Source of the DNA: Halorarum halophilum
GTDB lineage: Archaea > Halobacteriota > Halobacteria > Halobacteriales > Haloferacaceae
Direction: 5' to 3'
Length of the DNA: 64,000 nt
NCBI RefSeq assembly: GCF_013401515.1
Contig: NZ_CP058529.1
Location: 2,542,001-2,606,000 of the forward strand
Shown: positions 1 to 64,000 of the stretch, in pieces
Numbering within the stretch: the first letter of the stretch is position 1
How the letters are laid out: each line of letters starts with the position of its first letter
Notes under the pieces: generated by a model
Told to the model about the DNA's origin: nothing
Seen by the model: only the letters and a program-made list of their open reading frames with translations
The model's database searches: none
Translations under genes and position numbers: made by a program

Positions 1-1376
1 TCGGGCTCGGCGCCGACCGCCGCCCCGTCGTTCGCGACCGGCAGACGCACCGTCACGACGGTGCCGTCCCCGTCGGTTGCGACGTCGACGTCGCCCCCGA
101 GTTCGGAGACCACCCACGTGACGAACCAGAGTCCGATGCCGCTGGCGTGGTCGAGGTCCGTCTCGCGGGCCCGCTCGAACACCGCTCGCTCGCTCCTCGG
201 GATGCCGGGCCCGTCGTCGGCGACCGTGAGCCGTGCGCCCCCATCGACGACCGTCAGCGTCACCGTCGCGGTCACGTCGGGGCCGCCGTGCTCCTCGACG
301 TTCGCGAGCAGCTCGTCGAGGACGGCGTCGATGAGGCCGTTGTCGTGGAACGGGACCGTCTCCCTCGGGAGCTCCCGGCGAACGGCGACGCCGAGCGTCC
401 CCCGGTCGAGCCGTTCCTCGACGACGTCCCGCAGGTTGACGAGCCGCGAGGGTGTGTCGTCCGACAGGAGGCGATCCAGGGTACGCGCACGTTGGCTCAT
501 CTCCACGAGGTCGTCGACCCGTCCCTCGATGACGTCGAGGTGTGCCGCGTCCCCGTCCTCGGCGAGCGCCTCCGCGTGGCCGAGCACGACGTTGGCGGCG
601 CTGCGTACGTCGTGGCGGAGCACCCGGTTCAGCACGGATAGGCGGCGCTCGCGTCGCCGCTCCTCGGTGATATCGACGAGGATCACGTACGCGTGGTCCG
701 GCGTGCCGGCGGCGGCCGAGGTCGTGACGAACTCCCTCGTTCCGGCCACGCCGACCGTACACCGGAACCGAACGCTCGTGCCGGACTCCAGCGCCTCCGA
801 TAGCGGTTTCTCCTCGTCGCCGGCCGGCGGGACGCAGTCGTCGATCGGCCGGCCGACGGGGGTCTCGTGGGAGTCGAACAGTTTCCGAAACGCGCCGTTG
901 ACTTTGGTGACGACCGTCGTTCCCTCCCGGGGTTCGACGTACGCGGCGGGGGTTGGCAGGTTCGAGAACAGCGCCTCGGCGCGGTACCGGTCCCGGCGGG
1001 AGCGGGCGTGGTAGGAGCCGAGCAGCGTCCCGATGGCGACGCCGGCCGTGGCGACGTTCGCGACCACGAACGGGAGGTGATCGACGGTGTGTCCCTGGAG
1101 GAGCCTGTGGCCGACGGTCCAGACGAACATGAGCGCGGCCGTGCCGACCCCGACCCCGACCCCGCGATACACCGTCCACGTCCGGTCGCCCGTCCGGTCA
1201 CCGCGGACGAGCAGCACACCGTAGCTCGCGATCCCCACCGCGACGGCGAACGGCACCCACGCCTCGACGAGGGAGCCGACCAGATCCATCCGCATGGCGT
1301 GGACCACGTGGACGACCGCCAATCCGAACCCGAGCGCCGCGAGCGCGCCGCCGCTGTACGGGGGGGCCCGGACCAT
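1..1376 (-). CDS. Membrane-bound PAS histidine kinase (3' end cut by window)
   Basis: Sensor histidine kinase of a two-component or phosphorelay system, truncated by the window edge. Read on the minus strand from the ATG at 1374-1376, it opens with about four hydrophobic segments (residues ~7-27, 34-55, 68-90, 101-121). A PAS-like stretch follows (GTTVVTKVNGAFRKLFDSHE region). The dimerisation/phosphoacceptor helix has the H-box LNRVLRHDVRSAANV, and the ATPase domain has an N-box (LDELLANVEEHGG), a G1 box (VADDGPGIP) and a G2 box (GIGLWFV). The architecture is typical of the many haloarchaeal membrane kinases whose input is unknown. It is divergent from hemC across about 134 bases. The ligand or signal cannot be inferred. 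Confidence 0.85.
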   Translation of the reverse strand, partial: MVRAPPYSGGALAALGFGLAVVHVVHAMRMDLVGSLVEAWVPFAVAVGIASYGVLLVRGDRTGDRTWTVYRGVGVGVGTAALMFVWTVGHRLLQGHTVDHLPFVVANVATAGVAIGTLLGSYHARSRRDRYRAEALFSNLPTPAAYVEPREGTTVVTKVNGAFRKLFDSHETPVGRPIDDCVPPAGDEEKPLSEALESGTSVRFRCTVGVAGTREFVTTSAAAGTPDHAYVILVDITEERRRERRLSVLNRVLRHDVRSAANVVLGHAEALAEDGDAAHLDVIEGRVDDLVEMSQRARTLDRLLSDDTPSRLVNLRDVVEERLDRGTLGVAVRRELPRETVPFHDNGLIDAVLDELLANVEEHGGPDVTATVTLTVVDGGARLTVADDGPGIPRSERAVFERARETDLDHASGIGLWFVTWVVSELGGDVDVATDGDGTVVTVRLPVANDGAAVGAEP

Positions 1377-1510
1377 TCGGCTACGCAACTTCGCGCTACT
1401 ACATAAACGTCCCGGCGTCCGGTACGGACCGTCAGCCGGTCGGATGGGCCGATGGGAGCCGTCGCCGTCGAAACGAGCGTGTTTTCCCCGGCCCCGCCGC
1501 ACACCCGACA

Positions 1511-2701
1511 ATGACAGACGGCACGCTGCGACTCGCGACGCGGGGCTCCGCGCTCGCCCGAGTGCAGGCCGAGAGCGTCGCGGACGCGCTCTCGACCCGT
1601 CGGCGCTCGGTCGAACTCGTCCAGGTGGAGACGCGCGGCGACCGCCTCTCCGACGAACTCATCACGCGGCTGGGGAAGACGGGGGCGTTCGTCCGCGCGC
1701 TCGACGAGGAAGTACTCGGGGGCGCGGTCGACGCGGCGGTCCACTCGATGAAGGATATGCCGACCGAGATGCCCGACGACCTCGTCGTCGCCGGCGTGCC
1801 AGAGCGCGCCCCCTCAGGCGACGTGCTCGTCTCGCTGGACGGCGGCGACGTGGCCGACCTCCCGCCCGGCTCGGTGGTCGGCACCTCGTCGCTCCGGCGG
1901 AAGGCGCAGGTGCTCGCCGCCCGCCCGGACCTCGAGGTCGAACCGCTCCGCGGGAACGTCGACACCCGTCTCCAGAAGCTCGTCGCGTCCGCGCTCCAGC
2001 GGGAGCACGAGGCGCGCGTCGACGAGGAACGCGACCGGCGGGGGGACCTCACGTCCAGCGACGACGCCGGAAAGTACGACCTGACCGTCGAGGAGTGGTT
2101 CGACGAGCTCTCCGAGTTCCAGCGCCGCGCGATGGAGTACGAACTCGACACGGAGTACGACGCCATCGTGCTCGCCGAGGCGGGCCTCCGGCGTTCGGGC
2201 CTGATGAACCGCCCTGAGTACGAGGTCCAGCGGCTCGAACGCGCCGAGTTCGTCCCAGCGCCCGGCCAGGGAGCCATCGCCGTCACCGCGGCCGACCGCG
2301 ACACCATAGAGACGATCCGCGGGGCGGTCGACCACCCGCCGACCCGGGTCGCCACGACGGTCGAGCGTACCGTCCTCAAGGAACTCGGCGGCGGCTGCAT
2401 CGCGCCCATCGGCGTCGGCGCGCTCCTCCAGGGCGAGCACGTCCAGGTCCGCGCTCGGATCCTCTCGGCAGACGGGAGCGAGGAGGTGACGGCGACCCGC
2501 GACCTGCCGGTCCGACGGCACGCCGACGCGGCCGCCGACTTCGCGGCGGACCTGCGCGAGCGCGGTGCGGCCGAGCTCATCGAGGCGGCGAAGCGCGAGG
2601 CCGACGCCGACGGCGAGGCCGCGAGGGAGGAGGACGAGGCACCCCGGGAGGAGAACGAGGCGTCCGGGGCGACGGGCGGGTCGGAGGGGACGGGGGAGTG
2701 A
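1511..2701 (+). CDS. hemC: Hydroxymethylbilane synthase (porphobilinogen deaminase)
   Basis: Polymerises four porphobilinogens to hydroxymethylbilane, the first linear tetrapyrrole, in the cytoplasm. The N-terminus LRLATRGSALA, the substrate-binding stretch DAAVHSMKDMPTEMP and GTSSLRRKAQ are family signatures. The GGGCIAPIG loop carries the Cys that holds the dipyrromethane cofactor. At 396 residues it is longer than the usual ~310. The excess is an acidic insertion around residues 165-205 and a Glu/Gly-rich tail after ~355, both common in haloarchaeal versions. It is first in a compact run with cobA (one base between) and hemD, which together make uroporphyrinogen III and methylate it. Confidence 0.95.
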   Translation: MTDGTLRLATRGSALARVQAESVADALSTRRRSVELVQVETRGDRLSDELITRLGKTGAFVRALDEEVLGGAVDAAVHSMKDMPTEMPDDLVVAGVPERAPSGDVLVSLDGGDVADLPPGSVVGTSSLRRKAQVLAARPDLEVEPLRGNVDTRLQKLVASALQREHEARVDEERDRRGDLTSSDDAGKYDLTVEEWFDELSEFQRRAMEYELDTEYDAIVLAEAGLRRSGLMNRPEYEVQRLERAEFVPAPGQGAIAVTAADRDTIETIRGAVDHPPTRVATTVERTVLKELGGGCIAPIGVGALLQGEHVQVRARILSADGSEEVTATRDLPVRRHADAAADFAADLRERGAAELIEAAKREADADGEAAREEDEAPREENEASGATGGSEGTGE

Positions 2702-2702
2702 G

Positions 2703-3488
2703 ATGCCGGGAACCGTCTACCTCGTCGGCTCCGGCCCCGGCGACCCCGAACTGCTGACGGTGAAGGCGCGTCGGTTCATCGACGAGGCCGACGTGGTGCT
2801 CCACGACAAGCTCCCCGGCCCTGAGATCCTGGCATCCATCCCCGAGGAGAAGCGCGAGGACGTCGGCAAGCGCGCCGGCGGCGACCGCACGAGCCAGGAG
2901 TACACGAACGACCGGCTCGTCGAACTCGCGGAGGCGGGCGAGACGGTCGTCCGGCTGAAGGGCGGCGACCCGTTCGTCTTCGGCCGCGGCGGCGAGGAGG
3001 CCGAGCACCTCGCGGAACACGGGATCCCGTTCGAGGTCGTCCCCGGCGTCACCTCGGCTATCGCCGCACCGGGCGTCGCGGGCATCCCCGTCACCCACCG
3101 CGACCACGCCTCCTCGGTCTCGTTCGTCACGGGCCACGAGGACCCCACCAAACCCGAGTCCGCGGTGGACTGGGACGCGCTGGCCGCGACCGGCGGCACG
3201 CTCGTCGTCCTGATGGGCGTCGGGAAGCTCCCGGGGTACACCCAAGCCCTTCGAGATGCCGGGATGGCGCCGGAGACGCCCGTCGCCCTCGTCGAACGCG
3301 GCACGTGGCCGGGGATGCGCGTCGCGACGGGGACGCTCGCGGACATCGTGGACGCGCGGGACGAGGCGGGCATCGAGCCGCCCGCGGTGACCGTGATCGG
3401 CGAGGTGGCGGCGACCCGCGAGCGCGTCGTCGAGTTCCTGCAGGGCAGGGGCGACGCGGACGCCACGGCCGGGGGTGACCGCGAATGA
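2703..3488 (+). CDS. cobA: Uroporphyrinogen-III C-methyltransferase (SUMT)
   Basis: Transfers methyl groups from SAM to C2 and C7 of uroporphyrinogen III, giving precorrin-2 for cobalamin, siroheme and related pathways. The ATG at 2703 sits one base after the hemC stop and gives 261 residues, the normal size of a stand-alone SUMT. The N-terminal VYLVGSGPGDPELLT loop, VRLKGGDPFVFGRGGEE and VVPGVTSAIAAPGVAGIP are classic tetrapyrrole methylase motifs. An upstream in-frame ATG at 2565 would run through hemC and encodes only Arg/Pro-rich shadow sequence, so it was rejected. The stop overlaps the hemD start as ATGA, which implies translational coupling. Confidence 0.95.
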   Translation: MPGTVYLVGSGPGDPELLTVKARRFIDEADVVLHDKLPGPEILASIPEEKREDVGKRAGGDRTSQEYTNDRLVELAEAGETVVRLKGGDPFVFGRGGEEAEHLAEHGIPFEVVPGVTSAIAAPGVAGIPVTHRDHASSVSFVTGHEDPTKPESAVDWDALAATGGTLVVLMGVGKLPGYTQALRDAGMAPETPVALVERGTWPGMRVATGTLADIVDARDEAGIEPPAVTVIGEVAATRERVVEFLQGRGDADATAGGDRE

Positions 3489-4219
3489 AGGTCGCCGTCT
3501 TCCGGCCCGACGACGAGCGGCTCGTGGGGGCCGTCGAACTCTTGGAGGAGCTGGGCGTCGAGCCGGTCGCCGACCCGATGCTCGCGGTCGAGCCGACGGG
3601 GGCGACGCCCGAACCCGCCGACTGGGTCGTGTTCACCTCGAAGACGGGCGTCGAACTCGCGGACGACGCGGGCTGGGAGCCGGGCGACGCCAGGATCGCC
3701 GTGATCGGCTCGGCGACGGCCGAGGCGGTCCGCGGGGTCGGCTGGACGGTCGACCTCGTCCCGAAGGAGTACTCCTCGACCGGGCTGGTCCACGAGTTCG
3801 AGGACCACGCCGCGGGCGCGACCGTGGAGGTGGCCCGCTCGGACCACGGCAGCCCCGTGTTGCTCGACGGCCTCCGGGCCGCCGGCGCGACGGTCAACGA
3901 GACGGTGCTCTACCGACTCGTGCGCCCGGAAGGGGCGGGAGAATCGACCGAGCTGGCCGCCGCCGGCGAGCTCGACGGTGCCTGTTTCACCTCGTCGCTG
4001 ACGGTGGAGCACTTCCTCGACGCCGCCGCGGAGCGCGGGATCCGGGACGAGGCGCTCGCCGGGCTGAACGACGCGGTGGTCGGCTGCATCGGCCACCCGA
4101 CGCGCGAGACGGCGGAGGACCTGGGCGTCGTCGTCGACGTGGTCCCCCAGACGGCCGAGTTCGCGACGCTCGCGGAAGCCGTCGTCGGGGAACTGGACCC
4201 ACTCGCCGAGAACCCGTGA
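3485..4219 (+). CDS. hemD: Uroporphyrinogen-III synthase
   Basis: Cyclises hydroxymethylbilane with inversion of ring D to give uroporphyrinogen III. The family is weakly conserved. The assignment rests on the two-lobed pattern (MKVAVFRP start; WVVFTSKTGVE in lobe 1; ACFTSSLTVEHFLD and VGCIGHPTRETAEDLG in lobe 2), on the 244-residue length, and on the position immediately after hemC and cobA. The start overlaps the cobA stop by four bases (ATGA). It completes a three-gene module that takes porphobilinogen to precorrin-2. Confidence 0.9.
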   Translation: MKVAVFRPDDERLVGAVELLEELGVEPVADPMLAVEPTGATPEPADWVVFTSKTGVELADDAGWEPGDARIAVIGSATAEAVRGVGWTVDLVPKEYSSTGLVHEFEDHAAGATVEVARSDHGSPVLLDGLRAAGATVNETVLYRLVRPEGAGESTELAAAGELDGACFTSSLTVEHFLDAAAERGIRDEALAGLNDAVVGCIGHPTRETAEDLGVVVDVVPQTAEFATLAEAVVGELDPLAENP

Positions 4220-4238
4220 GCGTCCGGTCGGTCGATAC

Positions 4239-4439
4239 CTAGCGTCCGTAGGTGAGCCGCCGCGCCAAGGCGTCGAGCCTGGACGTCACGCCGCCGAGCC
4301 AGGCGGCCGGCGAGACGGCGCGGGCCTCCGAGTCGGAGAGCTCGATCCGGTCGCCCTCGTACGGGTCGGCGTCCTCGAGCATGCCCGCGGTCGAACTCAT
4401 CGCGCACCGTCCGCAGGACTCCGCCTCCTTGCCTCCCAT
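4239..4439 (-). CDS. Small CxxC protein, conserved-looking, function unknown
   Basis: A 66-residue acidic protein read convergently with hemD and divergently from the cupin gene. It has a CxxC pair near the N-terminus (SCGRC, C9 and C12) that could bind metal or be redox active. Its C-terminus, SRLDALARRLTYGR, closely matches the end of another small protein encoded at 17476-17655 (SRLDGLASRLTGRRDR). That match is the best support for a real gene. The shared intergenic space with the cupin gene (4440-4512) is AT-richer and holds a TATA-like AGTTAAC. The function is unknown. Confidence 0.6.
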   Translation of the reverse strand: MGGKEAESCGRCAMSSTAGMLEDADPYEGDRIELSDSEARAVSPAAWLGGVTSRLDALARRLTYGR

Positions 4440-4512
4440 GGGCCGCGTTTGGGGCCGCTCGATAGTTAACCCTTGTCGTGGTCCTTTTGAGGGGGCACGT
4501 GCAGGGGAACGT
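4440..4512. promoter_or_regulatory. Divergent promoter region, small CxxC gene / cupin gene
   Basis: A short spacer between two divergent starts. It contains an AT-rich patch (TCGATAGTTAACCC near 4460-4473) about 40-50 bases upstream of the cupin ATG, and a second CCTTTTGAG patch near 4483-4491. Either could be an archaeal TATA element. The assignment comes from position and base composition only. Confidence 0.4.
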
Positions 4513-4884
4513 ATGAGCTACCACCACGTGGACCCGGAGACGCTCGACGCGACCCCCGACCGCCCGTGCGTCCAGCGGTCCATCAGCGACGCCTGCGGCC
4601 TCGAGAAGCTCGCGCTCCACCAGTACGAGGTGGGGCCGGGCGAGGCCATCCCGCTCGCGTACCACTACCACGACGAGCAGGAGGAGGCGTTCTACGTGAC
4701 CGAGGGCGAACTCCACGTCGAGACCCCCGAGCGGGAGTACGTCGTCGGCCGGGGCGAGGTGTTCGTCGTGACGCCCGACAGCCCGCAGTTCGCCCACGTG
4801 CCGGAGGGCGGCGTGGAGACGACCGCCATCGTCGTCGGCGCGCCCAACGTCGACGGCGACGCCCACGCCTACGAGGAGTCATGA
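4513..4884 (+). CDS. Cupin-domain protein
   Basis: A 123-residue single-domain cupin. The metal-binding first motif is visible as YHYHDEQEEAFYVTEGEL, with His, His and Glu ligands in the usual order. A second motif follows around PDSPQFAHVPEGG with a third His. Small cupins of this type bind a divalent metal or a small effector, and the sequence does not show the substrate. The ATG at 4513 follows a GC-rich leader; the longer reading from 4252 would overlap the opposite-strand gene. The stop overlaps the next start as ATGA, so the two genes are probably cotranscribed. Confidence 0.85.
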   Translation: MSYHHVDPETLDATPDRPCVQRSISDACGLEKLALHQYEVGPGEAIPLAYHYHDEQEEAFYVTEGELHVETPEREYVVGRGEVFVVTPDSPQFAHVPEGGVETTAIVVGAPNVDGDAHAYEES

Positions 4885-5570
4885 GCCGGGGGGACTCGTA
4901 CCCAGGCGAGGGGAGCGACGAGGAACGGACCGAGGAGGCGGGCCGAGCGGACGGCGGCGCCAGCGGGGACGAGAAACCCGAGGAACCGAAGGAGATCGAG
5001 GAGCCCGACATCCCGGAGTGGGAGGACGAGTACCTCGACAGGGTGGCGAACGACCTGAAGTTCAACTACGACCTCCGGAAGGACGAGCGCGTCGTCGGCG
5101 AGCGCTTCCCGCTGTACGGCCGGCTGCGGATGGAGAACCGGAAGAAGTTCATCCACGAGTCGATCAACTACGCGAACCACGCCATCGAGGAGCACCTGTT
5201 CGTCCGGCGGGCCGACGCGGTCGGCACGGCGATGCTCGAACGCTACGTGGAGCTCGCCCACGACCTGGCGGACGACCGGATCGACCCCGACGAGGAGCAC
5301 CAGAGCACCGACTTCACGTTCGTCGTCGTCGCGCCCAACGTCTCCGAAGACGTGCGCTCGTTCGTCTCGGGGTTCCGAGATCGGACGCTCATCAAGTTCG
5401 GCTACTACGGCCACTACGAGGTGAACCTCGTCGTCGTCGCGCCCGAGGCCGAGGAGCACGTCGCCAGCCGGAACGCCGACGTGTGGCGCGCGTTCGTCCA
5501 CTGGGCGGATCCGGACGAGGGCCGAAGCGACGGGCTCCTCTCCCGGCTCTCGGGGCTGTTCGGACGGTAA
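4881..5570 (+). CDS. Conserved haloarchaeal protein, function unknown
   Basis: A 229-residue soluble protein with no signal peptide or membrane segment. The first ~45 residues are a Glu/Gly-rich acidic linker. The remainder is a compact domain beginning at IPEWEDEYLDRVANDLKFNYDL and containing FTFVVVAPNVSEDVR and LIKFGYYGHYEVNLVVVAPE, a repeated hydrophobic beta pattern that suggests an alpha/beta fold. It is translationally coupled to the cupin gene (ATGA). I recognise it as a conserved haloarchaeal type but cannot assign a function. Confidence 0.75.
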   Translation: MSRGDSYPGEGSDEERTEEAGRADGGASGDEKPEEPKEIEEPDIPEWEDEYLDRVANDLKFNYDLRKDERVVGERFPLYGRLRMENRKKFIHESINYANHAIEEHLFVRRADAVGTAMLERYVELAHDLADDRIDPDEEHQSTDFTFVVVAPNVSEDVRSFVSGFRDRTLIKFGYYGHYEVNLVVVAPEAEEHVASRNADVWRAFVHWADPDEGRSDGLLSRLSGLFGR

Positions 5571-5754
5571 GCGGACCGTTCTACTGGTGATACTTTTCCC
5601 GTGAAAATCGTTCGGCGAGCGGGGCGGCCGCTCGGAATCGGGTCCGAACGGAACCGCCGCGAGAAGTCGCACGCTCCGTCGGTCCGAGCGCCGCCCGGAC
5701 CGTATGGATTGCCGTCGGCAGCGGAGCGGAACGCCCGCTGCCGGTCACCGTGTC

Positions 5755-5783
5755 GGCGGGCCGGTCACCGAGACCGGCCCGCC
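5755..5783. terminator. Strong hairpin downstream of cstA
   Basis: A perfect inverted repeat of 12-base arms (GGCGGGCCGGTC and its complement) around a 5-base loop ACCGA. It lies about 55 bases beyond the cstA stop in the convergent spacer between cstA and the upstream conserved gene. There is no clear T-tract, so a terminator role is inferred from position. It could equally stabilise the mRNA 3' end. Nothing else was seen in the spacer 5571-5836. Confidence 0.4.
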
Positions 5784-5836
5784 TGGTTCCTCCGCGACGC
5801 GCCCCGACGAGCGCGTCGCACTCCGTCCGGGTCGGC

Positions 5837-7669
5837 TTAGTCGTCGCTCGGCGCGGTCCCTCCGGGTGAACTGCGGGCCTGCTTGATGTTGTCGTACCCA
5901 AGCTTCGCCAGCGAGAGCGCGAGGTACACCAACGTCAGCGAGATGATGATCTGGATGGCGTACGACACCTGATCGATGAGGGTCTCCGCCCCGAGCAGCG
6001 ACGTCGGGGCGCGGTAGAGGCCGATCCAGAGCAGGGCCGTGAGCGTGATCACGAGCATCAGCGCCATCGGGACGCCGGTGCTGATGAGCTGCTTGCTGTC
6101 GTCCCAGTTGGCGAGCCACAGCGTCGCCGCGAGCAGCGCGAGCGCCGCGAGCGTTTGGTTCGCGCCGCCGAACAGCGGCCAGAGGCTGGCCCACTGGCCG
6201 GAGGCGACGAGCAGGTACGCCGGGACGCACTGCAGGAGGCCGGCGTTGACGTAGCGGTTCGTCGTCGTCTTCTCCAGGCTCGTCTCGGGCGTGCCGATGA
6301 TCTCCTCGAACATGTAGCGGCCGAGCCGGACGGCCGTGTCGGTCGAGGTGAGCAGGAAGCTGACGAACACCAGGCCGATGAACGCCGCGCCGGCGGCCGT
6401 CGGGATGCCGAAGCCGGCCCCGAGCATGATGGCGCCGCCCGCCGGGAAGTTGGCGAGCGCGCCCGCCAGGCCGGAGCCGAAGTTGGTCGTGCCGATGATG
6501 GCAAGCGCCGCGACGGCGGTGGTCGCGAGCAGGCCCTCGCCGAGCATCGCACCGTAGCCGATGTCGCGGGCGTCGGTCTCGTTGTTCAGTTGCTTCGCGG
6601 TCGTCCCCGAGGAGACCAGCGAGTGGAACCCGCTGATCGTCCCGCACGCGATGGTGACGAACAGGAACGGGAAGATCGGTCCGAGCGGGCTGTTGAACCC
6701 GAGGAACGCCGGGAGGTTCGTCTCGAGGCTCGTGTAGGTCGTCCCGGAGAACGCGACGGAGAAGCCGCCGCCGAACACCGAGAGCAGGGTCGCGACGATG
6801 ACGCCCAGCAGCATCCCACCGACACCCGTGTACAGCAGGCTCGACGTCAGGAAGTCGCGGGGCTGGAGCAGTACCCACACCGGGAGCACGCTCGCGACGA
6901 AGCCGTACACGACGATGACCGGAACCCAGGCCGCGACGTTGGCGTTCTGGGCCGCCGCGAGTGGCAGCCAGTTCCAGGCCGACGCGTCGCCGAGCAGGTG
7001 GATGGTGCCGGCGGCGTGCTCGCCGGTGTCGACGAGCGCGAGCGGGTACTGGAGCCCGACCCAGACGCCGGCGAACACGAGCAGGACGAACCCGATGGCG
7101 CCGGGCAGGAACGGGAGGTCGAGCTGGTAGAGGTACACCCCGAACGCCAGCGCGAGGGTGATGTAGATGAAGCTCGCCGTCGCCGAGGACGGGTAGGCGT
7201 CGAAGACGACGCCCACCACCAGCGCGAACACGGCGATGACGAGGATGATGGTCAGGAAGGCGAACCAGAGCAGCATGTCCTTCCCGCGGTCGCCGACGTA
7301 CTCGCCGACGATGTAACCGATCGACTTGCCCTCGTGCCGGACGCTGGCCGACAGGGACATGAAGTCGTGGACCGCGCCCATCAGGGGGTTCCCGATGGCG
7401 ATCCACGCGATAGCGGGGAGCCACCCGAACGCCGCCCCCGCGGTGATGGGGCCGACGATCGGCGCGCCCCCGGCGATGCTCGAATAGTGGTGCCCGAGGA
7501 GTACGGGTTTCTTCGACGGGACGTACTCCTGGCCGTCCTCGTACTTGTGGGCCGGCGTCTCCGCGTTCTCGTCCAGTTCGACGAACTGGCTGAGGTACTT
7601 CGAGTAGGCGAAATACCCGACCGTGAACGTTAGTAGCGAGGCGATGACCAGCACGGCAATTTGTACCAT
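5837..7669 (-). CDS. cstA: Carbon starvation protein CstA family transporter
   Basis: Integral membrane transporter of the CstA/YjiY family, whose characterised bacterial members import pyruvate or peptides. About 610 residues with some 15 hydrophobic segments. Diagnostic stretches are HHYSSIAGGAPIVGPITAG (~60-80), ACGTISGFHSLVSSGTT, and the conserved NNETDARDIGYGAMLGEG loop. The ATG at 7669 puts the first helix (VQIAVLVIASLLTFTVGYF) at the N-terminus; the upstream ATG at 7699 only adds ten polar residues. The upstream AT-rich stretch (7670-7760) would carry the promoter. The substrate in haloarchaea is not shown by the sequence. Confidence 0.93.
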   Translation of the reverse strand: MVQIAVLVIASLLTFTVGYFAYSKYLSQFVELDENAETPAHKYEDGQEYVPSKKPVLLGHHYSSIAGGAPIVGPITAGAAFGWLPAIAWIAIGNPLMGAVHDFMSLSASVRHEGKSIGYIVGEYVGDRGKDMLLWFAFLTIILVIAVFALVVGVVFDAYPSSATASFIYITLALAFGVYLYQLDLPFLPGAIGFVLLVFAGVWVGLQYPLALVDTGEHAAGTIHLLGDASAWNWLPLAAAQNANVAAWVPVIVVYGFVASVLPVWVLLQPRDFLTSSLLYTGVGGMLLGVIVATLLSVFGGGFSVAFSGTTYTSLETNLPAFLGFNSPLGPIFPFLFVTIACGTISGFHSLVSSGTTAKQLNNETDARDIGYGAMLGEGLLATTAVAALAIIGTTNFGSGLAGALANFPAGGAIMLGAGFGIPTAAGAAFIGLVFVSFLLTSTDTAVRLGRYMFEEIIGTPETSLEKTTTNRYVNAGLLQCVPAYLLVASGQWASLWPLFGGANQTLAALALLAATLWLANWDDSKQLISTGVPMALMLVITLTALLWIGLYRAPTSLLGAETLIDQVSYAIQIIISLTLVYLALSLAKLGYDNIKQARSSPGGTAPSDD

Positions 7670-7808
7670 GATACACTCGGTCCCATGAATATCGACCAAT
7701 TAAACGTTGCGTTCGTTGATGGGAAATTCGTTTTTCCAGGCGATCCTTACCCTGGAATAGGAAGAATCCAAAGGGTTGCACGAGAGCCGACGTCGCGGAA
7801 TCCGCCCT

Positions 7809-8768
7809 TTACGCGGGGAGGTCGACCGCGATGTCGAGTTCCCGGGCCACCTCGTCGAGTAGGTCGCCCTTGACCTCCGCGACCCGGGTCTCGATGGTCG
7901 CGACGACCGGCGGGTCGAACGTCTCCTCGAGCTCGCGCACGCGCTCCCGCTCGGTCGCGACGCGGTCGCGAAGGAACCGCGCGCCCCGTCCCTCCTCGTG
8001 CGATTCCGGCTCCGGCGTCAGGCGATTCACGACGAGGCCGGCGACGGGGAGGTCCCGCTCCGCGAGGCTCGCAACCGACCGCCGGGTCTCCCGGATCGAC
8101 AGTTCGTCCGGGTTGGCGACGAGGTAGAACGTCGCCTCCTCGCGCAGGGTGCGCCCGGCGAACTCGAAGTTCTCCTTCCGCTCGCGCAGGCGGGCGATGA
8201 TGGGGTCGCCGACGGCGGTCCGGCGCGGCTCACGCCCGCCGATGGCGGACTTCTCGTACAGGTCGACGCTCGCCTCGCGCTTCGACAGCAGGCGGTCGAT
8301 CCAGCCGCCGAGGTACTCCGGGAGCGAGAGCAGGCGGAGCGTGCCGCCGGTCGGGGAGGTGTCGAAGACGACCCGGTCGTGGTCGGACTCGCGCATCACG
8401 TCGATGAAGCGGTCGAACAGCGCGGCCTCGTGGGCACCCGGCGTCTGGTGGGCGAGTTCGATCTGCCGGTCGATCTCGTTGACGATGGCGGGGCTCACCT
8501 GGTCGCCGAGCTGGCGCTTGATGCCCATGAGGTGCTCGTCGACGGCCTCCTCGGGGTCGATCTCCATCACCTCGAGCGAGTCGTAACCGTCGACGGGCGT
8601 CGGGTCGTCGTCGAACGACTGGTCGAACACGTCGGCGGTGCTGTGCGCGGGGTCGGTGGAGACGAGGAGCGTGTCCAGGCCCGCTCCCGCGCACTTGTGG
8701 GCGTACGCGGAGGACACCGTGGTCTTGCCGACGCCGCCCTTGCCGCCGAAGAAGACGAACCGGTCCAT
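7809..8768 (-). CDS. ArsA/Get3-family ATPase
   Basis: A 319-residue deviant Walker A ATPase. The N-terminal P-loop is FFGGKGGVGKTT, with the signature Lys preceding GG. Switch I is STDPAHSTADVF and switch II is VFDTSPTGGTLRLLSLP. It is a single-copy ArsA unit, so it would act as a homodimer. No Cys pair for arsenite binding is evident, so a Get3-like targeting or other chaperone role is as likely as arsenical export. The ATG at 8768 is fixed by a one-base overlap with the stop of the upstream 98-residue gene (TGATG), which implies tight coupling. Confidence 0.88.
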   Translation of the reverse strand: MDRFVFFGGKGGVGKTTVSSAYAHKCAGAGLDTLLVSTDPAHSTADVFDQSFDDDPTPVDGYDSLEVMEIDPEEAVDEHLMGIKRQLGDQVSPAIVNEIDRQIELAHQTPGAHEAALFDRFIDVMRESDHDRVVFDTSPTGGTLRLLSLPEYLGGWIDRLLSKREASVDLYEKSAIGGREPRRTAVGDPIIARLRERKENFEFAGRTLREEATFYLVANPDELSIRETRRSVASLAERDLPVAGLVVNRLTPEPESHEEGRGARFLRDRVATERERVRELEETFDPPVVATIETRVAEVKGDLLDEVARELDIAVDLPA

Positions 8769-9064
8769 CAGAAGTGGTACTGGCTGCCCTTCCGTTCGAG
8801 CACCGAGCCGCGGTCCCACATCCGCCGCTCCCACTGTTCGAACTCGGCGCCGAGGTACGGGAGCAGTTCGGCTGTGTAGTACGACACCGGGCTCGGGATG
8901 CCGAAGGCGTCAGGGAAACACGCCAGCAGGAACGCGTCCTCCTGGTCCTCGGCCTCCTTCTCGATGAGCTCGTAGGCGGGGTGGGAAATCATCCCGTGGT
9001 AGATCCCCCGGAGCCACTCCTCGACCGTCTCGCGGAACGCGGCGATCCGGTCCGATAGGTCCAT
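8768..9064 (-). CDS. Small protein coupled to ArsA-type ATPase, function unknown
   Basis: A 98-residue soluble protein rich in aromatic and acidic residues (WLRGIYHGMISHPAYELIEKE; SPVSYYTAELLPYLG; FEQWERRMWDRGS). The start at 9064 was chosen because upstream codons read into repeat-like intergenic DNA. Its stop shares a base with the ATPase start, so the two are made from one message. Such tight pairing suggests a partner or substrate adaptor of the ATPase. This is inferred from the arrangement only. Confidence 0.75.
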   Translation of the reverse strand: MDLSDRIAAFRETVEEWLRGIYHGMISHPAYELIEKEAEDQEDAFLLACFPDAFGIPSPVSYYTAELLPYLGAEFEQWERRMWDRGSVLERKGSQYHF

Positions 9065-9140
9065 GCCGACTCCTACCACGTGGCGAGGAAAAGGGTATCG
9101 GGACGATTCGTGGGGTTTGGGCCGAGTGCCGTCGTGTTCG

Positions 9141-9315
9141 GCAGGGTAGTGGAACAGATCACTACTGCTGGGCGTGATGAGAGCCACGCCCTCCCCAGCC
9201 GATTCACTCGCGGTCGGCGCGCCACGAGGGCGCGCCGCCTCGCTCATCCCTCGCACGCGATGGTGCTCGCCCCACGAGGGGGCTCGCAGTCACGCGCGCC
9301 ACCCGCCAGAGCAAG
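9141..9315. repeat. Dispersed intergenic repeat, copy 1 (with hairpins)
   Basis: About 170 bases that match, in order, a second copy at about 31481-31640. Shared blocks include CTGGGCGTGA, CTCCCCAGCCGATT, GCTCATCCCTCGC and GGCTCGCAGTCACGCGCGCC. Two hairpins lie inside: one at about 9216-9238 (CGGCGCGCC / GGCGCGCCG) and one at about 9262-9290 (TGC-TC-GCCCC / GGGGC-TC-GCA). The second is broken by a symmetric TC/TC mismatch that is also present in copy 2, although the arm bases differ. It occupies the spacer between the ArsA partner gene and the GTPase gene (9065-9370), which holds no gene. Confidence 0.7.
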
Positions 9316-9370
9316 CTGAGGGTTGGCCGGGAACGCGATTCATAAGTGTGGGCCACGCTACCGGTCGACC

Positions 9371-10603
9371 ATGAACGGTGGCACGCCGGTGACGATCCTC
9401 AGCGGGTCGCTCGGGGCGGGGAAGACCACGACGCTGAACCACCTGCTCTCGAACCCCGGCGGCCGCAGGATCGCCGTCCTCGTCAACGACATGGGCGAGG
9501 TCAACGTCGACGCCGAGCGCGTGGAGGCAGGCGACGACGGCGTCGCCGAACTCTCCAACGGTTGCATCTGCTGTGACCTCCGCGACGACCTCGAAGTGGC
9601 GGTGAGCAGGCTTGCGAGGGAGCGCGAGTTCGACCACCTTGTCGTCGAATCCTCGGGCATCTCCGAGCCGGCACCCGTCGCACGACTGTTCACCACCGGT
9701 GCGGCCTCGGCGGCCTACGACCTCGACACGCTGGCGACCGTCGTCAACGCCGAGACGTTCCGGGAGACGCTCGCGGAGGACGACCTCGTGACCACCGAGG
9801 ACCTCCGGCGCAAGCGGCCCGGCCAGGCCGAACGGACGGACGCCGAGACGCGCCCGCTCTCGGATCTCCTCGTCGGGCAGGTGGAGTGTGCGGACGTGCT
9901 ACTGCTCAACAAGTGTGACCTGGTGGACGAGGAGACACTCGCCGAGACCGAGGACCTGCTAGCGGCGCTCAACCCCGAGGCGCGTATCGTCAGGACTGCC
10001 CACGGCGCCGTCGACCCGGGGGACCTGCTCGGAACGAGGCTGTTCGACGTCGAGACGGTCAGCAAGACGGCCGCGTGGCAACGGGCGGCCGAGCACGCCG
10101 AGGGGCACCACCACCACGACGGGGGAGCGGACGGTGACCACGACCACGCCGCCCACGACCCAAAGGCCGCCTACGGCGTCGACTCGTTCGTCTTCCGCGC
10201 GCGGCGCCCGCTCCACCCCGAGCGGTTCGCCGCGTTCGCGCGCGACCTGCCGGACTCCGTCGTCCGCTCGAAGGGGACCGTCTGGGTCGCTGGCCGCGAC
10301 GACGTCGCCCTGTTCTTCAGCCAGGCCGGCCCCTCGGTTCGGGTGGAACCGGACCGGCAGTGGATGGCCGCGATGGAGGAGTCGCGCCGGGAGGTGCAGC
10401 GCCGGATGAACCCCGACGTCGAGTGGGACGACGAGGTGGGCGACCGCCGAACGGAACTGGTGGTCATCGGTCGCGGGATGGACGAGGACGCGGTTCGGGC
10501 GGCCCTAGACGACTGTCTGCTCACCGACGACGAACTGACCGTCGACTCCGAGTCCTTCGCGAACCCGTTTCCGGAACTGGACGGCGAGCCGATCGCGTTG
10601 TAG
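9371..10603 (+). CDS. CobW/ZNG1-family GTPase, metallochaperone
   Basis: A G3E-type GTPase of the COG0523 group that delivers metal (often zinc) to client proteins. The P-loop is SGSLGAGKTTT (residues ~11-21). The metal-binding CxCC motif is NGCICCDL (C65, C67, C68). The guanine-specificity motif is LLNKCDLVDE. A His-rich linker (residues ~240-262, including HHHHD and HDHAAHD) separates it from the CobW C-terminal domain. The ATG at 9371 lies about 31 bases after a TATA-like TTCATAAG (near 9340), consistent with a leaderless message. Whether the client is a zinc or cobalt enzyme cannot be told. Confidence 0.92.
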   Translation: MNGGTPVTILSGSLGAGKTTTLNHLLSNPGGRRIAVLVNDMGEVNVDAERVEAGDDGVAELSNGCICCDLRDDLEVAVSRLAREREFDHLVVESSGISEPAPVARLFTTGAASAAYDLDTLATVVNAETFRETLAEDDLVTTEDLRRKRPGQAERTDAETRPLSDLLVGQVECADVLLLNKCDLVDEETLAETEDLLAALNPEARIVRTAHGAVDPGDLLGTRLFDVETVSKTAAWQRAAEHAEGHHHHDGGADGDHDHAAHDPKAAYGVDSFVFRARRPLHPERFAAFARDLPDSVVRSKGTVWVAGRDDVALFFSQAGPSVRVEPDRQWMAAMEESRREVQRRMNPDVEWDDEVGDRRTELVVIGRGMDEDAVRAALDDCLLTDDELTVDSESFANPFPELDGEPIAL

Positions 10604-10632
10604 TCAGGCGCTCGAAGCCACCGGCCGCGCCC

Positions 10633-11028
10633 TCAGACGCGGTCGGCGATGCCGGCCAGCGCCCGCCGGAGCTCCCCGCGACGCTTCCAGGCGGCCAGGC
10701 GGTTCACCACGTCCGGACCGCCGACCGCGACCGCCGATCGGGCGACGAGTTCGGTGCCCTCGTTCCTCGGCCGGGCCGCGATCGTCGTCCGGAGCGTCGA
10801 GAGCGGTCCCTCGGTCTGCTCGTAGGCGAGGCCGTCCTCGCGCTCCTCGAACAGGAAGCGGAGTTCGAGGCCCGCCCGCCCGGCGGTCACGACGGTCCCC
10901 TCGTCCGTCTCCGCCACCTCGCGGACGTCGAAACTCCCCTCCGCGTCGACGACGGTCGCCGGCGTGAGCACGCGCAACACCTCGACCGGGGGGACGGCGA
11001 CGAACCGGCTGACCTCCACCTCGCGCAT
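10633..11028 (-). CDS. SRPBCC-family protein
   Basis: A 131-residue protein with the START/polyketide cyclase-like pattern. It begins MREVEVSRFVAVPPVEVLRVLTP (the 'p-v-e-v' strand and helix), continues with alternating beta strands (GSFDVREVAETDEGTVVT; ELRFLFEEREDGLAYE), and ends in a long helix (VVNRLAAWKRRGELRRALAGI). It is convergent with the GTPase gene. Family members bind hydrophobic ligands or act as small cyclases; the ligand is unknown. The start at 11028 removes an upstream extension that reads through the promoter of the next gene. Confidence 0.75.
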   Translation of the reverse strand: MREVEVSRFVAVPPVEVLRVLTPATVVDAEGSFDVREVAETDEGTVVTAGRAGLELRFLFEEREDGLAYEQTEGPLSTLRTTIAARPRNEGTELVARSAVAVGGPDVVNRLAAWKRRGELRRALAGIADRV

Positions 11029-11154
11029 GAGTCGGCGTACGCACCACCGGGGAAAAAGGGGTGGGAGGAAGTGCTGGGGGCCGTCAGAGGGGGTACCGGG
11101 GAGCGATGCGGGATTCCCGGTGGCTCTAAGTCGGCGGACGACACGACTCGGACG

Positions 11155-11337
11155 ATGGCCTCCTCCGGCGACATCCGCGTGCTGCTCGTCATCGACCTCC
11201 TGCTCTCGCTGGCGTTCGCCGCGGTCGCGCTGTACGCGCTCGACCTGGCCAACATCGCCGCGTTCACGCCCCCGAACCTCGCGATCGCGACGCTCGTGCT
11301 CGCGGTGCTCACCTACGTCGTCGTGCTGAACGAGTAG
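11155..11337 (+). CDS. Small two-helix membrane protein
   Basis: A 60-residue protein consisting almost entirely of two hydrophobic helices (residues ~9-29 and ~37-57), ending in VVLNE. It is divergent from the SRPBCC gene. The ATG at 11155 follows a short promoter-sized spacer. The upstream in-frame extension overlaps the SRPBCC gene and was rejected. The function is unknown; haloarchaea encode many such short membrane proteins. Confidence 0.7.
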   Translation: MASSGDIRVLLVIDLLLSLAFAAVALYALDLANIAAFTPPNLAIATLVLAVLTYVVVLNE

Positions 11338-11747
11338 GCGACCCGCGAGGACGAAGGGCGGGCAGTCCGACGGGACGACCGGTGGAGCGTTCTTCCGACG
11401 CACCCCGTGCAACAACGTTCCTCCGCGCGCCTTCGACGCGACCCCGCTCGTGCGGCCTGTCGTCACGGGGCGCGCGCGAGCTATATCGGCTGATGTATCA
11501 AAAAATCGATAATGCGGCCGTCAACTTCGTTCGCAACGTTTGCCAAGTCTTCTGCGAGCTTACGTCCTTATACAACCTATATTCCGTATTAAATCGGACG
11601 TGCATCTGAATACGGCGCGAAAAATTCCATTTCTTCAACGATGGGGTTTATGGCATTCCGAATCAGCCCGTTTGTCGTGATGGCCGACACGGATCACACG
11701 AAAATCAATGAATCGGTGAACGAACGTATGCTAATGGTGGTGGGCGA
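11338..11747. promoter_or_regulatory. AT-rich upstream region of the amt-PII gene
   Basis: About 410 bases without a convincing gene. From 11495 onward it is markedly AT-richer than the surroundings, with TATA-like runs (TTATACAACCTATATTCC near 11569-11586; GTATTAAATCGG near 11586-11597). This long leader or promoter belongs to the nitrogen gene downstream. An open frame at 11382-11609 has non-haloarchaeal residue use and no family features, so it is not called. No recognisable operator for a nitrogen regulator was identified. Confidence 0.45.
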
Positions 11748-13529
11748 ATGACGCTCCTCCAGGCCGACCCGGCGGTCATCGCCGAAGGGGTCAACCTCCT
11801 GTGGGTGCTCGTCGTCACCTTCCTGATCTTCTTCATGCACGCCGGCTTCGCGATGCTCGAGGCCGGGCAGGTGCGCTCGAAGAACGTGGCGAACCAACTC
11901 ACGAAGAACCTCCTGACGTGGAGCGTCGGCGTGACGCTGTTCTTCCTCGTCGGCGCCAGCGTCGAATCCCTCGTGAGCGGCCTCACCGGTCCCGGCTCGG
12001 TGGGTATCGGCGAGGCGTTCGCGACGCTCGTGCCCGGATCGGCGAACGCCTGGGTCGGCTGGCTGTTCGGCGCGGTGTTCGCTATGACGGCCGCGACCAT
12101 CGTCTCGGGCGCCGTCGCCGGGCGGATGAAGCTCCGCGCGTACGTCGCCTACACGGTGCTGCTCGCGGCGGTCATCTACCCGGTCGTCACCGGCCTGACG
12201 TGGGCCGGCGGCCTCCTCGGCGAGATGGGCTTCCACGACTTCGCGGGTGGCGTCATCGTCCACGCGATGGGCGGCTTCGCCGGCCTCACGGCGGCCTACA
12301 TGGTCGGTCCGCGCATGGACCGCTTCAACGAGGACGGCTCCGTCAACGTCATCCCCGGCCACTCGCTGACGTTCGCCGCCCTCGGCACGCTCATCCTGGC
12401 GTTCGGCTGGTACGGATTCAACGTCGGCACGGCGGCGACGGTGTTCTCCGTCTCCGACGGGACGCTCCAGCTCGGCTCGTTCGCCACGGTCGGCCGCGTC
12501 GCCCTGACGACGACGCTCGGCATGGCCGCCGGCGCCATCGGCGCGGCGACGGCCACGCTGTACAAGACCAGGAAGGTCGACACGCTGTACGTCGCCAACG
12601 GTCTACTGGCCGGGCTGGTCAGCGTGACCGCCATCACCGACGCCATCGTCTGGCCCGGCGCGATCGCGGTCGGCCTGCTCGCCGGCATCCAGCTCCCGCT
12701 CGTCTTCGGCTTCGTCGAGAAGCGCCTGAAGGTAGACGACGTGTGCGCGGTGTTCCCGGTCCACGGTTCGGCCGGCGTGCTCGGCGCGCTCGCGTTCCCG
12801 TTCGTCGCCACCGAGTTCTGGGGCGGCGCGGGCGTCGGCTACCTCGTGAGCACGTTCGTCACCCAGTTCATCTCGGTCGCGGTCATCCTCGCGTGGACGG
12901 TCTTCGCGACCGCCGTCGTGTTCGGCGTCATCAAGGCGATGGGCGAGATCCGCGTCTCGCGCGAACACGAGAGCGAGGGGCTCGACATCTCCGAGCACGG
13001 CGTCAACACCTACCCCGAGTTCGGCAGTCCGGACACGGTCGCCGATGGCGGGCGCGTCGTCGGAGACGACGGAATGGTCGAGGAGAACGGCATCGTCCGC
13101 ACGGACGGTGGCGACCAGCCGAACGACGGGCGTCCGGAATCGCGCCGCGATTCCGGAGTAGGCCGGGATTCGTCGAATCCCGGTAGTGGTATCAAGCTCG
13201 TCACGGCGTTCATCCGCCCGGACAAGCTCTCGGACGTGAAGACCGGCCTCGCCGAGATCGGCGCGCCGTCGCTCACGGTCACGAACGTCTCCGGCCGCGG
13301 CTCCCAGCCCGCGAAGAAGGGCCAGTGGCGCGGCGAGGAGTATACGGTCGACCTCCACCAGAAGGTGAAGATCGAGTGCGTCGTCGCCGACATCCCGGCC
13401 GAGGACGTCGCAGTCGCCATCCGCGACGCCGCCCGCACAGGCGAGCCCGGGGACGGCAAGGTGTTCGTCCTGCCCGTCGAGGACGCCTACCAGATCCGCA
13501 CCGGCGAACAGGGGACCGTCGCCGTGTAA
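11748..13529 (+). CDS. amt: Ammonium channel Amt fused to a PII (GlnK) regulator
   Basis: A single 593-residue reading frame. Residues 1-~402 are a complete Amt/MEP ammonium channel with ~11 membrane helices. The pore twin histidines are H172 ([11 protein letters not shown]) and H339 ([12 protein letters not shown]). A polar linker (~403-480) follows, then a full PII domain (482-593): [12 protein letters not shown]-loop [12 protein letters not shown] with the modifiable Tyr at 532, and the nucleotide loop [11 protein letters not shown]. In most archaea amt and glnK are adjacent separate genes, and GlnK plugs the channel when nitrogen is plentiful. Here regulator and channel are tethered. The linker DNA carries two palindromes (13134-13183). 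The start at 11748 is followed directly by the Amt N-terminal helix. Confidence 0.95.
13134..13183. repeat. Tandem perfect palindromes in the Amt-PII linker
   Basis: Two adjacent inverted repeats inside the coding sequence. 13134-13156 has 11-base arms CCGGAATCGCG / CGCGATTCCGG around one base. 13163-13183 has 10-base arms CCGGGATTCG / CGAATCCCGG around one base. They encode the Ser/Arg-rich linker residues just before the PII domain. Intergenic-type palindromes in a linker suggest that this DNA once separated two genes. Confidence 0.75.
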
Positions 13530-14071
13530 GGGGCACGGACGCTCCAGATAGCACGAATCGCAATCCGACTACGCACCGATCACAGCGGACCACGACAGAC
13601 GTTACGGAACCGCGAAACGCGCGTCTCGCGCGAGGATTGTGGAACCGTCCGGGCGCCCCCTCCGGCGGGCGGCGCGGACGCGGTCGGGAGCGGCGAGGGT
13701 ATTGGGCTCATCGGGTGCGGGCGTCACCGCGACCCGCGCCCACCAACCGGCGCTGCATCCTGCCATCCGTGTCACGCCGACTCGTCGCGACCGACCGCCG
13801 CAGCCGTCCGACGGACGGCGGCGCGTCCGACAACGACCGCCACTCCGGCGGCTCCTGCCGCCGGACCTTCCATACAGTGAGGTCTGGCTTTTCGTGACGA
13901 GACCCCAATGAAGTGATGGTTCCAAGACGTCGTGCTGAATACAGGGCGCGTATCGGGCACGAGAACGAGACACTGTGACGGTCGAAGGTATCGCTAAGAA
14001 CAGGCGAGGTAGTGAACAATATTCTTCCTATACTGGGGAATCTTCTTCTCAGTCGGCAGTGAACCTTGGTT
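13530..14071. other. Intergenic stretch between amt-PII and membrane protein gene
   Basis: About 540 bases with no gene I can support. The first part is GC-rich (13630-13870). From about 13960 it becomes AT-rich, with AACAATATTCTTCCTATA near 14017-14034, probably the promoter of the next gene. A weak, diverged copy of the TGCTGAATACA palindromic repeat lies at 13933-13959. Confidence 0.4.
13933..13959 (+). repeat. Diverged copy of the TGCTGAATAC palindromic repeat
   Basis: Starts with TGCTGAATACA, identical to the first 11 bases of the copy at 14614-14640. The centre is diverged and it ends GGGCA. About 17 of 27 positions agree, so this is the weakest of the three copies. Confidence 0.4.
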
Positions 14072-14476
14072 ATGTTCCGTGACGCGCTGGAAACCATCGT
14101 CAGCGGAATTTTGGCTTTTGCCATCGGGTATCTACTTTGGCCTCCTTTTCCCGGGCAGTTCTACTGGGGCGCCGTGAGCGACGTGGTGGGCGGTTTCGTA
14201 ACACTTCTCGTGATTATTGGACTTTGTTTCAGCTTCGGCTTCATCGTCCGCAATACGACACCGATAACTTCCGTCAACTTCGCCATCGGGAGCTTGCTTG
14301 CCTACCTCGTCGGGATGTACCTGATAGCCGCCACGATGGAGCCCGATAGCCCGGTTCACTGGCTCGTGTACGGTCTCATGTTAGCCGGCACGATATTCGG
14401 CCACGCTCCCTCTGAGATACTCGACGCTGCGATAGACGGTTTCGTACGAATGCTCGACCTGTCCTCACAGAGATAA
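14072..14476 (+). CDS. Four-helix membrane protein, function unknown
   Basis: A 134-residue hydrophobic protein with about four membrane segments (residues ~11-26, 33-57, 66-86, 93-115), then an amphipathic tail (SEILDAAIDGFVRMLDLSSQR). The ATG at 14072 was chosen over a TTG two codons earlier. Codon use and base composition are clearly lower in GC than the flanking genes, pointing to a separate history. An AT-rich promoter-like stretch lies at 14010-14040. No family was recognised. Confidence 0.65.
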   Translation: MFRDALETIVSGILAFAIGYLLWPPFPGQFYWGAVSDVVGGFVTLLVIIGLCFSFGFIVRNTTPITSVNFAIGSLLAYLVGMYLIAATMEPDSPVHWLVYGLMLAGTIFGHAPSEILDAAIDGFVRMLDLSSQR

Positions 14477-15118
14477 CTGCTGAACTACTTGGTTTGGTAT
14501 CACAGTTGCAGAAGGGCTCGTCAGTGCGCTCACGCCACCTACTGGCGATAACTAAGCCGGTATCTCTTAGCGGCTGTTTCAACATTCACTCGCCGAAAAT
14601 ATCGCCGGTGCGCTGCTGAATACACCTTCTATATTCAGCAGGCGACGTTTGGCAGATTCCTGGAGGGATCGATAGTCGCACCAGGAACTGCTTCCCAGTA
14701 CTCAGCATCACATCAGTCAGCGGTACAGGGTCACTTGCGAGAAGACCTAATTCCCGGCAGATCTTCCGCGGGGATCCGACTGGTCACTCACAGCGCCCAC
14801 ACACAGGGAAGAAGTTGTCCAATCGGCTGTATCTGAATCAACTGCTACGTAGACCTGCGAACTGATTGGTGGGGTTTTTATCAGAAAAAGATGATGTTCG
14901 TTGAGCCATTCTGATGTACATAACGCGCGTTCAGCAGCAAGTCGTCGATTCAAGCTTCTTTCCCCCTTCCAAATCAGCAACGAGACGTACTCGATTACCC
15001 TTGAACGGTCGTTTCGGATTCGTGAGCACCTTTTGGCTGCCGTTATGCGGGTGATGACTTGCCACCGCAGACACCATGGTGAAGCGACCTCCGGCTCCAC
15101 ACTCGGATGGGGATCACA
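14477..15118. other. Low-GC intergenic stretch upstream of gvpA
   Basis: About 640 bases of mixed, lower-GC sequence between the membrane-protein gene and gvpA. Open frames exist on both strands (minus 14747-15133, plus 14901-15239), but neither has the residue composition of a haloarchaeal protein or any motif. I read the stretch as decayed mobile or transferred DNA. It contains a perfect 9-base-arm palindrome at 14614-14640. No gvpD, gvpE or other gas-vesicle gene is present upstream of gvpA. Confidence 0.45.
14614..14640 (-). repeat. Palindromic repeat TGCTGAATA...TATTCAGCA
   Basis: A perfect inverted repeat: 9-base arms TGCTGAATA / TATTCAGCA around a 9-base loop. A similar sequence lies at 15443-15465 in the same orientation (20 of 23 positions), on the other side of gvpA. 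It resembles the ends of a small mobile element, but no transposase or target duplication was found. Confidence 0.6.
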
Positions 15119-15385
15119 ATGGCACGCCCACAACGGCGACCAGACCCGTCGAATTTGGCGGAAGTGCTCGATCGCATCCTCGATAAGGGAATCGTCATCG
15201 ACGTCTGGGCACGCATCTCCGTCATCGGTCTCGAGCTAATCACCATCGAGGCACGGATCGTCGTGGCCTCCATCGATACCTTCCTGCACTACACGGAGGA
15301 GATCGCGAAGTTGGAGCAGGCCACCGTCGAGGCTGACCTCGAAGAAGTCGAAGTCGAGACGCGGCCGGAGTCGTCACCCGCGTAA
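15119..15385 (+). CDS. gvpA: Gas vesicle structural protein GvpA, orphan
   Basis: The main rib protein of gas vesicles. The 88-residue product carries the almost invariant GvpA core: LAEVLDRILDKGIVIDVWAR, the ISVIGLELITIEARIVVAS beta/helix segment and IDTFLHYTEEIAKLEQA. Relative to typical haloarchaeal GvpA it has many Val-to-Ile changes and a longer acidic tail (ADLEEVEVETRPESSPA). The usual partners (gvpC, N, O and the gvpF-M accessory genes) are absent on both sides, so it cannot make vesicles on its own. It sits in a low-GC patch near copies of a palindromic repeat. It may be a relic, or a functional paralogue used with a cluster elsewhere. Confidence 0.9.
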   Translation: MARPQRRPDPSNLAEVLDRILDKGIVIDVWARISVIGLELITIEARIVVASIDTFLHYTEEIAKLEQATVEADLEEVEVETRPESSPA

Positions 15386-15442
15386 ACGGCCAGGTATCGC
15401 TCGGTATCCACTAGGTCGTCCTCGCGAAAGTAGAAGGGCCAC

Positions 15443-15465
15443 GAATACACCGTCTGTATCCAGCA
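15443..15465 (-). repeat. Second clear copy of the palindromic repeat
   Basis: Matches 20 of 23 positions of the 14614-14640 palindrome in the same orientation (shared GAATACACC and ATNCAGCA). It lies 58 bases after the gvpA stop, so the two clearest copies flank gvpA at about 830 bases spacing. Confidence 0.5.
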
Positions 15466-15664
15466 GCCCCATTCCGTCGGGAGGGATTGGCGAAGTCTTC
15501 GATGGCGGCTGTGTATGTTTTCGCACGAACTGAGTCACCTCCGTGTAGATTTTCACCCGTCACGACGGTGAGGAGTCGTCGCAGGCACTCGCCAGCCCTC
15601 CGACGGTACAACGGCGGGTCGACCCGGTAACTACTTTCCACGGGCCGCGCCAAGTGGCGACTAT

Positions 15665-17008
15665 ATGAATCACGACCGCTCCCGCGACCTGTACGACCGG
15701 GCGCTGTCCGTCCTCGCGGGCGGCGTCAACTCCTCGGTCCGGGCGAGCATGCCGTACCCGTTCTTCGCCGAGCGCGGCGACGGCGCCCACCTCGTCGACG
15801 CCGACGGCAACCGCTACGTCGACTACGTGATGGGCTACGGCCCGCTGCTGTTCGGCCACGACCTCCCGGACCCGGTCACCGCGGCCATCCAGCAGCACGC
15901 CAGCCAGGGGCCGATGTACGGCGCCCCGACCGAGATCGAGGTCGAACTCGCGGAGTTCGTGACGCGACACGTCCCCTCGGTGGAGATGCTCCGGTTCGTG
16001 AACAGCGGCACCGAAGCGACGGTCTCGGCCGTCCGCCTGGCCCGCGGCTACACCGGCCGCGACAAGATCGTCGTGATGCAGGGCGGCTACCACGGCGCTC
16101 AGGAGTCGACGCTCGTGGAGGCCGGTGAGGACCCGTACCACACCCACCCGTCCTCGCCCGGAATCCCCGAGAGCTTCGCGGAGCACACCATCGCGGTGCC
16201 GTTCAACGACGAGGAGGCCGTCACGGAGGTGTTCTCCGAGCACGGCGAGGAGATCGCCGCGGTCCTGACCGAACCCATCCTCGGAAACACCGGCATCGTC
16301 CACCCGGTCGACGGCTACCACCGGACACTCCGGGACCTCTGTGACGAGCACGGGTCGCTGCTGGTCTTCGACGAGGTCATCACCGGCTTCCGCGTCGGCG
16401 GCCTCCAGTGCGCACAGGGGGAGTTCGGGATCACCCCGGACCTCACGACGTTCGGGAAGATAATCGGCGGCGGCTTCCCGGTCGGCGCCGTCGGCGGCCG
16501 TGCGGAGGTCGTCGAGCACTTCACGCCCGCCGGGAGCGTGTTCCAGTCCGGAACCTTCTCGGGCCACCCGGTGACGATGGCGGCGGGCTACGAGACGCTG
16601 AAGTACGCCGCCGAGCACGACGTGTACGACCACGTGAACGCCCTCGGCGACGAGCTTCGCGCCGGGATCCGGGACATCTGCGAGGAGCACGCGCCCGAGT
16701 ACACCGTCGTCGGCACCGACTCGATGTTCAAGACGATCTTCACCCGCGAGGCGCCCGAGGCGTTCGAGGGCCACTGCGAGGCCGGCTGCACCCAGCGCGA
16801 GACCTGCCCGCGGTACGACATCTGCCCGAAAAACAGCGCCGACGTGAACGCCGCCGCGACCGACCGCTGGGAGCGCGTGTTCTGGCAGGAGATGAAGGAG
16901 CGCGGTATCTGGCTCACCGCGAACCAGTTCGAGTCGCAGTTCGTCTCCTACGCCCACACGGAGGAGGACGTCGAGCGGACGCTGGAGGCGTACAAGGAAG
17001 CGCTCTGA
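15665..17008 (+). CDS. hemL: Glutamate-1-semialdehyde 2,1-aminomutase
   Basis: A PLP-dependent enzyme that converts glutamate-1-semialdehyde to 5-aminolevulinate, the committed precursor of tetrapyrroles. Visible features are the N-terminal [37 protein letters not shown], the cofactor Asp in [13 protein letters not shown], and the PLP lysine K265 in [15 protein letters not shown]. The 447 residues exceed the usual ~425-430 because of an insertion containing four cysteines (C371, C375, C381, C387; spacing Cx3Cx5Cx5C), absent from typical bacterial HemL and able in principle to bind zinc or an Fe-S cluster. It stands alone; hemC-cobA-hemD lie 11 kb upstream. Confidence 0.95.
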
Positions 17009-17090
17009 TTCCGAGTCCCAGTTTCGTTCGATAGGTACCTTCGAGCAGGTTCGAAGGGCCGGTCGATTGATTCTGCTCCGGAGATGGGTC

Positions 17091-17207
17091 TGGAAGCCCC
17101 CGCCGTCTGCGCGAAGCCCGGGGCCTCAAGCACCGGAGCGACCGAGCCGCGCGAGGGAGCGAGGAGCGCAGAGCGTCCCACGCAAGCGCAGACGGCGGCC
17201 CCTTCCA
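17091..17207. repeat. 117-bp element with 22-bp terminal inverted repeats
   Basis: The left arm 17091-17112 and right arm 17186-17207 are inverted copies, 19 of 22 matching; the core CGCCGTCTGCGC / GCGCAGACGGCG is perfect. The 73-base interior is rich in GAGCG-type words. It fits a small non-autonomous element or a long RNA hairpin. No coding capacity. Confidence 0.65.
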
Positions 17208-17430
17208 TTCTCACCCGATGGTGATTCAGTGGGGCGTCGCCAGGCGGTTTCTCGGTACCATCGTGGACGGACACCTACTCGTTCCGCCGTGGGGTTCGGG
17301 TGGTCGATTCGTGATCAACAGTGGGGTACTCGTCGGAGCAGAGGGTGTGACGGTCGAGGAACAGGTCACGATCCCAGTCTCTCCGTCACGAAGGCAGCGC
17401 CGACGAACTCGAATCGGGCGGCGCTGGCCG

Positions 17431-17475
17431 TGGGAAAGTTTATATCGGCTATCGACCCAAGTGTGAACTAGTATC
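17431..17475 (+). promoter_or_regulatory. Archaeal promoter of the 59-residue protein gene
   Basis: A purine-rich BRE-like GGGAAAG followed by the TATA element TTTATAT at about 17439-17445. It lies about 31 bases before the ATG at 17476, as expected for a leaderless or near-leaderless haloarchaeal message. Confidence 0.6.
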
Positions 17476-17655
17476 ATGGGAACGCGCGGGATGGAGTCCA
17501 CCGTTTACCTGACGACGACGGTCACCGACGAGACCGAGGACGGTCGCGACGAGACCGAGCGCGCCACGCGCGACCCGCTCGCCGCCGATACCGACGGGTT
17601 CCTGTCCAGACTCGACGGGCTCGCCTCGCGGCTCACCGGCCGTCGGGACCGATAG
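17476..17655 (+). CDS. Small acidic protein with SRLDxLAxRLT tail
   Basis: A 59-residue protein behind a clear promoter. It is acidic and Thr-rich at the N-terminus (YLTTTVTDETEDGRDETE). It ends SRLDGLASRLTGRRDR, which matches the C-terminus of the 66-residue CxxC protein at 4239-4439 (SRLDALARRLTYGR). It lacks the CxxC pair. The shared tail may be an amphipathic helix for docking. The function is unknown. Confidence 0.65.
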   Translation: MGTRGMESTVYLTTTVTDETEDGRDETERATRDPLAADTDGFLSRLDGLASRLTGRRDR

Positions 17656-17770
17656 TCCCCACGACGACCCGACCGGAACTCGGCTTCCGCCGAACGTGAA
17701 ACCTGTCTGACGTGCGCGTGACGCCGGAGGGACGCTTATCCCTCTCGACGGCGTAGCCCGCCCAACTCAC

Positions 17771-18487
17771 ATGGAGGAGAGTATCTCCGGCTTCAAGGTC
17801 CGGGGGGACTGGGGCGACGTCGTGGAACACGGCGAGCGCATCACCCGAGCCCTCAGGGAGGCTGGCGTCCGCGAGGCGACGTCGGACGCGTTCGAAGAGT
17901 GGAACGAATGGCGGCCGAAGGTCCACGAGCGCCTGGGCGAGGACGTGAGCGAGAAGACCGCCGAACAGGCCAGCGTCGGCGAGGGCGAGGGCGAGAAGGC
18001 CGGCAAGACCCCGGAGGACGACCTCCAGACCGCCGGCGAGAAGCTCTCCGAGTCCTACGAGAAGGTCGACAACGGCGACAACGAGGGCGCGCTGGAGTCC
18101 TGGAAGGACTCCATCGACCACGTCGCCCGCGCGGCCGACTCCGCCAGCCGGAAGGCCGTCCGGAAGGTGGAGGGCACCGTCTACCGCAAGGTGATGACCC
18201 AGCTCGCGCCGTACTACTTCGACAACGAACTCGTCTCGGCGAACCTCCAGAAGACGACCCGCGGCGAGGAGGACGGCCCCGCGTTCGTCTTCGAGGTGAA
18301 CGTCAACGACGACGACCTGAAGGAGGAAGTGTCCGAGCGCCTCGCGGACTTCGAGGACCAGGTCGACCGCTGGCACGTCGACACCGAGAAGGTGATGGAC
18401 ACCGCCGAGGCCGCCGAGGGCGTCGAGCCGCCCGCGGAGACCATCGAGGACGCCAGCGAGGGGCGTTCGAAGTCCACCACCAACTGA
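17771..18487 (+). CDS. DUF5828-like haloarchaeal protein
   Basis: A 238-residue soluble acidic protein. The N-terminus GFKVRGDWGDVVEHGERITRAL and the central helical part (GALESWKDSIDHVARAADSA; VEGTVYRKVMTQLAPYYFD) fit a conserved haloarchaeal family that I associate with DUF5828, recalled rather than searched. Gly/Glu-rich linkers occur near residues 70-85 and at the C-terminus. A helical bundle is likely. It shares no obvious operon with its neighbours. The function is unknown. Confidence 0.75.
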   Translation: MEESISGFKVRGDWGDVVEHGERITRALREAGVREATSDAFEEWNEWRPKVHERLGEDVSEKTAEQASVGEGEGEKAGKTPEDDLQTAGEKLSESYEKVDNGDNEGALESWKDSIDHVARAADSASRKAVRKVEGTVYRKVMTQLAPYYFDNELVSANLQKTTRGEEDGPAFVFEVNVNDDDLKEEVSERLADFEDQVDRWHVDTEKVMDTAEAAEGVEPPAETIEDASEGRSKSTTN

Positions 18488-18526
18488 GACCGTTCCGTCG
18501 ACCACCTCCCAACCCTTCCGACCCCC

Positions 18527-18928
18527 CTACTCCTCGACCGGCTGTTTCAGCTCCACCCGGTAGCCGAACGGGTCCCTGACGTACACGGCCGGCGCTCGTC
18601 CGGTCGCCCCGAGCGGGTTCTCCAGCCGCCGTTCCACGTCGATGCCGGCGTCCGCCAGGGCCGCCTCGATCTCGTCGATCCCCTGTTCCACGATCAGCGC
18701 GAGGTGGTCGTACCCCGTCCCGTCCGGCTCCGTGAACTCCTCGGTCGGCCAGAGGTGGAGCAGGTGGTCGGGCGTCAGCCTGACGTCGAAGAACGGCGTC
18801 TCGCCAGACCGGTACCGCTCGACTCCCTCGAGTTCGAAGCCGAGCGCGTCGCCGTAGAACGACCTGGCGTCGGCGAGGCCGTCGGCCGGAACGTGGAGCG
18901 TCGCGTGATCGATGGCGCGTGCGTCCAT
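18527..18928 (-). CDS. VOC-family (glyoxalase/dioxygenase fold) protein
   Basis: A 133-residue protein with paired beta-alpha-beta-beta-beta modules. The first has the opening AIDHATLHVPADGLADARSFY with a metal-ligand His and DALGFELEGVERY. The second has GYDHLALIVEQ and ends DPFGYRVELKQPV with the Glu ligand. These are the vicinal oxygen chelate signatures of glyoxalase, fosfomycin resistance and dioxygenase enzymes. The substrate is not deducible. The start at 18928 drops an eleven-residue extension that overlaps the divergent gene's upstream region. Confidence 0.85.
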   Translation of the reverse strand: MDARAIDHATLHVPADGLADARSFYGDALGFELEGVERYRSGETPFFDVRLTPDHLLHLWPTEEFTEPDGTGYDHLALIVEQGIDEIEAALADAGIDVERRLENPLGATGRAPAVYVRDPFGYRVELKQPVEE

Positions 18929-18987
18929 GCCGTGACGTTCGCCGGCGGGAGCAAGAAACATGGCGGCGGACCTCGGACTCGTACCCG

Positions 18988-19224
18988 ATGGAACCGCTCC
19001 GCATCGACGCCGGCGAACTGACGGCCGACGAGATCATCGAGGCGATGCGGGACGGCCGGCGCGTCGTCGTCACCGCCGACCTGTTCGGCGACGAGCGCGA
19101 ACTGACGCTCCGCCACGACGGCGAGACATTCTACTGCGACACGCCGACGCGGCTCCACAAGCACACCGAGGAGGCGGAGATGCGCGCTTGCATCGAGAAG
19201 ATGGGGTACGCCCGCGAGGAGTGA
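18988..19224 (+). CDS. Small conserved protein, function unknown
   Basis: A 78-residue protein beginning MEPLRIDAGELTADEIIEAM, with two hydrophobic strands (GRRVVVTADLF; RELTLRHDGETFYC) and a C-terminal region containing one His-x-His and two Cys residues (LHKHTEEAEMRACIEKMGY). The compact beta-rich pattern suggests a small folded domain. It is divergent from the VOC gene. A strong hairpin follows the stop. No known family was recognised with confidence. Confidence 0.65.
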   Translation: MEPLRIDAGELTADEIIEAMRDGRRVVVTADLFGDERELTLRHDGETFYCDTPTRLHKHTEEAEMRACIEKMGYAREE

Positions 19225-19248
19225 GCGGCGCTCGGATGCGGGCTGGCA

Positions 19249-19282
19249 CGGACGCTCCCCGGACTTCGTCCGGCAGCGTCCG
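19249..19282. terminator. Nested hairpin after the 78-residue gene
   Basis: Outer arms CGGACGCT / AGCGTCCG enclose inner arms CCGGAC / GTCCGG with a TTC loop. It lies 25 bases beyond the stop at 19224. It probably marks the transcript end or stabilises it. No T-tract is present. Confidence 0.45.
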
Positions 19283-19345
19283 CGGTGCGGGCGAGAACGA
19301 CCCCATGGCCGGGATTTAACCCCGTCTCACCCCTACTTCCGGTAG

Positions 19346-19717
19346 ATGAGCGACGGACCCGACATGGAGGACCTCATCCACACGGAGGAGCCCACCTTCC
19401 AGCACGTGATGGCCTGCGTCTTCGGGATTCAGGAACACGAGAGCCGCACGTACCTCGCCCTCCGCGAGCACCCGGGGAGCACCGTCGAGGAACTGGCCGA
19501 GGTGCTCGACCGGGACCGCTCGAACGTGAACCGCTCGCTCACGACGCTGCTCGAGAAGAACCTCGCCGAGCGCGAGCGCCGGCTGCTCGACCCCGGAGGC
19601 TACGTCTACCAGTACACCGCGACTCCGCTCGAGGACGCGAAGGAGATGCTCCACGCCGCGCTCGACGAGTGGGCCGAGACCGTCCACGAGCGCATCGACG
19701 GGTTCGGCGACGAGTAG
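19346..19717 (+). CDS. TrmB/MarR-like winged-helix transcription regulator
   Basis: A 123-residue DNA-binding protein. A winged helix-turn-helix spans residues ~25-90: TYLALREHPGSTVEELAEVL, then the recognition helix DRDRSNVNRSLTTLLEKNL, then a wing containing RRLLDPGGYVYQYTATP. The C-terminal helix (EDAKEMLHAALDEWAETVHER) probably dimerises. This is the short haloarchaeal TrmB-type form without a sugar-binding domain. Targets are unknown; the neighbours are conserved unknowns. Confidence 0.85.
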   Translation: MSDGPDMEDLIHTEEPTFQHVMACVFGIQEHESRTYLALREHPGSTVEELAEVLDRDRSNVNRSLTTLLEKNLAERERRLLDPGGYVYQYTATPLEDAKEMLHAALDEWAETVHERIDGFGDE

Positions 19718-19816
19718 GCGGAGGCGCGAAGCAGGCGGGTCGTCCTGTCGGATCACACCCATTTAGCGGCCGGGCGTCGGGAAAACCTCTTCATGGTGGT
19801 TACCGGATGGAGGACG

Positions 19817-20257
19817 ATGCCCGTCTCGAACCCCTCGTCCGTCGTCTCCTTCGACGGCGACGCGGTCCGTGCCGTCCTCGAGGAACGCGTCGAAGGCTCG
19901 CTCCGGTCGCTCGTCGAGTACGACCAGGACGAGTTCAACCCGCTGTACGTCGACGACGTCGCGCTCTCGTTCTACGAGGACGAGGCGGCGATGACCGCCC
20001 ACTTCGAGCGTATCCACTCGTACATCCACCTCGATTTCACGGAGCTCGACCTGTTCACCGACGAGCTGTTCCCGGTCTCCGAGCGCGTCCGCTACCTGAC
20101 GACGGGGTTCGACGTGTTCACCCTCGTCCGCGTGTACATCGACCGGGAAGGGCTGTTCATGGCGCTCGACCCCGGCGAGCCGGTCGAACCGCTCGTCCGG
20201 ACCGTCGACGACGCCGTTGAATCCAGCGAGGAGGGCCGGCAGTCGGCCGACTCCTGA
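19817..20257 (+). CDS. Conserved haloarchaeal protein (DUF7522-like), function unknown
   Basis: A 146-residue soluble protein. The stretch SLRSLVEYDQDEFNPLYVDD and the later FTLVRVYIDREGLFMAL recall a haloarchaeal family often seen near regulators (DUF7522-like, from memory). The ATG at 19817 is preferred over 19793 because a GGAGG sits four bases before it. No catalytic motif is visible. It follows the winged-helix regulator at about 100 bases and may or may not share its message. Confidence 0.65.
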   Translation: MPVSNPSSVVSFDGDAVRAVLEERVEGSLRSLVEYDQDEFNPLYVDDVALSFYEDEAAMTAHFERIHSYIHLDFTELDLFTDELFPVSERVRYLTTGFDVFTLVRVYIDREGLFMALDPGEPVEPLVRTVDDAVESSEEGRQSADS

Positions 20258-20345
20258 ACCCACCGTCGAGCGAGGGGTTCGGCTGGGGGAACGTCGGCGG
20301 GGAAACCGTTCTCCGGTTCGTCGGGTCCGCCGCGAGTTCGCCGTT

Positions 20346-20732
20346 TCACTGTTCGGCGGGAGTTGGCCGATACAGGTCGCGCTTGCTGTAGACGTAGATC
20401 GCATAGATCACGGTCGGTACGAGCGAAAAGGCCCCCTCAGTGCCGACGGTGAGGATCCCGGAGAACGCTGCGAAAGCGACCACGAAATTGAATGCAAAGG
20501 ATGCCATGGCAAGCGTCCAGCCCCACGGTCGGAGCGTCCAGAGACCGTACACGGCGAACAATGATACGACGACGGTCACTGTGAGAACGAGCCAGTCACG
20601 TGGCGCCCAGTCGAGAGCATCGGCGACCGAGACCACGACGGCCGTGCCGACTATCGTGGAGAAGAGTACGAGGAGACAGACGATCTTGATTCCGAGCGGT
20701 GGACTGGTCGCGAATCGTCGTTCGGAATCCAT
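20346..20732 (-). CDS. Four-helix membrane protein, function unknown
   Basis: A 128-residue protein with four hydrophobic helices (residues ~14-36, 48-65, 69-88, 97-116) and a short charged tail (YSKRDLYRPTPAEQ). The start at 20732 is favoured because the longer reading passes through an AT-rich promoter stretch (20735-20765, with CATATAAATCTC). GC content is lower than in its neighbours. It resembles small DUF-type membrane proteins common in haloarchaea. Confidence 0.65.
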   Translation of the reverse strand: MDSERRFATSPPLGIKIVCLLVLFSTIVGTAVVVSVADALDWAPRDWLVLTVTVVVSLFAVYGLWTLRPWGWTLAMASFAFNFVVAFAAFSGILTVGTEGAFSLVPTVIYAIYVYSKRDLYRPTPAEQ

Positions 20733-20951
20733 CGGCCTCATATAAATCTCATCACAATATAATCTTATGCACATAAGTCCCCGCGAACAGGTTCGATTTC
20801 TCGTCCTACATCGTGTCGCCTTCCAGTTTTCCCAGTCACCTTCACGTAGCATCGACGCCCGGCACTCCCGAGCCTCGCGGCCTCCTCCTGCCGCTCGGCA
20901 CTACCCGCCACAATCCGCCGACTTTTCACCGCCGGGGCCCACCTCCCGCCC

Positions 20952-22211
20952 ATGACCGACCTCGTCCTCGACGCGCCCGCCCAGCCGGCACCCCCCGAAG
21001 CCGACGACGGCACCTGGCTGGAGTGTATCGACTGCGGCGAGCAGTTCGCCCCCTTCGACGCCATCCGGTACACCTGCGACGACTGCGGCGGCCTGCTGGA
21101 GGCGCGGTACGCGGACCTCCCGACGTTCGACGAGTTCGAGGGGGAGGGCGTCTGGCGCTACTCGGCGGCGCTCCCCTTCGAGGAGGGCGTTTCGCTTCCC
21201 GAGGGGAACACGCCACTCCACGAGATGCCACGGCTCCGCGAGTCGGTCGGCGTGAACCGCCTGCGGGTGAAACATGAGGGGATGAACCCCACGGGCTCGT
21301 TCAAGGACCGCGGGATGACCGTCGGCGTCCGCGTCGCGCGCGAACTCGGCGTCGAGCGCCTGGCGTGCGCCTCCACGGGGAACACCTCCGCCGCGCTCGC
21401 GGCCTACGGCGCCCGTGCGGGGATGGAGACGCTCGTGTTGCTCCCGTCGGGCAAGGTCGCGGCCGGCAAGATCGCGCAGGCCAGCCTCCACGACGCCCGC
21501 ATCCTCGAGGTCGACGGCAACTTCGACGCCTGCCTCGACATCGTCCAGGAACTCGCGGCCGACGGCGACGTCTACCTCCTGAACTCGCTCAACCCGTTCC
21601 GGCTGGAGGGCCAGAAGACCATCGGCTTCGAGATCCTCGAGCGCTTCCACGCCGACTACGGCACCTACCCGGACCGGATCGTCCTCCCCGTCGGCAACGC
21701 CGGCAACACGGCGGCGCTGTTCAAGGCGTTCCGCGAACTCGTGACCGCGGGCGAACTCGACGTCGACGACGTCCCGGCGCTCACCGGCGTGCAGGCTGAA
21801 GGCGCCGCGCCGATGGTCGAGGCGATCGAGGACGGCGCCGACGAGGTCCGCCGCTGGGAGGAGGTGGAGACGCGCGCGACTGCCATCCGCATCGGCAACC
21901 CGGTGAACGCGCCGAAGGCGCTGCCCGGCATCCGCGAGACGGGCGGCACCGCCGTCGCCGTGAGCGACGCGGAGATCACCGACGCCCAGCGCGCGCTCGC
22001 GGCCGAGGGCGTCGGCGTCGAACCCGCCTCCGCGGCGTCCGTTGCGGGGCTCCGCAAACTCCGCGACGACGGCGTCGTCGGCGCCGACGAGGACGTGGTC
22101 TGTCTCACGACCGGCCACCTGCTGAAGGACCCCGACGCCGCTTTCGCCGCCGGCGACGACCCCGAACCGGTGGCCAACGACGCCGACGCGGTCCGGGCGC
22201 TGCTCGAGTGA
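20952..22211 (+). CDS. thrC: Threonine synthase
   Basis: Converts O-phosphohomoserine to threonine with PLP. The 419-residue product starts with a zinc ribbon (C25, C28, C42, C45: CIDCGEQ and CDDCGG), a feature of the archaeal and plant type. PLP is bound by K118 in MNPTGSFKDRG, and the phosphate loop is GNAGNTAAL. TGNTSAALAAYGARAG and GVEPASAASVAGL are further family marks. The start at 20952 follows a GC-rich spacer. It draws on homoserine phosphate, the branch parallel to the metX/metY methionine route found 13 kb downstream. Confidence 0.95.
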   Translation: MTDLVLDAPAQPAPPEADDGTWLECIDCGEQFAPFDAIRYTCDDCGGLLEARYADLPTFDEFEGEGVWRYSAALPFEEGVSLPEGNTPLHEMPRLRESVGVNRLRVKHEGMNPTGSFKDRGMTVGVRVARELGVERLACASTGNTSAALAAYGARAGMETLVLLPSGKVAAGKIAQASLHDARILEVDGNFDACLDIVQELAADGDVYLLNSLNPFRLEGQKTIGFEILERFHADYGTYPDRIVLPVGNAGNTAALFKAFRELVTAGELDVDDVPALTGVQAEGAAPMVEAIEDGADEVRRWEEVETRATAIRIGNPVNAPKALPGIRETGGTAVAVSDAEITDAQRALAAEGVGVEPASAASVAGLRKLRDDGVVGADEDVVCLTTGHLLKDPDAAFAAGDDPEPVANDADAVRALLE

Positions 22212-22349
22212 GGCGACGGGGCCGAAGTCGGCCGCCGCCTACGGTCGGACGAGTCTGCGCACGCATTCCTCGGAAAAATACGCTCCCGGTTCCCAGAACC
22301 GGTAATCGGGAAAGAACTGTCATATGCCGGCCGGACCTCCGACGAACTA

Positions 22350-23342
22350 GTGTCATCCCTGAACGCCTCTAACACGGACCGATCGGTCGAACCGGACGCG
22401 ACCCCCGACGACGAACCGACTCCCGAACGGGACCTCGACGACGGAGACGAGAGCGGTGATCTCGCGAACGTCGAGAACGAGGTCTCGGACGCCCTCGCCG
22501 ACCTGCAGGGGGCCTCCGAGGAGATCGCCGGGCGGACCGACTCCATCGTCGACCTCAGCCGCGAGCAGACCGAGGGGATGGGCGAGGTTCGAAAGGAGAT
22601 CACGGACATGAGCGCGGCCGTCGAGGAGGTCGCCTCCTCGGCCGAACAGGTCGCCGCCGAGAGCCGCGAGGTGAGCGACCTCGCGAGCGAGGGCCGCCAG
22701 TCGGCGCGAAAGGTCGTCGACGCGATGGGGACGGTTCGTGACTCCTCGAACGTCGTCTCCGAGCGCGTCCGGAAGATCGACGACGGCGTCGACGAGATTG
22801 ATGTGATTATCGACGTGATGAACGACATCGCGGCCCAGACGAACCTCCTCGCGCTCAACGCCTCCATCGAGGCCGCCCGCGCGGGCGAGGCCGGTGCCGG
22901 GTTCTCCGTCGTCGCGGAGGAGATCAAGTCCCTCGCGGAGAAGTCCCAGCGCCGTGCCGCCGACATCGAGACGTCGCTCGACGAGATCAAGTCGGACACG
23001 TCCCAGGCGGTCGACGCGCTCGACGAGAGCGACGAGCGGGTCAAGGTGGGAATCGACGAGGTCGACAACGCGATGGACAACCTCGAGGACATCTCCGACT
23101 CGGTCGACGAGCTCGACGTCGGCGTGACGCAGGTCGCGACCGCGACCGACCAGCAGGCCGCCAGCGCCGAGGAGATCTCCGCGATGGTCGACCAGACCGC
23201 CGAGAACGCCGGCCGGATCCTCTCGGAGGCGCGCGAGATCGACGCCGCGGTCCGCGAGCAGGGCACGGCCATCCACGACGCCAGCGGACACGTCGAGACG
23301 ATCGACGAGGTGGCGGAGAACGGCGTCGACGACGACCGGTAG
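22350..23342 (+). CDS. Soluble methyl-accepting chemotaxis transducer
   Basis: A 330-residue cytoplasmic signal transducer with a GTG start (no in-frame ATG until 22577) and no membrane segment or recognisable sensing domain. After an acidic N-terminus it is entirely coiled coil. The conserved hairpin tip [20 protein letters not shown] and [21 protein letters not shown] contact CheA and CheW. Flanking Glu/Ala-rich helices hold methylation sites. It would feed the Che system encoded at 53.8-63 kb. Lacking its own sensor, it may respond to a partner protein or the cytoplasmic state. Confidence 0.92.
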
Positions 23343-23503
23343 GGTCGCCCTCGAGGGCGCGATTCGACGTGCGGGCGGTCGCGGGAAACCGCCGGAGCGG
23401 ACGGCGACCGAGCGGGAACTTGTCGGAGGTCCTTCGGGTGTCATCCGCGCGTGACACGGCTGTCCGATGGGTACTTTTGGTCCGCGTCGTGGTAGTGTCT
23501 CAC

Positions 23504-23845
23504 ATGTCTCCGGAGGCACGCGGTCGGAGCGAAACGCAGGAATCCGAGGAGGTGTACGGCGGCGAGGACGCCCCCGAGGTCGTCCGCCTCCGACGGGAGA
23601 ACGCCCGGCTCCGACACCGGGTCGTGACGATGGAGCGCGAGCGGGACAACCTCGTCGCCCGGTACGAGGCGCTGCTGCCGGACGGTGCGGAGCGGGACGG
23701 TGACGGAACGACGAACACGCGGCCGTCCGACGACCGAGCTTTCTGGGAGGACGGGTCCGATGCGGACGTGACGGGCCGGTCACGGTCGGACCGTGGCTCG
23801 GTCGTCGCCGCGATCGGCCGGTTCCTCCGCGATCGACTCCGGTAA
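23504..23845 (+). CDS. Coiled-coil protein, function unknown
   Basis: A 113-residue charged protein. A single strong coiled coil (LRRENARLRHRVVTMERERD and on to YEALL, residues ~28-55) is followed by a disordered acidic stretch and a basic amphipathic C-terminus (GSVVAAIGRFLRDRLR). The ATG at 23504 lies behind a promoter-like region. It follows the transducer gene at about 160 bases. It could be a membrane-peripheral adaptor; this is only a guess from shape. Confidence 0.55.
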   Translation: MSPEARGRSETQESEEVYGGEDAPEVVRLRRENARLRHRVVTMERERDNLVARYEALLPDGAERDGDGTTNTRPSDDRAFWEDGSDADVTGRSRSDRGSVVAAIGRFLRDRLR

Positions 23846-23989
23846 CGACGACCCGTCCCGGCCGCCGCTTCTCTCGAACTGCTGTCGGTCTTCCCGATCC
23901 GAACTACTGCCGGTGTTCCCGGCGACAGACGTTCCTCACCTGCTGTAACTGCGGTTCACAGTGTAAGTCGCGCCGACTGGGGAGCCGAC

Positions 23990-25576
23990 TCAGGCCTCGT
24001 CCAGCGTGATGGTCGTGACCTCGATGACGCGGTCGTCGGCGAGCAGGCGCTGGAGCGTCTCCGTCGGCACCGGGCCGTCGAGGTTGTACACGGTGATCGC
24101 CTCGCCGCCGATGGTCTCGCGGGCGTTGAACATCCCCGCGATGTTCACGTTCGACTCGCCGAGCACCGTGCCGACGAGCCCGATGACGCCGGGTTCGTCG
24201 CGGTTGCGTGCGACGAGCATGTGGCCGTACGGACGGGCGTCCACCCTGTAGTCGTCGATGCGGACGATTCGGGGGTCGTCGCCGGCGAACAGCGTCCCCT
24301 CGACCGACATCGAGCTGTCGCCGTCCTCGACGGTCACCCGGACGAGGCTCTGGAAGTCCTCGGTCTGGCGGGTCTTGCTCTCGGTCACCTCGATGCCGCG
24401 GTCCTCGGCGAGCTGCGGCGCGTTGACGGCGTTCACCTCGTACTCGAGCTGGGAGAAGACGCCCTTCAGCGCCGAGGCGGTGACGAGGTCGATCTCCTCG
24501 TCGGCGATCTCGCCCTCGTAGTGGACCTCGACCGACGAGATGCGTTCGCCGAGGAGCTGGGCGGCGATGCGCCCGGCCGTCTCGGCCACGTCGATGTAGG
24601 GCTTGACGCGGGGGAACGCCGACTCGTCCATCGAGGGCGCGTTCAGCGCGCTCATCACCGGCTCCTCGTTGAACGCCGCGAGCACCTGTCTGGCGGTGTC
24701 GATGGCGACGTTCTCCTGGGCGGCCTCGGTGGAGGCGCCGAGGTGGGGCGTGACGACGATGTCGTCCACGTCGAGCAGCGGCGAGTCGGCGGGGAGCGGC
24801 TCCTCGGCGAACACGTCGAGTGCGGCGCCCTTGACGGGGCCGTTCGCCACCGCCTCGGCGAGCGCGTCCTCGTCGACGAGGCCGCCGCGGGCGACGTTGA
24901 CGAGGTAGCCGTCGCCGAGCGACTCCAGCTCCTCGGCGCCGATCATCCCCTCCGTCTCGGGGAGCAGCGGGGTGTGGATGGTCGCGAAGTCGGCCCGCTC
25001 CAGGCACTCGTGGACCTCGTCGACGAGTTCGGCGCCGAACTGGCCGGCGCGCTCCTCGGAGATGTACGGGTCGAAGACGACCAGATCCATGCCGAAGGAG
25101 TCGAGCCGCTTCGCGACCTCCTGACCGACGCGGCCGAGGCCGACGATGCCGAGCGTCTTGTTGTTCAGTTCGCGCCCGAGGTAGTCGCCCTTCGCCCACT
25201 CGCCGTCCTTGAGCCGGTCGTGGGCCTGCGGGATGGAGCGGGCGACGGCGAACGCCATCGCGACGGTGTGTTCGGCGGCCGCGCGGATGTTCCCCTGCGG
25301 CGCGTTCGCGACGATGACGCCGTGGTCGGTCGCCGCGTCGATGTCGATGTTGTCGACGCCGACGCCGGCCCGCCCGACGATGACGAGGTTCGGGGCGGCC
25401 TCGAACAGTTCGCGGTCCACCTCGGTGCCGGAGCGCACGATGAGCGCGTTGACGTCCCTGACCGCCTCCAGCAGGGCGTCGCCGTCGAGGTCGTAGCCTG
25501 TCTCGACCTCGTGGCCCGCCTCGCGTAACAGCTCCATCCCGGCGTCCGCGACCGGGTCGCTGACGAGTACCTTCAT
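23990..25576 (-). CDS. serA: D-3-phosphoglycerate dehydrogenase
   Basis: Oxidises 3-phosphoglycerate to 3-phosphohydroxypyruvate, the first step of the phosphorylated serine pathway. The 528 residues match the long (type I) form. The N-terminal substrate domain leads to the NAD-binding GIVGLGRVGQEVAKRL. Catalytic Arg, Glu and His lie in NVARGGLVDEDAL and TPHLGAST. An allosteric substrate-binding domain follows (~320-450). A C-terminal ACT domain (PGVIGLVGTVLGESNVNIAG) is a typical serine feedback site. The ATG at 25576 matches the family N-terminus MKVLVSDPVADAG. serB and a class V aminotransferase lie close by. Confidence 0.95.
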   Translation of the reverse strand: MKVLVSDPVADAGMELLREAGHEVETGYDLDGDALLEAVRDVNALIVRSGTEVDRELFEAAPNLVIVGRAGVGVDNIDIDAATDHGVIVANAPQGNIRAAAEHTVAMAFAVARSIPQAHDRLKDGEWAKGDYLGRELNNKTLGIVGLGRVGQEVAKRLDSFGMDLVVFDPYISEERAGQFGAELVDEVHECLERADFATIHTPLLPETEGMIGAEELESLGDGYLVNVARGGLVDEDALAEAVANGPVKGAALDVFAEEPLPADSPLLDVDDIVVTPHLGASTEAAQENVAIDTARQVLAAFNEEPVMSALNAPSMDESAFPRVKPYIDVAETAGRIAAQLLGERISSVEVHYEGEIADEEIDLVTASALKGVFSQLEYEVNAVNAPQLAEDRGIEVTESKTRQTEDFQSLVRVTVEDGDSSMSVEGTLFAGDDPRIVRIDDYRVDARPYGHMLVARNRDEPGVIGLVGTVLGESNVNIAGMFNARETIGGEAITVYNLDGPVPTETLQRLLADDRVIEVTTITLDEA

Positions 25577-25893
25577 GCACCGAGGGAACTCCGGCGCGAG
25601 GGTAAGCCTTTCTGCGACGGCGGAACTCGCCCTCCGATCGTGACGGCTCGCGGACCCGTCGGCTGTGGTTATCCGGTCGCTAACCCCTTCGTTTCGACTG
25701 GAGATTCGACCGCCTCGGCCGGGTCTCCCGAGCGGTTTCAGGACCGCCAATAGGGGTTTCGACTTCCCCGTCGGCCGTCGGAGCCTCCCTGACCTGCTGG
25801 GACGGAGTCGGGGATGTCGGGCGGGGCCGAGGGACGATGGCGGACGGGCTCGCAGCCCCAACTGGCTTCTTTCGGGGGCGAGAAGGAACGACC
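25577..25893. other. Divergent spacer, serA / DUF4177 gene
   Basis: About 315 bases between two divergent starts. It presumably carries both promoters. No clear gene, repeat or RNA was seen, and short open frames here have shadow-like composition. Confidence 0.35.
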
Positions 25894-26109
25894 GTGTCCA
25901 CGAACGACCCTCCACGTTGGGAATATCGGACGTTGCGACCGCCGCGCGAGTCGACGAAGAAGGAGGCGAGCGACCCGGTCGACGAACTCAACGACCTCGG
26001 CGCCGAGGGCTGGGAGGTCGTCGAGACGATCGACTACGTCGGCGGCGGCACGAAGTTCCTCCTGTTGAAACGGCCGGAAAGCGTGGGACGAGAGGGTCAG
26101 GATGGGTAA
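25894..26109 (+). CDS. DUF4177-type small protein
   Basis: A 71-residue protein with the DUF4177 pattern: WEYRTLRPPRES, then DELNDLGAEGWEVVETIDYV and a closing strand TKFLLLKRP. The GTG at 25894 gives the usual length; an upstream ATG at 25837 would add a low-complexity extension. Its last eight bases overlap the next gene, so the two are probably coexpressed. The function is unknown. Confidence 0.75.
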   Translation: MSTNDPPRWEYRTLRPPRESTKKEASDPVDELNDLGAEGWEVVETIDYVGGGTKFLLLKRPESVGREGQDG

Positions 26110-27127
26110 CGGCGGGGACTACGACATCAGCACCGGGGACACGATGCGCGAGCGGTCGAACGAGAGCCGGCTGAAGATCTGGCTGCTCCTGCGCACGAAC
26201 CGGTTCGTCCTGACGGGCGTGCTCGCCGTCCTCGTCTTCGTCAGCTTCATGCTGTTCAGCGTGTTCCTCGACCCGTCGCTCCAGTCCGAGATCAAGTCGA
26301 CGGACACGATCGAGACGATCTTCTCGTCGATGATCGGCGTGGTCGTCACCGGGACGACCCTCGTCGTCACCATCAGCCAGCTCGTCCTCTCGCAGGAGAA
26401 CGGACCGCTCGGCGACCAGCGCCAGCGGATGAGCGCCGCGATGGACTTCCGGACGTACACGAAGGACCTGCTCGGCGAGGTCGTGCCCGTCGACCCGTCG
26501 GCGTTCCTCTACGAACTCGTCGAGGAGACCGAGCGCCGGTCCGAAGCCCTCGACCGGATCGTCGCCCGGAGCGACGACGACGACCTGCGTGGGCAGGTCA
26601 CGGAGTTCGTCGACAGCGTCCACGGGAACTCGGAGGAGGTCCAAAAGGAACTGGACGGCGCGAGCTTCGGGACGTTCGACGTGCTGTTCGCCGCGCTCAA
26701 CTTCAACTACTCCTGGAAGATCTTCCAGATCGAGCGGATGACCGCCGACTTCGGCGACACCCTCGACGAGGACCAGAAACTGGCGTTCGACGAACTCCGA
26801 ACGGCGCTCGCGATGTTCGGGCCCGCCCGTGAGCACATCAAGACGCTCTACTTCCAGTGGGCGCTGGTCAACCTCTCCCAGTACATCCTCTACCTCGCAG
26901 TGCCCGCGCTCGTGGTCGCCGGCGGGATGCTCACGTTCGTGGGGGCCGAGACGTTCGGCTCCGCGACGTTCCTGAACATCCCCGTCGTCACCTGGGTCGT
27001 CGCCGTCGCGTTCACGATCACGGTGGTCCCGTTCCTGTTGTTCACCTCCTACATCCTCCGGGTCGCAACCGTCGCCAAGCGGACGCTCGCGATCGGTCCG
27101 CTCATCCTCCGCGACTCCCAGCGGTAA
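26102..27127 (+). CDS. Four-helix membrane protein, conserved in haloarchaea, function unknown
   Basis: A 341-residue membrane protein. Two helices at the N-terminal side (~33-56 and ~72-95, the latter containing IGVVVTGTTLVVTISQLVLS) and two near the C-terminus (~262-282 and ~295-318) bracket a ~150-residue soluble helical domain rich in Asp and Glu. It ends in a short basic tail (VAKRTLAIGPLILRDSQR). The layout resembles DUF2254-like or bestrophin-like anion channel scaffolds, but no diagnostic motif was found. It overlaps the DUF4177 gene and is followed by serB. Confidence 0.75.
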   Translation: MGNGGDYDISTGDTMRERSNESRLKIWLLLRTNRFVLTGVLAVLVFVSFMLFSVFLDPSLQSEIKSTDTIETIFSSMIGVVVTGTTLVVTISQLVLSQENGPLGDQRQRMSAAMDFRTYTKDLLGEVVPVDPSAFLYELVEETERRSEALDRIVARSDDDDLRGQVTEFVDSVHGNSEEVQKELDGASFGTFDVLFAALNFNYSWKIFQIERMTADFGDTLDEDQKLAFDELRTALAMFGPAREHIKTLYFQWALVNLSQYILYLAVPALVVAGGMLTFVGAETFGSATFLNIPVVTWVVAVAFTITVVPFLLFTSYILRVATVAKRTLAIGPLILRDSQR

Positions 27128-27189
27128 CGGGCGGGATGAAGAATGGCCAGGACCAGGGGGTTCAAGCCGCCGACCCCCGACCCACGCAC

Positions 27190-27849
27190 ATGCGCATCGT
27201 CGCGTTCGACTTCGACGGGACGCTCTCGGACTCGGAGATGACCGTGCTGCTCGGCGAGCGGGAGGGGGTCGCCGGGGAGATGGCGGACATCACCGAGCGG
27301 GCGATGAACGACGAGATCAGCTACGCGGAGAGCCTGCGGAAGCGGGCGGGTCTCCTGACGGACCTCGAGGAGGACCTCGCCGAGGAGGCGTACGGCGAGG
27401 TCCGACTCCGGCCCGGCGCGGCGCGGGTCATCGAACGGCTCCGCGAGCGCGGCCACTACGTCGCCATCCTCACTGGCGGCTTCGAGCGCGGCGTCCGGCG
27501 CGCGCTGGAGCACGAGGGCGTCGAGGTGGACGAGATCGTCTCGAACCGGCTCCCGGTCTCGGGAGGTCGGCTCACCGGCGAGGTCGAGGGGTCGCTCATC
27601 GAGGGCACCAAGGACGAACAGCTCGAGCGGCTCGCCGACGAGCAAGACGTCCCCCTCTCAGAGACCGTCGCGGTCGGCGACGGCGCGAACGACCTGCCGA
27701 TGCTGGAGGTCGCCGGGCTGGCGGTCGGCTACCAGCCGAAGCCAGCGGTCGCGCCCGCCTGCGACCTCGTGGTCGAGTCGATGACGGAGCTCGCCGACCG
27801 GTTCGAGGACGAGGGGATACTCGTCCCCGACGTGCGGAACGAGCGGTAG
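27190..27849 (+). CDS. serB: Phosphoserine phosphatase (HAD family)
   Basis: Hydrolyses phosphoserine to serine, the last step of the pathway begun by SerA. The 219 residues show the HAD signature: FDFDGTLSDSE with nucleophile Asp7 and acid/base Asp9, ILTGGFERGVRRALE (motif II), the Lys in EGTKDEQLERLADE (motif III), and GDGANDLPML (motif IV). The ATG at 27190 is the start of the family domain; earlier in-frame codons run through the preceding gene. It lies on the opposite strand to serA, two genes away. Confidence 0.93.
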   Translation: MRIVAFDFDGTLSDSEMTVLLGEREGVAGEMADITERAMNDEISYAESLRKRAGLLTDLEEDLAEEAYGEVRLRPGAARVIERLRERGHYVAILTGGFERGVRRALEHEGVEVDEIVSNRLPVSGGRLTGEVEGSLIEGTKDEQLERLADEQDVPLSETVAVGDGANDLPMLEVAGLAVGYQPKPAVAPACDLVVESMTELADRFEDEGILVPDVRNER

Positions 27850-27913
27850 AAACGGTAGAAAACGGGGGAATCGACCGAGTAGAGTCGCGCGTCGATGCTC
27901 CGCCCGTTCGGTG

Positions 27914-29089
27914 CTACTCCAGTTCCCCTTCAGCGGCGTCGAGGCCCGCCTCGACGTCCACGTCGACGCCGGCGTCGCCCATCGCCTCGCCGACCGTCCG
28001 GATCCCGCGGAGGATCTGCTCGTCCGACAGCGAGCCCATGTTCGAGACGCGGAAGATCTCCCCGCCGAGGTGGGCCTGGCCGCCCGAGATGGAGACGTTC
28101 CGCTCGGCGACGGCGTCGAAGAAGTCGTCGGCGTCGCCCCGGATCGACTCTGGGAGCGCGATGGCGGTCACCGTGTTCGACAGCTCCGACTCGCCCTCGG
28201 GGGTCGCGAACAGCTCCAGCCCCATGCCGGTGAACCCCTCGCGGAACGCGGCGGCCTGGCGGCGGTGGCGGTCGATGCGGGTCGGCATCGTCTCGGACTC
28301 GATGCCCTCGACGGCGACCGCGAGCGCGCGGAACAGCGGGACGGCGGAGGTGAACGGCGTCTGGTGCTGGCCGGCCTTCCGGAGGTGCCAGTCGAGGTCC
28401 TCGTAGAACGGCGCCGACTCGCCGTCGAGGTGCTCCTCGACGCCGTCGGCCAGGTACATCGCCGAGATCCCCGGCGGCGTCTCGATGGCCTTCTGTGCGT
28501 CGGTGAGCGCGATGTCGACGTTCCAGTCGTCGATCCGGAACTCGGCGCCGCCGATGCAGGTGACGCCGTCGACGACGAACCGGGCGTCGTGCTCGGCCGC
28601 GATCTCGCCGACCGCCTCGGTGGGGTTCACCAGCCCAGTCGAGGTCTCGTTGTGGACCGTCGTGACGAGCGCCGTGTCGTCGGAGACGGCAGCCTCCACG
28701 TCGGCGACGTCGATCGACTCGCCCCAGTCGGCGTCCACCCGGACGACCTCGTCGGTGTACCGCTCGGCGATGCGGGCGAAGCGACGGCCGAACTTCCCGT
28801 TGACGAGCGAGACGACCTCGTCGCCCTCGCCGACGAGGTTGGCGACCGCGGCCTCCATCCCCATCGTCGCCGTCCCGTTGAGGACGATGCTCGTCCCGCC
28901 GGCCGAGGTCGACTCGCCGTCCGGGGTCGAGCGCTCGAACACGTAGTCCAGCCCGTCCTGTGCGCGCTCGTAGACGGCCTCGAAGTCGGCCGAGCGGTGC
29001 GAGACCATCGGTTCGCTCATCGCCGCCAGCACCTCCTCGCGGACCGGCACCGGCCCGGGGTTGAGCAGCAGGAAGTCGTCGTCGGTCAT
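27914..29089 (-). CDS. Class V aminotransferase (serine/alanine-glyoxylate type)
   Basis: A 391-residue PLP aminotransferase beginning LLNPGPVPVREEVLAAM, the standard start of the alanine-glyoxylate/serine-pyruvate group. VLNGTATMGMEAAVANL binds the cofactor phosphate. The Asp of VVDGVTCIGGAEF stacks on the PLP ring, and the PLP lysine is in LTDAQKAIETPPG. It is convergent with serB and 2.3 kb from serA. No bacterial-type serC is seen here, so this enzyme is a reasonable candidate for the phosphohydroxypyruvate transamination step. Alanine-glyoxylate activity is the alternative. Confidence 0.9.
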   Translation of the reverse strand: MTDDDFLLLNPGPVPVREEVLAAMSEPMVSHRSADFEAVYERAQDGLDYVFERSTPDGESTSAGGTSIVLNGTATMGMEAAVANLVGEGDEVVSLVNGKFGRRFARIAERYTDEVVRVDADWGESIDVADVEAAVSDDTALVTTVHNETSTGLVNPTEAVGEIAAEHDARFVVDGVTCIGGAEFRIDDWNVDIALTDAQKAIETPPGISAMYLADGVEEHLDGESAPFYEDLDWHLRKAGQHQTPFTSAVPLFRALAVAVEGIESETMPTRIDRHRRQAAAFREGFTGMGLELFATPEGESELSNTVTAIALPESIRGDADDFFDAVAERNVSISGGQAHLGGEIFRVSNMGSLSDEQILRGIRTVGEAMGDAGVDVDVEAGLDAAEGELE

Positions 29090-29179
29090 ATCGTCCGGTT
29101 CCGTCGCCCGGGGGATAAGCCTCGCGGGGGGTGCAAGCCTCGCCTCCTCGGGGCGCTCGCGTGGCGGGGGCGGCCGTGA

Positions 29180-31372
<2,193 letters not shown>

Positions 31373-31841
31373 CCGTTCGGCGGATGGTTGGTCTGGAGTG
31401 GCTCGTTTTCGGTTTCGCGTATTGTGGGTGTGTTTCCAGGTACCGATGAATCCGGTAGCTTGGTGAAGCGGAGCACGAGGCAGTAGAGTGGACCACTACC
31501 GCTGGGCGTGACGAGACACCACCGGCCTCCCCAGCCGATTGCGCTTCTCACGCTCCCTTCGGTCGCGCTGTGATGCTCATCCCTCGCGCGCGTCTGCTCG
31601 CCTTCGGCTCGCAGTCACGCGCGCCACCCGTCAGAACACGCTTGCTCGCACCGCTGCTGTCGACGCGACCGCGACCGGACGAGTTCGTGCTCGCCTCGCT
31701 CGCGTGAACGTCGCTCGGCCGAGTTCGGAGGGTGGGATAGAAAGGGACCGCACTCTCGGGGGCCAATAACACACCCTTGCTCCTCCCATTGGAGCAACTG
31801 CCACACAGTAAAAACCCCGAGACGTCGTCAGAGCCGCCAGC
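31373..31841. other. Intergenic stretch after ligA
   Basis: About 470 bases between the ligA stop and the convergent ABC permease gene. It contains copy 2 of the dispersed repeat (about 31481-31640) and no gene I can support. Confidence 0.4.
31481..31640. repeat. Dispersed intergenic repeat, copy 2 (with hairpins)
   Basis: Matches the 9141-9315 copy block by block. Two hairpins recur at the same places. One is GCTC-CC-TTC-GG-TCGC near 31553-31567. The other is CTGC-TC-GCC-TTC-GGC-TC-GCAG near 31593-31613. Arms differ from copy 1 but remain paired, and the symmetric TC/TC internal mismatch is kept. Confidence 0.7.
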
Positions 31842-32684
31842 TCACAGGTCGGCCTGTTCGAACCGCCACAGCCCCAGGAGCGGCGGAACGAGCAGCCACG
31901 CGATCAGCATCGCCACCGCGGCGATCTCCATGTTCGTCGCCCACTGGCCCGCCGCGTCGCTGCCTGCCTCGCCGGCAGCGAGCAGCGTTCCGGCGAGGTA
32001 CTCCCCCGAGACGATCTTGAACGAACCCGTCGGGTTCACCAGCCGGACCAGTCTGAGCACCTCGTTGCCGGTGAGCGGCAGCCAGCCGGGCGTCCCGCCG
32101 AGCAGGAAGAACTGCAGCGGGAGCTGGAGGATCTGCCAGAGGGGGACGAACACGAAGTACACCGCGACGGCGCCGGCGACCGCGAGCCGCTGGGACGGCA
32201 CGGCGGCCGAGAAGCCGACCGCGATGGCGACGAACACGGCCGCGAGGAAGACGACGAGCAGCGTGTAGCCGATGTACGAGCCCGCGTCGAACTGCAGCGG
32301 GCCGACTGCGAGCACCAGCGCCGGCAGCAGGAAACCGATGACGATGGGCACCGCCATCGCGCCCGTGCGGCCGAGCACCTTGCCGAAGACGACCTCCGCC
32401 CGCGAGTGGGGCAGCGAGAGCAGGAGCTTCAGCGAGCCCGACTCCCGCTCGCCCACGACCGCGCCGTAGGCGATGACGAGCGCGATGAGCGGGACGAGCG
32501 TCGTGACAAGCGAGCCGTTCACGAGCCCGAGGATGGCGTTCGAGGAGAACGTCCCGCCGCCGCCGGGCCGGACGATGTACGCGACGCCGGAGACGAGCAG
32601 GACGAAGAACGCCGAGAGCGCCAGCAGCCAGCGCGAGCGCACGGCGTCCTCGAAGTCCTTGCGCGTCACCGCCTCCAGACTCAT
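31842..32684 (-). CDS. ABC transporter permease (ABC-2 type)
   Basis: The 280-residue membrane subunit of an exporter, with six hydrophobic helices. SLEAVTRKDFEDAVRSRWLLAL starts a cytoplasmic N-terminus. GAVVGERESGSLKLLLSLPHSR is the conserved ABC-2 coupling segment after the second helix. The start at 32684 overlaps the stop of the ATPase gene by four bases (ATGA), so the pair is one operon. Related haloarchaeal systems are of NosDFY or drug-export type; the substrate is unknown. Confidence 0.9.
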   Translation of the reverse strand: MSLEAVTRKDFEDAVRSRWLLALSAFFVLLVSGVAYIVRPGGGGTFSSNAILGLVNGSLVTTLVPLIALVIAYGAVVGERESGSLKLLLSLPHSRAEVVFGKVLGRTGAMAVPIVIGFLLPALVLAVGPLQFDAGSYIGYTLLVVFLAAVFVAIAVGFSAAVPSQRLAVAGAVAVYFVFVPLWQILQLPLQFFLLGGTPGWLPLTGNEVLRLVRLVNPTGSFKIVSGEYLAGTLLAAGEAGSDAAGQWATNMEIAAVAMLIAWLLVPPLLGLWRFEQADL

Positions 32685-33616
32685 GCGCGCACCTCCTCGC
32701 CGGCGGCGACCCGATCGTCGCCGGTGTAGTGGAGGAACAGGTCCTCGAGCGACGCCTCCTCGGTGGTGAAGTCCTTCACCGTGACGCCCTGGTCCTCCAG
32801 CGTGGAAATGACCGTCGTCTTCGCGTCGCTGGCGCACGTGACGGTGACCGTCCCGCCGTCGGTGCTGGCGGACGTGACGCCGTCGAGCGCCCGGACCGCC
32901 GCGACGTCGTCCTCGCTCGCCGAGTCGACGGTGATGACGAGCTGTTCCTCGCCGCCGACGGCGTCGCGGAGGCCGGCGATACTGTCCTCGGCGACGAGTT
33001 CGCCCTCGCGGAGGATGCCGACCTGGTCACAGACCGCCTCAACCTGCCCGAGCACGTGACTGGAGAAGAACACCGTCGCGCCGCGGTCGGCCTCCGTGCG
33101 GACGATGTCGCGCATCTCCTTCGCGCCCGCCGGGTCGAGCCCCGAGGACGGCTCGTCGAGGATGAGCAGTTGCGGGTCGCCCACGAGCGCCATCCCCAGC
33201 GTGAGGCGCTGTTGCATCCCCTTCGAGTAGCCGCCGGCCTTGCGGTCGGCCGCGTCGGCGATGCCGACGCGTTCGAGCATCGCGTCCGGGTCGCCCTCGA
33301 CCCCCTTCGAGCGCATGGCGAACTCGACGTGCTTGCGGCCCGTGAGGCGGTCGTACACGTCGTACCCCTCGGGGAGCACGCCCGTGCGCCGGCGGACCGC
33401 GACCGACTCGGCCTGCGCGTCGCGCGAGAGCACCTCGACGCTCCCGCTCGTCGGCCGGACGAAGTCGAGCAGCATGTTGATGGTCGTCGATTTGCCGGCG
33501 CCGTTGGGACCGAGGAAGCCGTAGACGGTCCCCTCCTCGACCGTGAGGTCGAGGTTGCGGACGGCGACCACGTCGCCGTACCGCTTCGTGACCCCGCGCA
33601 ACTCGATGGCTGGCAT
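32681..33616 (-). CDS. ABC transporter ATP-binding protein
   Basis: A 311-residue ATPase with a complete nucleotide-binding domain: Walker A GPNGAGKSTT, Q-loop region PEGYDVYDRLTG, signature GGYSKGMQQRL (YSKGM variant), Walker B LLILDEPSSGLDP and switch FFSSHVLGQVE. A C-terminal extension (~220-311) of the CcmA/NatA kind follows. It is first in the operon with the permease gene. The TATA-like promoter lies upstream near 33640-33650 (CAATAAAGGG). Confidence 0.94.
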   Translation of the reverse strand: MPAIELRGVTKRYGDVVAVRNLDLTVEEGTVYGFLGPNGAGKSTTINMLLDFVRPTSGSVEVLSRDAQAESVAVRRRTGVLPEGYDVYDRLTGRKHVEFAMRSKGVEGDPDAMLERVGIADAADRKAGGYSKGMQQRLTLGMALVGDPQLLILDEPSSGLDPAGAKEMRDIVRTEADRGATVFFSSHVLGQVEAVCDQVGILREGELVAEDSIAGLRDAVGGEEQLVITVDSASEDDVAAVRALDGVTSASTDGGTVTVTCASDAKTTVISTLEDQGVTVKDFTTEEASLEDLFLHYTGDDRVAAGEEVRA

Positions 33617-33725
33617 AGGCTCCGCTTCCCGCGGTCCACAATAAAGGGTTTTGGACCGGCCGACACGCGGCACCACTTGCCGTAACTGACGTGCATATCC
33701 CTACGCAGGAATATTCCCTCAGCAC

Positions 33726-35012
33726 ATGAACGACGAGGACGGACGCGGTCCCCGCACCCGCGCGCTCCACGCCGGCTGGGACGGGGACCCCGAAACGGGC
33801 GCCCGGGCACCGCCCATCTACCAGACGACCTCGTACGCGTTCGCGGACGCCGACACGGCCGCGGACCTCTACGCCTTAGAGCGGGAGGGCGACGTGTACT
33901 CCCGCATCTCGAACCCGACGACCCGGGTGCTGGAGGGGCGACTCGCGAACCTGGAGGGCGGGGTCGACGCGGTCGCCACCGCCTCCGGGATGGCCGCCAT
34001 CGACGCCGCGACGAGCGTGCTCGCGAGCGCCGGCGACAACATCGTCGCCAGCAGCGACATGTACGGCGGCACGAGCGCCTACTTCACGCACATGGCCTCG
34101 CGGCGCGGCGTCGACCTCGAGACCGTTCCGACGACCGACGCGGACGCGTACGCCGACGCCATCGACGAGGACACCGCGTTCGTCCACGTCGAGACCGTGG
34201 CGAACCCGTCGCTCGTCACGCCGGACTTCGAGCGGATCGCCGGGATCGCACACGAGCACGCGGTCCCGCTCGTCGTGGACAACACGTTCGGGACGCCCGC
34301 GCTCTGCAATCCCATCGAGCACGGCGCGGACGTCGTCTGGAACTCGACGACGAAGTGGATCCACGGCTCCGGGACGACCGTCGGCGGCGTGCTCGTCGAC
34401 GGCGGGGCCTTCCCGTGGGACCACCCCGACGCGGACTACGGGGAGCTCTCGGGGGAGAATCCCGCCTTCGGCGTCGACTTCGCGGAGCGGTTCGGCGAGC
34501 GCGCGTTCGCGCAGGTCGTCCGCCACCGGGGGGTGCGCGCGCTCGGCAACTGCCAGTCGCCGTTCGACGCCTGGCAGACCCTCCAGGGGCTGGCGACGCT
34601 GCCACTGCGGATGGAGCGCCACTGCACGAACGCCCGCATCGTGGCCGAACACCTCCGGGACCACCCCGAGGTGGCGTGGGTGACCTACCCCGGGTTCGAG
34701 GAGCACCCGACCCACGAGAACGCCGCGCGCTACCTCGACGACTTCGGCGGCATGGTCGTGTTCGGTCTGGAGGGGGGATTCGAGGCCGGGAAGCGTCTCT
34801 GCGAGGCGGTCGAGTTGATCTCCTTCCTCGCGAACATCGGCGACGCCCGGAGCCTCCTCATCCACCCCGCGAGCACCACCCACGCGCAGCTCACCGAGGA
34901 CGAACAGCGCGCGGCCGGGGTGCGGCCGGAGCTCCTCCGACTCTCGGTCGGCATCGAGGATCCCGAGGACATCGTCGCCGACCTCGACCGCGCCATCGCG
35001 GAGGTGGTCTGA
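33726..35012 (+). CDS. metY: O-acetylhomoserine aminocarboxypropyltransferase (sulfhydrylase)
   Basis: A gamma-replacement PLP enzyme of the Cys/Met metabolism family that makes homocysteine from O-acetylhomoserine and sulfide. The 428-residue product shows the family start TRALHAGWDGDPETGARAPP, YSRISNPTTRVLEGRLANLE, SDMYGGTSAYF (PLP ring stacking), and the Schiff-base lysine in VVWNSTTKWIHGSGT. The length and the inserted region around AFPWDHPDADYGELS favour MetY over MetB. metX follows directly with no gap, supplying the acetylated substrate. Confidence 0.94.
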   Translation: MNDEDGRGPRTRALHAGWDGDPETGARAPPIYQTTSYAFADADTAADLYALEREGDVYSRISNPTTRVLEGRLANLEGGVDAVATASGMAAIDAATSVLASAGDNIVASSDMYGGTSAYFTHMASRRGVDLETVPTTDADAYADAIDEDTAFVHVETVANPSLVTPDFERIAGIAHEHAVPLVVDNTFGTPALCNPIEHGADVVWNSTTKWIHGSGTTVGGVLVDGGAFPWDHPDADYGELSGENPAFGVDFAERFGERAFAQVVRHRGVRALGNCQSPFDAWQTLQGLATLPLRMERHCTNARIVAEHLRDHPEVAWVTYPGFEEHPTHENAARYLDDFGGMVVFGLEGGFEAGKRLCEAVELISFLANIGDARSLLIHPASTTHAQLTEDEQRAAGVRPELLRLSVGIEDPEDIVADLDRAIAEVV

Positions 35013-36236
35013 ATGACGGAGACGGCGACGGTCGGCGAGTTCCGGTTCGCCTGCGGCGAGACGATCGAAGACCTCGAACTCGCCTACGAGACGTACGGCG
35101 AGTTCGACGGCTCGAACGCGGTGCTCGTCTGTCACGCGCTCACCGGGAGCCACCACGTCACCGACTCCGGCTGGCGCGAGGACGGGGAGGAGACCACGGC
35201 CGGTCAGGCCCGCGCGTGGTGGAACGACGTCGTCGGGCCGGGGAAGGCGATCGACACGACCGAGTACTACGTCGTCTGCGTGAACATCCCGGGTTCGTGT
35301 TACGGCTCCTCGGGGCCGCCGAGCGAGGGTCCCGACGGCGAGCCCTGGGGGACGGACTTCCCGCCCGTGACGGTCGGCGACTGGACGCGCGCACAGCGGC
35401 GGCTGCTCGACGAACTCGGCGTCGGGCGGCTCCACGCGGTCGTCGGCGGGAGCGTCGGCGGGATGAACGTCCTCGACTGGGCGAAGCAGTTCCCCGACGA
35501 CGTGCGCCGGATCGTCCCCGTCGCGACGGCCGCGCGGCTCGACCCGCAGTGTCTCGCGATCGACGCGATCGCCCGGCGGGCGATCACGACGGACGCGAAC
35601 TGGAACGGCGGCGACTACTACGGCGACGGACCGGACCCGGACGACGGGCTGGCGATCGCCCGCCAGCTCGGGCACGTGATGTACCTCTCGAAGGGGTCGA
35701 TGGAGCGGAAGTTCGGTCGGCGTGCAGCGGGGCGTGATGCGCGCCGGGACGACTTCCCGGAGGACCCGGCGGGGGCGTTCTTCCCCTACCGCGAGGTGGA
35801 GTCGTACCTCGATTACAACGCGCGCTCGTTCACCGAACGGTTCGACGCGAACAGCTACCTCTACCTCACGCGGGCGATGGACGACTACGACCTGTCGTCC
35901 GAGTACGGCTCCGACGCGGACGCGCTGGCCGCCTTCGAGGGCGAGGCGCTCCTGCTGTCGTTCACGGCCGACTGGCACTTCACCGTCGAGCAGTCGCGGT
36001 CGCTGGCGGCGGCGTTCGAGGCCGGCGGGGCGCCCGTCGCCCACCACGTCGTCGACTCGGACCACGGCCACGACGCGTTCCTCGTCGAACCGGAGTCGGT
36101 CGGGCCGCCGCTCCGGGACTTCCTCGCCGACGGCATCGAGGGCCGGGCGGTCCGCGACGAGGGGACGGCGACGGACGACGGGAGCGGGGAGGGGGAACGA
36201 CGGGCGCCCGTCCACGCGAGCCTGTTCCCCGGATAG
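35013..36236 (+). CDS. metX: Homoserine O-acetyltransferase
   Basis: An alpha/beta-hydrolase-fold acyltransferase that activates homoserine for direct sulfhydrylation. The 407 residues contain the catalytic Ser147 ([13 protein letters not shown]), Asp in [15 protein letters not shown] and His in [14 protein letters not shown]. The N-terminus has [12 protein letters not shown], the oxyanion region. The ATG follows the metY stop without a spacer, so the two are coupled. The last ~35 residues are a variable acidic tail. Acetyl versus succinyl specificity is inferred from pairing with metY. Confidence 0.94.
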
Positions 36237-36657
36237 CGGTTCTGGTTCGGGTGATACGTCGCTCGGCACGTCCTGTTGCTGACAGGCGGCTCGGTCGCTC
36301 CGCCGGGGGGTGAGCCGCACGACCGCGTGACCCCCGGCGGTTGGGGTCAGGTCACGGGGTGAATGGCCCCGTTCTGGGGTTTGAACCCTCGGCTGTTCCG
36401 AGACCGATCGTTCGGAGCGGTCGATGTGCGCGGCCGCCGCGCGCCGATGCCAGCTGGTTAGATGGGGTACACGAAGGTCGGACAGCCGCCCAGTTTATCG
36501 ACCGGAATTTCTACAGAGGAGGCCCGAAAAGTGTAGCCTATCAGGGGAGCTCGAGGCGTTCCAGGCGGTCTCACCGGATCACGACAATAAACGAACAACA
36601 ATTCGTCGCCGGCTGACGAGAGAAACCCTTTACACGGATACGTCCGACGACAGAGAC
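36237..36657. other. Intergenic stretch between metX and the PPC-domain gene
   Basis: About 420 bases. A TGACCCC...GGGGTCA inverted repeat (36328-36349) could end the metYX transcript. The distal part is AT-richer; CCTTTACACGG (near 36627-36637) about 25-30 bases before the ATG at 36658 is a likely TATA element for a leaderless message. No gene seen. Confidence 0.4.
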
Positions 36658-37077
36658 ATGAACTATCGCGAGGTCGAAGTCGCCGGCGAGTACCTCGCGC
36701 GCCTGGAGACGGGGGCTGACTGGCGCGCCGAGATCGAGGAACTGGCCGACCGCGAGGACGTGGATGCGGGCTGGTTCACGGCGCTCGGCGCCGTCGAGGA
36801 CGCGGAACTCTGGTACTACGACCAGGACGAACAGGAGTACCGCTCGGTCGAGTTCGAGGAACCGCTGGAGGTTGCCTCCTGCGTCGGGAACGTCGCGCTG
36901 CTGGAGGGCGACCGGTTCGCGCACACCCACGCCGTGCTCTCCCGGCGGAGCGGCCAGGCGCTCGCCGGTCACCTCAACGCGGGCACCGTGTTCTCCGGCG
37001 AGGTGTACCTCCGCGCGTTCGAGACGCCGATGGAGCGCGAACGGGACGACGTGACCGACCTGGACCTCTGGCTGTGA
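36658..37077 (+). CDS. PPC-domain (DUF296) protein
   Basis: A 139-residue protein of the plant and prokaryote conserved family, often called DNA-binding PD1-like and usually trimeric. The features are VEVAGEYLARLETGADWRAE at the start, GWFTALGAVEDAELWYYD, and the signature HTHAVLSRRSGQALAGHLN, whose His residues can bind zinc. Its cellular role in archaea is unclear. It precedes polC by only 16 bases and may be coexpressed. Confidence 0.88.
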   Translation: MNYREVEVAGEYLARLETGADWRAEIEELADREDVDAGWFTALGAVEDAELWYYDQDEQEYRSVEFEEPLEVASCVGNVALLEGDRFAHTHAVLSRRSGQALAGHLNAGTVFSGEVYLRAFETPMERERDDVTDLDLWL

Positions 37078-37093
37078 CCGCGGAGGTCGCCCC

Positions 37094-40000
37094 GTGAGGC
37101 CTGACGACGAGCGCTACTTCGCGCGCATCGAGGACCGCCTCGACGAGGCGTTCGACCGCGCGGGGGCCGCGAAGGGGCAGGGGAAGGACCCCGTCGAGGA
37201 GATCGAGATCCCCGTCGCGCGGGACATGGCCGACCGGGTCGAGAACATCCTCGGCATCCCCGGCGTGGCCGAGCGCGTCCGGGAACTGGAGGAGGAGTTC
37301 TCCCGCGAGGAGGCCGCCCTCGAACTGGTGACCGACTTCGTCGACGGCGCAGTCGGCGACTTCGACTCGCGCGAGGGGAAGATCGAGGGAGCGGTCCGGA
37401 CCGCCGTCGCGCTGCTCACCGAGGGCGTCGTCGCGGCGCCCATCGAGGGCATCGACCGCGTCGAACTGCTCCAGAACGACGACGGGACGGAGTTCGTGAA
37501 CGTCTACTACGCCGGCCCGATCCGGTCCGCGGGCGGCACCGCGCAGGCCCTCTCGGTGCTCGTGGGCGACTACGCCCGGTCGCTGCTCGGCATCGAGGAG
37601 TACAGCGCCCGGAGCGACGAGGTCGAGCGCTACGCCGAGGAGGTGGCGCTGTACGACACGGAGACCGGCCTCCAGTACACGCCGAAGGACGAGGAGACGA
37701 AGTTCATCGCGAAGCACATGCCCATCATGCTCGACGGGGAGGCGACCGGGGACGAGGAGGTCTCCGGCTTCCGCGACCTCGAACGGGTGGACACCAACTC
37801 CGCCAGGGGCGGGATGTGCCTCGTCCTGGCCGAGGGGATCGCGCTGAAGGCGCCGAAGATCCAGCGTTACACCCGCCAGCTCGACGAGGTGGACTGGCCG
37901 TGGCTCCAGGACCTCATCGACGGCACGTACTACGAGAGCGACGACGCGGACGCGGGCGATGGCGAGGGGGAAGACGCTGACGGGGAGGCGGCGGCCGAGA
38001 ACGGCGACGACCTCGCCGAGGGTGAGTCGGACGCCACGGGGCCGACCGGCCCGAAGCGCGCCGAACCCGCGAAGAAGTTCCTGCGCGACCTGATTGCCGG
38101 CCGTCCGGTGTTCAGCCATCCCTCGGAACCCGGCGGGTTCCGCCTGCGCTACGGCCGGGCGCGAAACCACGGCTTCGCGACCGGGGGCGTCCATCCCGCG
38201 ACGATGCACCTCGTCGACGACTTCCTCGCGACCGGCACCCAGATCAAGACCGAGCGCCCGGGGAAGGCACACGGGGTCGTCCCCGTCGACTCCATCGAGG
38301 GGCCGACCGTCCGCCTTGCGAACGGCGACGTCCGCCGGGTCGACGACCCGGCCGAGGCGCTCGAGATCCGCAACGGTGTCGAGGAGATCCTCGATCTCGG
38401 CGAGTACCTCGTGAACTACGGCGAGTTCGTCGAGAACAACCACCCGCTTGCGCCGGCCTCCTACGTCCGGGAGTGGTGGGAGCAGGACCTCGATGCCGCC
38501 GGTGCCGACCTCCAGGCGCTTAGGGACGACCCCCGGATGGATCTGGCCGACCCCGACGCCGACCAGGCGCTCGCGTGGGTCGAGGAGTTCGACGCGCCGC
38601 TCCACCCGACGTACACGTACCTCTGGCACGACATCTCGGTCGAGGAGTTCGACGTGCTCACCGATGCGGTGGCCGAAGGGGAGGTCACCGGCGGGGTTCT
38701 CGCGCTGGAGAACACGGACACGGTCCGGCGGGCGCTGGAGACGCTGCTCGTCGAGCACTCCCAGACGCCGGACGCCCTCCGCGTCCCCGACTTCCGGCCG
38801 CTCCTCCGTCAGCTCGGCGTGACCGACGGACTGCGACGCGAGTGGGAGTACGACGACCTGCCCGCCGAGGCCCGCGAGTGGGCCAGCGGCGACAACGCCG
38901 TGAAGGCGGTGAACGAGGTGGCGTCGTTCACCGTCCGGGAGCGCGCCCCGACCCGGATCGGGAACCGGATGGGCCGCCCGGAGAAGTCCGAGAGCCGCGA
39001 CCTCTCGCCGGCGGTCCACACGCTGTTCCCCATCCGCGACTTCGGCGGGAGCCAGCGCTCGGTCGGCGAGGCCGCCCGCGAGCGGACCGAACACGGCCGC
39101 GGCGTCTTCGACGTGTTGCTCGGCGAGCGGATCTGTCCCGACTGCGACGAGAAGACGTTCGAGAACCTGTGTTCCGAATGCGGGACGCACACTGAGCCGC
39201 ACTTCGAGTGCGAGGAGTGCGGGACGGTCTGTGAACCCGACGAGTCCGGGCGCGTCGAGTGCCCGCGCTGTGAACGCGAGGTCGAGAGCGTCGACTGGCA
39301 GCGCGTCGACCTGAACGCCGAGTACTGGGACGCCCTGGACGCGCTCGGCGAACGCGAGGCCGGCTTCGAGATCCTCAAGGGCGTGAAGGGGCTCACCTCC
39401 GCGAACAAGACGCCGGAGCCGATGGAGAAGGGCGTGCTGCGGGCGAAACACGGCGTCACCGCGTTCAAGGACGGCACCGTCAGGTACGACATGACGGACC
39501 TCCCGGTCACCGCGGTCCGGCCCGAGGAGCTCGACGTGACCGCCGAGCACTTCCGCGAACTCGGCTACGAGACCGACATCGACGGCGAGCCGCTGGTCCA
39601 CGACGAGCAGCTGGTCGAGCTGAAGGTGCAGGACATCGTCCTCTCCGACGGCGCCGCCGACCACATGATGAAGACGGCCGACTTCGTCGACGAGCTGCTC
39701 ACGGACTTCTACGACCTGGACCCGTTCTACGAGGTGAACGGGCGCGACGACCTCGTCGGCGAACTCGTGTTCGGGATGGCCCCCCACACCAGCGCGGCGG
39801 TCGTCGGGAGGGTGATCGGGTTCACGTCGGCCGCCGTCGGCTACGCGCATCCGTACTTCCACGCCGCGAAACGTCGGAACTGTGACGGCGACGAGGACTG
39901 CGTGATGCTCCTGATGGACGGGCTCCTCAACTTCTCGAAGCAGTTCCTCCCGGACAAACGGGGCGGGCAGATGGACGCCCCGCTGGTCATGTCCTCACGC

Positions 40001-40627
40001 ATCGACCCCAGCGAGATCGACGACGAGGCGCACAACATGGACATCGTCCGGACGTACCCGCGGGAGTTCTACGAGGCGACTCTGGAGATGGCCGACCCGG
40101 AGGAGGTGGACATCAGGATCGGCGACGACACGCTCGGCACCGACGACGAGTACCGCGGGTTCCACCACACCCACGACACCACCGACATCGCGCTCGGGCC
40201 GGACCTCTCGGCGTACAAGACGCTCGGCTCGATGATGGACAAGATGGACGCCCAGCTCGCGCTGGCGCGGAAGCTCCGCGCGGTCGACGAGACCGACGTG
40301 GCCGAGCGCGTCATCGAGTACCACTTCCTGCCGGACCTCATCGGGAACCTCCGCGCGTTCTCCCGACAGGAGACGCGGTGCCTGGACTGCGGGGAGAAGT
40401 ACCGCCGGGTGCCGCTCACGGGCGACTGCCGGGAGTGCGGGGGACGGATGACGCTCACGGTCCACCAGGGGTCGGTGAACAAGTACATGGACACCGCCAT
40501 CCGCGTCGCCGACGAGTTCGACTGCCGCGAGTACACGAAACAGCGCCTCGAGATCCTCGAACGTTCGCTGGAGTCGGTGTTCGAGAACGACAAGAATAGG
40601 CCCTCGACCATTGCAGATTTCATGTGA
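37094..40627 (+). CDS. polC: DNA polymerase D large subunit (DP2)
   Basis: The catalytic subunit of the archaeal replicative polymerase PolD. The 1177-residue product has no intein. It shows NVYYAGPIRSAGGTAQALSV and EEVSGFRDLERVDTN in the N-terminal half, a zinc-binding region (CPDCDEKTFENLCSECG; CEECGTVCEP; CPRCERE), the double-psi-barrel active site NCDGDEDCVMLLMDGLLNFS, and a final Cys4 zinc module (CLDCGEKY ... CRECGG). A GTG start is used. The last codons (NRPSTIADFM from 40594) are AT-richer than the rest. A second, GC-rich version of the C-terminus is stranded at 42838-42876, which suggests that the 3' end was replaced by integration. The small subunit is not in the window. Confidence 0.95.
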   Translation: MRPDDERYFARIEDRLDEAFDRAGAAKGQGKDPVEEIEIPVARDMADRVENILGIPGVAERVRELEEEFSREEAALELVTDFVDGAVGDFDSREGKIEGAVRTAVALLTEGVVAAPIEGIDRVELLQNDDGTEFVNVYYAGPIRSAGGTAQALSVLVGDYARSLLGIEEYSARSDEVERYAEEVALYDTETGLQYTPKDEETKFIAKHMPIMLDGEATGDEEVSGFRDLERVDTNSARGGMCLVLAEGIALKAPKIQRYTRQLDEVDWPWLQDLIDGTYYESDDADAGDGEGEDADGEAAAENGDDLAEGESDATGPTGPKRAEPAKKFLRDLIAGRPVFSHPSEPGGFRLRYGRARNHGFATGGVHPATMHLVDDFLATGTQIKTERPGKAHGVVPVDSIEGPTVRLANGDVRRVDDPAEALEIRNGVEEILDLGEYLVNYGEFVENNHPLAPASYVREWWEQDLDAAGADLQALRDDPRMDLADPDADQALAWVEEFDAPLHPTYTYLWHDISVEEFDVLTDAVAEGEVTGGVLALENTDTVRRALETLLVEHSQTPDALRVPDFRPLLRQLGVTDGLRREWEYDDLPAEAREWASGDNAVKAVNEVASFTVRERAPTRIGNRMGRPEKSESRDLSPAVHTLFPIRDFGGSQRSVGEAARERTEHGRGVFDVLLGERICPDCDEKTFENLCSECGTHTEPHFECEECGTVCEPDESGRVECPRCEREVESVDWQRVDLNAEYWDALDALGEREAGFEILKGVKGLTSANKTPEPMEKGVLRAKHGVTAFKDGTVRYDMTDLPVTAVRPEELDVTAEHFRELGYETDIDGEPLVHDEQLVELKVQDIVLSDGAADHMMKTADFVDELLTDFYDLDPFYEVNGRDDLVGELVFGMAPHTSAAVVGRVIGFTSAAVGYAHPYFHAAKRRNCDGDEDCVMLLMDGLLNFSKQFLPDKRGGQMDAPLVMSSRIDPSEIDDEAHNMDIVRTYPREFYEATLEMADPEEVDIRIGDDTLGTDDEYRGFHHTHDTTDIALGPDLSAYKTLGSMMDKMDAQLALARKLRAVDETDVAERVIEYHFLPDLIGNLRAFSRQETRCLDCGEKYRRVPLTGDCRECGGRMTLTVHQGSVNKYMDTAIRVADEFDCREYTKQRLEILERSLESVFENDKNRPSTIADFM

Positions 40628-40887
40628 AACCAGTAGAGGAGACGGACCTACGCCTGCAAAAAACCAAGCAGAAAAACGCCCTATCTAATTATACTTTGCA
40701 AGTCTACTTCGCGTATCGTCCCTCCTCAGGTTGAATGGTAAGTACAGAGAATCAACATTTCACCGCCAGCTCCAGCGGCCACTCCTAAAGTAGTGATTCG
40801 CGCAGACTACGTTGTACACGGGCTGCCAGTTGGGTTCCCTCTCTGGTTGACTATCCCCTCCCGCGAAATTCGGAGCCCAGATTGGCC

Positions 40888-42615
40888 TCACTCGGGATCT
40901 CGAGACCCGGGTATCGCCATTGCAACCCCGTAATACGCCCAAAGCAGGAGAAGAACGTTCCCAGTTGCGACGAGGAGCAGGACGAGACTGCTCATAATAC
41001 CGACTTCAGTGGGGACGTTGATAAGCGAAAATTCGCCAACCTGAATAATCGACATCGTATCGTGAATCTCCGAGCGTTCCGGTCGTTCTCGCCAGTAGTT
41101 CCACGCCAGAAGCAACATGGTGCCGAGCGCGAGGGACACGATCGCTCGAAGCCACGCGCGAGCATACCTCAGCGTTCCTGCGGCGTCGGCGAGGTGATGT
41201 GGGGAGAATCCACGACGAAGGTCGCGCGTACGTGCGACGAGAACCAGCGCAGCAGGATACAGGTACGTCGCGAGGAGCGAGAGGGTAGCGAAGGCGATGA
41301 GGGCGAGGAACGGGTCTATCGGTGTCCTCGAAAGCCAAGCCGGCCAGACGGCGATCAAGAGGTTGTAGATATTACGAGCGAGATACCACGATCCGACGAC
41401 GAATGCTGGCACTCCCGTCAATACATTACCGACCACCGCGTGCGGCCACGAGTTCTGACTATTCCAGATAAAGAGGAACAGTAGTGGGGGGAGTCCATAC
41501 ACGACCCAGAGCCCGATAGCTCGCACCCCGTCGGCGATGAGTCCCCACAGCGGGCCGAACGATGGGATGGTGGTGTTCGTCGACGAGTCGTTAGCGCGGA
41601 CGAGTCCGGCCACGTAGCCCATCAGCAGGACGACGGACGGGACCGACCAGAATGCGCCGAGCAGGACGGCGACGAGGATGGTTTGCCCGGAGCGGATGTT
41701 CTGACTGACGAACGTGACTACCTCAGAGTCTAGCCGCGAGTGGAGGTGGTCCCCGAGCGAGAATTTGTCCCGTGGCGGGACAGAAACGCGGCCGAGCGCG
41801 GCGTATCCCACCAGGAAGATGGCGAAGCTCAGGAAGCCCCGGAGCAGTTCAAGCGACTCTCGAACAGCCTCGACGAGGATGGGAACGTCGACTGGAACGA
41901 GGACAGAGGCGACCAGTTGTGATGGCATGAGTAGAACGAGCGTCCCCACGAACCATGTGAGGACGAATACGATCCAGTTCCGGGCGTAGGTCAGGCTTCG
42001 GAGAATCGGACTGAGGTCAGAGAACGAAAAGCCGTCCGAGAGTGTTCCACGGGCAGCGAAATTCAACAGGGCGGCTGGACCCACATACATGGCGAACAGT
42101 AACCCGAGGAGGGCCGGGTCGACCAGCACGCCGGCTGTAACCTGCCCCGGTGCGGAGATCCCGATGTCGAGGGCAGTGTACAGTTGCAGGAGAAACGAGA
42201 CATTCCCGAGTAGCGAACTGAAGATCGCGAGGAGGAGAGCGCTGCTACTTTCCGACTCGAAGATGGAGAGGTACCCTGCAAACGCGACGAGAATGTATAC
42301 AGTCCAGATTACATAAGCTCGGACACCGTCGAATACCAATGCGACCCAACGGTCGAATCTGGGCGTGTCCGAAGGGTGCGGCGTGACGTCCTCTCCGGGA
42401 GCGGAGGGTGGAACGTATCTGAGAATCCGGACGAAAAAGCCCATCACCAAGAAGCTCGGTATGACCAGCCAGACTGCGTAGCCCCAGAGCAGTCCGCCGA
42501 GGAGAAGAGTCGGTCCGATGTTCGGTATCGAACGGACGTCTTGAGCAAGAGTCGAGGCGAACTGCCGGAGGGTAGTGCCTGCCTGCAAGAAATCGGCTGG
42601 AATCTGCACGTACAA
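40888..42615 (-). CDS. DUF4013-like polytopic membrane protein
   Basis: A 575-residue membrane protein with about a dozen hydrophobic helices. It contains two repeats of the DUF4013-type pattern: a helix, then a 'GFFVRILRYV...F.RWVALVFDGVRAYVIWTVYIL' arrangement (~60-125), and again FGPLWGLIADGVRAIGLWVVYGLP (~355-380). Such proteins are common in haloarchaea and have no known function. Codon use is visibly AT-richer than the surroundings, and the gene is the only one between the two polC 3' ends, so it is probably cargo of an integrated segment. Confidence 0.8.
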   Translation of the reverse strand: MYVQIPADFLQAGTTLRQFASTLAQDVRSIPNIGPTLLLGGLLWGYAVWLVIPSFLVMGFFVRILRYVPPSAPGEDVTPHPSDTPRFDRWVALVFDGVRAYVIWTVYILVAFAGYLSIFESESSSALLLAIFSSLLGNVSFLLQLYTALDIGISAPGQVTAGVLVDPALLGLLFAMYVGPAALLNFAARGTLSDGFSFSDLSPILRSLTYARNWIVFVLTWFVGTLVLLMPSQLVASVLVPVDVPILVEAVRESLELLRGFLSFAIFLVGYAALGRVSVPPRDKFSLGDHLHSRLDSEVVTFVSQNIRSGQTILVAVLLGAFWSVPSVVLLMGYVAGLVRANDSSTNTTIPSFGPLWGLIADGVRAIGLWVVYGLPPLLFLFIWNSQNSWPHAVVGNVLTGVPAFVVGSWYLARNIYNLLIAVWPAWLSRTPIDPFLALIAFATLSLLATYLYPAALVLVARTRDLRRGFSPHHLADAAGTLRYARAWLRAIVSLALGTMLLLAWNYWRERPERSEIHDTMSIIQVGEFSLINVPTEVGIMSSLVLLLVATGNVLLLLWAYYGVAMAIPGSRDPE

Positions 42616-42837
42616 CCATGAACTTCGATTTCTGGAAAGGATTGTTCCCTAGTGCAAACTGGTTAATAACCACCTGATGTGTAGGCCACACCCCATTCAG
42701 GGTCAGAATCACCGACTAAATACGACGAATCACTGACCGCACCGCTCTCGAAGGCCAGCCAACAACTCGCTGGTCGGCTACTGCGGGGTTCACGTCAAAA
42801 GAGCGACCGGTTGGACTTCAACTTCGAAGGTGATCTC

Positions 42838-42876
42838 GACAAGAACAAGCAGAGCGGGATCGCGGACTTCATGTGA
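42838..42876 (+). pseudogene. Displaced 3' end of polC
   Basis: Thirteen codons, DKNKQSGIADFM plus TGA, in high-GC haloarchaeal codons. They align with the last codons of the intact polC (DKNRPSTIADFM). No upstream coding sequence continues it, so it is a remnant. Its GC-rich codons make it the better candidate for the original end of polC in this lineage. Confidence 0.65.
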
Positions 42877-42930
42877 TCGCAAGTCCGGCGATACGCCCGG
42901 ACGGGAAGTCACCGTACCACCTCACTCCGG

Positions 42931-43050
42931 TCAGTCCACCTTTTCCAGTTCGATGAGCGTCACGCCCCATTCCCGTCACGGGTGTGGGCCGGCGTCGACG
43001 TTCAGCCACTCGACCTCCGAAGATCTGGCCGAGTTCATACGTCCTCCCGT
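42931..43050 (-). pseudogene. Fragment of a gene once convergent with polC
   Basis: On the minus strand, SEVEWLNVDAGPHP then a stop is followed 16 bases on, in another frame, by VTLIELEKVD and a stop. The two pieces read like the frameshifted C-terminus of one protein. Upstream sequence is not coherent. The family was not recognised. Confidence 0.3.
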
Positions 43051-43429
43051 GTCGCGGTGCAGCGTGCTACTACATCGGGGAGATGGACCCTCCGGTACGT
43101 CTGATTCCGGATCGGAGATTCGGGGACCGAACGGCGATACCTCGGCGGAGAGCAGAAGCAGGTCCGTCCGTGGAGCAACCCTCCGGACGGACCGCCAGGT
43201 TGGTTGTACCCACGTATGCCAGCGTGGGGCCCACGGGCTCCTCTGGCGGATGTGCCGGCTGCCGCAGGCGGCGATACACGCCCTCAGCCGGACGGCCTCA
43301 TCGGGCACCGCTACCCGATATCGGTTCACGCTCGTGACTATCGGGTGTTCTCTCGGTCGGTACTGTTGGCCAGAGTCGCTTAGTCGTTGGGATTTCACGA
43401 AATCGGCCTGGCCGAGTCGCCTGTGATGC

Positions 43430-43460
43430 GTTGTCGAAAGAGGTTTATACCGCGACTCGG
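43430..43460 (+). promoter_or_regulatory. Promoter upstream of the chimeric gene
   Basis: A BRE-like CGAAAGAGG followed by TTTATA (about 43444-43449). Initiation would fall near 43470-43475, leaving a leader of about 210 bases before the ATG at 43687, unusually long for a haloarchaeal gene. Confidence 0.5.
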
Positions 43461-43686
43461 GAATCCCCAACTGACGATTTCATCCGTTCGCACACTGGAG
43501 AGCACGACGTATCGTTCCCCTCGCTGTCGAGGACCGGGTTCTCGACGGGTGAGGGAAGGACGGCCCGCTCGCGCCACCCGGTCGGATCGAAATCACGTCG
43601 GCAACTCGCCAGCCGAGCCGATTCGTGCGGTACGGATTCACCGCTCCCGTTGGCCAACCGTCCGCGAGTGCCGAGCGAACATATGC

Positions 43687-45174
43687 ATGAGTACGAACGA
43701 TAGCTCGACTTCCCTCGAAACCGTCCGCGCCGAACTGGAGACAGAAATTCCCGACGACCTCTCGATCTCTCGGGTCACGTACGAGGGGCCGGAGCTCGTC
43801 ATCTACACGGAGACGCCTCGCGAGTTCGCAGAGCGGGACGGACTGATTCGCCAGCTCGCCAGCACCATCCGAAAGCGAATTACCGTTCGCCCGGTGGCAG
43901 GTACCCAAGCGAGCCCGGAGAACGCCGAACCACAGATCCTCGACTTGATCCCCGAGGACGCGGGCATCTCGAACCTCCAGTTCTACCCGACGATCGGTGA
44001 GGTGCTGATCGAGGCCGAGAAACCCGGCCTCGTCATCGGCCGGCGCGGAAGCACCCTTCGGGAGATCACGCGGGCGGTCGGCTGGACGGCGGAGGTCCTC
44101 CGGACGCCACCGATGGAGTCGTCGACGGTCGACAACGTCCGGAACTTCCTCATGCAGGAACGCGACGAGCGACGCGCGTTCCTCGAGCGCGTGGGCGAGC
44201 GGATCTACCGCGAGCCGACGCACGACACCGAGTGGGTCCGCGTGACGACGCTCGGCTGCTGTCGCGAAGTCGGGCGCGCGAGTTTCGTCCTCAGCACGCC
44301 GGAGACGCGCATTCTCGTCGACTGTGGGGACAAACCCGGTGCCGACGGCGAGGTACCGTACCTGCAACTCCCCGAGGCGAACCCGATCGACATGAAGCGG
44401 TTTCGCGAGATCGGCCGTGAGGGCGACGGCGTCCTCTGCTACATCGAGGACTGTACCAACGCGAACAAGAAAGGCCGAACGCCGAGCGAGGCGGTCGCCC
44501 GCAGTCAGCTTCGGGACGTCATGGGGAGTCTCGAGGACTACGATGGCGGCATCGTCGCGACCACGTTCTCGAGCCACATCGCGCGCGTCTCGAGCCTCGT
44601 CGAATTCGCGAACGACATCGGCCGCGAACCCATCCTCCTCGGTCGGTCGATGGAGAAGTACTCCGGGACGGCCGATCGCATCGGCGCCGCGTCGTTCCCC
44701 GACGATCTCGCGATGTACGGCCACCGGCGGTCCATCGAACAGGCGTTCACGCGCATCATGAACGAGGGCAAGGAGAACTTCCTGCCCGTCGTGACGGGCC
44801 ACCAGGGCGAACCGCGCGCGATGCTCACCCGGATGGGCCGCGGCGAGACGCCGTACGACCTCGAACAGGGCGACAAGGTCATCTTCAGCGCCCGGGTCAT
44901 CCCCGAACCGACGAACGAGGGCCAGCGGTACCAGTCCGAGATGCTGCTCGGGATGCAGGGTGCGCGCATCTACGACGACGTCCACGTCTCGGGTCACCTC
45001 TCACAGGAGGGTCACTACGAGATGCTCGACGCGCTGCAACCCCAGCATATCATCCCCGCACACCAGAACATGAAGGGGTTCTCCGGCTACGTCGACCTCG
45101 CTACGAGTCAGGGATACGAGGTCGGTCGCGATCTCCACGTCACCTCGAACGGAAACGTACTCCAGTTGAGATAG
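43687..45174 (+). CDS. Chimera of FttA/aCPSF1 (N-terminal) and RNase J (C-terminal)
   Basis: A 495-residue intact frame made of parts of two beta-CASP ribonucleases. Residues 1-~230 match aCPSF1/FttA: two KH-type domains ([39 protein letters not shown] with its GxxG loop), then [20 protein letters not shown] and [20 protein letters not shown], the start of the metallo-beta-lactamase domain. From ~232 it becomes haloarchaeal RNase [61 protein letters not shown], and SGH and PAH motifs near the end. The HxHxDH metal motif of both parents falls in the missing part, so hydrolase activity is doubtful while RNA binding could persist. Parent enzymes are ~640 and ~450 residues. Confidence 0.85.
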
Positions 45175-45612
45175 GCGAACAGCCGATTAGCGCCTCCGCC
45201 TCCTCGATTCGCTGGCAGTGACGTGGTGGTAGCCCGTGGCCTCTGGAGGTCACTCCGTCGCTGCATTCCGACCTCGAAAACGACTGTGTGGTCGCAGGGT
45301 CGGACACGCATCCGGGCAGCCGCTACCCTGGTGAGAGCAACGACGAGAACAAGCCGAGAGGAACTGTGCTTCGTGTAGACGTGAACGCCGAAGACCCGTC
45401 GGTCAGCCAGTCCACGGCGAGTCCGGGTGGATGCTCGGAACGGAACGAGGAGAAACCGACAGAGGGAGACGCGAATCGGAGACCCAGGGCTTCCGTACCG
45501 AACCCGAACCGACCTGTCCCCGACGAGAATCGAAAAACCGCAAGACTACAGTCCGAAACGGAACCCCGCCCCGGACCGAACTGCTCTTTTCGCCCCCGCA
45601 CCTCGCCCGGAC
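45175..45612. other. Intergenic stretch upstream of panE
   Basis: About 440 bases with no supported gene. It contains the left arm (45535-45562) of an inverted repeat that brackets panE. Open frames through it encode shadow-like Arg/Pro-rich sequence. Confidence 0.4.
45535..45562 (+). repeat. Left inverted repeat bracketing panE
   Basis: A 28-base sequence whose inverted copy lies at 46593-46620; 25 of 28 positions match, with an invariant CAGTCCGAAACGGA. It ends 50 bases before the panE ATG. Confidence 0.65.
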
Positions 45613-46524
45613 ATGGACATCGTCGTCTTCGGCGCCGGCGCGCTCGGGAGCCTCGTCGGCGGCGCCCTCGCCGGCAAACACGCGGTCACGCTGGTCGGGC
45701 GCGACCCGCACGTGGCGCGAATCCGGGAGGACGGCCTTCGCATCTCGGGGGAACTCGACGCCCTCGTCCACCCGGAGGCGACGACCGATCCCGCGGGACT
45801 CGTCGCCGACCTCGCGCTCGTGACGGTGAAGGCGTACGACACCGCCGAGGCGGCCGAGGCGCTCGCCGACGGCGACGTCGACCTCGTCTGCTCGCTCCAG
45901 AACGGCCTCACCGAGGGGACGCTCCGCGAGCGACTCGGCGACCGCGTGCTCGCCGGTACGGCGACCTACGGCGCGGAACTCGTCGACCCCGGCCACGTCC
46001 GCTGCACCGGGCTGGGTCGAATCCACGTCGGCGAACTCGACGACGGGGGGAGCGACCGCGCCGAACGGGTGGCTGCCGCGTTCCGCGCCGCCGAACTCGA
46101 CTGCGAGGCCGACCCCGCGATGGCCCGCCGCCGGTGGGAGAAACTGGCCGTCAACGCCGGTATCAACGCCGTGACGGCGCTCGCCGGGGTCGAAAACGGC
46201 GCGCTCGCGGGGCCGCCCGGAGCCAGGACCGCCGAGCGGGCCGCCCGCGAGACCGCCCGCGTCGCCCGGGCCGAGGGAGTCGACCTCACGGACGACGACG
46301 CCGTGACGGCGCTCCGAGATGTCGTCGACGAGACGGCGGCCAATCGATCGTCGATGTACCAGGACGTGCGGGCAGGCCGAAGAACCGAGGTGGAAGCCAT
46401 CAACGGCGCGGTCGTCGATCTGGGCCGGGCGAACGCCGTCGCGACGCCGACGAACGGGACGCTCGCCGAGCTGGTGCGGACCTGGGAGGCAGCCCGGGAC
46501 CTGCGGCCGCCGGACGCCGACTGA
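45613..46524 (+). CDS. panE: 2-dehydropantoate 2-reductase
   Basis: NADPH-dependent ketopantoate reductase, a step toward pantothenate and coenzyme A. The 303-residue product begins MDIVVFGAGALGSLVGGALA (Rossmann GxGxxG). It then has ALVTVKAYDTAEAAEAL, SLQNGLTEGTLRERLG, the catalytic-lysine segment RRRWEKLAVNAGINAVTAL, and the C-terminal SSMYQDVRAGRRTEVEAING. The ATG at 45613 was chosen over a longer frame whose extra 62 residues are low complexity. It is flanked by an inverted repeat pair (45535-45562, 46593-46620). Confidence 0.92.
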   Translation: MDIVVFGAGALGSLVGGALAGKHAVTLVGRDPHVARIREDGLRISGELDALVHPEATTDPAGLVADLALVTVKAYDTAEAAEALADGDVDLVCSLQNGLTEGTLRERLGDRVLAGTATYGAELVDPGHVRCTGLGRIHVGELDDGGSDRAERVAAAFRAAELDCEADPAMARRRWEKLAVNAGINAVTALAGVENGALAGPPGARTAERAARETARVARAEGVDLTDDDAVTALRDVVDETAANRSSMYQDVRAGRRTEVEAINGAVVDLGRANAVATPTNGTLAELVRTWEAARDLRPPDAD

Positions 46525-46592
46525 CCGTTCGACCTCGAGTCGTCGAACGCTCGACCCCGGGTCGGATCGTTCGCTGCATCAGCGTGAACGCC

Positions 46593-46620
46593 TCCGTTTC
46601 GGACTGCAGTCTATCGGTTT
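46593..46620 (-). repeat. Right inverted repeat bracketing panE
   Basis: Inverted copy of 45535-45562 (25 of 28 matches), 68 bases after the panE stop. The two arms enclose about 1.03 kb including all of panE. Confidence 0.65.
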
Positions 46621-46690
46621 GACTCAAATACGACGGACTTCGAAAGTTCGCGGACGGAACGGATGATCAGTGATTCGGCGGTCGGTGGCG

Positions 46691-48247
46691 CTACTCGACG
46701 TAGCCGAGGTCGCGCAGGCGTTCGGTCGCCTCCTCGTCCATCTCGTCGAGCGAGTCGTCGCTCACGTCGCCCTCGGCGGCGTCGGTCCACGCCCCGCCGG
46801 CGGCCGCCTCGAACTCCCCGAGCGCCGCCTCGGCGGCTTCGATCCGCTCGTCGTCGGTGCCGGCCAGGTCGTTCTCCTCCCCGGGGTCCTCGTCGAGCCG
46901 GTACGCCTCGTCCGGGATGCGGTCGATGCGGACGTACTTCGCGTCGGTGCTCCGTGCCGCGCGCATCCGGCTGTAGAACCGCGAGTCCTCCGGAAGGTCG
47001 ATGCCGGCAGCGGAGGCCTTCTCCTCCAGCTGCTTCAACTCCACCACGGGCCGGGAGTACTCGACGAACCCGTGCTCGCCCTCGGGCGACGCCGCCTGTC
47101 CGGGGTCGGGGTCGGTCGCGTTCGCGAACTCGCGGTAGTCCGCGGAGAGCAGCGACCGGGTCGCGTCCAGCGGGACGGCCTCCTCGCCCGGCGCGGTCGA
47201 CTCGCCGCCCTCGACGTCCAGCGTGTCGAGCACGGTGTGGTAGAGGTCGAGGAGTTCGACGGTGTCCTCGCGTCGACCGCCGTCGAGGGCGGGGTGTTTC
47301 ACCAGCAGCGGGACGTTCACCAGCGGGTCGTACAGGCAGAACTCGTGGCCGTACAGGTCGTGTTCGCCGTGGAGTTCGCCGTGGTCGGCGCAGACGACGA
47401 CCGCCGTGTCGTCCCAGCGGTCGGTCTCCTTCAGCCAGTCGAACAGCCGCGTGAGCTGGTCGTCGATGTGGGCGATCTCGGCGTCGTAGAGGTTCCGGAT
47501 GTCGGTCCACTCGTCCTCGTCGATGTCGCGGGCGCCCGAGTTGTACGCCTTCGAGTTCTGGCAGACCTCAGTCGAGTCGACGCCCGGCGCGTACTCGTCG
47601 ACGTACTCCGCCGGCGGGTGGTAGGGGAGGTGGGCGTCCATGAGGTTGATGAACGCGAACCAGTCGTCCCCGTCGGCCTCCGCGTCGTCCACGAACGACT
47701 TCGTCCGGTCGATGACGGCTGGCGTCTTCGAGTCCGCGCCCTCCCCGGACGCGAGGTACTCGTGGGCGACGTTGCCGAGCGAGACGAGCTTGTCCGCGAC
47801 CGACCGGAGCGCCTCGTTGTCGTTCATCGTCTTCCAGGCCCGGGCGAGCGGCCCGGAGAGGAAGTCGCCGGGCATCACCTCGAAGAAGTTGTCCTGGTCG
47901 TCGAAGCCGTCCGTGAGGTGGGTGTAGGGCGTGATCCACGCGTTCGAGGAGTAGCACGCCGTCCGGTATCCGGCCGCGGACAGCGTCTCCGCGAGCGTCG
48001 TCGCCCCCTCGAGGTAGGGGTTCTCCTGGTCCGCACCGTGCCGGTGGGGGTACATTCCGGTGAACAGCGAGGCGTGGACGGGCAGCGTCCACGGCGCCGG
48101 CGCGACCGCGTGCTCGAAGACGGTCGCCTCCTCGGCGAAGGCGTCGAGTCCAGGCGTCGTATCCCGGCCGTATCCGTACGGGCCGAGCCGGTCCTTCCTG
48201 ACCGTGTCGAGGACGACGAAGAGGACGTTCCCCGGCTCCTGATTCAT
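46691..48247 (-). CDS. Sulfatase-like hydrolase (alkaline phosphatase superfamily)
   Basis: A 518-residue protein with the sulfatase fold: NVLFVVLDTVRKDRLGPYGY (first metal Asp), a nucleophile region PWTLPVHASLFTG, and the later metal site VVVCADHGELHGEHDLYGHE. The usual Cys/Ser-x-Pro-Ser-Arg motif that matures to formylglycine is absent; Thr in WTLPVHA occupies the place. It may therefore be a phosphodiesterase or phosphotransferase rather than a true sulfatase. There is no signal peptide, so it is cytoplasmic. The start at 48247 matches the family N-terminus. Confidence 0.85.
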   Translation of the reverse strand: MNQEPGNVLFVVLDTVRKDRLGPYGYGRDTTPGLDAFAEEATVFEHAVAPAPWTLPVHASLFTGMYPHRHGADQENPYLEGATTLAETLSAAGYRTACYSSNAWITPYTHLTDGFDDQDNFFEVMPGDFLSGPLARAWKTMNDNEALRSVADKLVSLGNVAHEYLASGEGADSKTPAVIDRTKSFVDDAEADGDDWFAFINLMDAHLPYHPPAEYVDEYAPGVDSTEVCQNSKAYNSGARDIDEDEWTDIRNLYDAEIAHIDDQLTRLFDWLKETDRWDDTAVVVCADHGELHGEHDLYGHEFCLYDPLVNVPLLVKHPALDGGRREDTVELLDLYHTVLDTLDVEGGESTAPGEEAVPLDATRSLLSADYREFANATDPDPGQAASPEGEHGFVEYSRPVVELKQLEEKASAAGIDLPEDSRFYSRMRAARSTDAKYVRIDRIPDEAYRLDEDPGEENDLAGTDDERIEAAEAALGEFEAAAGGAWTDAAEGDVSDDSLDEMDEEATERLRDLGYVE

Positions 48248-48563
48248 ACCCCCTGCATCCATCCCGTGCCGAATACGTCTTCTGGTCCTCCGGAGTGTTG
48301 GCCGTCTGATTCGACTGTTCCCGGCCGAATCACGTCACACGTCCCGTTCGGCCAGCCGATCCGGATTCCGCCGGTCGAGCGGCTAGTTCACCCTCCGAAC
48401 GAAATTTTATATCGCGAAATAGAATTTATGACGGGTTCGCCGCTCTCATTAGCCTATCGCGGAAAACGGCGCGCAGGGTGCCGAAAACCGGCGGATCCAC
48501 GCGATTTAGGGCCGATAGCGGCGGCTCACGATCGGTCGAAAAACGTGAGAGGAATAGCCGGGG
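48248..48563. other. AT-rich spacer between sulfatase-like and NifU-type genes
   Basis: About 315 bases. It includes an AT-rich patch (AAATTTTATATCGCGAAATAG, about 48402-48422) that looks like a promoter, but no supported gene follows it on either strand before the convergent nifU-type stop. It could drive the sulfatase gene (minus strand) or a short untranslated RNA. Confidence 0.35.
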
Positions 48564-48950
48564 TTAGAAGGGGGCCTGGGGGCCTTCGTCGGACTCGCCG
48601 CCGTCGTCGCTCGACTCGCCGGGGAACGAGGGGGACGTGCCGCCGCCCGAGTGGCCCATCCCGCCGAGGTCGCCGTCGGCGCCGCCGCCCATGCCGGTGT
48701 CGGCGTGGACCTGGGTGATCTCGGGGATCTCCTTGGTCATGCGGGACTTGATGGCCTGGATGGTCATCGGGGAGATGCCACACCCCGAGCAGGCGCCGCC
48801 GAGCGCGATGTGGATCTCGCCCGACTCGCGGTCGAGGTGCTGGATGGCCGCGCTGCCGCCGTGCATCTGGATCTGCGGGAAGTTCCGCCGCAGGAAGTTC
48901 GTGACCCGCTCGCGAAGGTCGTCGTCGGCGTCCTGAGAGTCGGTGCTCAT
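48564..48950 (-). CDS. NifU C-terminal-type iron-sulfur scaffold protein
   Basis: A 128-residue protein. The first ~85 residues are the NifU/Nfu domain (RERVTNFLRRNFPQIQMHGG; ESGEIHIALGG), with the cluster-binding CxxC in ACSGCGISPMTIQ (C54, C57). It would carry a [4Fe-4S] cluster between subunits of a dimer for delivery to apo-proteins. A Gly/Ser/Asp-rich tail from ~95 is a haloarchaeal addition. No suf or isc gene lies adjacent. Confidence 0.92.
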   Translation of the reverse strand: MSTDSQDADDDLRERVTNFLRRNFPQIQMHGGSAAIQHLDRESGEIHIALGGACSGCGISPMTIQAIKSRMTKEIPEITQVHADTGMGGGADGDLGGMGHSGGGTSPSFPGESSDDGGESDEGPQAPF

Positions 48951-49020
48951 TAACGGAACGTTGGGAGTACGTCGGTTTATGCCTTGTGCTCGGTTCGAAG
49001 ATTCGGCCAGTATCGTCCCG

Positions 49021-49359
49021 CTACTCCCCCTCAGCCGGCGGTTCGAGGTCGAACACGCGGTACAGTTCGGACTCGATCTCCGCGACGTACCGCTCCAGGG
49101 TCGCCTCGAGCTTCTCGTCGTCCACGACGACGGCCGTGAGCCGCTCGCTCGGGTTCTCGGGGAGGTCGATCCGGAAGGTCCCCGACTCGGCGTCGTAGAA
49201 CGGCTCGCTCTCGTTCAGGATCTGCTGGTCGATGCCGTGGATCAGCTGGGAGTCGTACCGGTCGTTCATTGTCTCGAACGCGTTCTTGTACGCGCGCTGG
49301 AGCTCCGAGAAGTAGTGGACGTACTTGTCGTCGAACTTCTCGGGGTCGAAATCGGCCAT
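49021..49359 (-). CDS. DUF5783 family protein
   Basis: A 112-residue acidic, mostly helical protein beginning MADFDPEKFDDKYVHYFSELQ, with YKNAFETMNDRYDSQLIHGID and ERLTAVVVDDEKLEATLERY. I recall this as a haloarchaeal family, DUF5783. It may be cotranscribed with the NifU-type gene that follows on the same strand. The function is unknown. Confidence 0.8.
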   Translation of the reverse strand: MADFDPEKFDDKYVHYFSELQRAYKNAFETMNDRYDSQLIHGIDQQILNESEPFYDAESGTFRIDLPENPSERLTAVVVDDEKLEATLERYVAEIESELYRVFDLEPPAEGE

Positions 49360-49655
49360 TATCGGCTGATTTCGGTGGTGGCGACGTAAGCCCGGCGGTC
49401 CGGGAAATACACCGCATGGCGCGATAGAGAATCGGGTGACGGGGCGTCAGTGCTGTCACCCGATCGAGCGGCGAGGGCCGCACCGCCTACGGAAACTGTC
49501 GCGACTCGACGCTATCTCGGTAGCACAGACCTCGACGTGATACGCTCCCGTCGGCTGTCGGCCTCCGACCTGTCGCCTCCCGACGCGTTGGAGCATCCAC
49601 GGTTGGCTATCCGGAAACTGCGCTCTTTGCGTGTGCTATCGCATAGCGAGTCGCA

Positions 49656-50645
49656 ATGGCGAGCACCTCACTGGACGATCGACGTGCCGACGAACTCGAC
49701 TCGGACGCGCAGGCGCTGCTGGACGAACTCGGCGAGGTCGGCGCCCCGGACCTCAGCCACCTCTCGCCCGAGCAGGCCAGGACGCTGCTCGGCGACCTGT
49801 TCACGCCGGCGGTCGATCCCGAACCGGTCGCCGAAGTGGACGAGCGGAAGATCCGGGCGTACGCTCGTGACGTCCGCGTACGGATCTACGACCCCGACCC
49901 GGACCAGGCGCTCCCCGCGGTCGTCTACTTCCACGGGGGCGGCTGGGTCGTCGGCAACCTCGACACCCACGACAAGGTCGCCCGCGCGCTGGCGAACGAG
50001 GGCGAGTGCCTCGTCGTCTCCGTCGACTACCGGAAGGCGCCGGAACACCCCTTCCCTGCGGCCGTCGAGGACGCCTACCTCGTGACGAAGTGGGTCGCCG
50101 ACAACGCGGACGAACTCGGAACCAACAGGGGGCTGGCCGTCGCCGGCGAGAGCGCGGGCGGCAACCTCGCGACCGTCGTCGCGGGGATGGCCGCCGAGAA
50201 GGACGTGGGCGCGCCGGCGATCGACCACCAGGTGCTGTTCTACCCGGTGACCGACCACTCGTTCGACACCACCTCCTACGAGGAGAACGCGGACGGCTAC
50301 TTCCTGACGACGCGCGGGATGGTGTGGTTCTGGAACCACTACCTCCGGGACGACATCGACGGGGCGAACCTCCGGGCGTCTCCGCTGCGCGCCCGCGAGG
50401 AGGCCCTCGCCGAACTCCCGCCGGCGACCCTGTTCACCTGCGGCTACGACCCGCTCCGGGACGAGCAGTTCGCGTACGCCGAGGCACTCGCCGACGCGGG
50501 CGTCCCCGTCGAACACACCCACTACGAAGGGATGATCCACGATTTCGCCAACATGAGCGAACTCGCCGAACCCTTCCCGAACGTCGAGGCTGCAAACGAC
50601 GTGCAGGAGCAGGCCGGCGAGGCGGTCCGGGAGGCGTTCGAGTGA
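49656..50645 (+). CDS. HSL-type alpha/beta hydrolase (carboxylesterase)
   Basis: A 329-residue esterase of the hormone-sensitive lipase group. The oxyanion-hole motif is HGGGW (93-97), the nucleophile Ser166 is in GESAGGN, and the Asp and His lie in the C-terminal third (CGYDPLRDEQ; EGMIHDFANM). The first ~60 residues form the cap found in this group. It probably hydrolyses short acyl or aryl esters. The start at 49656 follows GCGAGTCGCA. The stop overlaps an ATG of a 43-codon frame. Confidence 0.92.
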   Translation: MASTSLDDRRADELDSDAQALLDELGEVGAPDLSHLSPEQARTLLGDLFTPAVDPEPVAEVDERKIRAYARDVRVRIYDPDPDQALPAVVYFHGGGWVVGNLDTHDKVARALANEGECLVVSVDYRKAPEHPFPAAVEDAYLVTKWVADNADELGTNRGLAVAGESAGGNLATVVAGMAAEKDVGAPAIDHQVLFYPVTDHSFDTTSYEENADGYFLTTRGMVWFWNHYLRDDIDGANLRASPLRAREEALAELPPATLFTCGYDPLRDEQFAYAEALADAGVPVEHTHYEGMIHDFANMSELAEPFPNVEAANDVQEQAGEAVREAFE

Positions 50646-50776
50646 TGGCCCTGGACGTGACCCCGGTGTCCGACGTCCCCGACCTCGGGTCGTTCTTCGG
50701 CGACGTGTTCGAGGCGGTCGTCGACCGGGAGGCCGGGATCCTCCAACACCGCCCCCTCGATACTCCCCGATCATGA
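50645..50776 (+). CDS. Short open frame between esterase and aldolase remnant
   Basis: A 43-residue frame whose ATG overlaps the esterase stop (TGATG) and whose stop overlaps the start of the broken aldolase gene (ATGA). The sequence (DVPDLGSFFGDVFEAVVDRE) has no family features. It could be a truncated gene or a coupling peptide. Support is arrangement only. Confidence 0.35.
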   Translation: MALDVTPVSDVPDLGSFFGDVFEAVVDREAGILQHRPLDTPRS

Positions 50777-51561
50777 ACCACTCCACCAACCCGCCCGGCT
50801 TACGGGAACGAATCGAGGACGGGGACGTCGTACTCGGGATCGCCGAGAACACGTACTCGCCGGCACTCGTCGAACTGTACGGCGAACTGGGGCTCGATTT
50901 CGTCTGGATCGATTTCGAACACGCGGGTCCCAGTCCGTGGGACGGAACGGCGATGGAGCAGCTACTCCGTGCGAGCGAACTGGCGCAGACGGAGCTGCTG
51001 GTTCGACTTCCGGTCGACGAGCCGGCACTCGTTCGGAAGACGCTCGACGCCGGCGTCAGGAACGTGTTCGTCTCGCACGTCGATTCGGCGGACGAGGTGA
51101 GGCGTATCGTCCGGGCGGCCCACTTTCGCTACGACGACGGGCCCGGCGAGCGCGGGCTCGCCGTTCCGAGAGCGAGCCGATGAGGTCTCGACGACGACTA
51201 CGTGGCGACCGAGGACGAGGAACTCCTGATCGGGGTGACCGTCGAGTCACGGCAGGCGGTCGAGAACATCGATTCCATCCTCGACGTTCCCGGGCTCGGG
51301 TTCGTCTTCGTCGGGCCGTTCGACCTCTCGGTCGCGTTCGGCCATCCGGGCGAACTCGACCACCCCGAGGTGCGGGACGCCGTCGAGATGATTCGATCGG
51401 CCGGCGTCGAGCGGGGCGTCCCCGTCGGCGGGCTCGGCTTCGGCATGGCGGACGTGAACGAGAAAGCCAGGAACGGGTATCAGCTGCTGAACGTCGGACC
51501 GACGACGCTCGCGATCCAGACCGTCGTCGAGGAGTGGCTGGACGAGTACGACGCGACGTGA
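50773..51561 (+). pseudogene. HpcH/HpaI aldolase family gene interrupted by a TGA
   Basis: A class II pyruvate-aldolase-type gene whose two halves are in the same frame, split by a TGA at 51181-51183. The first half carries DFVWIDFEHAGPS (the metal/base segment) and ELLVRLPVDEPALVRKTLDA. The second half carries IGVTVESRQAVENI and GFVFVGPFDLSVAFG. The context RASR-stop-GLDDDYV suggests that TGG (Trp) became TGA. Without readthrough the first product is 136 residues and lacks half of the barrel. One base accounts for the break, so it is recent or a sequence error. Confidence 0.85.
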
Positions 51562-51724
51562 GCACGTCGAGCCGGCCGCCTCCCGGAAGCCACCTACGGG
51601 CTGGCCAGCCGGCGTCCGTCGTCGGGTTCCCGGCGTCCGGATCCGAGACTGGACGTCGTAGCCAGGGGAGACGAAACGGGGAGACGGCGCGCTATCCGGG
51701 CGAGCTGACGGCGAGGATGGGCCC

Positions 51725-52351
51725 TCAGAACGTCGTCCAGGCGGTCGCGGCCTGCGACCGGTCGCGGACGCGCAACTCCCGCGCGCCGTCGTTCTCGCGG
51801 GTGTTGACGACGGTGTCGAACGGCTCGTACATCGTGTGGAGGGTCTGCTCGTCGTGCATCGTCGACCCGATGACGGCGACGGTGAACCACCCCTCGCTCT
51901 CGGCCTGCTTGGTGAGGACGCGGACGAACTGGTAGACGTCCTGCGGGTCGAGGTACATCAGCAGCTCCGAGAGCGAGTGGATGCCGACGCCGACCGGCGG
52001 GTCGTACTCCCGGAACTCCTCGAAGAAGTCGGTGAACTTCATCCCGATCTCGGTGAGGTTCTTCGGCGAGGAGACGTAGCGGACCCGGGGTTTGTCCGGC
52101 GTCCCGACGCCCCGCTGTTTGGAGACGCAGTCGACGACGGCGATCTCCGCAGGATCGAGCCCCCCAACCTCGGCGAAGCTCGCGCGTACCTCGTCGGCTG
52201 CGTCCCCGGTCGAGATGACGATCCCCCGCTCGACGGCGTCCCCGAGAAGGCGGAACATGAGGTCGTACTTCCCCGTCATCGGGGGGCCGGCGATGAGGAG
52301 GCTCCGCCCCTCGGGCGAATCACCGACAGACAGCGGGGAGTCCTCCAGCAT
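51725..52351 (-). CDS. KaiC/RAD55-like protein with degenerate P-loop
   Basis: A 208-residue RecA-fold protein. The Walker A site is altered (IAGPPMTGKYDLM, where Ser/Thr after Lys is Tyr). A Walker B-like strand (VGVGIHSLSELLMYLDPQ) remains. It ends in VRDRSQAATAWTTF. Without a proper P-loop it may bind but not hydrolyse nucleotides. It lies on the same strand as the KaiC gene and an unknown gene, about 75 bases after the latter, near the che locus, a common haloarchaeal setting for such regulators. The start at 52351 avoids reading into the upstream gene. Confidence 0.75.
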   Translation of the reverse strand: MLEDSPLSVGDSPEGRSLLIAGPPMTGKYDLMFRLLGDAVERGIVISTGDAADEVRASFAEVGGLDPAEIAVVDCVSKQRGVGTPDKPRVRYVSSPKNLTEIGMKFTDFFEEFREYDPPVGVGIHSLSELLMYLDPQDVYQFVRVLTKQAESEGWFTVAVIGSTMHDEQTLHTMYEPFDTVVNTRENDGARELRVRDRSQAATAWTTF

Positions 52352-52425
52352 ACGTATGAGGTTGCGACCGATGGTCAAGAACTTTGTCCACGCCGCCGTC
52401 GCCGTGCCGCCGGGTGGTTCGCGGA

Positions 52426-52872
52426 TCACTCGTTCGCGTCCCCGTCGTCGGACCGGCTCCGGAGGAACCGGGGGTACTGGAGCGCTCCGAGATCGTCGCC
52501 CCCGTCGAGGAGGCCGACGCGGTCGAGGCTCTCGGGGAGCCTTCCGGCGGGCCCCCGCTCGCCTCCCGGTCCAGGGGGCGAGCCGGCCACGTCGCCGTCC
52601 CGTGTCGCGCCATCGTCGCCGACGAGCCGGTCCCAGACGTCCCCGCGGTCGGGGACGTCACCCCGGAGGACCCGTGCCTTCTGTCTCCCTTCCTGGTAGG
52701 CGAGGTCGATGATACTCCGATCGTACGAGCTGTCGAGTGCGGCCAGGAGGCGGTCGAACTCCTCCTGGTTCTCGTAACCGAACTCGGAGGCGACGCCGAG
52801 CGCGAACGCCCGGTCGATAGCCTCCACCTCCGAGAGGTCCTCCCAGTCGGTTCCCAGGCGCTCCTCGTACAT
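52426..52872 (-). CDS. Conserved acidic protein between two KaiC-like genes
   Basis: A 148-residue protein. The N-terminal ~70 residues are helical and charged (YEERLGTDWEDLSEVEAIDR; ENQEEFDRLLAALDSSYDRS; LAYQEGRQKARVLRG). The rest is a disordered Gly/Pro/Asp-rich tail. The start shares one base with the KaiC stop (TGATG). It is probably a partner of the KaiC-like ATPase. No known family. Confidence 0.65.
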   Translation of the reverse strand: MYEERLGTDWEDLSEVEAIDRAFALGVASEFGYENQEEFDRLLAALDSSYDRSIIDLAYQEGRQKARVLRGDVPDRGDVWDRLVGDDGATRDGDVAGSPPGPGGERGPAGRLPESLDRVGLLDGGDDLGALQYPRFLRSRSDDGDANE

Positions 52873-53567
52873 CAGTGGGTGACCGCCCGGCCCGCGTCGA
52901 CGACCAACCCGTCGTCCGTGAACCGCAGGTCGTGGATGTCCGTGTCAACGTCGGTCCCGCGCATCTTCACAACCTGGACGCCCCGGGACATCCCGCCCTC
53001 CTCCATGTAGTTGTGGAAGAACACCACGCCGTGGGAGAGGTAGTGCTCGTCCGCGTAGGCGGACGGGTCCGTCATCTCGGAGATGAGGTATGTGGTCGCG
53101 TCCACGCGCTTGAGCGCGGAGAGGAACCTGATCATCGTGTCGTCGGTGTCGTCGAGGAAGAACCGGAGGAGCATCGTCGAGTCGATGACCACGCGGTCGA
53201 TGTCCCGCGAGTCGACGAACGAGGTGATGCGGTTGCTGATACTGTTCGAGTCGCGCCGTTCCCCGGGCATCCCGAAGAAGCGCTTGCCGTCTGGTGAGAA
53301 GGCGTCGAGGAACGTCACCTGACCCGAATCCAGCGCGTCCCCGAAGCCGAACCCGTACCCGCTCATGTCGTCCACGAGGTCCGCCTGGCTCTCGTGCATG
53401 CTGATGAACAGGCACCGGTCCCCCTCGGCGACGCCCTCGGAGAGGAACTGCGCCGAGAACGTCGTCTTTCCGCTCCCGGGGGGACCGCAGATGACGTAGA
53501 GCCTGCCGGCGGGGAGGCCGCCGCCGACGACCCCGTCGAAACCGCTCACGCCGCTCGATACACGCAT
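52872..53567 (-). CDS. KaiC-domain ATPase
   Basis: A 231-residue single-domain KaiC/RadA-type ATPase: SGVSGFDGVVGGGLPAGRLY, Walker A CGPPGSGKTTFSAQF (~27-41), catalytic Glu in FISMHESQADLV, and Walker B DIDRVVIDSTMLLRFFL. It probably acts as a signalling or regulatory ATPase; haloarchaeal copies are frequent next to chemotaxis and archaellum genes. It is first of a three-gene minus-strand run, divergent from nothing nearby and separated from cheW by about 270 bases. Confidence 0.88.
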   Translation of the reverse strand: MRVSSGVSGFDGVVGGGLPAGRLYVICGPPGSGKTTFSAQFLSEGVAEGDRCLFISMHESQADLVDDMSGYGFGFGDALDSGQVTFLDAFSPDGKRFFGMPGERRDSNSISNRITSFVDSRDIDRVVIDSTMLLRFFLDDTDDTMIRFLSALKRVDATTYLISEMTDPSAYADEHYLSHGVVFFHNYMEEGGMSRGVQVVKMRGTDVDTDIHDLRFTDDGLVVDAGRAVTH

Positions 53568-53841
53568 ACGTCAACTCCTTATCGAACCGTCAATAAGGGT
53601 TCCCACCCGAGTATCACGGTGGATAACCGCGGCACCTTCCGATCCGGCGGTCCCGCGCCGACTGGGGCGATAGCACGCGTCGATGACCTATCGAGATCCA
53701 CCGTGAGTGGGATTCGAATCACATTCGAAACACACTCGAATGATGTTTCGATGAGCTGGACGCTATCCGGAGAACGAACCGAAAACGAGCCGGGATCTTC
53801 GACCGACCGGCTCCCGGGACGGGAGTCCGAACTGGGACGCG

Positions 53842-54294
53842 TTACTGCGTTCGGGGTTCGACCCAGACGACGAACCGGTCGTCGCCCTTCACGATGCCCC
53901 TGACGTCGTCGTCGCCGGCCGTCGTGGCCTCGTCGACCTGTTCGGGGGCGACGTCGCGCACCTGGTACACCTCGTCGACGACCCAACCGACGGTGCCGCC
54001 CTCGTCGGTCTCCTGCGGGTCGAAGACGATGATTCGCTCGCGTGCGCCGTCCTCGGCGACCCCGAGCAGCGTCTTGGGGTCGATGATCGTCGTCGTTTTC
54101 CCGCGCAGGTCCATCACGCCCTCGACGTGCCGGGGCGAGTTCGGTATTGCCGTGAGTTCGCCCGCGTCGACGATCTCGTCGATGTAGGCGATGTCGAGAC
54201 AGTACGTCTCCTCGCCCAGCCCGAACTCGAGCACTTGCGTGATCTCCCCATCCTCGGCGGCGGGTCCGTCGGCCGCCTGTTGACTGCTCGCCAT
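53842..54294 (-). CDS. cheW: Chemotaxis adaptor CheW
   Basis: Couples transducers to the kinase CheA. The 150-residue SH3-like double-barrel protein shows VLEFGLGEETYCLDIAYIDE, ELTAIPNSPRHVEGVMDLRG, the TTIIDPKTLLG strand and GWVVDEVYQVRDVAPEQ. It is divergent from cheB across about 140 bases, which would hold both promoters. The first ~15 residues are an acidic extension. Confidence 0.95.
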   Translation of the reverse strand: MASSQQAADGPAAEDGEITQVLEFGLGEETYCLDIAYIDEIVDAGELTAIPNSPRHVEGVMDLRGKTTTIIDPKTLLGVAEDGARERIIVFDPQETDEGGTVGWVVDEVYQVRDVAPEQVDEATTAGDDDVRGIVKGDDRFVVWVEPRTQ

Positions 54295-54396
54295 GACCCT
54301 AACCGCCCCGTCGCCGGACTTAACCGTGTTCCCCGAACTATCACCGCTGAAATTCGGGACGGAGCCTTCAAGGAACGCCTGCGGATACGACGGTAC

Positions 54397-54441
54397 ATGT
54401 CAGGACAGGCCCCGGAACCGATCGGAGGTGCGCAGCCGTGA
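54397..54441 (+). CDS. 14-residue mini-frame coupled to cheB
   Basis: ATG at 54397 encodes MSGQAPEPIGGAQP then TGA, with the stop overlapping the cheB GTG (GTGA). Inside it is a GGAGGTG (54425-54431) that can serve as the cheB ribosome site. It may be a leader peptide that sets cheB translation, or chance. Arrangement is the only evidence. Confidence 0.3.
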   Translation: MSGQAPEPIGGAQP

Positions 54442-55502
54442 GGAGCGGGCCGCGGACGGTCGTCGTCGACGACTCGCGATTCATGCGGGGACTCATCACG
54501 GACATCCTCGAGTCCGGCGGGGTCGAGGTCGTCGCCGAGGCGGCCGACGGCGCCGAGGCGCTGTCGGTGGTCGCGGACGTCGACCCGGACGTGGTGACGA
54601 TGGACGTGGAGATGCCGCGGATGAACGGCATCGAGGCGGTCGAACGGCTCATGCGCGAGCACCCGACGCCGACCCTCATGCTGTCGGCGTACACCGAGGA
54701 CGGCGCCGAGGAGACGTTCGCCGCGCTCGACGCGGGCGCGGTCGATTTCTTCGCCAAACCGGGCGGCGAGGTGTCGATGGGCGTCTCACGGATGGAGGAA
54801 CAGCTCGTCGAGACGGTTCGATCGGTCGCCGAGGCCGACATCAGCGGGGGGCGGACGAGCGGCGCGGCGGTCGCAACGGCGACGCACGGCGGGACCGCAA
54901 CCGAGACGAGACCGGTCGGCGGCGTCGAGCCGAACACGACGGTCGTCATCGGCTCGTCGACCGGCGGCCCGGACGCCGTCGAACGCGTGCTCTCCGCGCT
55001 TCCCGGCGGGGAGGATCTCAGGGTACTCGTCGTCCAGCACATGCCCGAGGCGTTCACCGGTCGGTTCGCCGACCGCCTCGACGCGGCGTGTGAACTCGAC
55101 GTCGCGGAGGCGACGGACGGCGCGCGCATCGGCCGCGGCGAGGTCCTCGTCGCCCGCGGGGGCGAACACATGAAGGTCACGCGGTACCGCGACGGCCGAC
55201 TCCGCGTCCAGTTGATCGACGAGGACCGCGGGCAGAACGTCCGCCCGTCGGTCAACGTGACGATGGAGTCGGCGGCCGCGACGATCGACGACCCGCTCGT
55301 CGGCGTCATCCTCACGGGGATGGGCGACGACGGCGCGACCGGCGTGCGGGCCATCTCCGAGGCCGGCGGCCGCATCATCGCGCAGGACGAGGCGACCTCG
55401 GTCGTCTACGGGATGCCAAAGCGGGCGGCCGCCACGGGGCGCGTCGACACCGTGCTCCCGCTGGACGACGTCGCCGGCGGCATCGTCGGGGGTGCCTCGT
55501 AA
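54438..55502 (+). CDS. cheB: Chemotaxis methylesterase/deamidase CheB
   Basis: Removes receptor methyl groups when phosphorylated. The receiver domain (residues 5-125) has the acid pair D11/D12, phosphoacceptor D56 (VVTMDVEMPRMNG), and the switch Thr/Lys region (MLSAYTEDGAEE; FFAKPGGEVS). A linker leads to the esterase domain with catalytic Ser174 (GSSTGGPDA), His in VVQHMPEAFTGRF and Asp in TGMGDDGATG. The GTG at 54438 follows GGAGGTG by seven bases. cheA begins on the last base of its stop (TAATG). Confidence 0.95.
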   Translation: MRSGPRTVVVDDSRFMRGLITDILESGGVEVVAEAADGAEALSVVADVDPDVVTMDVEMPRMNGIEAVERLMREHPTPTLMLSAYTEDGAEETFAALDAGAVDFFAKPGGEVSMGVSRMEEQLVETVRSVAEADISGGRTSGAAVATATHGGTATETRPVGGVEPNTTVVIGSSTGGPDAVERVLSALPGGEDLRVLVVQHMPEAFTGRFADRLDAACELDVAEATDGARIGRGEVLVARGGEHMKVTRYRDGRLRVQLIDEDRGQNVRPSVNVTMESAAATIDDPLVGVILTGMGDDGATGVRAISEAGGRIIAQDEATSVVYGMPKRAAATGRVDTVLPLDDVAGGIVGGAS

Positions 55503-57643
55503 TGTCCGACGCACACATCCAGGCGTTCGTCCGCGAGAGCGAGGAGGGGATCACCGAGCTGAACAACTCGCTGCTGGCGCTGGAGTCGGACCCCGACGAC
55601 GCGGCGGCGATGGACGCCATCTTCCGGACCGCCCACACCCTGAAGGGGAACGCGGCGGCGATGGGGTTCTCGAAGTTCTCCGGGCTGGCGCACGCGATGG
55701 AGGACCTGCTCGACGAGGTCCGGGACGGCGACATCGACGTGTCCGCCGACCTGATGGACCTCCTGTTCGAGTGCGTGGACCACCTCGACGCCATGCTCGG
55801 CGACATCGACGAGACGGGCGACACGAACGTCGACCCGAGCGACACGGAGGAGGCGCTCAGGACCCTAGCGGAGGACGGCGTCGGAGCTCTAGACTCGGAT
55901 TCGGACGACGGGACCGCGGAAATCGACTCGGAAGCGAAATTGGACAAAACCGATAGCGGGCTCGGCGAATTGGAGGGCGAGGACGGCGGCCCCGTCGACT
56001 TCGATCACGGCCTCGGCCCGGCCGACGACGAGGGCGTCTACCGCGCGGCGGTGACGCTCGCGGAGACCGACATGCCGGGCGTCGACGCCATATTCCTCCT
56101 GCGGGCGGTCGAGGGATCGTTCGGCGACCTCGCGACCGACCCCGACCGCGAATCGCTCGAGGACGGCGCGGGCGCGGACGGCTTCGACCTCTACCTGACT
56201 GCGCCCGGCGCCGACGAGGTGGCGGCCGGACTCGAGGCGGTCGGGCAGGTCGACTCGGCCGACATCGCCGTCGTCGAACCGGCACCCGGCGAGGACGGCG
56301 GAACCGACGCAGAATCGGGCGCGGAACCGCCTGCCGAACCGGACGTGGAGGACCCCACCGCCGCCGAGGAATCGGACGACGGCGGCGCCGATCGGAGCAG
56401 TAGCTCCTCCTCGGACACCATCTCGTCGGTCCGCGTCGACGTGGACCAGCTCGACGACCTGTACGGGCTCGTCGAGCAGCTGGTGACGAGCCGGATCAAG
56501 CTCCGCCGGGAGATGGAGGAGTCCGGCATCGACTCGGGCAACCTCGACGAGCTCGACAAGATCAGCTCGAACCTCCAGAACACGGTGATGGACATGCGGC
56601 TCATCCCGCTGTCCGCGGTCGTCGACACCTTCCCGCGGCTCGTGCGCGACATCGCGCGCGACCAGGACAAGGAGGTGAACTTCGACATCGACGGTCGCGA
56701 CATCGAACTCGACCGCACCATCCTCACCGAGATCAGGGACCCGCTCGTCCACATCCTCCGCAACGCCGTGGACCACGGCATCGAGGACCCGGCCGAGCGC
56801 GAGGCCGCCGGGAAGGAGTCGACGGGTACCATCGAACTCCGCGCGGACCGCGAGCGCGACCACGTCACCATCGTCGTCGAGGACGACGGCGGCGGCATCG
56901 ACGCGGACGCGCTCCGCGAGAAGGCCGTCGAGAAGGGCGTGAAGACGCCCGCGGAGGTCGAGGCGATGGACGACGACGAGGCGCGGGAGCTCGTCTTCCA
57001 CCCCGGCTTCTCCACCAACGACGAGGTGACCGACGTGAGCGGCCGCGGCGTCGGCATGGACGTGGTGAAGACCACCGTCAAGGAGCTCGACGGGGCCGTC
57101 TCGCTCACCTCGACCCCCGGCGAGGGCACGCGTTTCGAGATCCGCCTGCCCGTCACGGTCGCCATCGTCCGCGTAATGTTCATCGAGGTGGACGGCGTCG
57201 AGTACGGCGTTCCGATCAAGAACATCGCGGAGGTGTCGCGCGCGACCGGCGTCGACGTCGCCCACGGCGACGAGGTCGTGCGCCACGACGACGACATCTA
57301 CCCGGTGGTCCGCCTCGGCGAGGTGTTCGCCGACGTACGCGCCGGTGGCGGCGCCGCGAGCGCCGTCGCCGACGGCGGGAGCGACCTGCCGGAGGGCGAG
57401 CTCGCCGGGGCCGACGCGGCCGCCGACGGAGCCGACCACACCGACGGGATGCTGTTGCGCATCCGCGAGGACAAGCGGCCCGTGGCGCTCCACTGCGATG
57501 AGGTGCTCCACCAGGAGGAGGTCGTCGTGAAGCCGCTCGAGGGCATCCTCTCGGGGACGCCCGGCCTCTCGGGGACGGCGGTCCTCGGGGACGGCGACGT
57601 CGTGTCCATCCTCGACGTGGAGACGCTGGGGGACCGCCGATGA
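55502..57643 (+). CDS. cheA: Chemotaxis histidine kinase CheA
   Basis: The central kinase of taxis, phosphorylating CheY and CheB. The 713 residues are ordered HPt with phospho-His45 (FRTAHTLKGNAAAMGF), an acidic linker, a P2-like domain (~175-255), a second acidic Ser-rich linker, the P3 dimerisation helices (DQLDDLYGLVEQLVTSRIKL), the P4 ATPase with N-box NAVDHGIEDP, G1 DDGGGIDAD and G2 GRGVGMDVVKTTV, and a C-terminal CheW-like P5. It is coupled to cheB upstream (TAATG) and cheR downstream (ATGA). Confidence 0.96.
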   Translation: MSDAHIQAFVRESEEGITELNNSLLALESDPDDAAAMDAIFRTAHTLKGNAAAMGFSKFSGLAHAMEDLLDEVRDGDIDVSADLMDLLFECVDHLDAMLGDIDETGDTNVDPSDTEEALRTLAEDGVGALDSDSDDGTAEIDSEAKLDKTDSGLGELEGEDGGPVDFDHGLGPADDEGVYRAAVTLAETDMPGVDAIFLLRAVEGSFGDLATDPDRESLEDGAGADGFDLYLTAPGADEVAAGLEAVGQVDSADIAVVEPAPGEDGGTDAESGAEPPAEPDVEDPTAAEESDDGGADRSSSSSSDTISSVRVDVDQLDDLYGLVEQLVTSRIKLRREMEESGIDSGNLDELDKISSNLQNTVMDMRLIPLSAVVDTFPRLVRDIARDQDKEVNFDIDGRDIELDRTILTEIRDPLVHILRNAVDHGIEDPAEREAAGKESTGTIELRADRERDHVTIVVEDDGGGIDADALREKAVEKGVKTPAEVEAMDDDEARELVFHPGFSTNDEVTDVSGRGVGMDVVKTTVKELDGAVSLTSTPGEGTRFEIRLPVTVAIVRVMFIEVDGVEYGVPIKNIAEVSRATGVDVAHGDEVVRHDDDIYPVVRLGEVFADVRAGGGAASAVADGGSDLPEGELAGADAAADGADHTDGMLLRIREDKRPVALHCDEVLHQEEVVVKPLEGILSGTPGLSGTAVLGDGDVVSILDVETLGDRR

Positions 57644-58455
57644 GCACGCTGGACGGGGACGACGGCCTCTCCCGGGTCATCCGCTACGTGGAGGACGAGG
57701 TGCCGTTCGAACCGGGCTACTACAACCAGGCGTACCTCGGCAGGCGCATCGCCGCGCGGATGCAGCGACGGGACGCCGAGGACCACTCTGAGTACCTCGG
57801 AATCCTCCGCCGCGACGACGACGAGCGCGGGAAGCTCCTGGACGCGCTCACCATCAACGTCACCGGCTTCTTCCGGGACCCGGACATGTGGGCGGACCTC
57901 CGCCCGGTGCTCCGGGAGCTCTCGGCCGACCGGCGACGGGTGGACGCGTGGAGCGCCCCGTGCGCCGACGGCAGGGAGCCGTACTCGCTCGTGATGCTCG
58001 CGACGGACGACCCCGAGGTGAACGAGCGCCGCCTCAGCGTCACCGCGTCGGACATCAGCGAGGAGGCGCTCGCGGCCGCACGGGCCGGCGTGTACGAGAC
58101 CACCCGGACGACCGACATCGGCGAGCAGCTCGGCCCCCTCTCGGCGTACGAGCCGTACGTCGAGGAGGACGGCAACGTCTTCCGGGTGCGCGATCCGGTG
58201 AAGGAGCGCGTCACCTTCGAGACGCGGGACCTCATCGACGACGGACCCCGATCGAACGTCGACCTGCTGTTCTGCAGGAACCTCCTCATCTACATCGACA
58301 CCGCGTTCAAGGAGGGGCTGTTCGAGACCCTGCAGGCGTCGCTCCGCGAGGGCGGCTACCTCGTGGTCGGGAAGACCGAGACCGTCCCGCCGGGCTGTCG
58401 CGACTCGTTCGAGCCCGTGGCGAAACGCAGCCGGATCTACCGCTACACGGGATAA
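57640..58455 (+). CDS. cheR: Chemotaxis protein methyltransferase CheR
   Basis: Uses SAM to methylate transducer glutamates. The 271-residue product has the all-helical N-domain (EPGYYNQAYLGRRIAARMQR, with the Arg-rich contact helix), the SAM loop WSAPCADGREPYSLVML (Cys-Ala-Asp-Gly variant of the usual SxGEEPYSLA), TASDISEEALAAAR, and VDLLFCRNLLIYID. It overlaps cheA by four bases and the HEAT-repeat gene by one base. The CADGREP loop retains the Glu-Pro-Tyr of the family. Confidence 0.95.
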   Translation: MSTLDGDDGLSRVIRYVEDEVPFEPGYYNQAYLGRRIAARMQRRDAEDHSEYLGILRRDDDERGKLLDALTINVTGFFRDPDMWADLRPVLRELSADRRRVDAWSAPCADGREPYSLVMLATDDPEVNERRLSVTASDISEEALAAARAGVYETTRTTDIGEQLGPLSAYEPYVEEDGNVFRVRDPVKERVTFETRDLIDDGPRSNVDLLFCRNLLIYIDTAFKEGLFETLQASLREGGYLVVGKTETVPPGCRDSFEPVAKRSRIYRYTG

Positions 58456-59681
58456 TGTCGCTCTACCGCCTCGCCCGTGACAACGACATGGAGGAGCTCT
58501 GCGACAGGGCGAAGGGGAGCGGGAGCCCCGCGGTTCGACGGCGCGCCGCCCTGATGCTCGGCGACGTCGGCGACGTCGAGGACGACCGGACCGTCGACGT
58601 GCTTATCCACCTCGTCACCGACGACGACGACGACCGGGTCCGCGCGGCCGCCGTCGACGCGCTCGACGACCTCGGCAACGAGGCGATCGAGCGCCTGCTC
58701 GCCAGGACCGCCGGCGTCGACCCGAACGGCGCGAACTGGGCCGCGGTCCGGGCGTTCGCGAAGGCGCTCTCGGCGGACATCCCCGAGTTCCGGATGGCCG
58801 CGGCCAACGCGCTGGGTCGCATCGGCGACTCCGACGCGGTCGGCCCGCTCGTCAAGCGCCTCGAGGACCCCGACCCGCACGTCCGCGAGCGCGTCTGCCA
58901 CGCGCTGGGCCGCATCGGCGACCCGCGTGCGGTCGGGAGGATCGAGGCGAAACTCGACGACGACCACGGCGCGGTGAAGGCGGCCGCCGCGGACGCGCTC
59001 GGCACGATCGCCACCGGACCCGCGCTCGCGGCCCTGGTCGACCTGCTGGAGGACGAGAACCCCTCCATCCGCCGGGTCGCGGCGAGCGCGCTCGGCAACG
59101 CCACCAGCGCGAAACCGGTTCCGCGGCTCGCGGCGGCGCTCGGCGACGAGCACGACACGGTCCGCCGCGCGGCGGTGTTCTCCATCATCGAACTGCTGGC
59201 GAACGCGCCGACGAAGCAGTCCCACCAGGTGCGCGAGGCGGTCGTCTCGGAACTGCGCGAGGCCGACGACGAGACGGTGCTCGGGCCGCTGGTGGAGATC
59301 CTGGAGGAGGCGTCCCAGGTCCGCCAGCGTCGCAACGCGGTCTGGTTCCTCGGGCGCGTCACGAGCGAACAGCCGCCCCAGGTGGTGATCGACGCGCTCG
59401 TCGAGGCGCTCTCGGACGAGGACAAGATGACCGCCCAGTTCGCCGCGACGAGCATCGCCGAACTGGAGGGTCTCAACGTCGAGTCGACGCTCATCGAACT
59501 GCTGCGCGACGACGACGCGTCCGTCGAGGCCCGCGCGAAGGCGGCCTTCGCGCTCGGCGACGTTGGCGGCTCGCGGGCCCGCGAGGAGCTCGACCGGATC
59601 ACCGACCTCGACGGCGTCGACAAACAGATCAGGAAACGGGCGTTCGCCGCCCTCTCCAAGCTCGGAGGTGTGAGAGCATGA
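58455..59681 (+). CDS. HEAT-repeat (PBS lyase-like) protein of the che operon
   Basis: A 408-residue alpha-solenoid. At least eight HEAT units of ~31 residues are visible, with the repeated pattern VRxAAxxALGxIGDxxAV (for example FRMAAANALGRIGDSDAVGP, then VRERVCHALGRIGDPRAVGR). Halobacterium has a similar HEAT protein beside CheF that interacts with Che proteins (established knowledge), so a scaffold role linking Che signalling to CheF is likely. It starts on the last base of the cheR stop and overlaps cheF by four bases. Confidence 0.9.
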   Translation: MSLYRLARDNDMEELCDRAKGSGSPAVRRRAALMLGDVGDVEDDRTVDVLIHLVTDDDDDRVRAAAVDALDDLGNEAIERLLARTAGVDPNGANWAAVRAFAKALSADIPEFRMAAANALGRIGDSDAVGPLVKRLEDPDPHVRERVCHALGRIGDPRAVGRIEAKLDDDHGAVKAAAADALGTIATGPALAALVDLLEDENPSIRRVAASALGNATSAKPVPRLAAALGDEHDTVRRAAVFSIIELLANAPTKQSHQVREAVVSELREADDETVLGPLVEILEEASQVRQRRNAVWFLGRVTSEQPPQVVIDALVEALSDEDKMTAQFAATSIAELEGLNVESTLIELLRDDDASVEARAKAAFALGDVGGSRAREELDRITDLDGVDKQIRKRAFAALSKLGGVRA

Positions 59682-60553
59682 ACGAGCAGAACGGCGAGGA
59701 GTACAAGGTCGCGGACACGCGCGGCCGATTCGCGCAGGCGGTGCGCGGCGGCCGGAAGCTGAACGACGTGTCCTGGACGAACGGGCGCATCATCCTCTCG
59801 AACAAGCGCATCGTCCTGGTCACGAACGAGGGCAAGCGCACCATCGCGCTCTCGGCCGTCGAGGGCATCGGCGGGCGCTTCGACGCCAGCCAGGAGGTCG
59901 CGCGCGTCTCGAACTACGTCAGCATCAGGCTGGGCGAGGAGGTGTTCCTCCTCACCTCGGAGAACCACGACGAGTTCCGCACGAACCTCTACCGCGCGTT
60001 CCTCGACCGGCGGGTCATCTACGCGCGGCACCCGGCCGTCGCGGGCGGCGTGGTCCAGGACACCGAGTGGGAGCAAGCCCGCGTGAAGGTGGAGGCAGAC
60101 GGCATCAGCATCGCCCAGCAGAGCGGGGCGTTCGTCCGGCTCGAACTCGACGACATCGGCACGCTGGAGGAGGCGGAACGCACCGTCTTCGACGAGAAGC
60201 GGACCGTCATCGAGGCCGAGCACACCGACGACGACGGAACCAGCGTCCAGACATACCTCTCGGGCGAGCCGTGGCACGTCGCCGTCATCAAGTCGTACCT
60301 CAAGCAGCGCCAGGAGCAGACCCAGGGCTCGATCGACCTGAGCGAGTCCGAGCGCGAGGTGCTGATGGCGCTCTACTCCGGCGTGTCGTCGTTCGAGGTG
60401 CCGAACTTCCTCGGCATGGACGTCGACCGCGTCGAGGAGACGTTCGAGCGCCTCGTCGAACTCGACGTGTTGGAGGAGGTGCGGACGCGGCGTGAGGTGA
60501 ACCTGATGCCGCGCGGCCGGAACATCGCCAGCGAGGCGATGAACGAGCAGTGA
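59678..60553 (+). CDS. cheF: Chemotaxis protein CheF (first copy)
   Basis: An archaea-specific adaptor that binds phosphorylated CheY and connects it to the archaellum motor. The 291-residue product has the CheF pattern: TNGRIILSNKRIVLVTNEGK near the N-terminus, a beta-rich middle (RLGEEVFLLTSENHDEF; FLDRRVIYARHPAVAGG), and a C-terminal winged-helix-like part (SEREVLMALYSGVSSFEVPN). It is the last gene of the cheB-cheA-cheR-HEAT-cheF operon, with ATGA overlap. A diverged second copy lies at 62174-63040. Confidence 0.92.
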   Translation: MNEQNGEEYKVADTRGRFAQAVRGGRKLNDVSWTNGRIILSNKRIVLVTNEGKRTIALSAVEGIGGRFDASQEVARVSNYVSIRLGEEVFLLTSENHDEFRTNLYRAFLDRRVIYARHPAVAGGVVQDTEWEQARVKVEADGISIAQQSGAFVRLELDDIGTLEEAERTVFDEKRTVIEAEHTDDDGTSVQTYLSGEPWHVAVIKSYLKQRQEQTQGSIDLSESEREVLMALYSGVSSFEVPNFLGMDVDRVEETFERLVELDVLEEVRTRREVNLMPRGRNIASEAMNEQ

Positions 60554-60687
60554 CTCCCGGGGCCGTTTCCGATTTCGGGTTCGGTTCCGTGGTCGCTGAC
60601 TAAACCTAACCTCGACAGCCACGGCCTCTTTCATATCGACGGTGTCGAGGGCAACACCTTGATGGAGCGAGACGACGAAAACCGGGC

Positions 60688-62112
60688 ATGTCGGCGTCCT
60701 ACGGTCCGGGGTTCCGCTCGTTGACGAGCGAGGTCGCCGACCACCGCCCGCCGGTGGAGGGGTCGATCCCCGAGTGGCTCTCGGGGACGCTCGTTCGCAA
60801 CGGACCCGGTCGCTTCGACGTCGGGTCCGAACGCCTCACCCACTGGTTCGACGGGTTGGCGATGCTCCGTCGCTACGCCTTCGACGACGGCGAGGTCACC
60901 TACTCGAACAGGTTCCTCCGGACGAACGCGTACGAGGACGCGTTGCGCGGGTCGCTGACCGGGCAGTTCGCCACCGACGCGCGCGGCTGGCGGAAGGTCC
61001 TCTCGTGGCTCCGGTCGCTCGGGCCGCCGGACAGCACGGACAACGCGAACGTCCACGTCGCCCGTCTCGACGGCGAGTACATCGCGCTCACCGAAGCCCC
61101 GCGCCGCGTCGCCTTCGATCCGCGGACGCTCGGAACGCGCGGGGAGTTCACGTTCGAGGACGAACTGACCGAACACGTCGCGACCGCGCACCTCGTCGAC
61201 GACCCCCACCGAGGGGAGTGGGTGGGGTTCGCGACCCAGTTCGGGCGCCGGCCTCGGTACCACCTCTACCGGGTTCCCGAGGGGAGCAGGTCGCGGGAGA
61301 TGATCGCGTCGATCGACGCCGACGGGCCGGCGTACGTCCACGACTGCAGCGTCACTGCCGACCACGTCGTCGTCGTCGAGACGCCGCTGGTGATCTCCGT
61401 GCTGCGGGCGCTCAGCCCGTTCTCCGAGGGTGTCCTCGACGCGTTCGACTGGCGACCCGAGCGGGGGACGCGCGTGCTGGTCGTCGATCGGGAGGCCGGC
61501 GACCTGGTGGCCGACCCGACGCTCCCGCCCGCGTTCGTGTTCCACCACATCAACGCCTACGCCGACGGCGACGCGGTGGTACTGGACCTTGTCGAGTACC
61601 CGAACGCGGACGTCGTAGACGCGATGCGGCTGGACGATCTCGACGGCGACGGGTCCGATACCGAGTCGGGGTTCCCGGACGTTCCGGACGGGTACCCTGT
61701 ACGGTACCGAATCGACACGCGACGCGGCATCGCCGATCGCGCTCGACTCCATCCGACGGCGATGGAGATGCCGCGCGTCCCACGTCGTGTCGTCGGCCGC
61801 CGGCATCGCTACGCATACGGTCAGGGGACGGACCGCGACGGCGCGACCGGCCTCGTGAAACTCGACTGCGAGGCCGGAACGACACGCGAGTGGTGGGAGC
61901 GGTCGGTGTTCGTGGAGGAACCGATTCCCGTACGGCGACCGGGTGGGACCGACGAGGACGACGGCGTGGTGGTGGCGACGGCGCTCGACACCGACCGCGA
62001 GCGGACGCTCCTCCTCGTCTTCGACGCCGCGACGCTCGACCTCCGGGCACGGGCGGTCCTCCCGCACGTGGAGCCGTTCGGCTTCCACGGCCGGTTCTTC
62101 GCGGAACCGTGA
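60688..62112 (+). CDS. Carotenoid oxygenase (RPE65/CCD family)
   Basis: An iron dioxygenase that cleaves carotenoids to apocarotenoids or retinal. The 474-residue product has the seven-blade propeller pattern and the four Fe-ligand histidines in order: H168 (VATAHLVDD), H218 (YVHDCS), H286 (FVFHHINAY) and H467 (FGFHGRFF, six residues from the end). PEWLSGTLVRNGPGRF near the start is the family N-terminal mark. It stands between two cheF genes and could feed retinal to sensory rhodopsins. The usual haloarchaeal Brp/Blh enzymes belong to another family. Confidence 0.93.
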   Translation: MSASYGPGFRSLTSEVADHRPPVEGSIPEWLSGTLVRNGPGRFDVGSERLTHWFDGLAMLRRYAFDDGEVTYSNRFLRTNAYEDALRGSLTGQFATDARGWRKVLSWLRSLGPPDSTDNANVHVARLDGEYIALTEAPRRVAFDPRTLGTRGEFTFEDELTEHVATAHLVDDPHRGEWVGFATQFGRRPRYHLYRVPEGSRSREMIASIDADGPAYVHDCSVTADHVVVVETPLVISVLRALSPFSEGVLDAFDWRPERGTRVLVVDREAGDLVADPTLPPAFVFHHINAYADGDAVVLDLVEYPNADVVDAMRLDDLDGDGSDTESGFPDVPDGYPVRYRIDTRRGIADRARLHPTAMEMPRVPRRVVGRRHRYAYGQGTDRDGATGLVKLDCEAGTTREWWERSVFVEEPIPVRRPGGTDEDDGVVVATALDTDRERTLLLVFDAATLDLRARAVLPHVEPFGFHGRFFAEP

Positions 62113-62173
62113 TCCCCGATCGAGGCGGTCCGCTCGCCGATCGAACGGACCTGCGAACCGGAGCCAGGATACC

Positions 62174-63040
62174 TCAGGTGTTCACGGACTCGATCCGCTG
62201 GCCAACCACGACCCGGCCCTTCGCGGTGAGCTTCGTCCCGGTGTCGGTGTCCACCACGATGCCCTCCTCCGCGAGCCCGTTGAGGAGCATCGTGAGGCGC
62301 TGCGGCTCGATGTCGACGATGGAGGAGAGCGAGACGCCCTCGCCGGCGGAGTAGAGCGCCACGAGCACCTCCAGTTCGTCCTCGTCGAGGCTGACGTCCG
62401 CCAGTTCCTCCTGCACGTCCGCGTAGCGCAGCCGGATGTACCGGCCGAGCAGGTTCGTCTTCCGGCCGGAGCCGATACCGACCTCGGAGGTGGCGGCCGT
62501 GCCGTCCTCGATGTGCCGGAAGGTGACGACCGGCCGGGGGCCGTTGCCCAGGTCGCGGTCCTCGCGCTCGACCGAGATGACCGTCTCCAGGTCGACCGTG
62601 AACGGGCCCTCGTCGCGCTCGAAGGTGAGCGACCCGTGCTGGAGCTTCAGCGACGCCTTCGTCGGCGCCGCGTCCGTTACCCGGCCGCCGATCCGCGCCG
62701 GGTGGCGCACGAGCACGCCGGTCCCGTTGAGCAGCACCTTGAACAGCACCGTGCCGAACCGGTCGATGTTGGTGTTCGACCCCTCGATGGCGGCGACGCG
62801 GCGCTCGTCGCCGACCCGGTAGGCGACGGTGACGGTGTCGTTGAAGTAGCCGGCCATCTCCGGGGGAACCTGTCCCACCTTCACGTCGAACACCGACGAG
62901 AGGGGGATCGTCTCCTTCAGGCCGTCCGCCGCGAGCACGAGCCGTCGCTGGCTGAGGATGATGCGTCCGGTGGGGGGGTCCCCCGTGACGCCGGGCGCGA
63001 AGAACCGACCGACGAAATCAGCGACGACCGACTCGCTCAT
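62174..63040 (-). CDS. cheF: Chemotaxis protein CheF (second copy)
   Basis: A 288-residue paralogue of the CheF at 59678. TGRIILSQRRLVLAADGLKE aligns with the TNGRIILSNKRIVLV start of the first copy, and EDELEVLVALYSAGEGVSLS with its winged-helix segment. Beyond these, identity is low. It lies on the opposite strand, convergent with the carotenoid oxygenase gene. Halobacterium also has two CheF proteins, only one of which is strictly needed for taxis (established knowledge). This copy may be a specialised or accessory form. Confidence 0.9.
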   Translation of the reverse strand: MSESVVADFVGRFFAPGVTGDPPTGRIILSQRRLVLAADGLKETIPLSSVFDVKVGQVPPEMAGYFNDTVTVAYRVGDERRVAAIEGSNTNIDRFGTVLFKVLLNGTGVLVRHPARIGGRVTDAAPTKASLKLQHGSLTFERDEGPFTVDLETVISVEREDRDLGNGPRPVVTFRHIEDGTAATSEVGIGSGRKTNLLGRYIRLRYADVQEELADVSLDEDELEVLVALYSAGEGVSLSSIVDIEPQRLTMLLNGLAEEGIVVDTDTGTKLTAKGRVVVGQRIESVNT

Positions 63041-63247
63041 AATCCCCGCAACACCCCGGTTTACTTCACCGTTTCGGGCGCCGTATCCGAATCGATACCC
63101 CGACTACGGGCCGACTGACCCGCGAACGTCGGCGATCGGCGCCCGCGAACCGGCCGTTCGGCTGGGGATGGGCTGGGCGTCTGGACGGCCTCTCCTGCCG
63201 CCACCACGAACGGTTTTCCCCCCGCCCGCGCTACCGTCACCCAGCGA

Positions 63248-63976
63248 ATGACGCACTTTCCGGAGTTCGAGGTGGTCCCGGCGGTCGACGTGAAGGGCGG
63301 CGAGACCGTCCAGCTGGTCGGCGGCGAGCCGGGGACCGGGTCGCGGTACGGCGATCCCGTCGAGGTCGCGGAACGGTGGGTCGCGGCGGGGGCGCGGACG
63401 CTCCACCTCGTCGACCTCGACGGCGCGTTCGTCGGCGAGCGGACCAACGCCACGGCGCTCTCGGCCATCGTGGACGCCGTCGGCGACGAGGTCGGGGTGC
63501 AGGTCGGCGGCGGCATCCGGACCGCGGCCGACGCCGAGCAGTTGCTCGACGGCGGCGTCGACCGGGTCATCCTCGGCACCGCCGCCGTGGAGACCCCCGA
63601 CATCGTGGCGGAGATCTCCGCCGACCACCCGGGGAGCGTGGTGGTGAGCCTCGACGCGAGGGACGGCGAGGTCGTCGTCTCGGGCTGGACAGAGGGGACG
63701 GGACTCGACCCCGCGGAGGCCGCCGCGCGCTACGAGGACCTCGGCGCGGGTGCCATCCTGTTCACCGACGTGGACGTGGAAGGCCAGTTGGAGGGCGTGA
63801 ACCGCGCGGCCGTCGAGCGCGTCGTCGACGCGGTGGACGTCCCGGTCGTCGCCTCCGGCGGGGTCGCCTCGCTGGACGACATCCGGGAACTGCGGGAGGC
63901 CGGCGCGGCGGCCGTCGTCGTCGGGACCGCGCTCTACGAGGAGCGGTTCACCCTGCAAGAAGCGATGGAGGTCTGA
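63248..63976 (+). CDS. hisA: ProFAR isomerase (HisA)
   Basis: 1-(5-phosphoribosyl)-5-[(5-phosphoribosylamino)methylideneamino]imidazole-4-carboxamide isomerase of histidine synthesis, a (beta/alpha)8 barrel. The 242 residues have the catalytic Asp in VVPAVDVKGGETVQL at strand 1 and Asp in ILFTDVDVEGQLEG at strand 5. The two phosphate sites are VGGGIRTAADAEQLL and ASGGVASLDDIRELREAG. It has its own promoter region (63041-63247), with no other his gene in view. Confidence 0.95.
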   Translation: MTHFPEFEVVPAVDVKGGETVQLVGGEPGTGSRYGDPVEVAERWVAAGARTLHLVDLDGAFVGERTNATALSAIVDAVGDEVGVQVGGGIRTAADAEQLLDGGVDRVILGTAAVETPDIVAEISADHPGSVVVSLDARDGEVVVSGWTEGTGLDPAEAAARYEDLGAGAILFTDVDVEGQLEGVNRAAVERVVDAVDVPVVASGGVASLDDIRELREAGAAAVVVGTALYEERFTLQEAMEV

Positions 63977-64000
63977 GCGCCGGCCGCACCTCCGTTCTCC

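Follow-up and report, generated by a model that had tools for sequence, protein, structure and literature searches.

An in-frame FttA/RNase J fusion gene without a metal site in Halorarum halophilum, probably a young deletion scar

The 64,000-nucleotide stretch of Halorarum halophilum DNA analysed here (the window) contains a gene that joins, in one frame, the N-terminal part of an FttA/aCPSF1-like protein to the C-terminal part of an RNase J and lacks the metal site of both. The fusion is real as assembled. Its parents belong to an accessory gene pair, fttA2 and rnj2, and the gene is probably a young scar left by a deletion within that pair, with at most incidental RNA binding.

Results

Domain organisation of the chimera

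A preliminary description, made from the sequence alone, had read the gene as an in-frame chimera of two β-CASP ribonucleases without the metal site, and on both counts it was right. The frame (43687-45174, forward strand) encodes 495 residues with no internal stop. Of the NCBIfam models, that for aCPSF1/FttA (TIGR03675) covers residues 11-232 only and that for RNase J (TIGR00649) residues 231-494 only; the scores, 259.9 and 226.1 bits, lie well below the respective family cut-offs of 580.2 and 400. Pfam places the FttA KH domain PF17214 at residues 9-69 (E 1.6e-23) and KH_2 at residues 105-140, giving the tandem N-terminal KH domains by which FttA/aCPSF1 is recognised. The RNase J β-CASP domain PF22505 is found at residues 288-407 (E 2.6e-19; 69.7 bits, above the cut-off of 27) and RMMBL at residues 428-459. 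When intact FttA and RNase J proteins are aligned with it, the chimera shows in order the two KH domains (KH1, KH2) and the first metallo-β-lactamase (MBL) strands of FttA, and then RNase J, which begins with DMKRFREIG, from the start of its β-CASP part to its natural C-terminus.

In an alignment of the chimera with 45 intact parents, metal-site motifs 1-4 are missing: the gap comprises the entire block with HAHLDH (FttA) or HGHLDH (RNase J) and the later N-terminal ligands. The product would therefore have no nuclease activity. The C-terminal ligand motifs HVSGH (433-437) and PAH (457-459) are kept. The C-terminus is that of RNase J, and the C-terminal dimerisation motif of FttA (12-13 residues) is gone. 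The product, of 55 kDa, would combine an unbroken KH1-KH2 module for RNA binding with the β-CASP/C-terminal part of RNase J. AlphaFold2 (AF2) gives pLDDT values mostly of 80-95 over the KH domains (about residues 8-140) and is not confident in the remainder. An intact rnj2 control with the same kind of alignment also scored low (mean 51.5), which shows that the limit for the C-terminal part is set by the alignment and need not lie in the protein; AF2 is uninformative there.

Table 1. Features of the chimera and its surroundings (positions in the window)
Feature	Position	Strand	Basis
fttA2-derived part: KH1-KH2 and first MBL strands (residues 1-234)	43687..44388	+	fttA2 identity, PF17214, AF2
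rnj2-derived part: β-CASP and C-terminal MBL/RMMBL remainder (residues 231-495)	44377..45174	+	rnj2 identity, PF22505, RMMBL
Junction, matching both parents; 9-nt core ACCCGATCG	44376..44388	+	blastn overlap of fttA2 and rnj2 matches; aligned DNA
Promoter and start of the leader kept from fttA2: TATA-like GGTTTATACC, conserved ACGATTTCATCCGTTCGCAC..CTGGAGAG	43442..43502	+	Alignment; shared with the fttA2 upstream region of Haloplanus and others
Conserved, GC-rich element ahead of the promoter, able to form hairpins	43149..43320	+	~70% identity, three Haloplanus genomes; fold z -2.4
Block that the two sister species lack in their syntenic polC-panE interval; DUF4013 membrane-protein gene and chimera	40660..45565	.	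blastn against G001 and G002; Pfam

The accessory parents fttA2 and rnj2

The genome encodes full-length fttA and rnj elsewhere, as had been anticipated, at 67% identity to the N-terminal half and 78% to the C-terminal half, respectively. The view that duplicates of these resident genes were the parents is overturned by the trees, in which both halves nest within the accessory fttA2 and rnj2 clades (FastTree; individual node support moderate), ruling out duplication of resident fttA and rnj as the origin. The N-terminal part is 85% identical to fttA2 of Haloplanus (genomes G110 and G107; 79-85% for fttA2 among the matches listed) and the C-terminal part is 88% identical to Haloplanus rnj2 (86-88% for rnj2 among the matches listed). 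A single known continuous protein is likewise ruled out, since the matches split near residues 231-234 among those listed.

These extra copies occur in part of the Haloferacaceae and beyond, at sites on plasmids and islands of haloarchaea. In at least five genomes fttA2 lies upstream of rnj2 on the same strand, the positions equivalent to the joint being separated by 13.4 kb in G110 (Haloplanus sp. HW8-1, with the cassette on plasmid NZ_CP098520.1), 10.8 kb in G114, 9.1 kb in G109, 13.5 kb in G181 and 6.5 kb in G027. The order is reversed in Halegenticoccus soli (G019), and the cassette is also carried by a Halorussus aquaticus plasmid. Neither this species nor its genus yielded an intact fttA2-rnj2 cassette, so the deletion itself was not observed.

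The island that carries the pair holds paralogues of RNA-processing and transcription genes (aCPSF1/fttA2, RNase J, RNase Z, RNA polymerase subunit M, eIF1A and a macro-domain gene) together with DUF5786, amphi-Trp, MFS and antiporter genes, in sets that vary. It is seen at NZ_CP098520.1 9000-36000 (L188), at two further loci (L189 and L190) and in G109, G114, G181 and G027, and spans plasmids and chromosomes of several haloarchaeal families. A limited literature search found no description of it. PADLOC returned no defence match for the chimera, fttA2 or rnj2; the macro-domain protein of the island (L188:16306-16815) matches DarG of PADLOC weakly (E 6e-8).

The joint

The fttA2 matches end at 44387-44389 and the rnj2 matches begin at 44376 to 44383 (blastn), and the aligned junction DNA shares a 9-nt repeat, ACCC[C/G]ATCG. 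In G027, ACCCCATCG is present in both parental genes in the identical frame, where the chimera reads ACCCGATCG. At the protein level the join is PEANPI followed by DMK. The short homology that the preliminary description had supposed at the join is thus borne out. The word it gave for the FttA side is not: PEANPI stands at the join position in all close fttA2 proteins and is a signature of fttA2, not of housekeeping FttA, which mostly reads PEALGAGA. Removal of 6.5-13.5 kb between the matching points at the repeat would give exactly this in-frame gene.

Genomic setting and upstream region

The polC-panE interval is short in both sister species, and the block that holds the chimera (Table 1) has no counterpart there except for a 39-bp stretch (blastn). 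The absence of the block from the sister species suggests that the fttA2-rnj2 cassette arrived from outside and was probably laterally acquired. The 39-bp stretch (42836-42874; compare 40590-40627) matches the 3' end of the sister-species polC (DP2) and sits 2.2 kb beyond the 3' end of the window's own polC. It may mark an insertion at the polC end that introduced the DUF4013 gene.

Positions 43149-43521 share ~70% identity with the sequence preceding fttA2 in three Haloplanus genomes; both the TATA-like GGTTTATACC and the leader motif are conserved. The hairpin-forming element within this region is possibly an RNA gene or a regulatory element. Several of its helices keep pairing across four sequences, a lone copy is present in the sister species G001 (C1:2422586-2422744, reverse strand), and a comparison with Rfam gave nothing above gathering.

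The genome is 99.85% complete in four contigs, with the chimera inside the 3.68-Mb contig. Neither the lost parts of fttA2 and rnj2 nor the intervening macro-domain gene were found elsewhere in it; the genome-wide search returned only the resident fttA and rnj plus a distant relative at 38% identity. An RNase Z match at 60% identity is taken as the resident rnz, the remaining matches being weaker paralogues.

Occurrence of the fusion

No match covered both halves in 60 relatives or, among the matches listed, in 170 family genomes, in keeping with the earlier expectation that the halves do not form one continuous known protein. The joined arrangement, for which a search of other haloarchaea had been suggested, did not turn up in those family genomes (matches listed). 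No second fusion was found in a junction scan of 84,980 species of GTDB r220 (from which its own genome was possibly left out) or among 72,556 plasmids. A search of viral contigs found no relative.

Conservation and branch rates

Of the columns in which intact proteins are conserved to 97% or more, ~232 in all (84 of 231 plus 148 of 263), the chimera deviates at none. If it were unconstrained, this would bound neutral divergence since the fusion at ~0.006 per site, which is small beside the pairwise dS of ~0.6-1.4 to most of its nearest relatives. The chimera is therefore either very young or under constraint, and both fit the absence of deviations equally.

Branch omega was estimated with a home-made two-ratio codon model. 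It is 0.045 for the N-terminal part (background 0.050) and 0.072 for the C-terminal part (background 0.031; 2dlnL 5.2), and omega = 1 is rejected for the whole branch, whose rate is well below neutral. The KH part, at 0.038-0.045, resembles intact genes, and the β-CASP part keeps its conserved residues at a branch omega of 0.05. Relaxation of the tail (residues 408-495) is hinted at by an omega of 0.18 against 0.026 (2dlnL 5.4), with a nominal p of ~0.02 that does not survive multiple-test correction. Branch omega was unstable in at least one control (5.4 for the N-terminal part on the G027 branch), so small differences in omega are not interpreted. Further, if the branch is mostly pre-fusion, its low omega has no bearing on selection of the fusion. 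The dN/dS check that had been proposed gives a branch omega below 1, which need not extend to selection on the fusion itself.

An unannotated C-terminal rnj2 fragment on the Halobaculum magnesiiphilum plasmid NZ_CP081960.1 (L191:4001-4399) is open over 133 residues and 86.5% identical. It adjoins an IS200/IS605 element, is followed by DUF5786 and RNA polymerase subunit M genes, and is another eroding copy of the fttA2/rnj2 island. Openness and conservation are consequently no proof of function. The earlier suggestion that selection may have kept the frame is not borne out, since a very young fusion would account for the conservation just as well.

Discussion

The gene is probably a young deletion scar. 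The ancestor would have held a laterally acquired accessory cassette in which fttA2 preceded rnj2 in the same orientation. The loss of several kilobases would then have joined ACCC[C/G]ATCG in fttA2, just before HAHLDH, to the copy of this repeat that directly follows the N-terminal MBL half in rnj2, the frame being kept by chance, as the anatomy of the gene suggests. This may have happened in the present genome or before the cassette arrived. The chimera would be transcribed from the retained fttA2 promoter, and any activity it has would presumably be binding of its KH module to U-rich 3' ends, as the isolated KH domains of methanogen aCPSF1 do. Cassette order, nested halves, overlap at the joint, the upstream region, missing leftovers, absence from the sister species, uniqueness among the collections searched and the lack of deviations at conserved columns all point to this origin. 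On the other side, a whole-branch omega well below neutral leaves room for a constrained older fusion. The deletion, the lateral arrival, the loss of nuclease activity, expression and every function considered here are inferred.

The readings that give the protein a role draw on the same data. The preliminary description had proposed a dominant-negative regulator, on the grounds that both parents oligomerise through retained regions. For FttA this does not stand: both dimerisation and termination depend on the final 12-13 residues (PMC8716108), and their loss weakens the dominant-negative idea. With the KH module kept and the dimer tail lost, the chimera could compete for RNA but would be unlikely to poison FttA dimers. 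It is conceivable, if unlikely, that the chimera is a selected RNA-binding regulator whose KH module sits on U-tracts at terminators or on nascent RNA, in competition with resident FttA but with no need to dimerise with it. The KH part is fully conserved, evolves like intact genes and is predicted with high confidence; the promoter of fttA2 has been kept; and aCPSF1 KH domains on their own bind U-tracts in a methanogen (PMC8716108). In a pre-termination structure the distal FttA protomer provides KH-side contacts to RNA (PMC11616081). Termination by FttA, however, requires both the nuclease and the dimer (PMC8716108; PMC11616081), and the fusion was seen in a single genome, where youth explains the conservation equally well. 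The purifying signal on the branch, present over the whole length of the gene, would also suit an older fusion kept for some other, perhaps structural, role, with the RNase J part as a scaffold for the KH module. This we consider distinctly unlikely, as the joint was found in no second species and the signal on a mostly pre-fusion branch need not concern the fusion.

Binding of an RNase J partner through the β-CASP part is possible provided that this part folds. aRNase J of Haloferax is an essential homodimer that also partners RecJ3/4 (PMC10470531), and the chimera could enter resident RNase J or the RecJ3/4-aRNase J complex as a dead subunit and so reduce RNA decay or direct it to other targets. 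Retention of the conserved β-CASP residues at low omega suits such a role, but the half of the MBL fold that carries the metal site is gone, which makes folding of the C-terminal part doubtful, and the tail has the nominally raised omega noted above; we regard this as very unlikely. Most improbable of all is a false assembly of two loci at the 9-nt repeat. Such an error would fit a joint that lies at a short repeat and was found in no other genome, but it should have left the other halves of fttA2 and rnj2 behind, whereas only the resident genes and the 38% relative were found, and the gene lies inside its contig.

Set beside known proteins, the chimera shares KH1, KH2, the first MBL strands and the promoter of fttA2 (residues 1-234, up to 85% identical) with FttA/aCPSF1, but is without HxHxDH, the FttA β-CASP part and the C-terminal dimerisation tail. 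With aRNase J it shares the β-CASP domain and all that follows it up to the natural C-terminus (88% identical to rnj2), but carries KH domains in place of the N-terminal MBL half (motifs 1-4, HGHLDH). CPSF100 and INTS9 keep the MBL/β-CASP fold. Like them, the chimera is a β-CASP protein without a working metal site. CPSF100 and INTS9, however, pair with an active partner (PMC11616081), whereas half the MBL domain of the chimera is missing and no partner is known. There is a small chance that it is a selected, nuclease-dead KH-β-CASP protein combining the U-tract reader of FttA with an RNase J scaffold and tuning termination or RNA decay. If so, it would stand as a prokaryotic counterpart of the inactive partners CPSF100 and INTS9, made in one deletion step.

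The fttA2/rnj2 island represents a further complement of genes for RNA processing and transcription, carried on haloarchaeal plasmids and islands, that has drawn less notice. As a deletion scar, the chimera would be a readable case of how a single deletion can build a composite gene from two members of the same fold family, at a stage when parents and joint are still recognisable.
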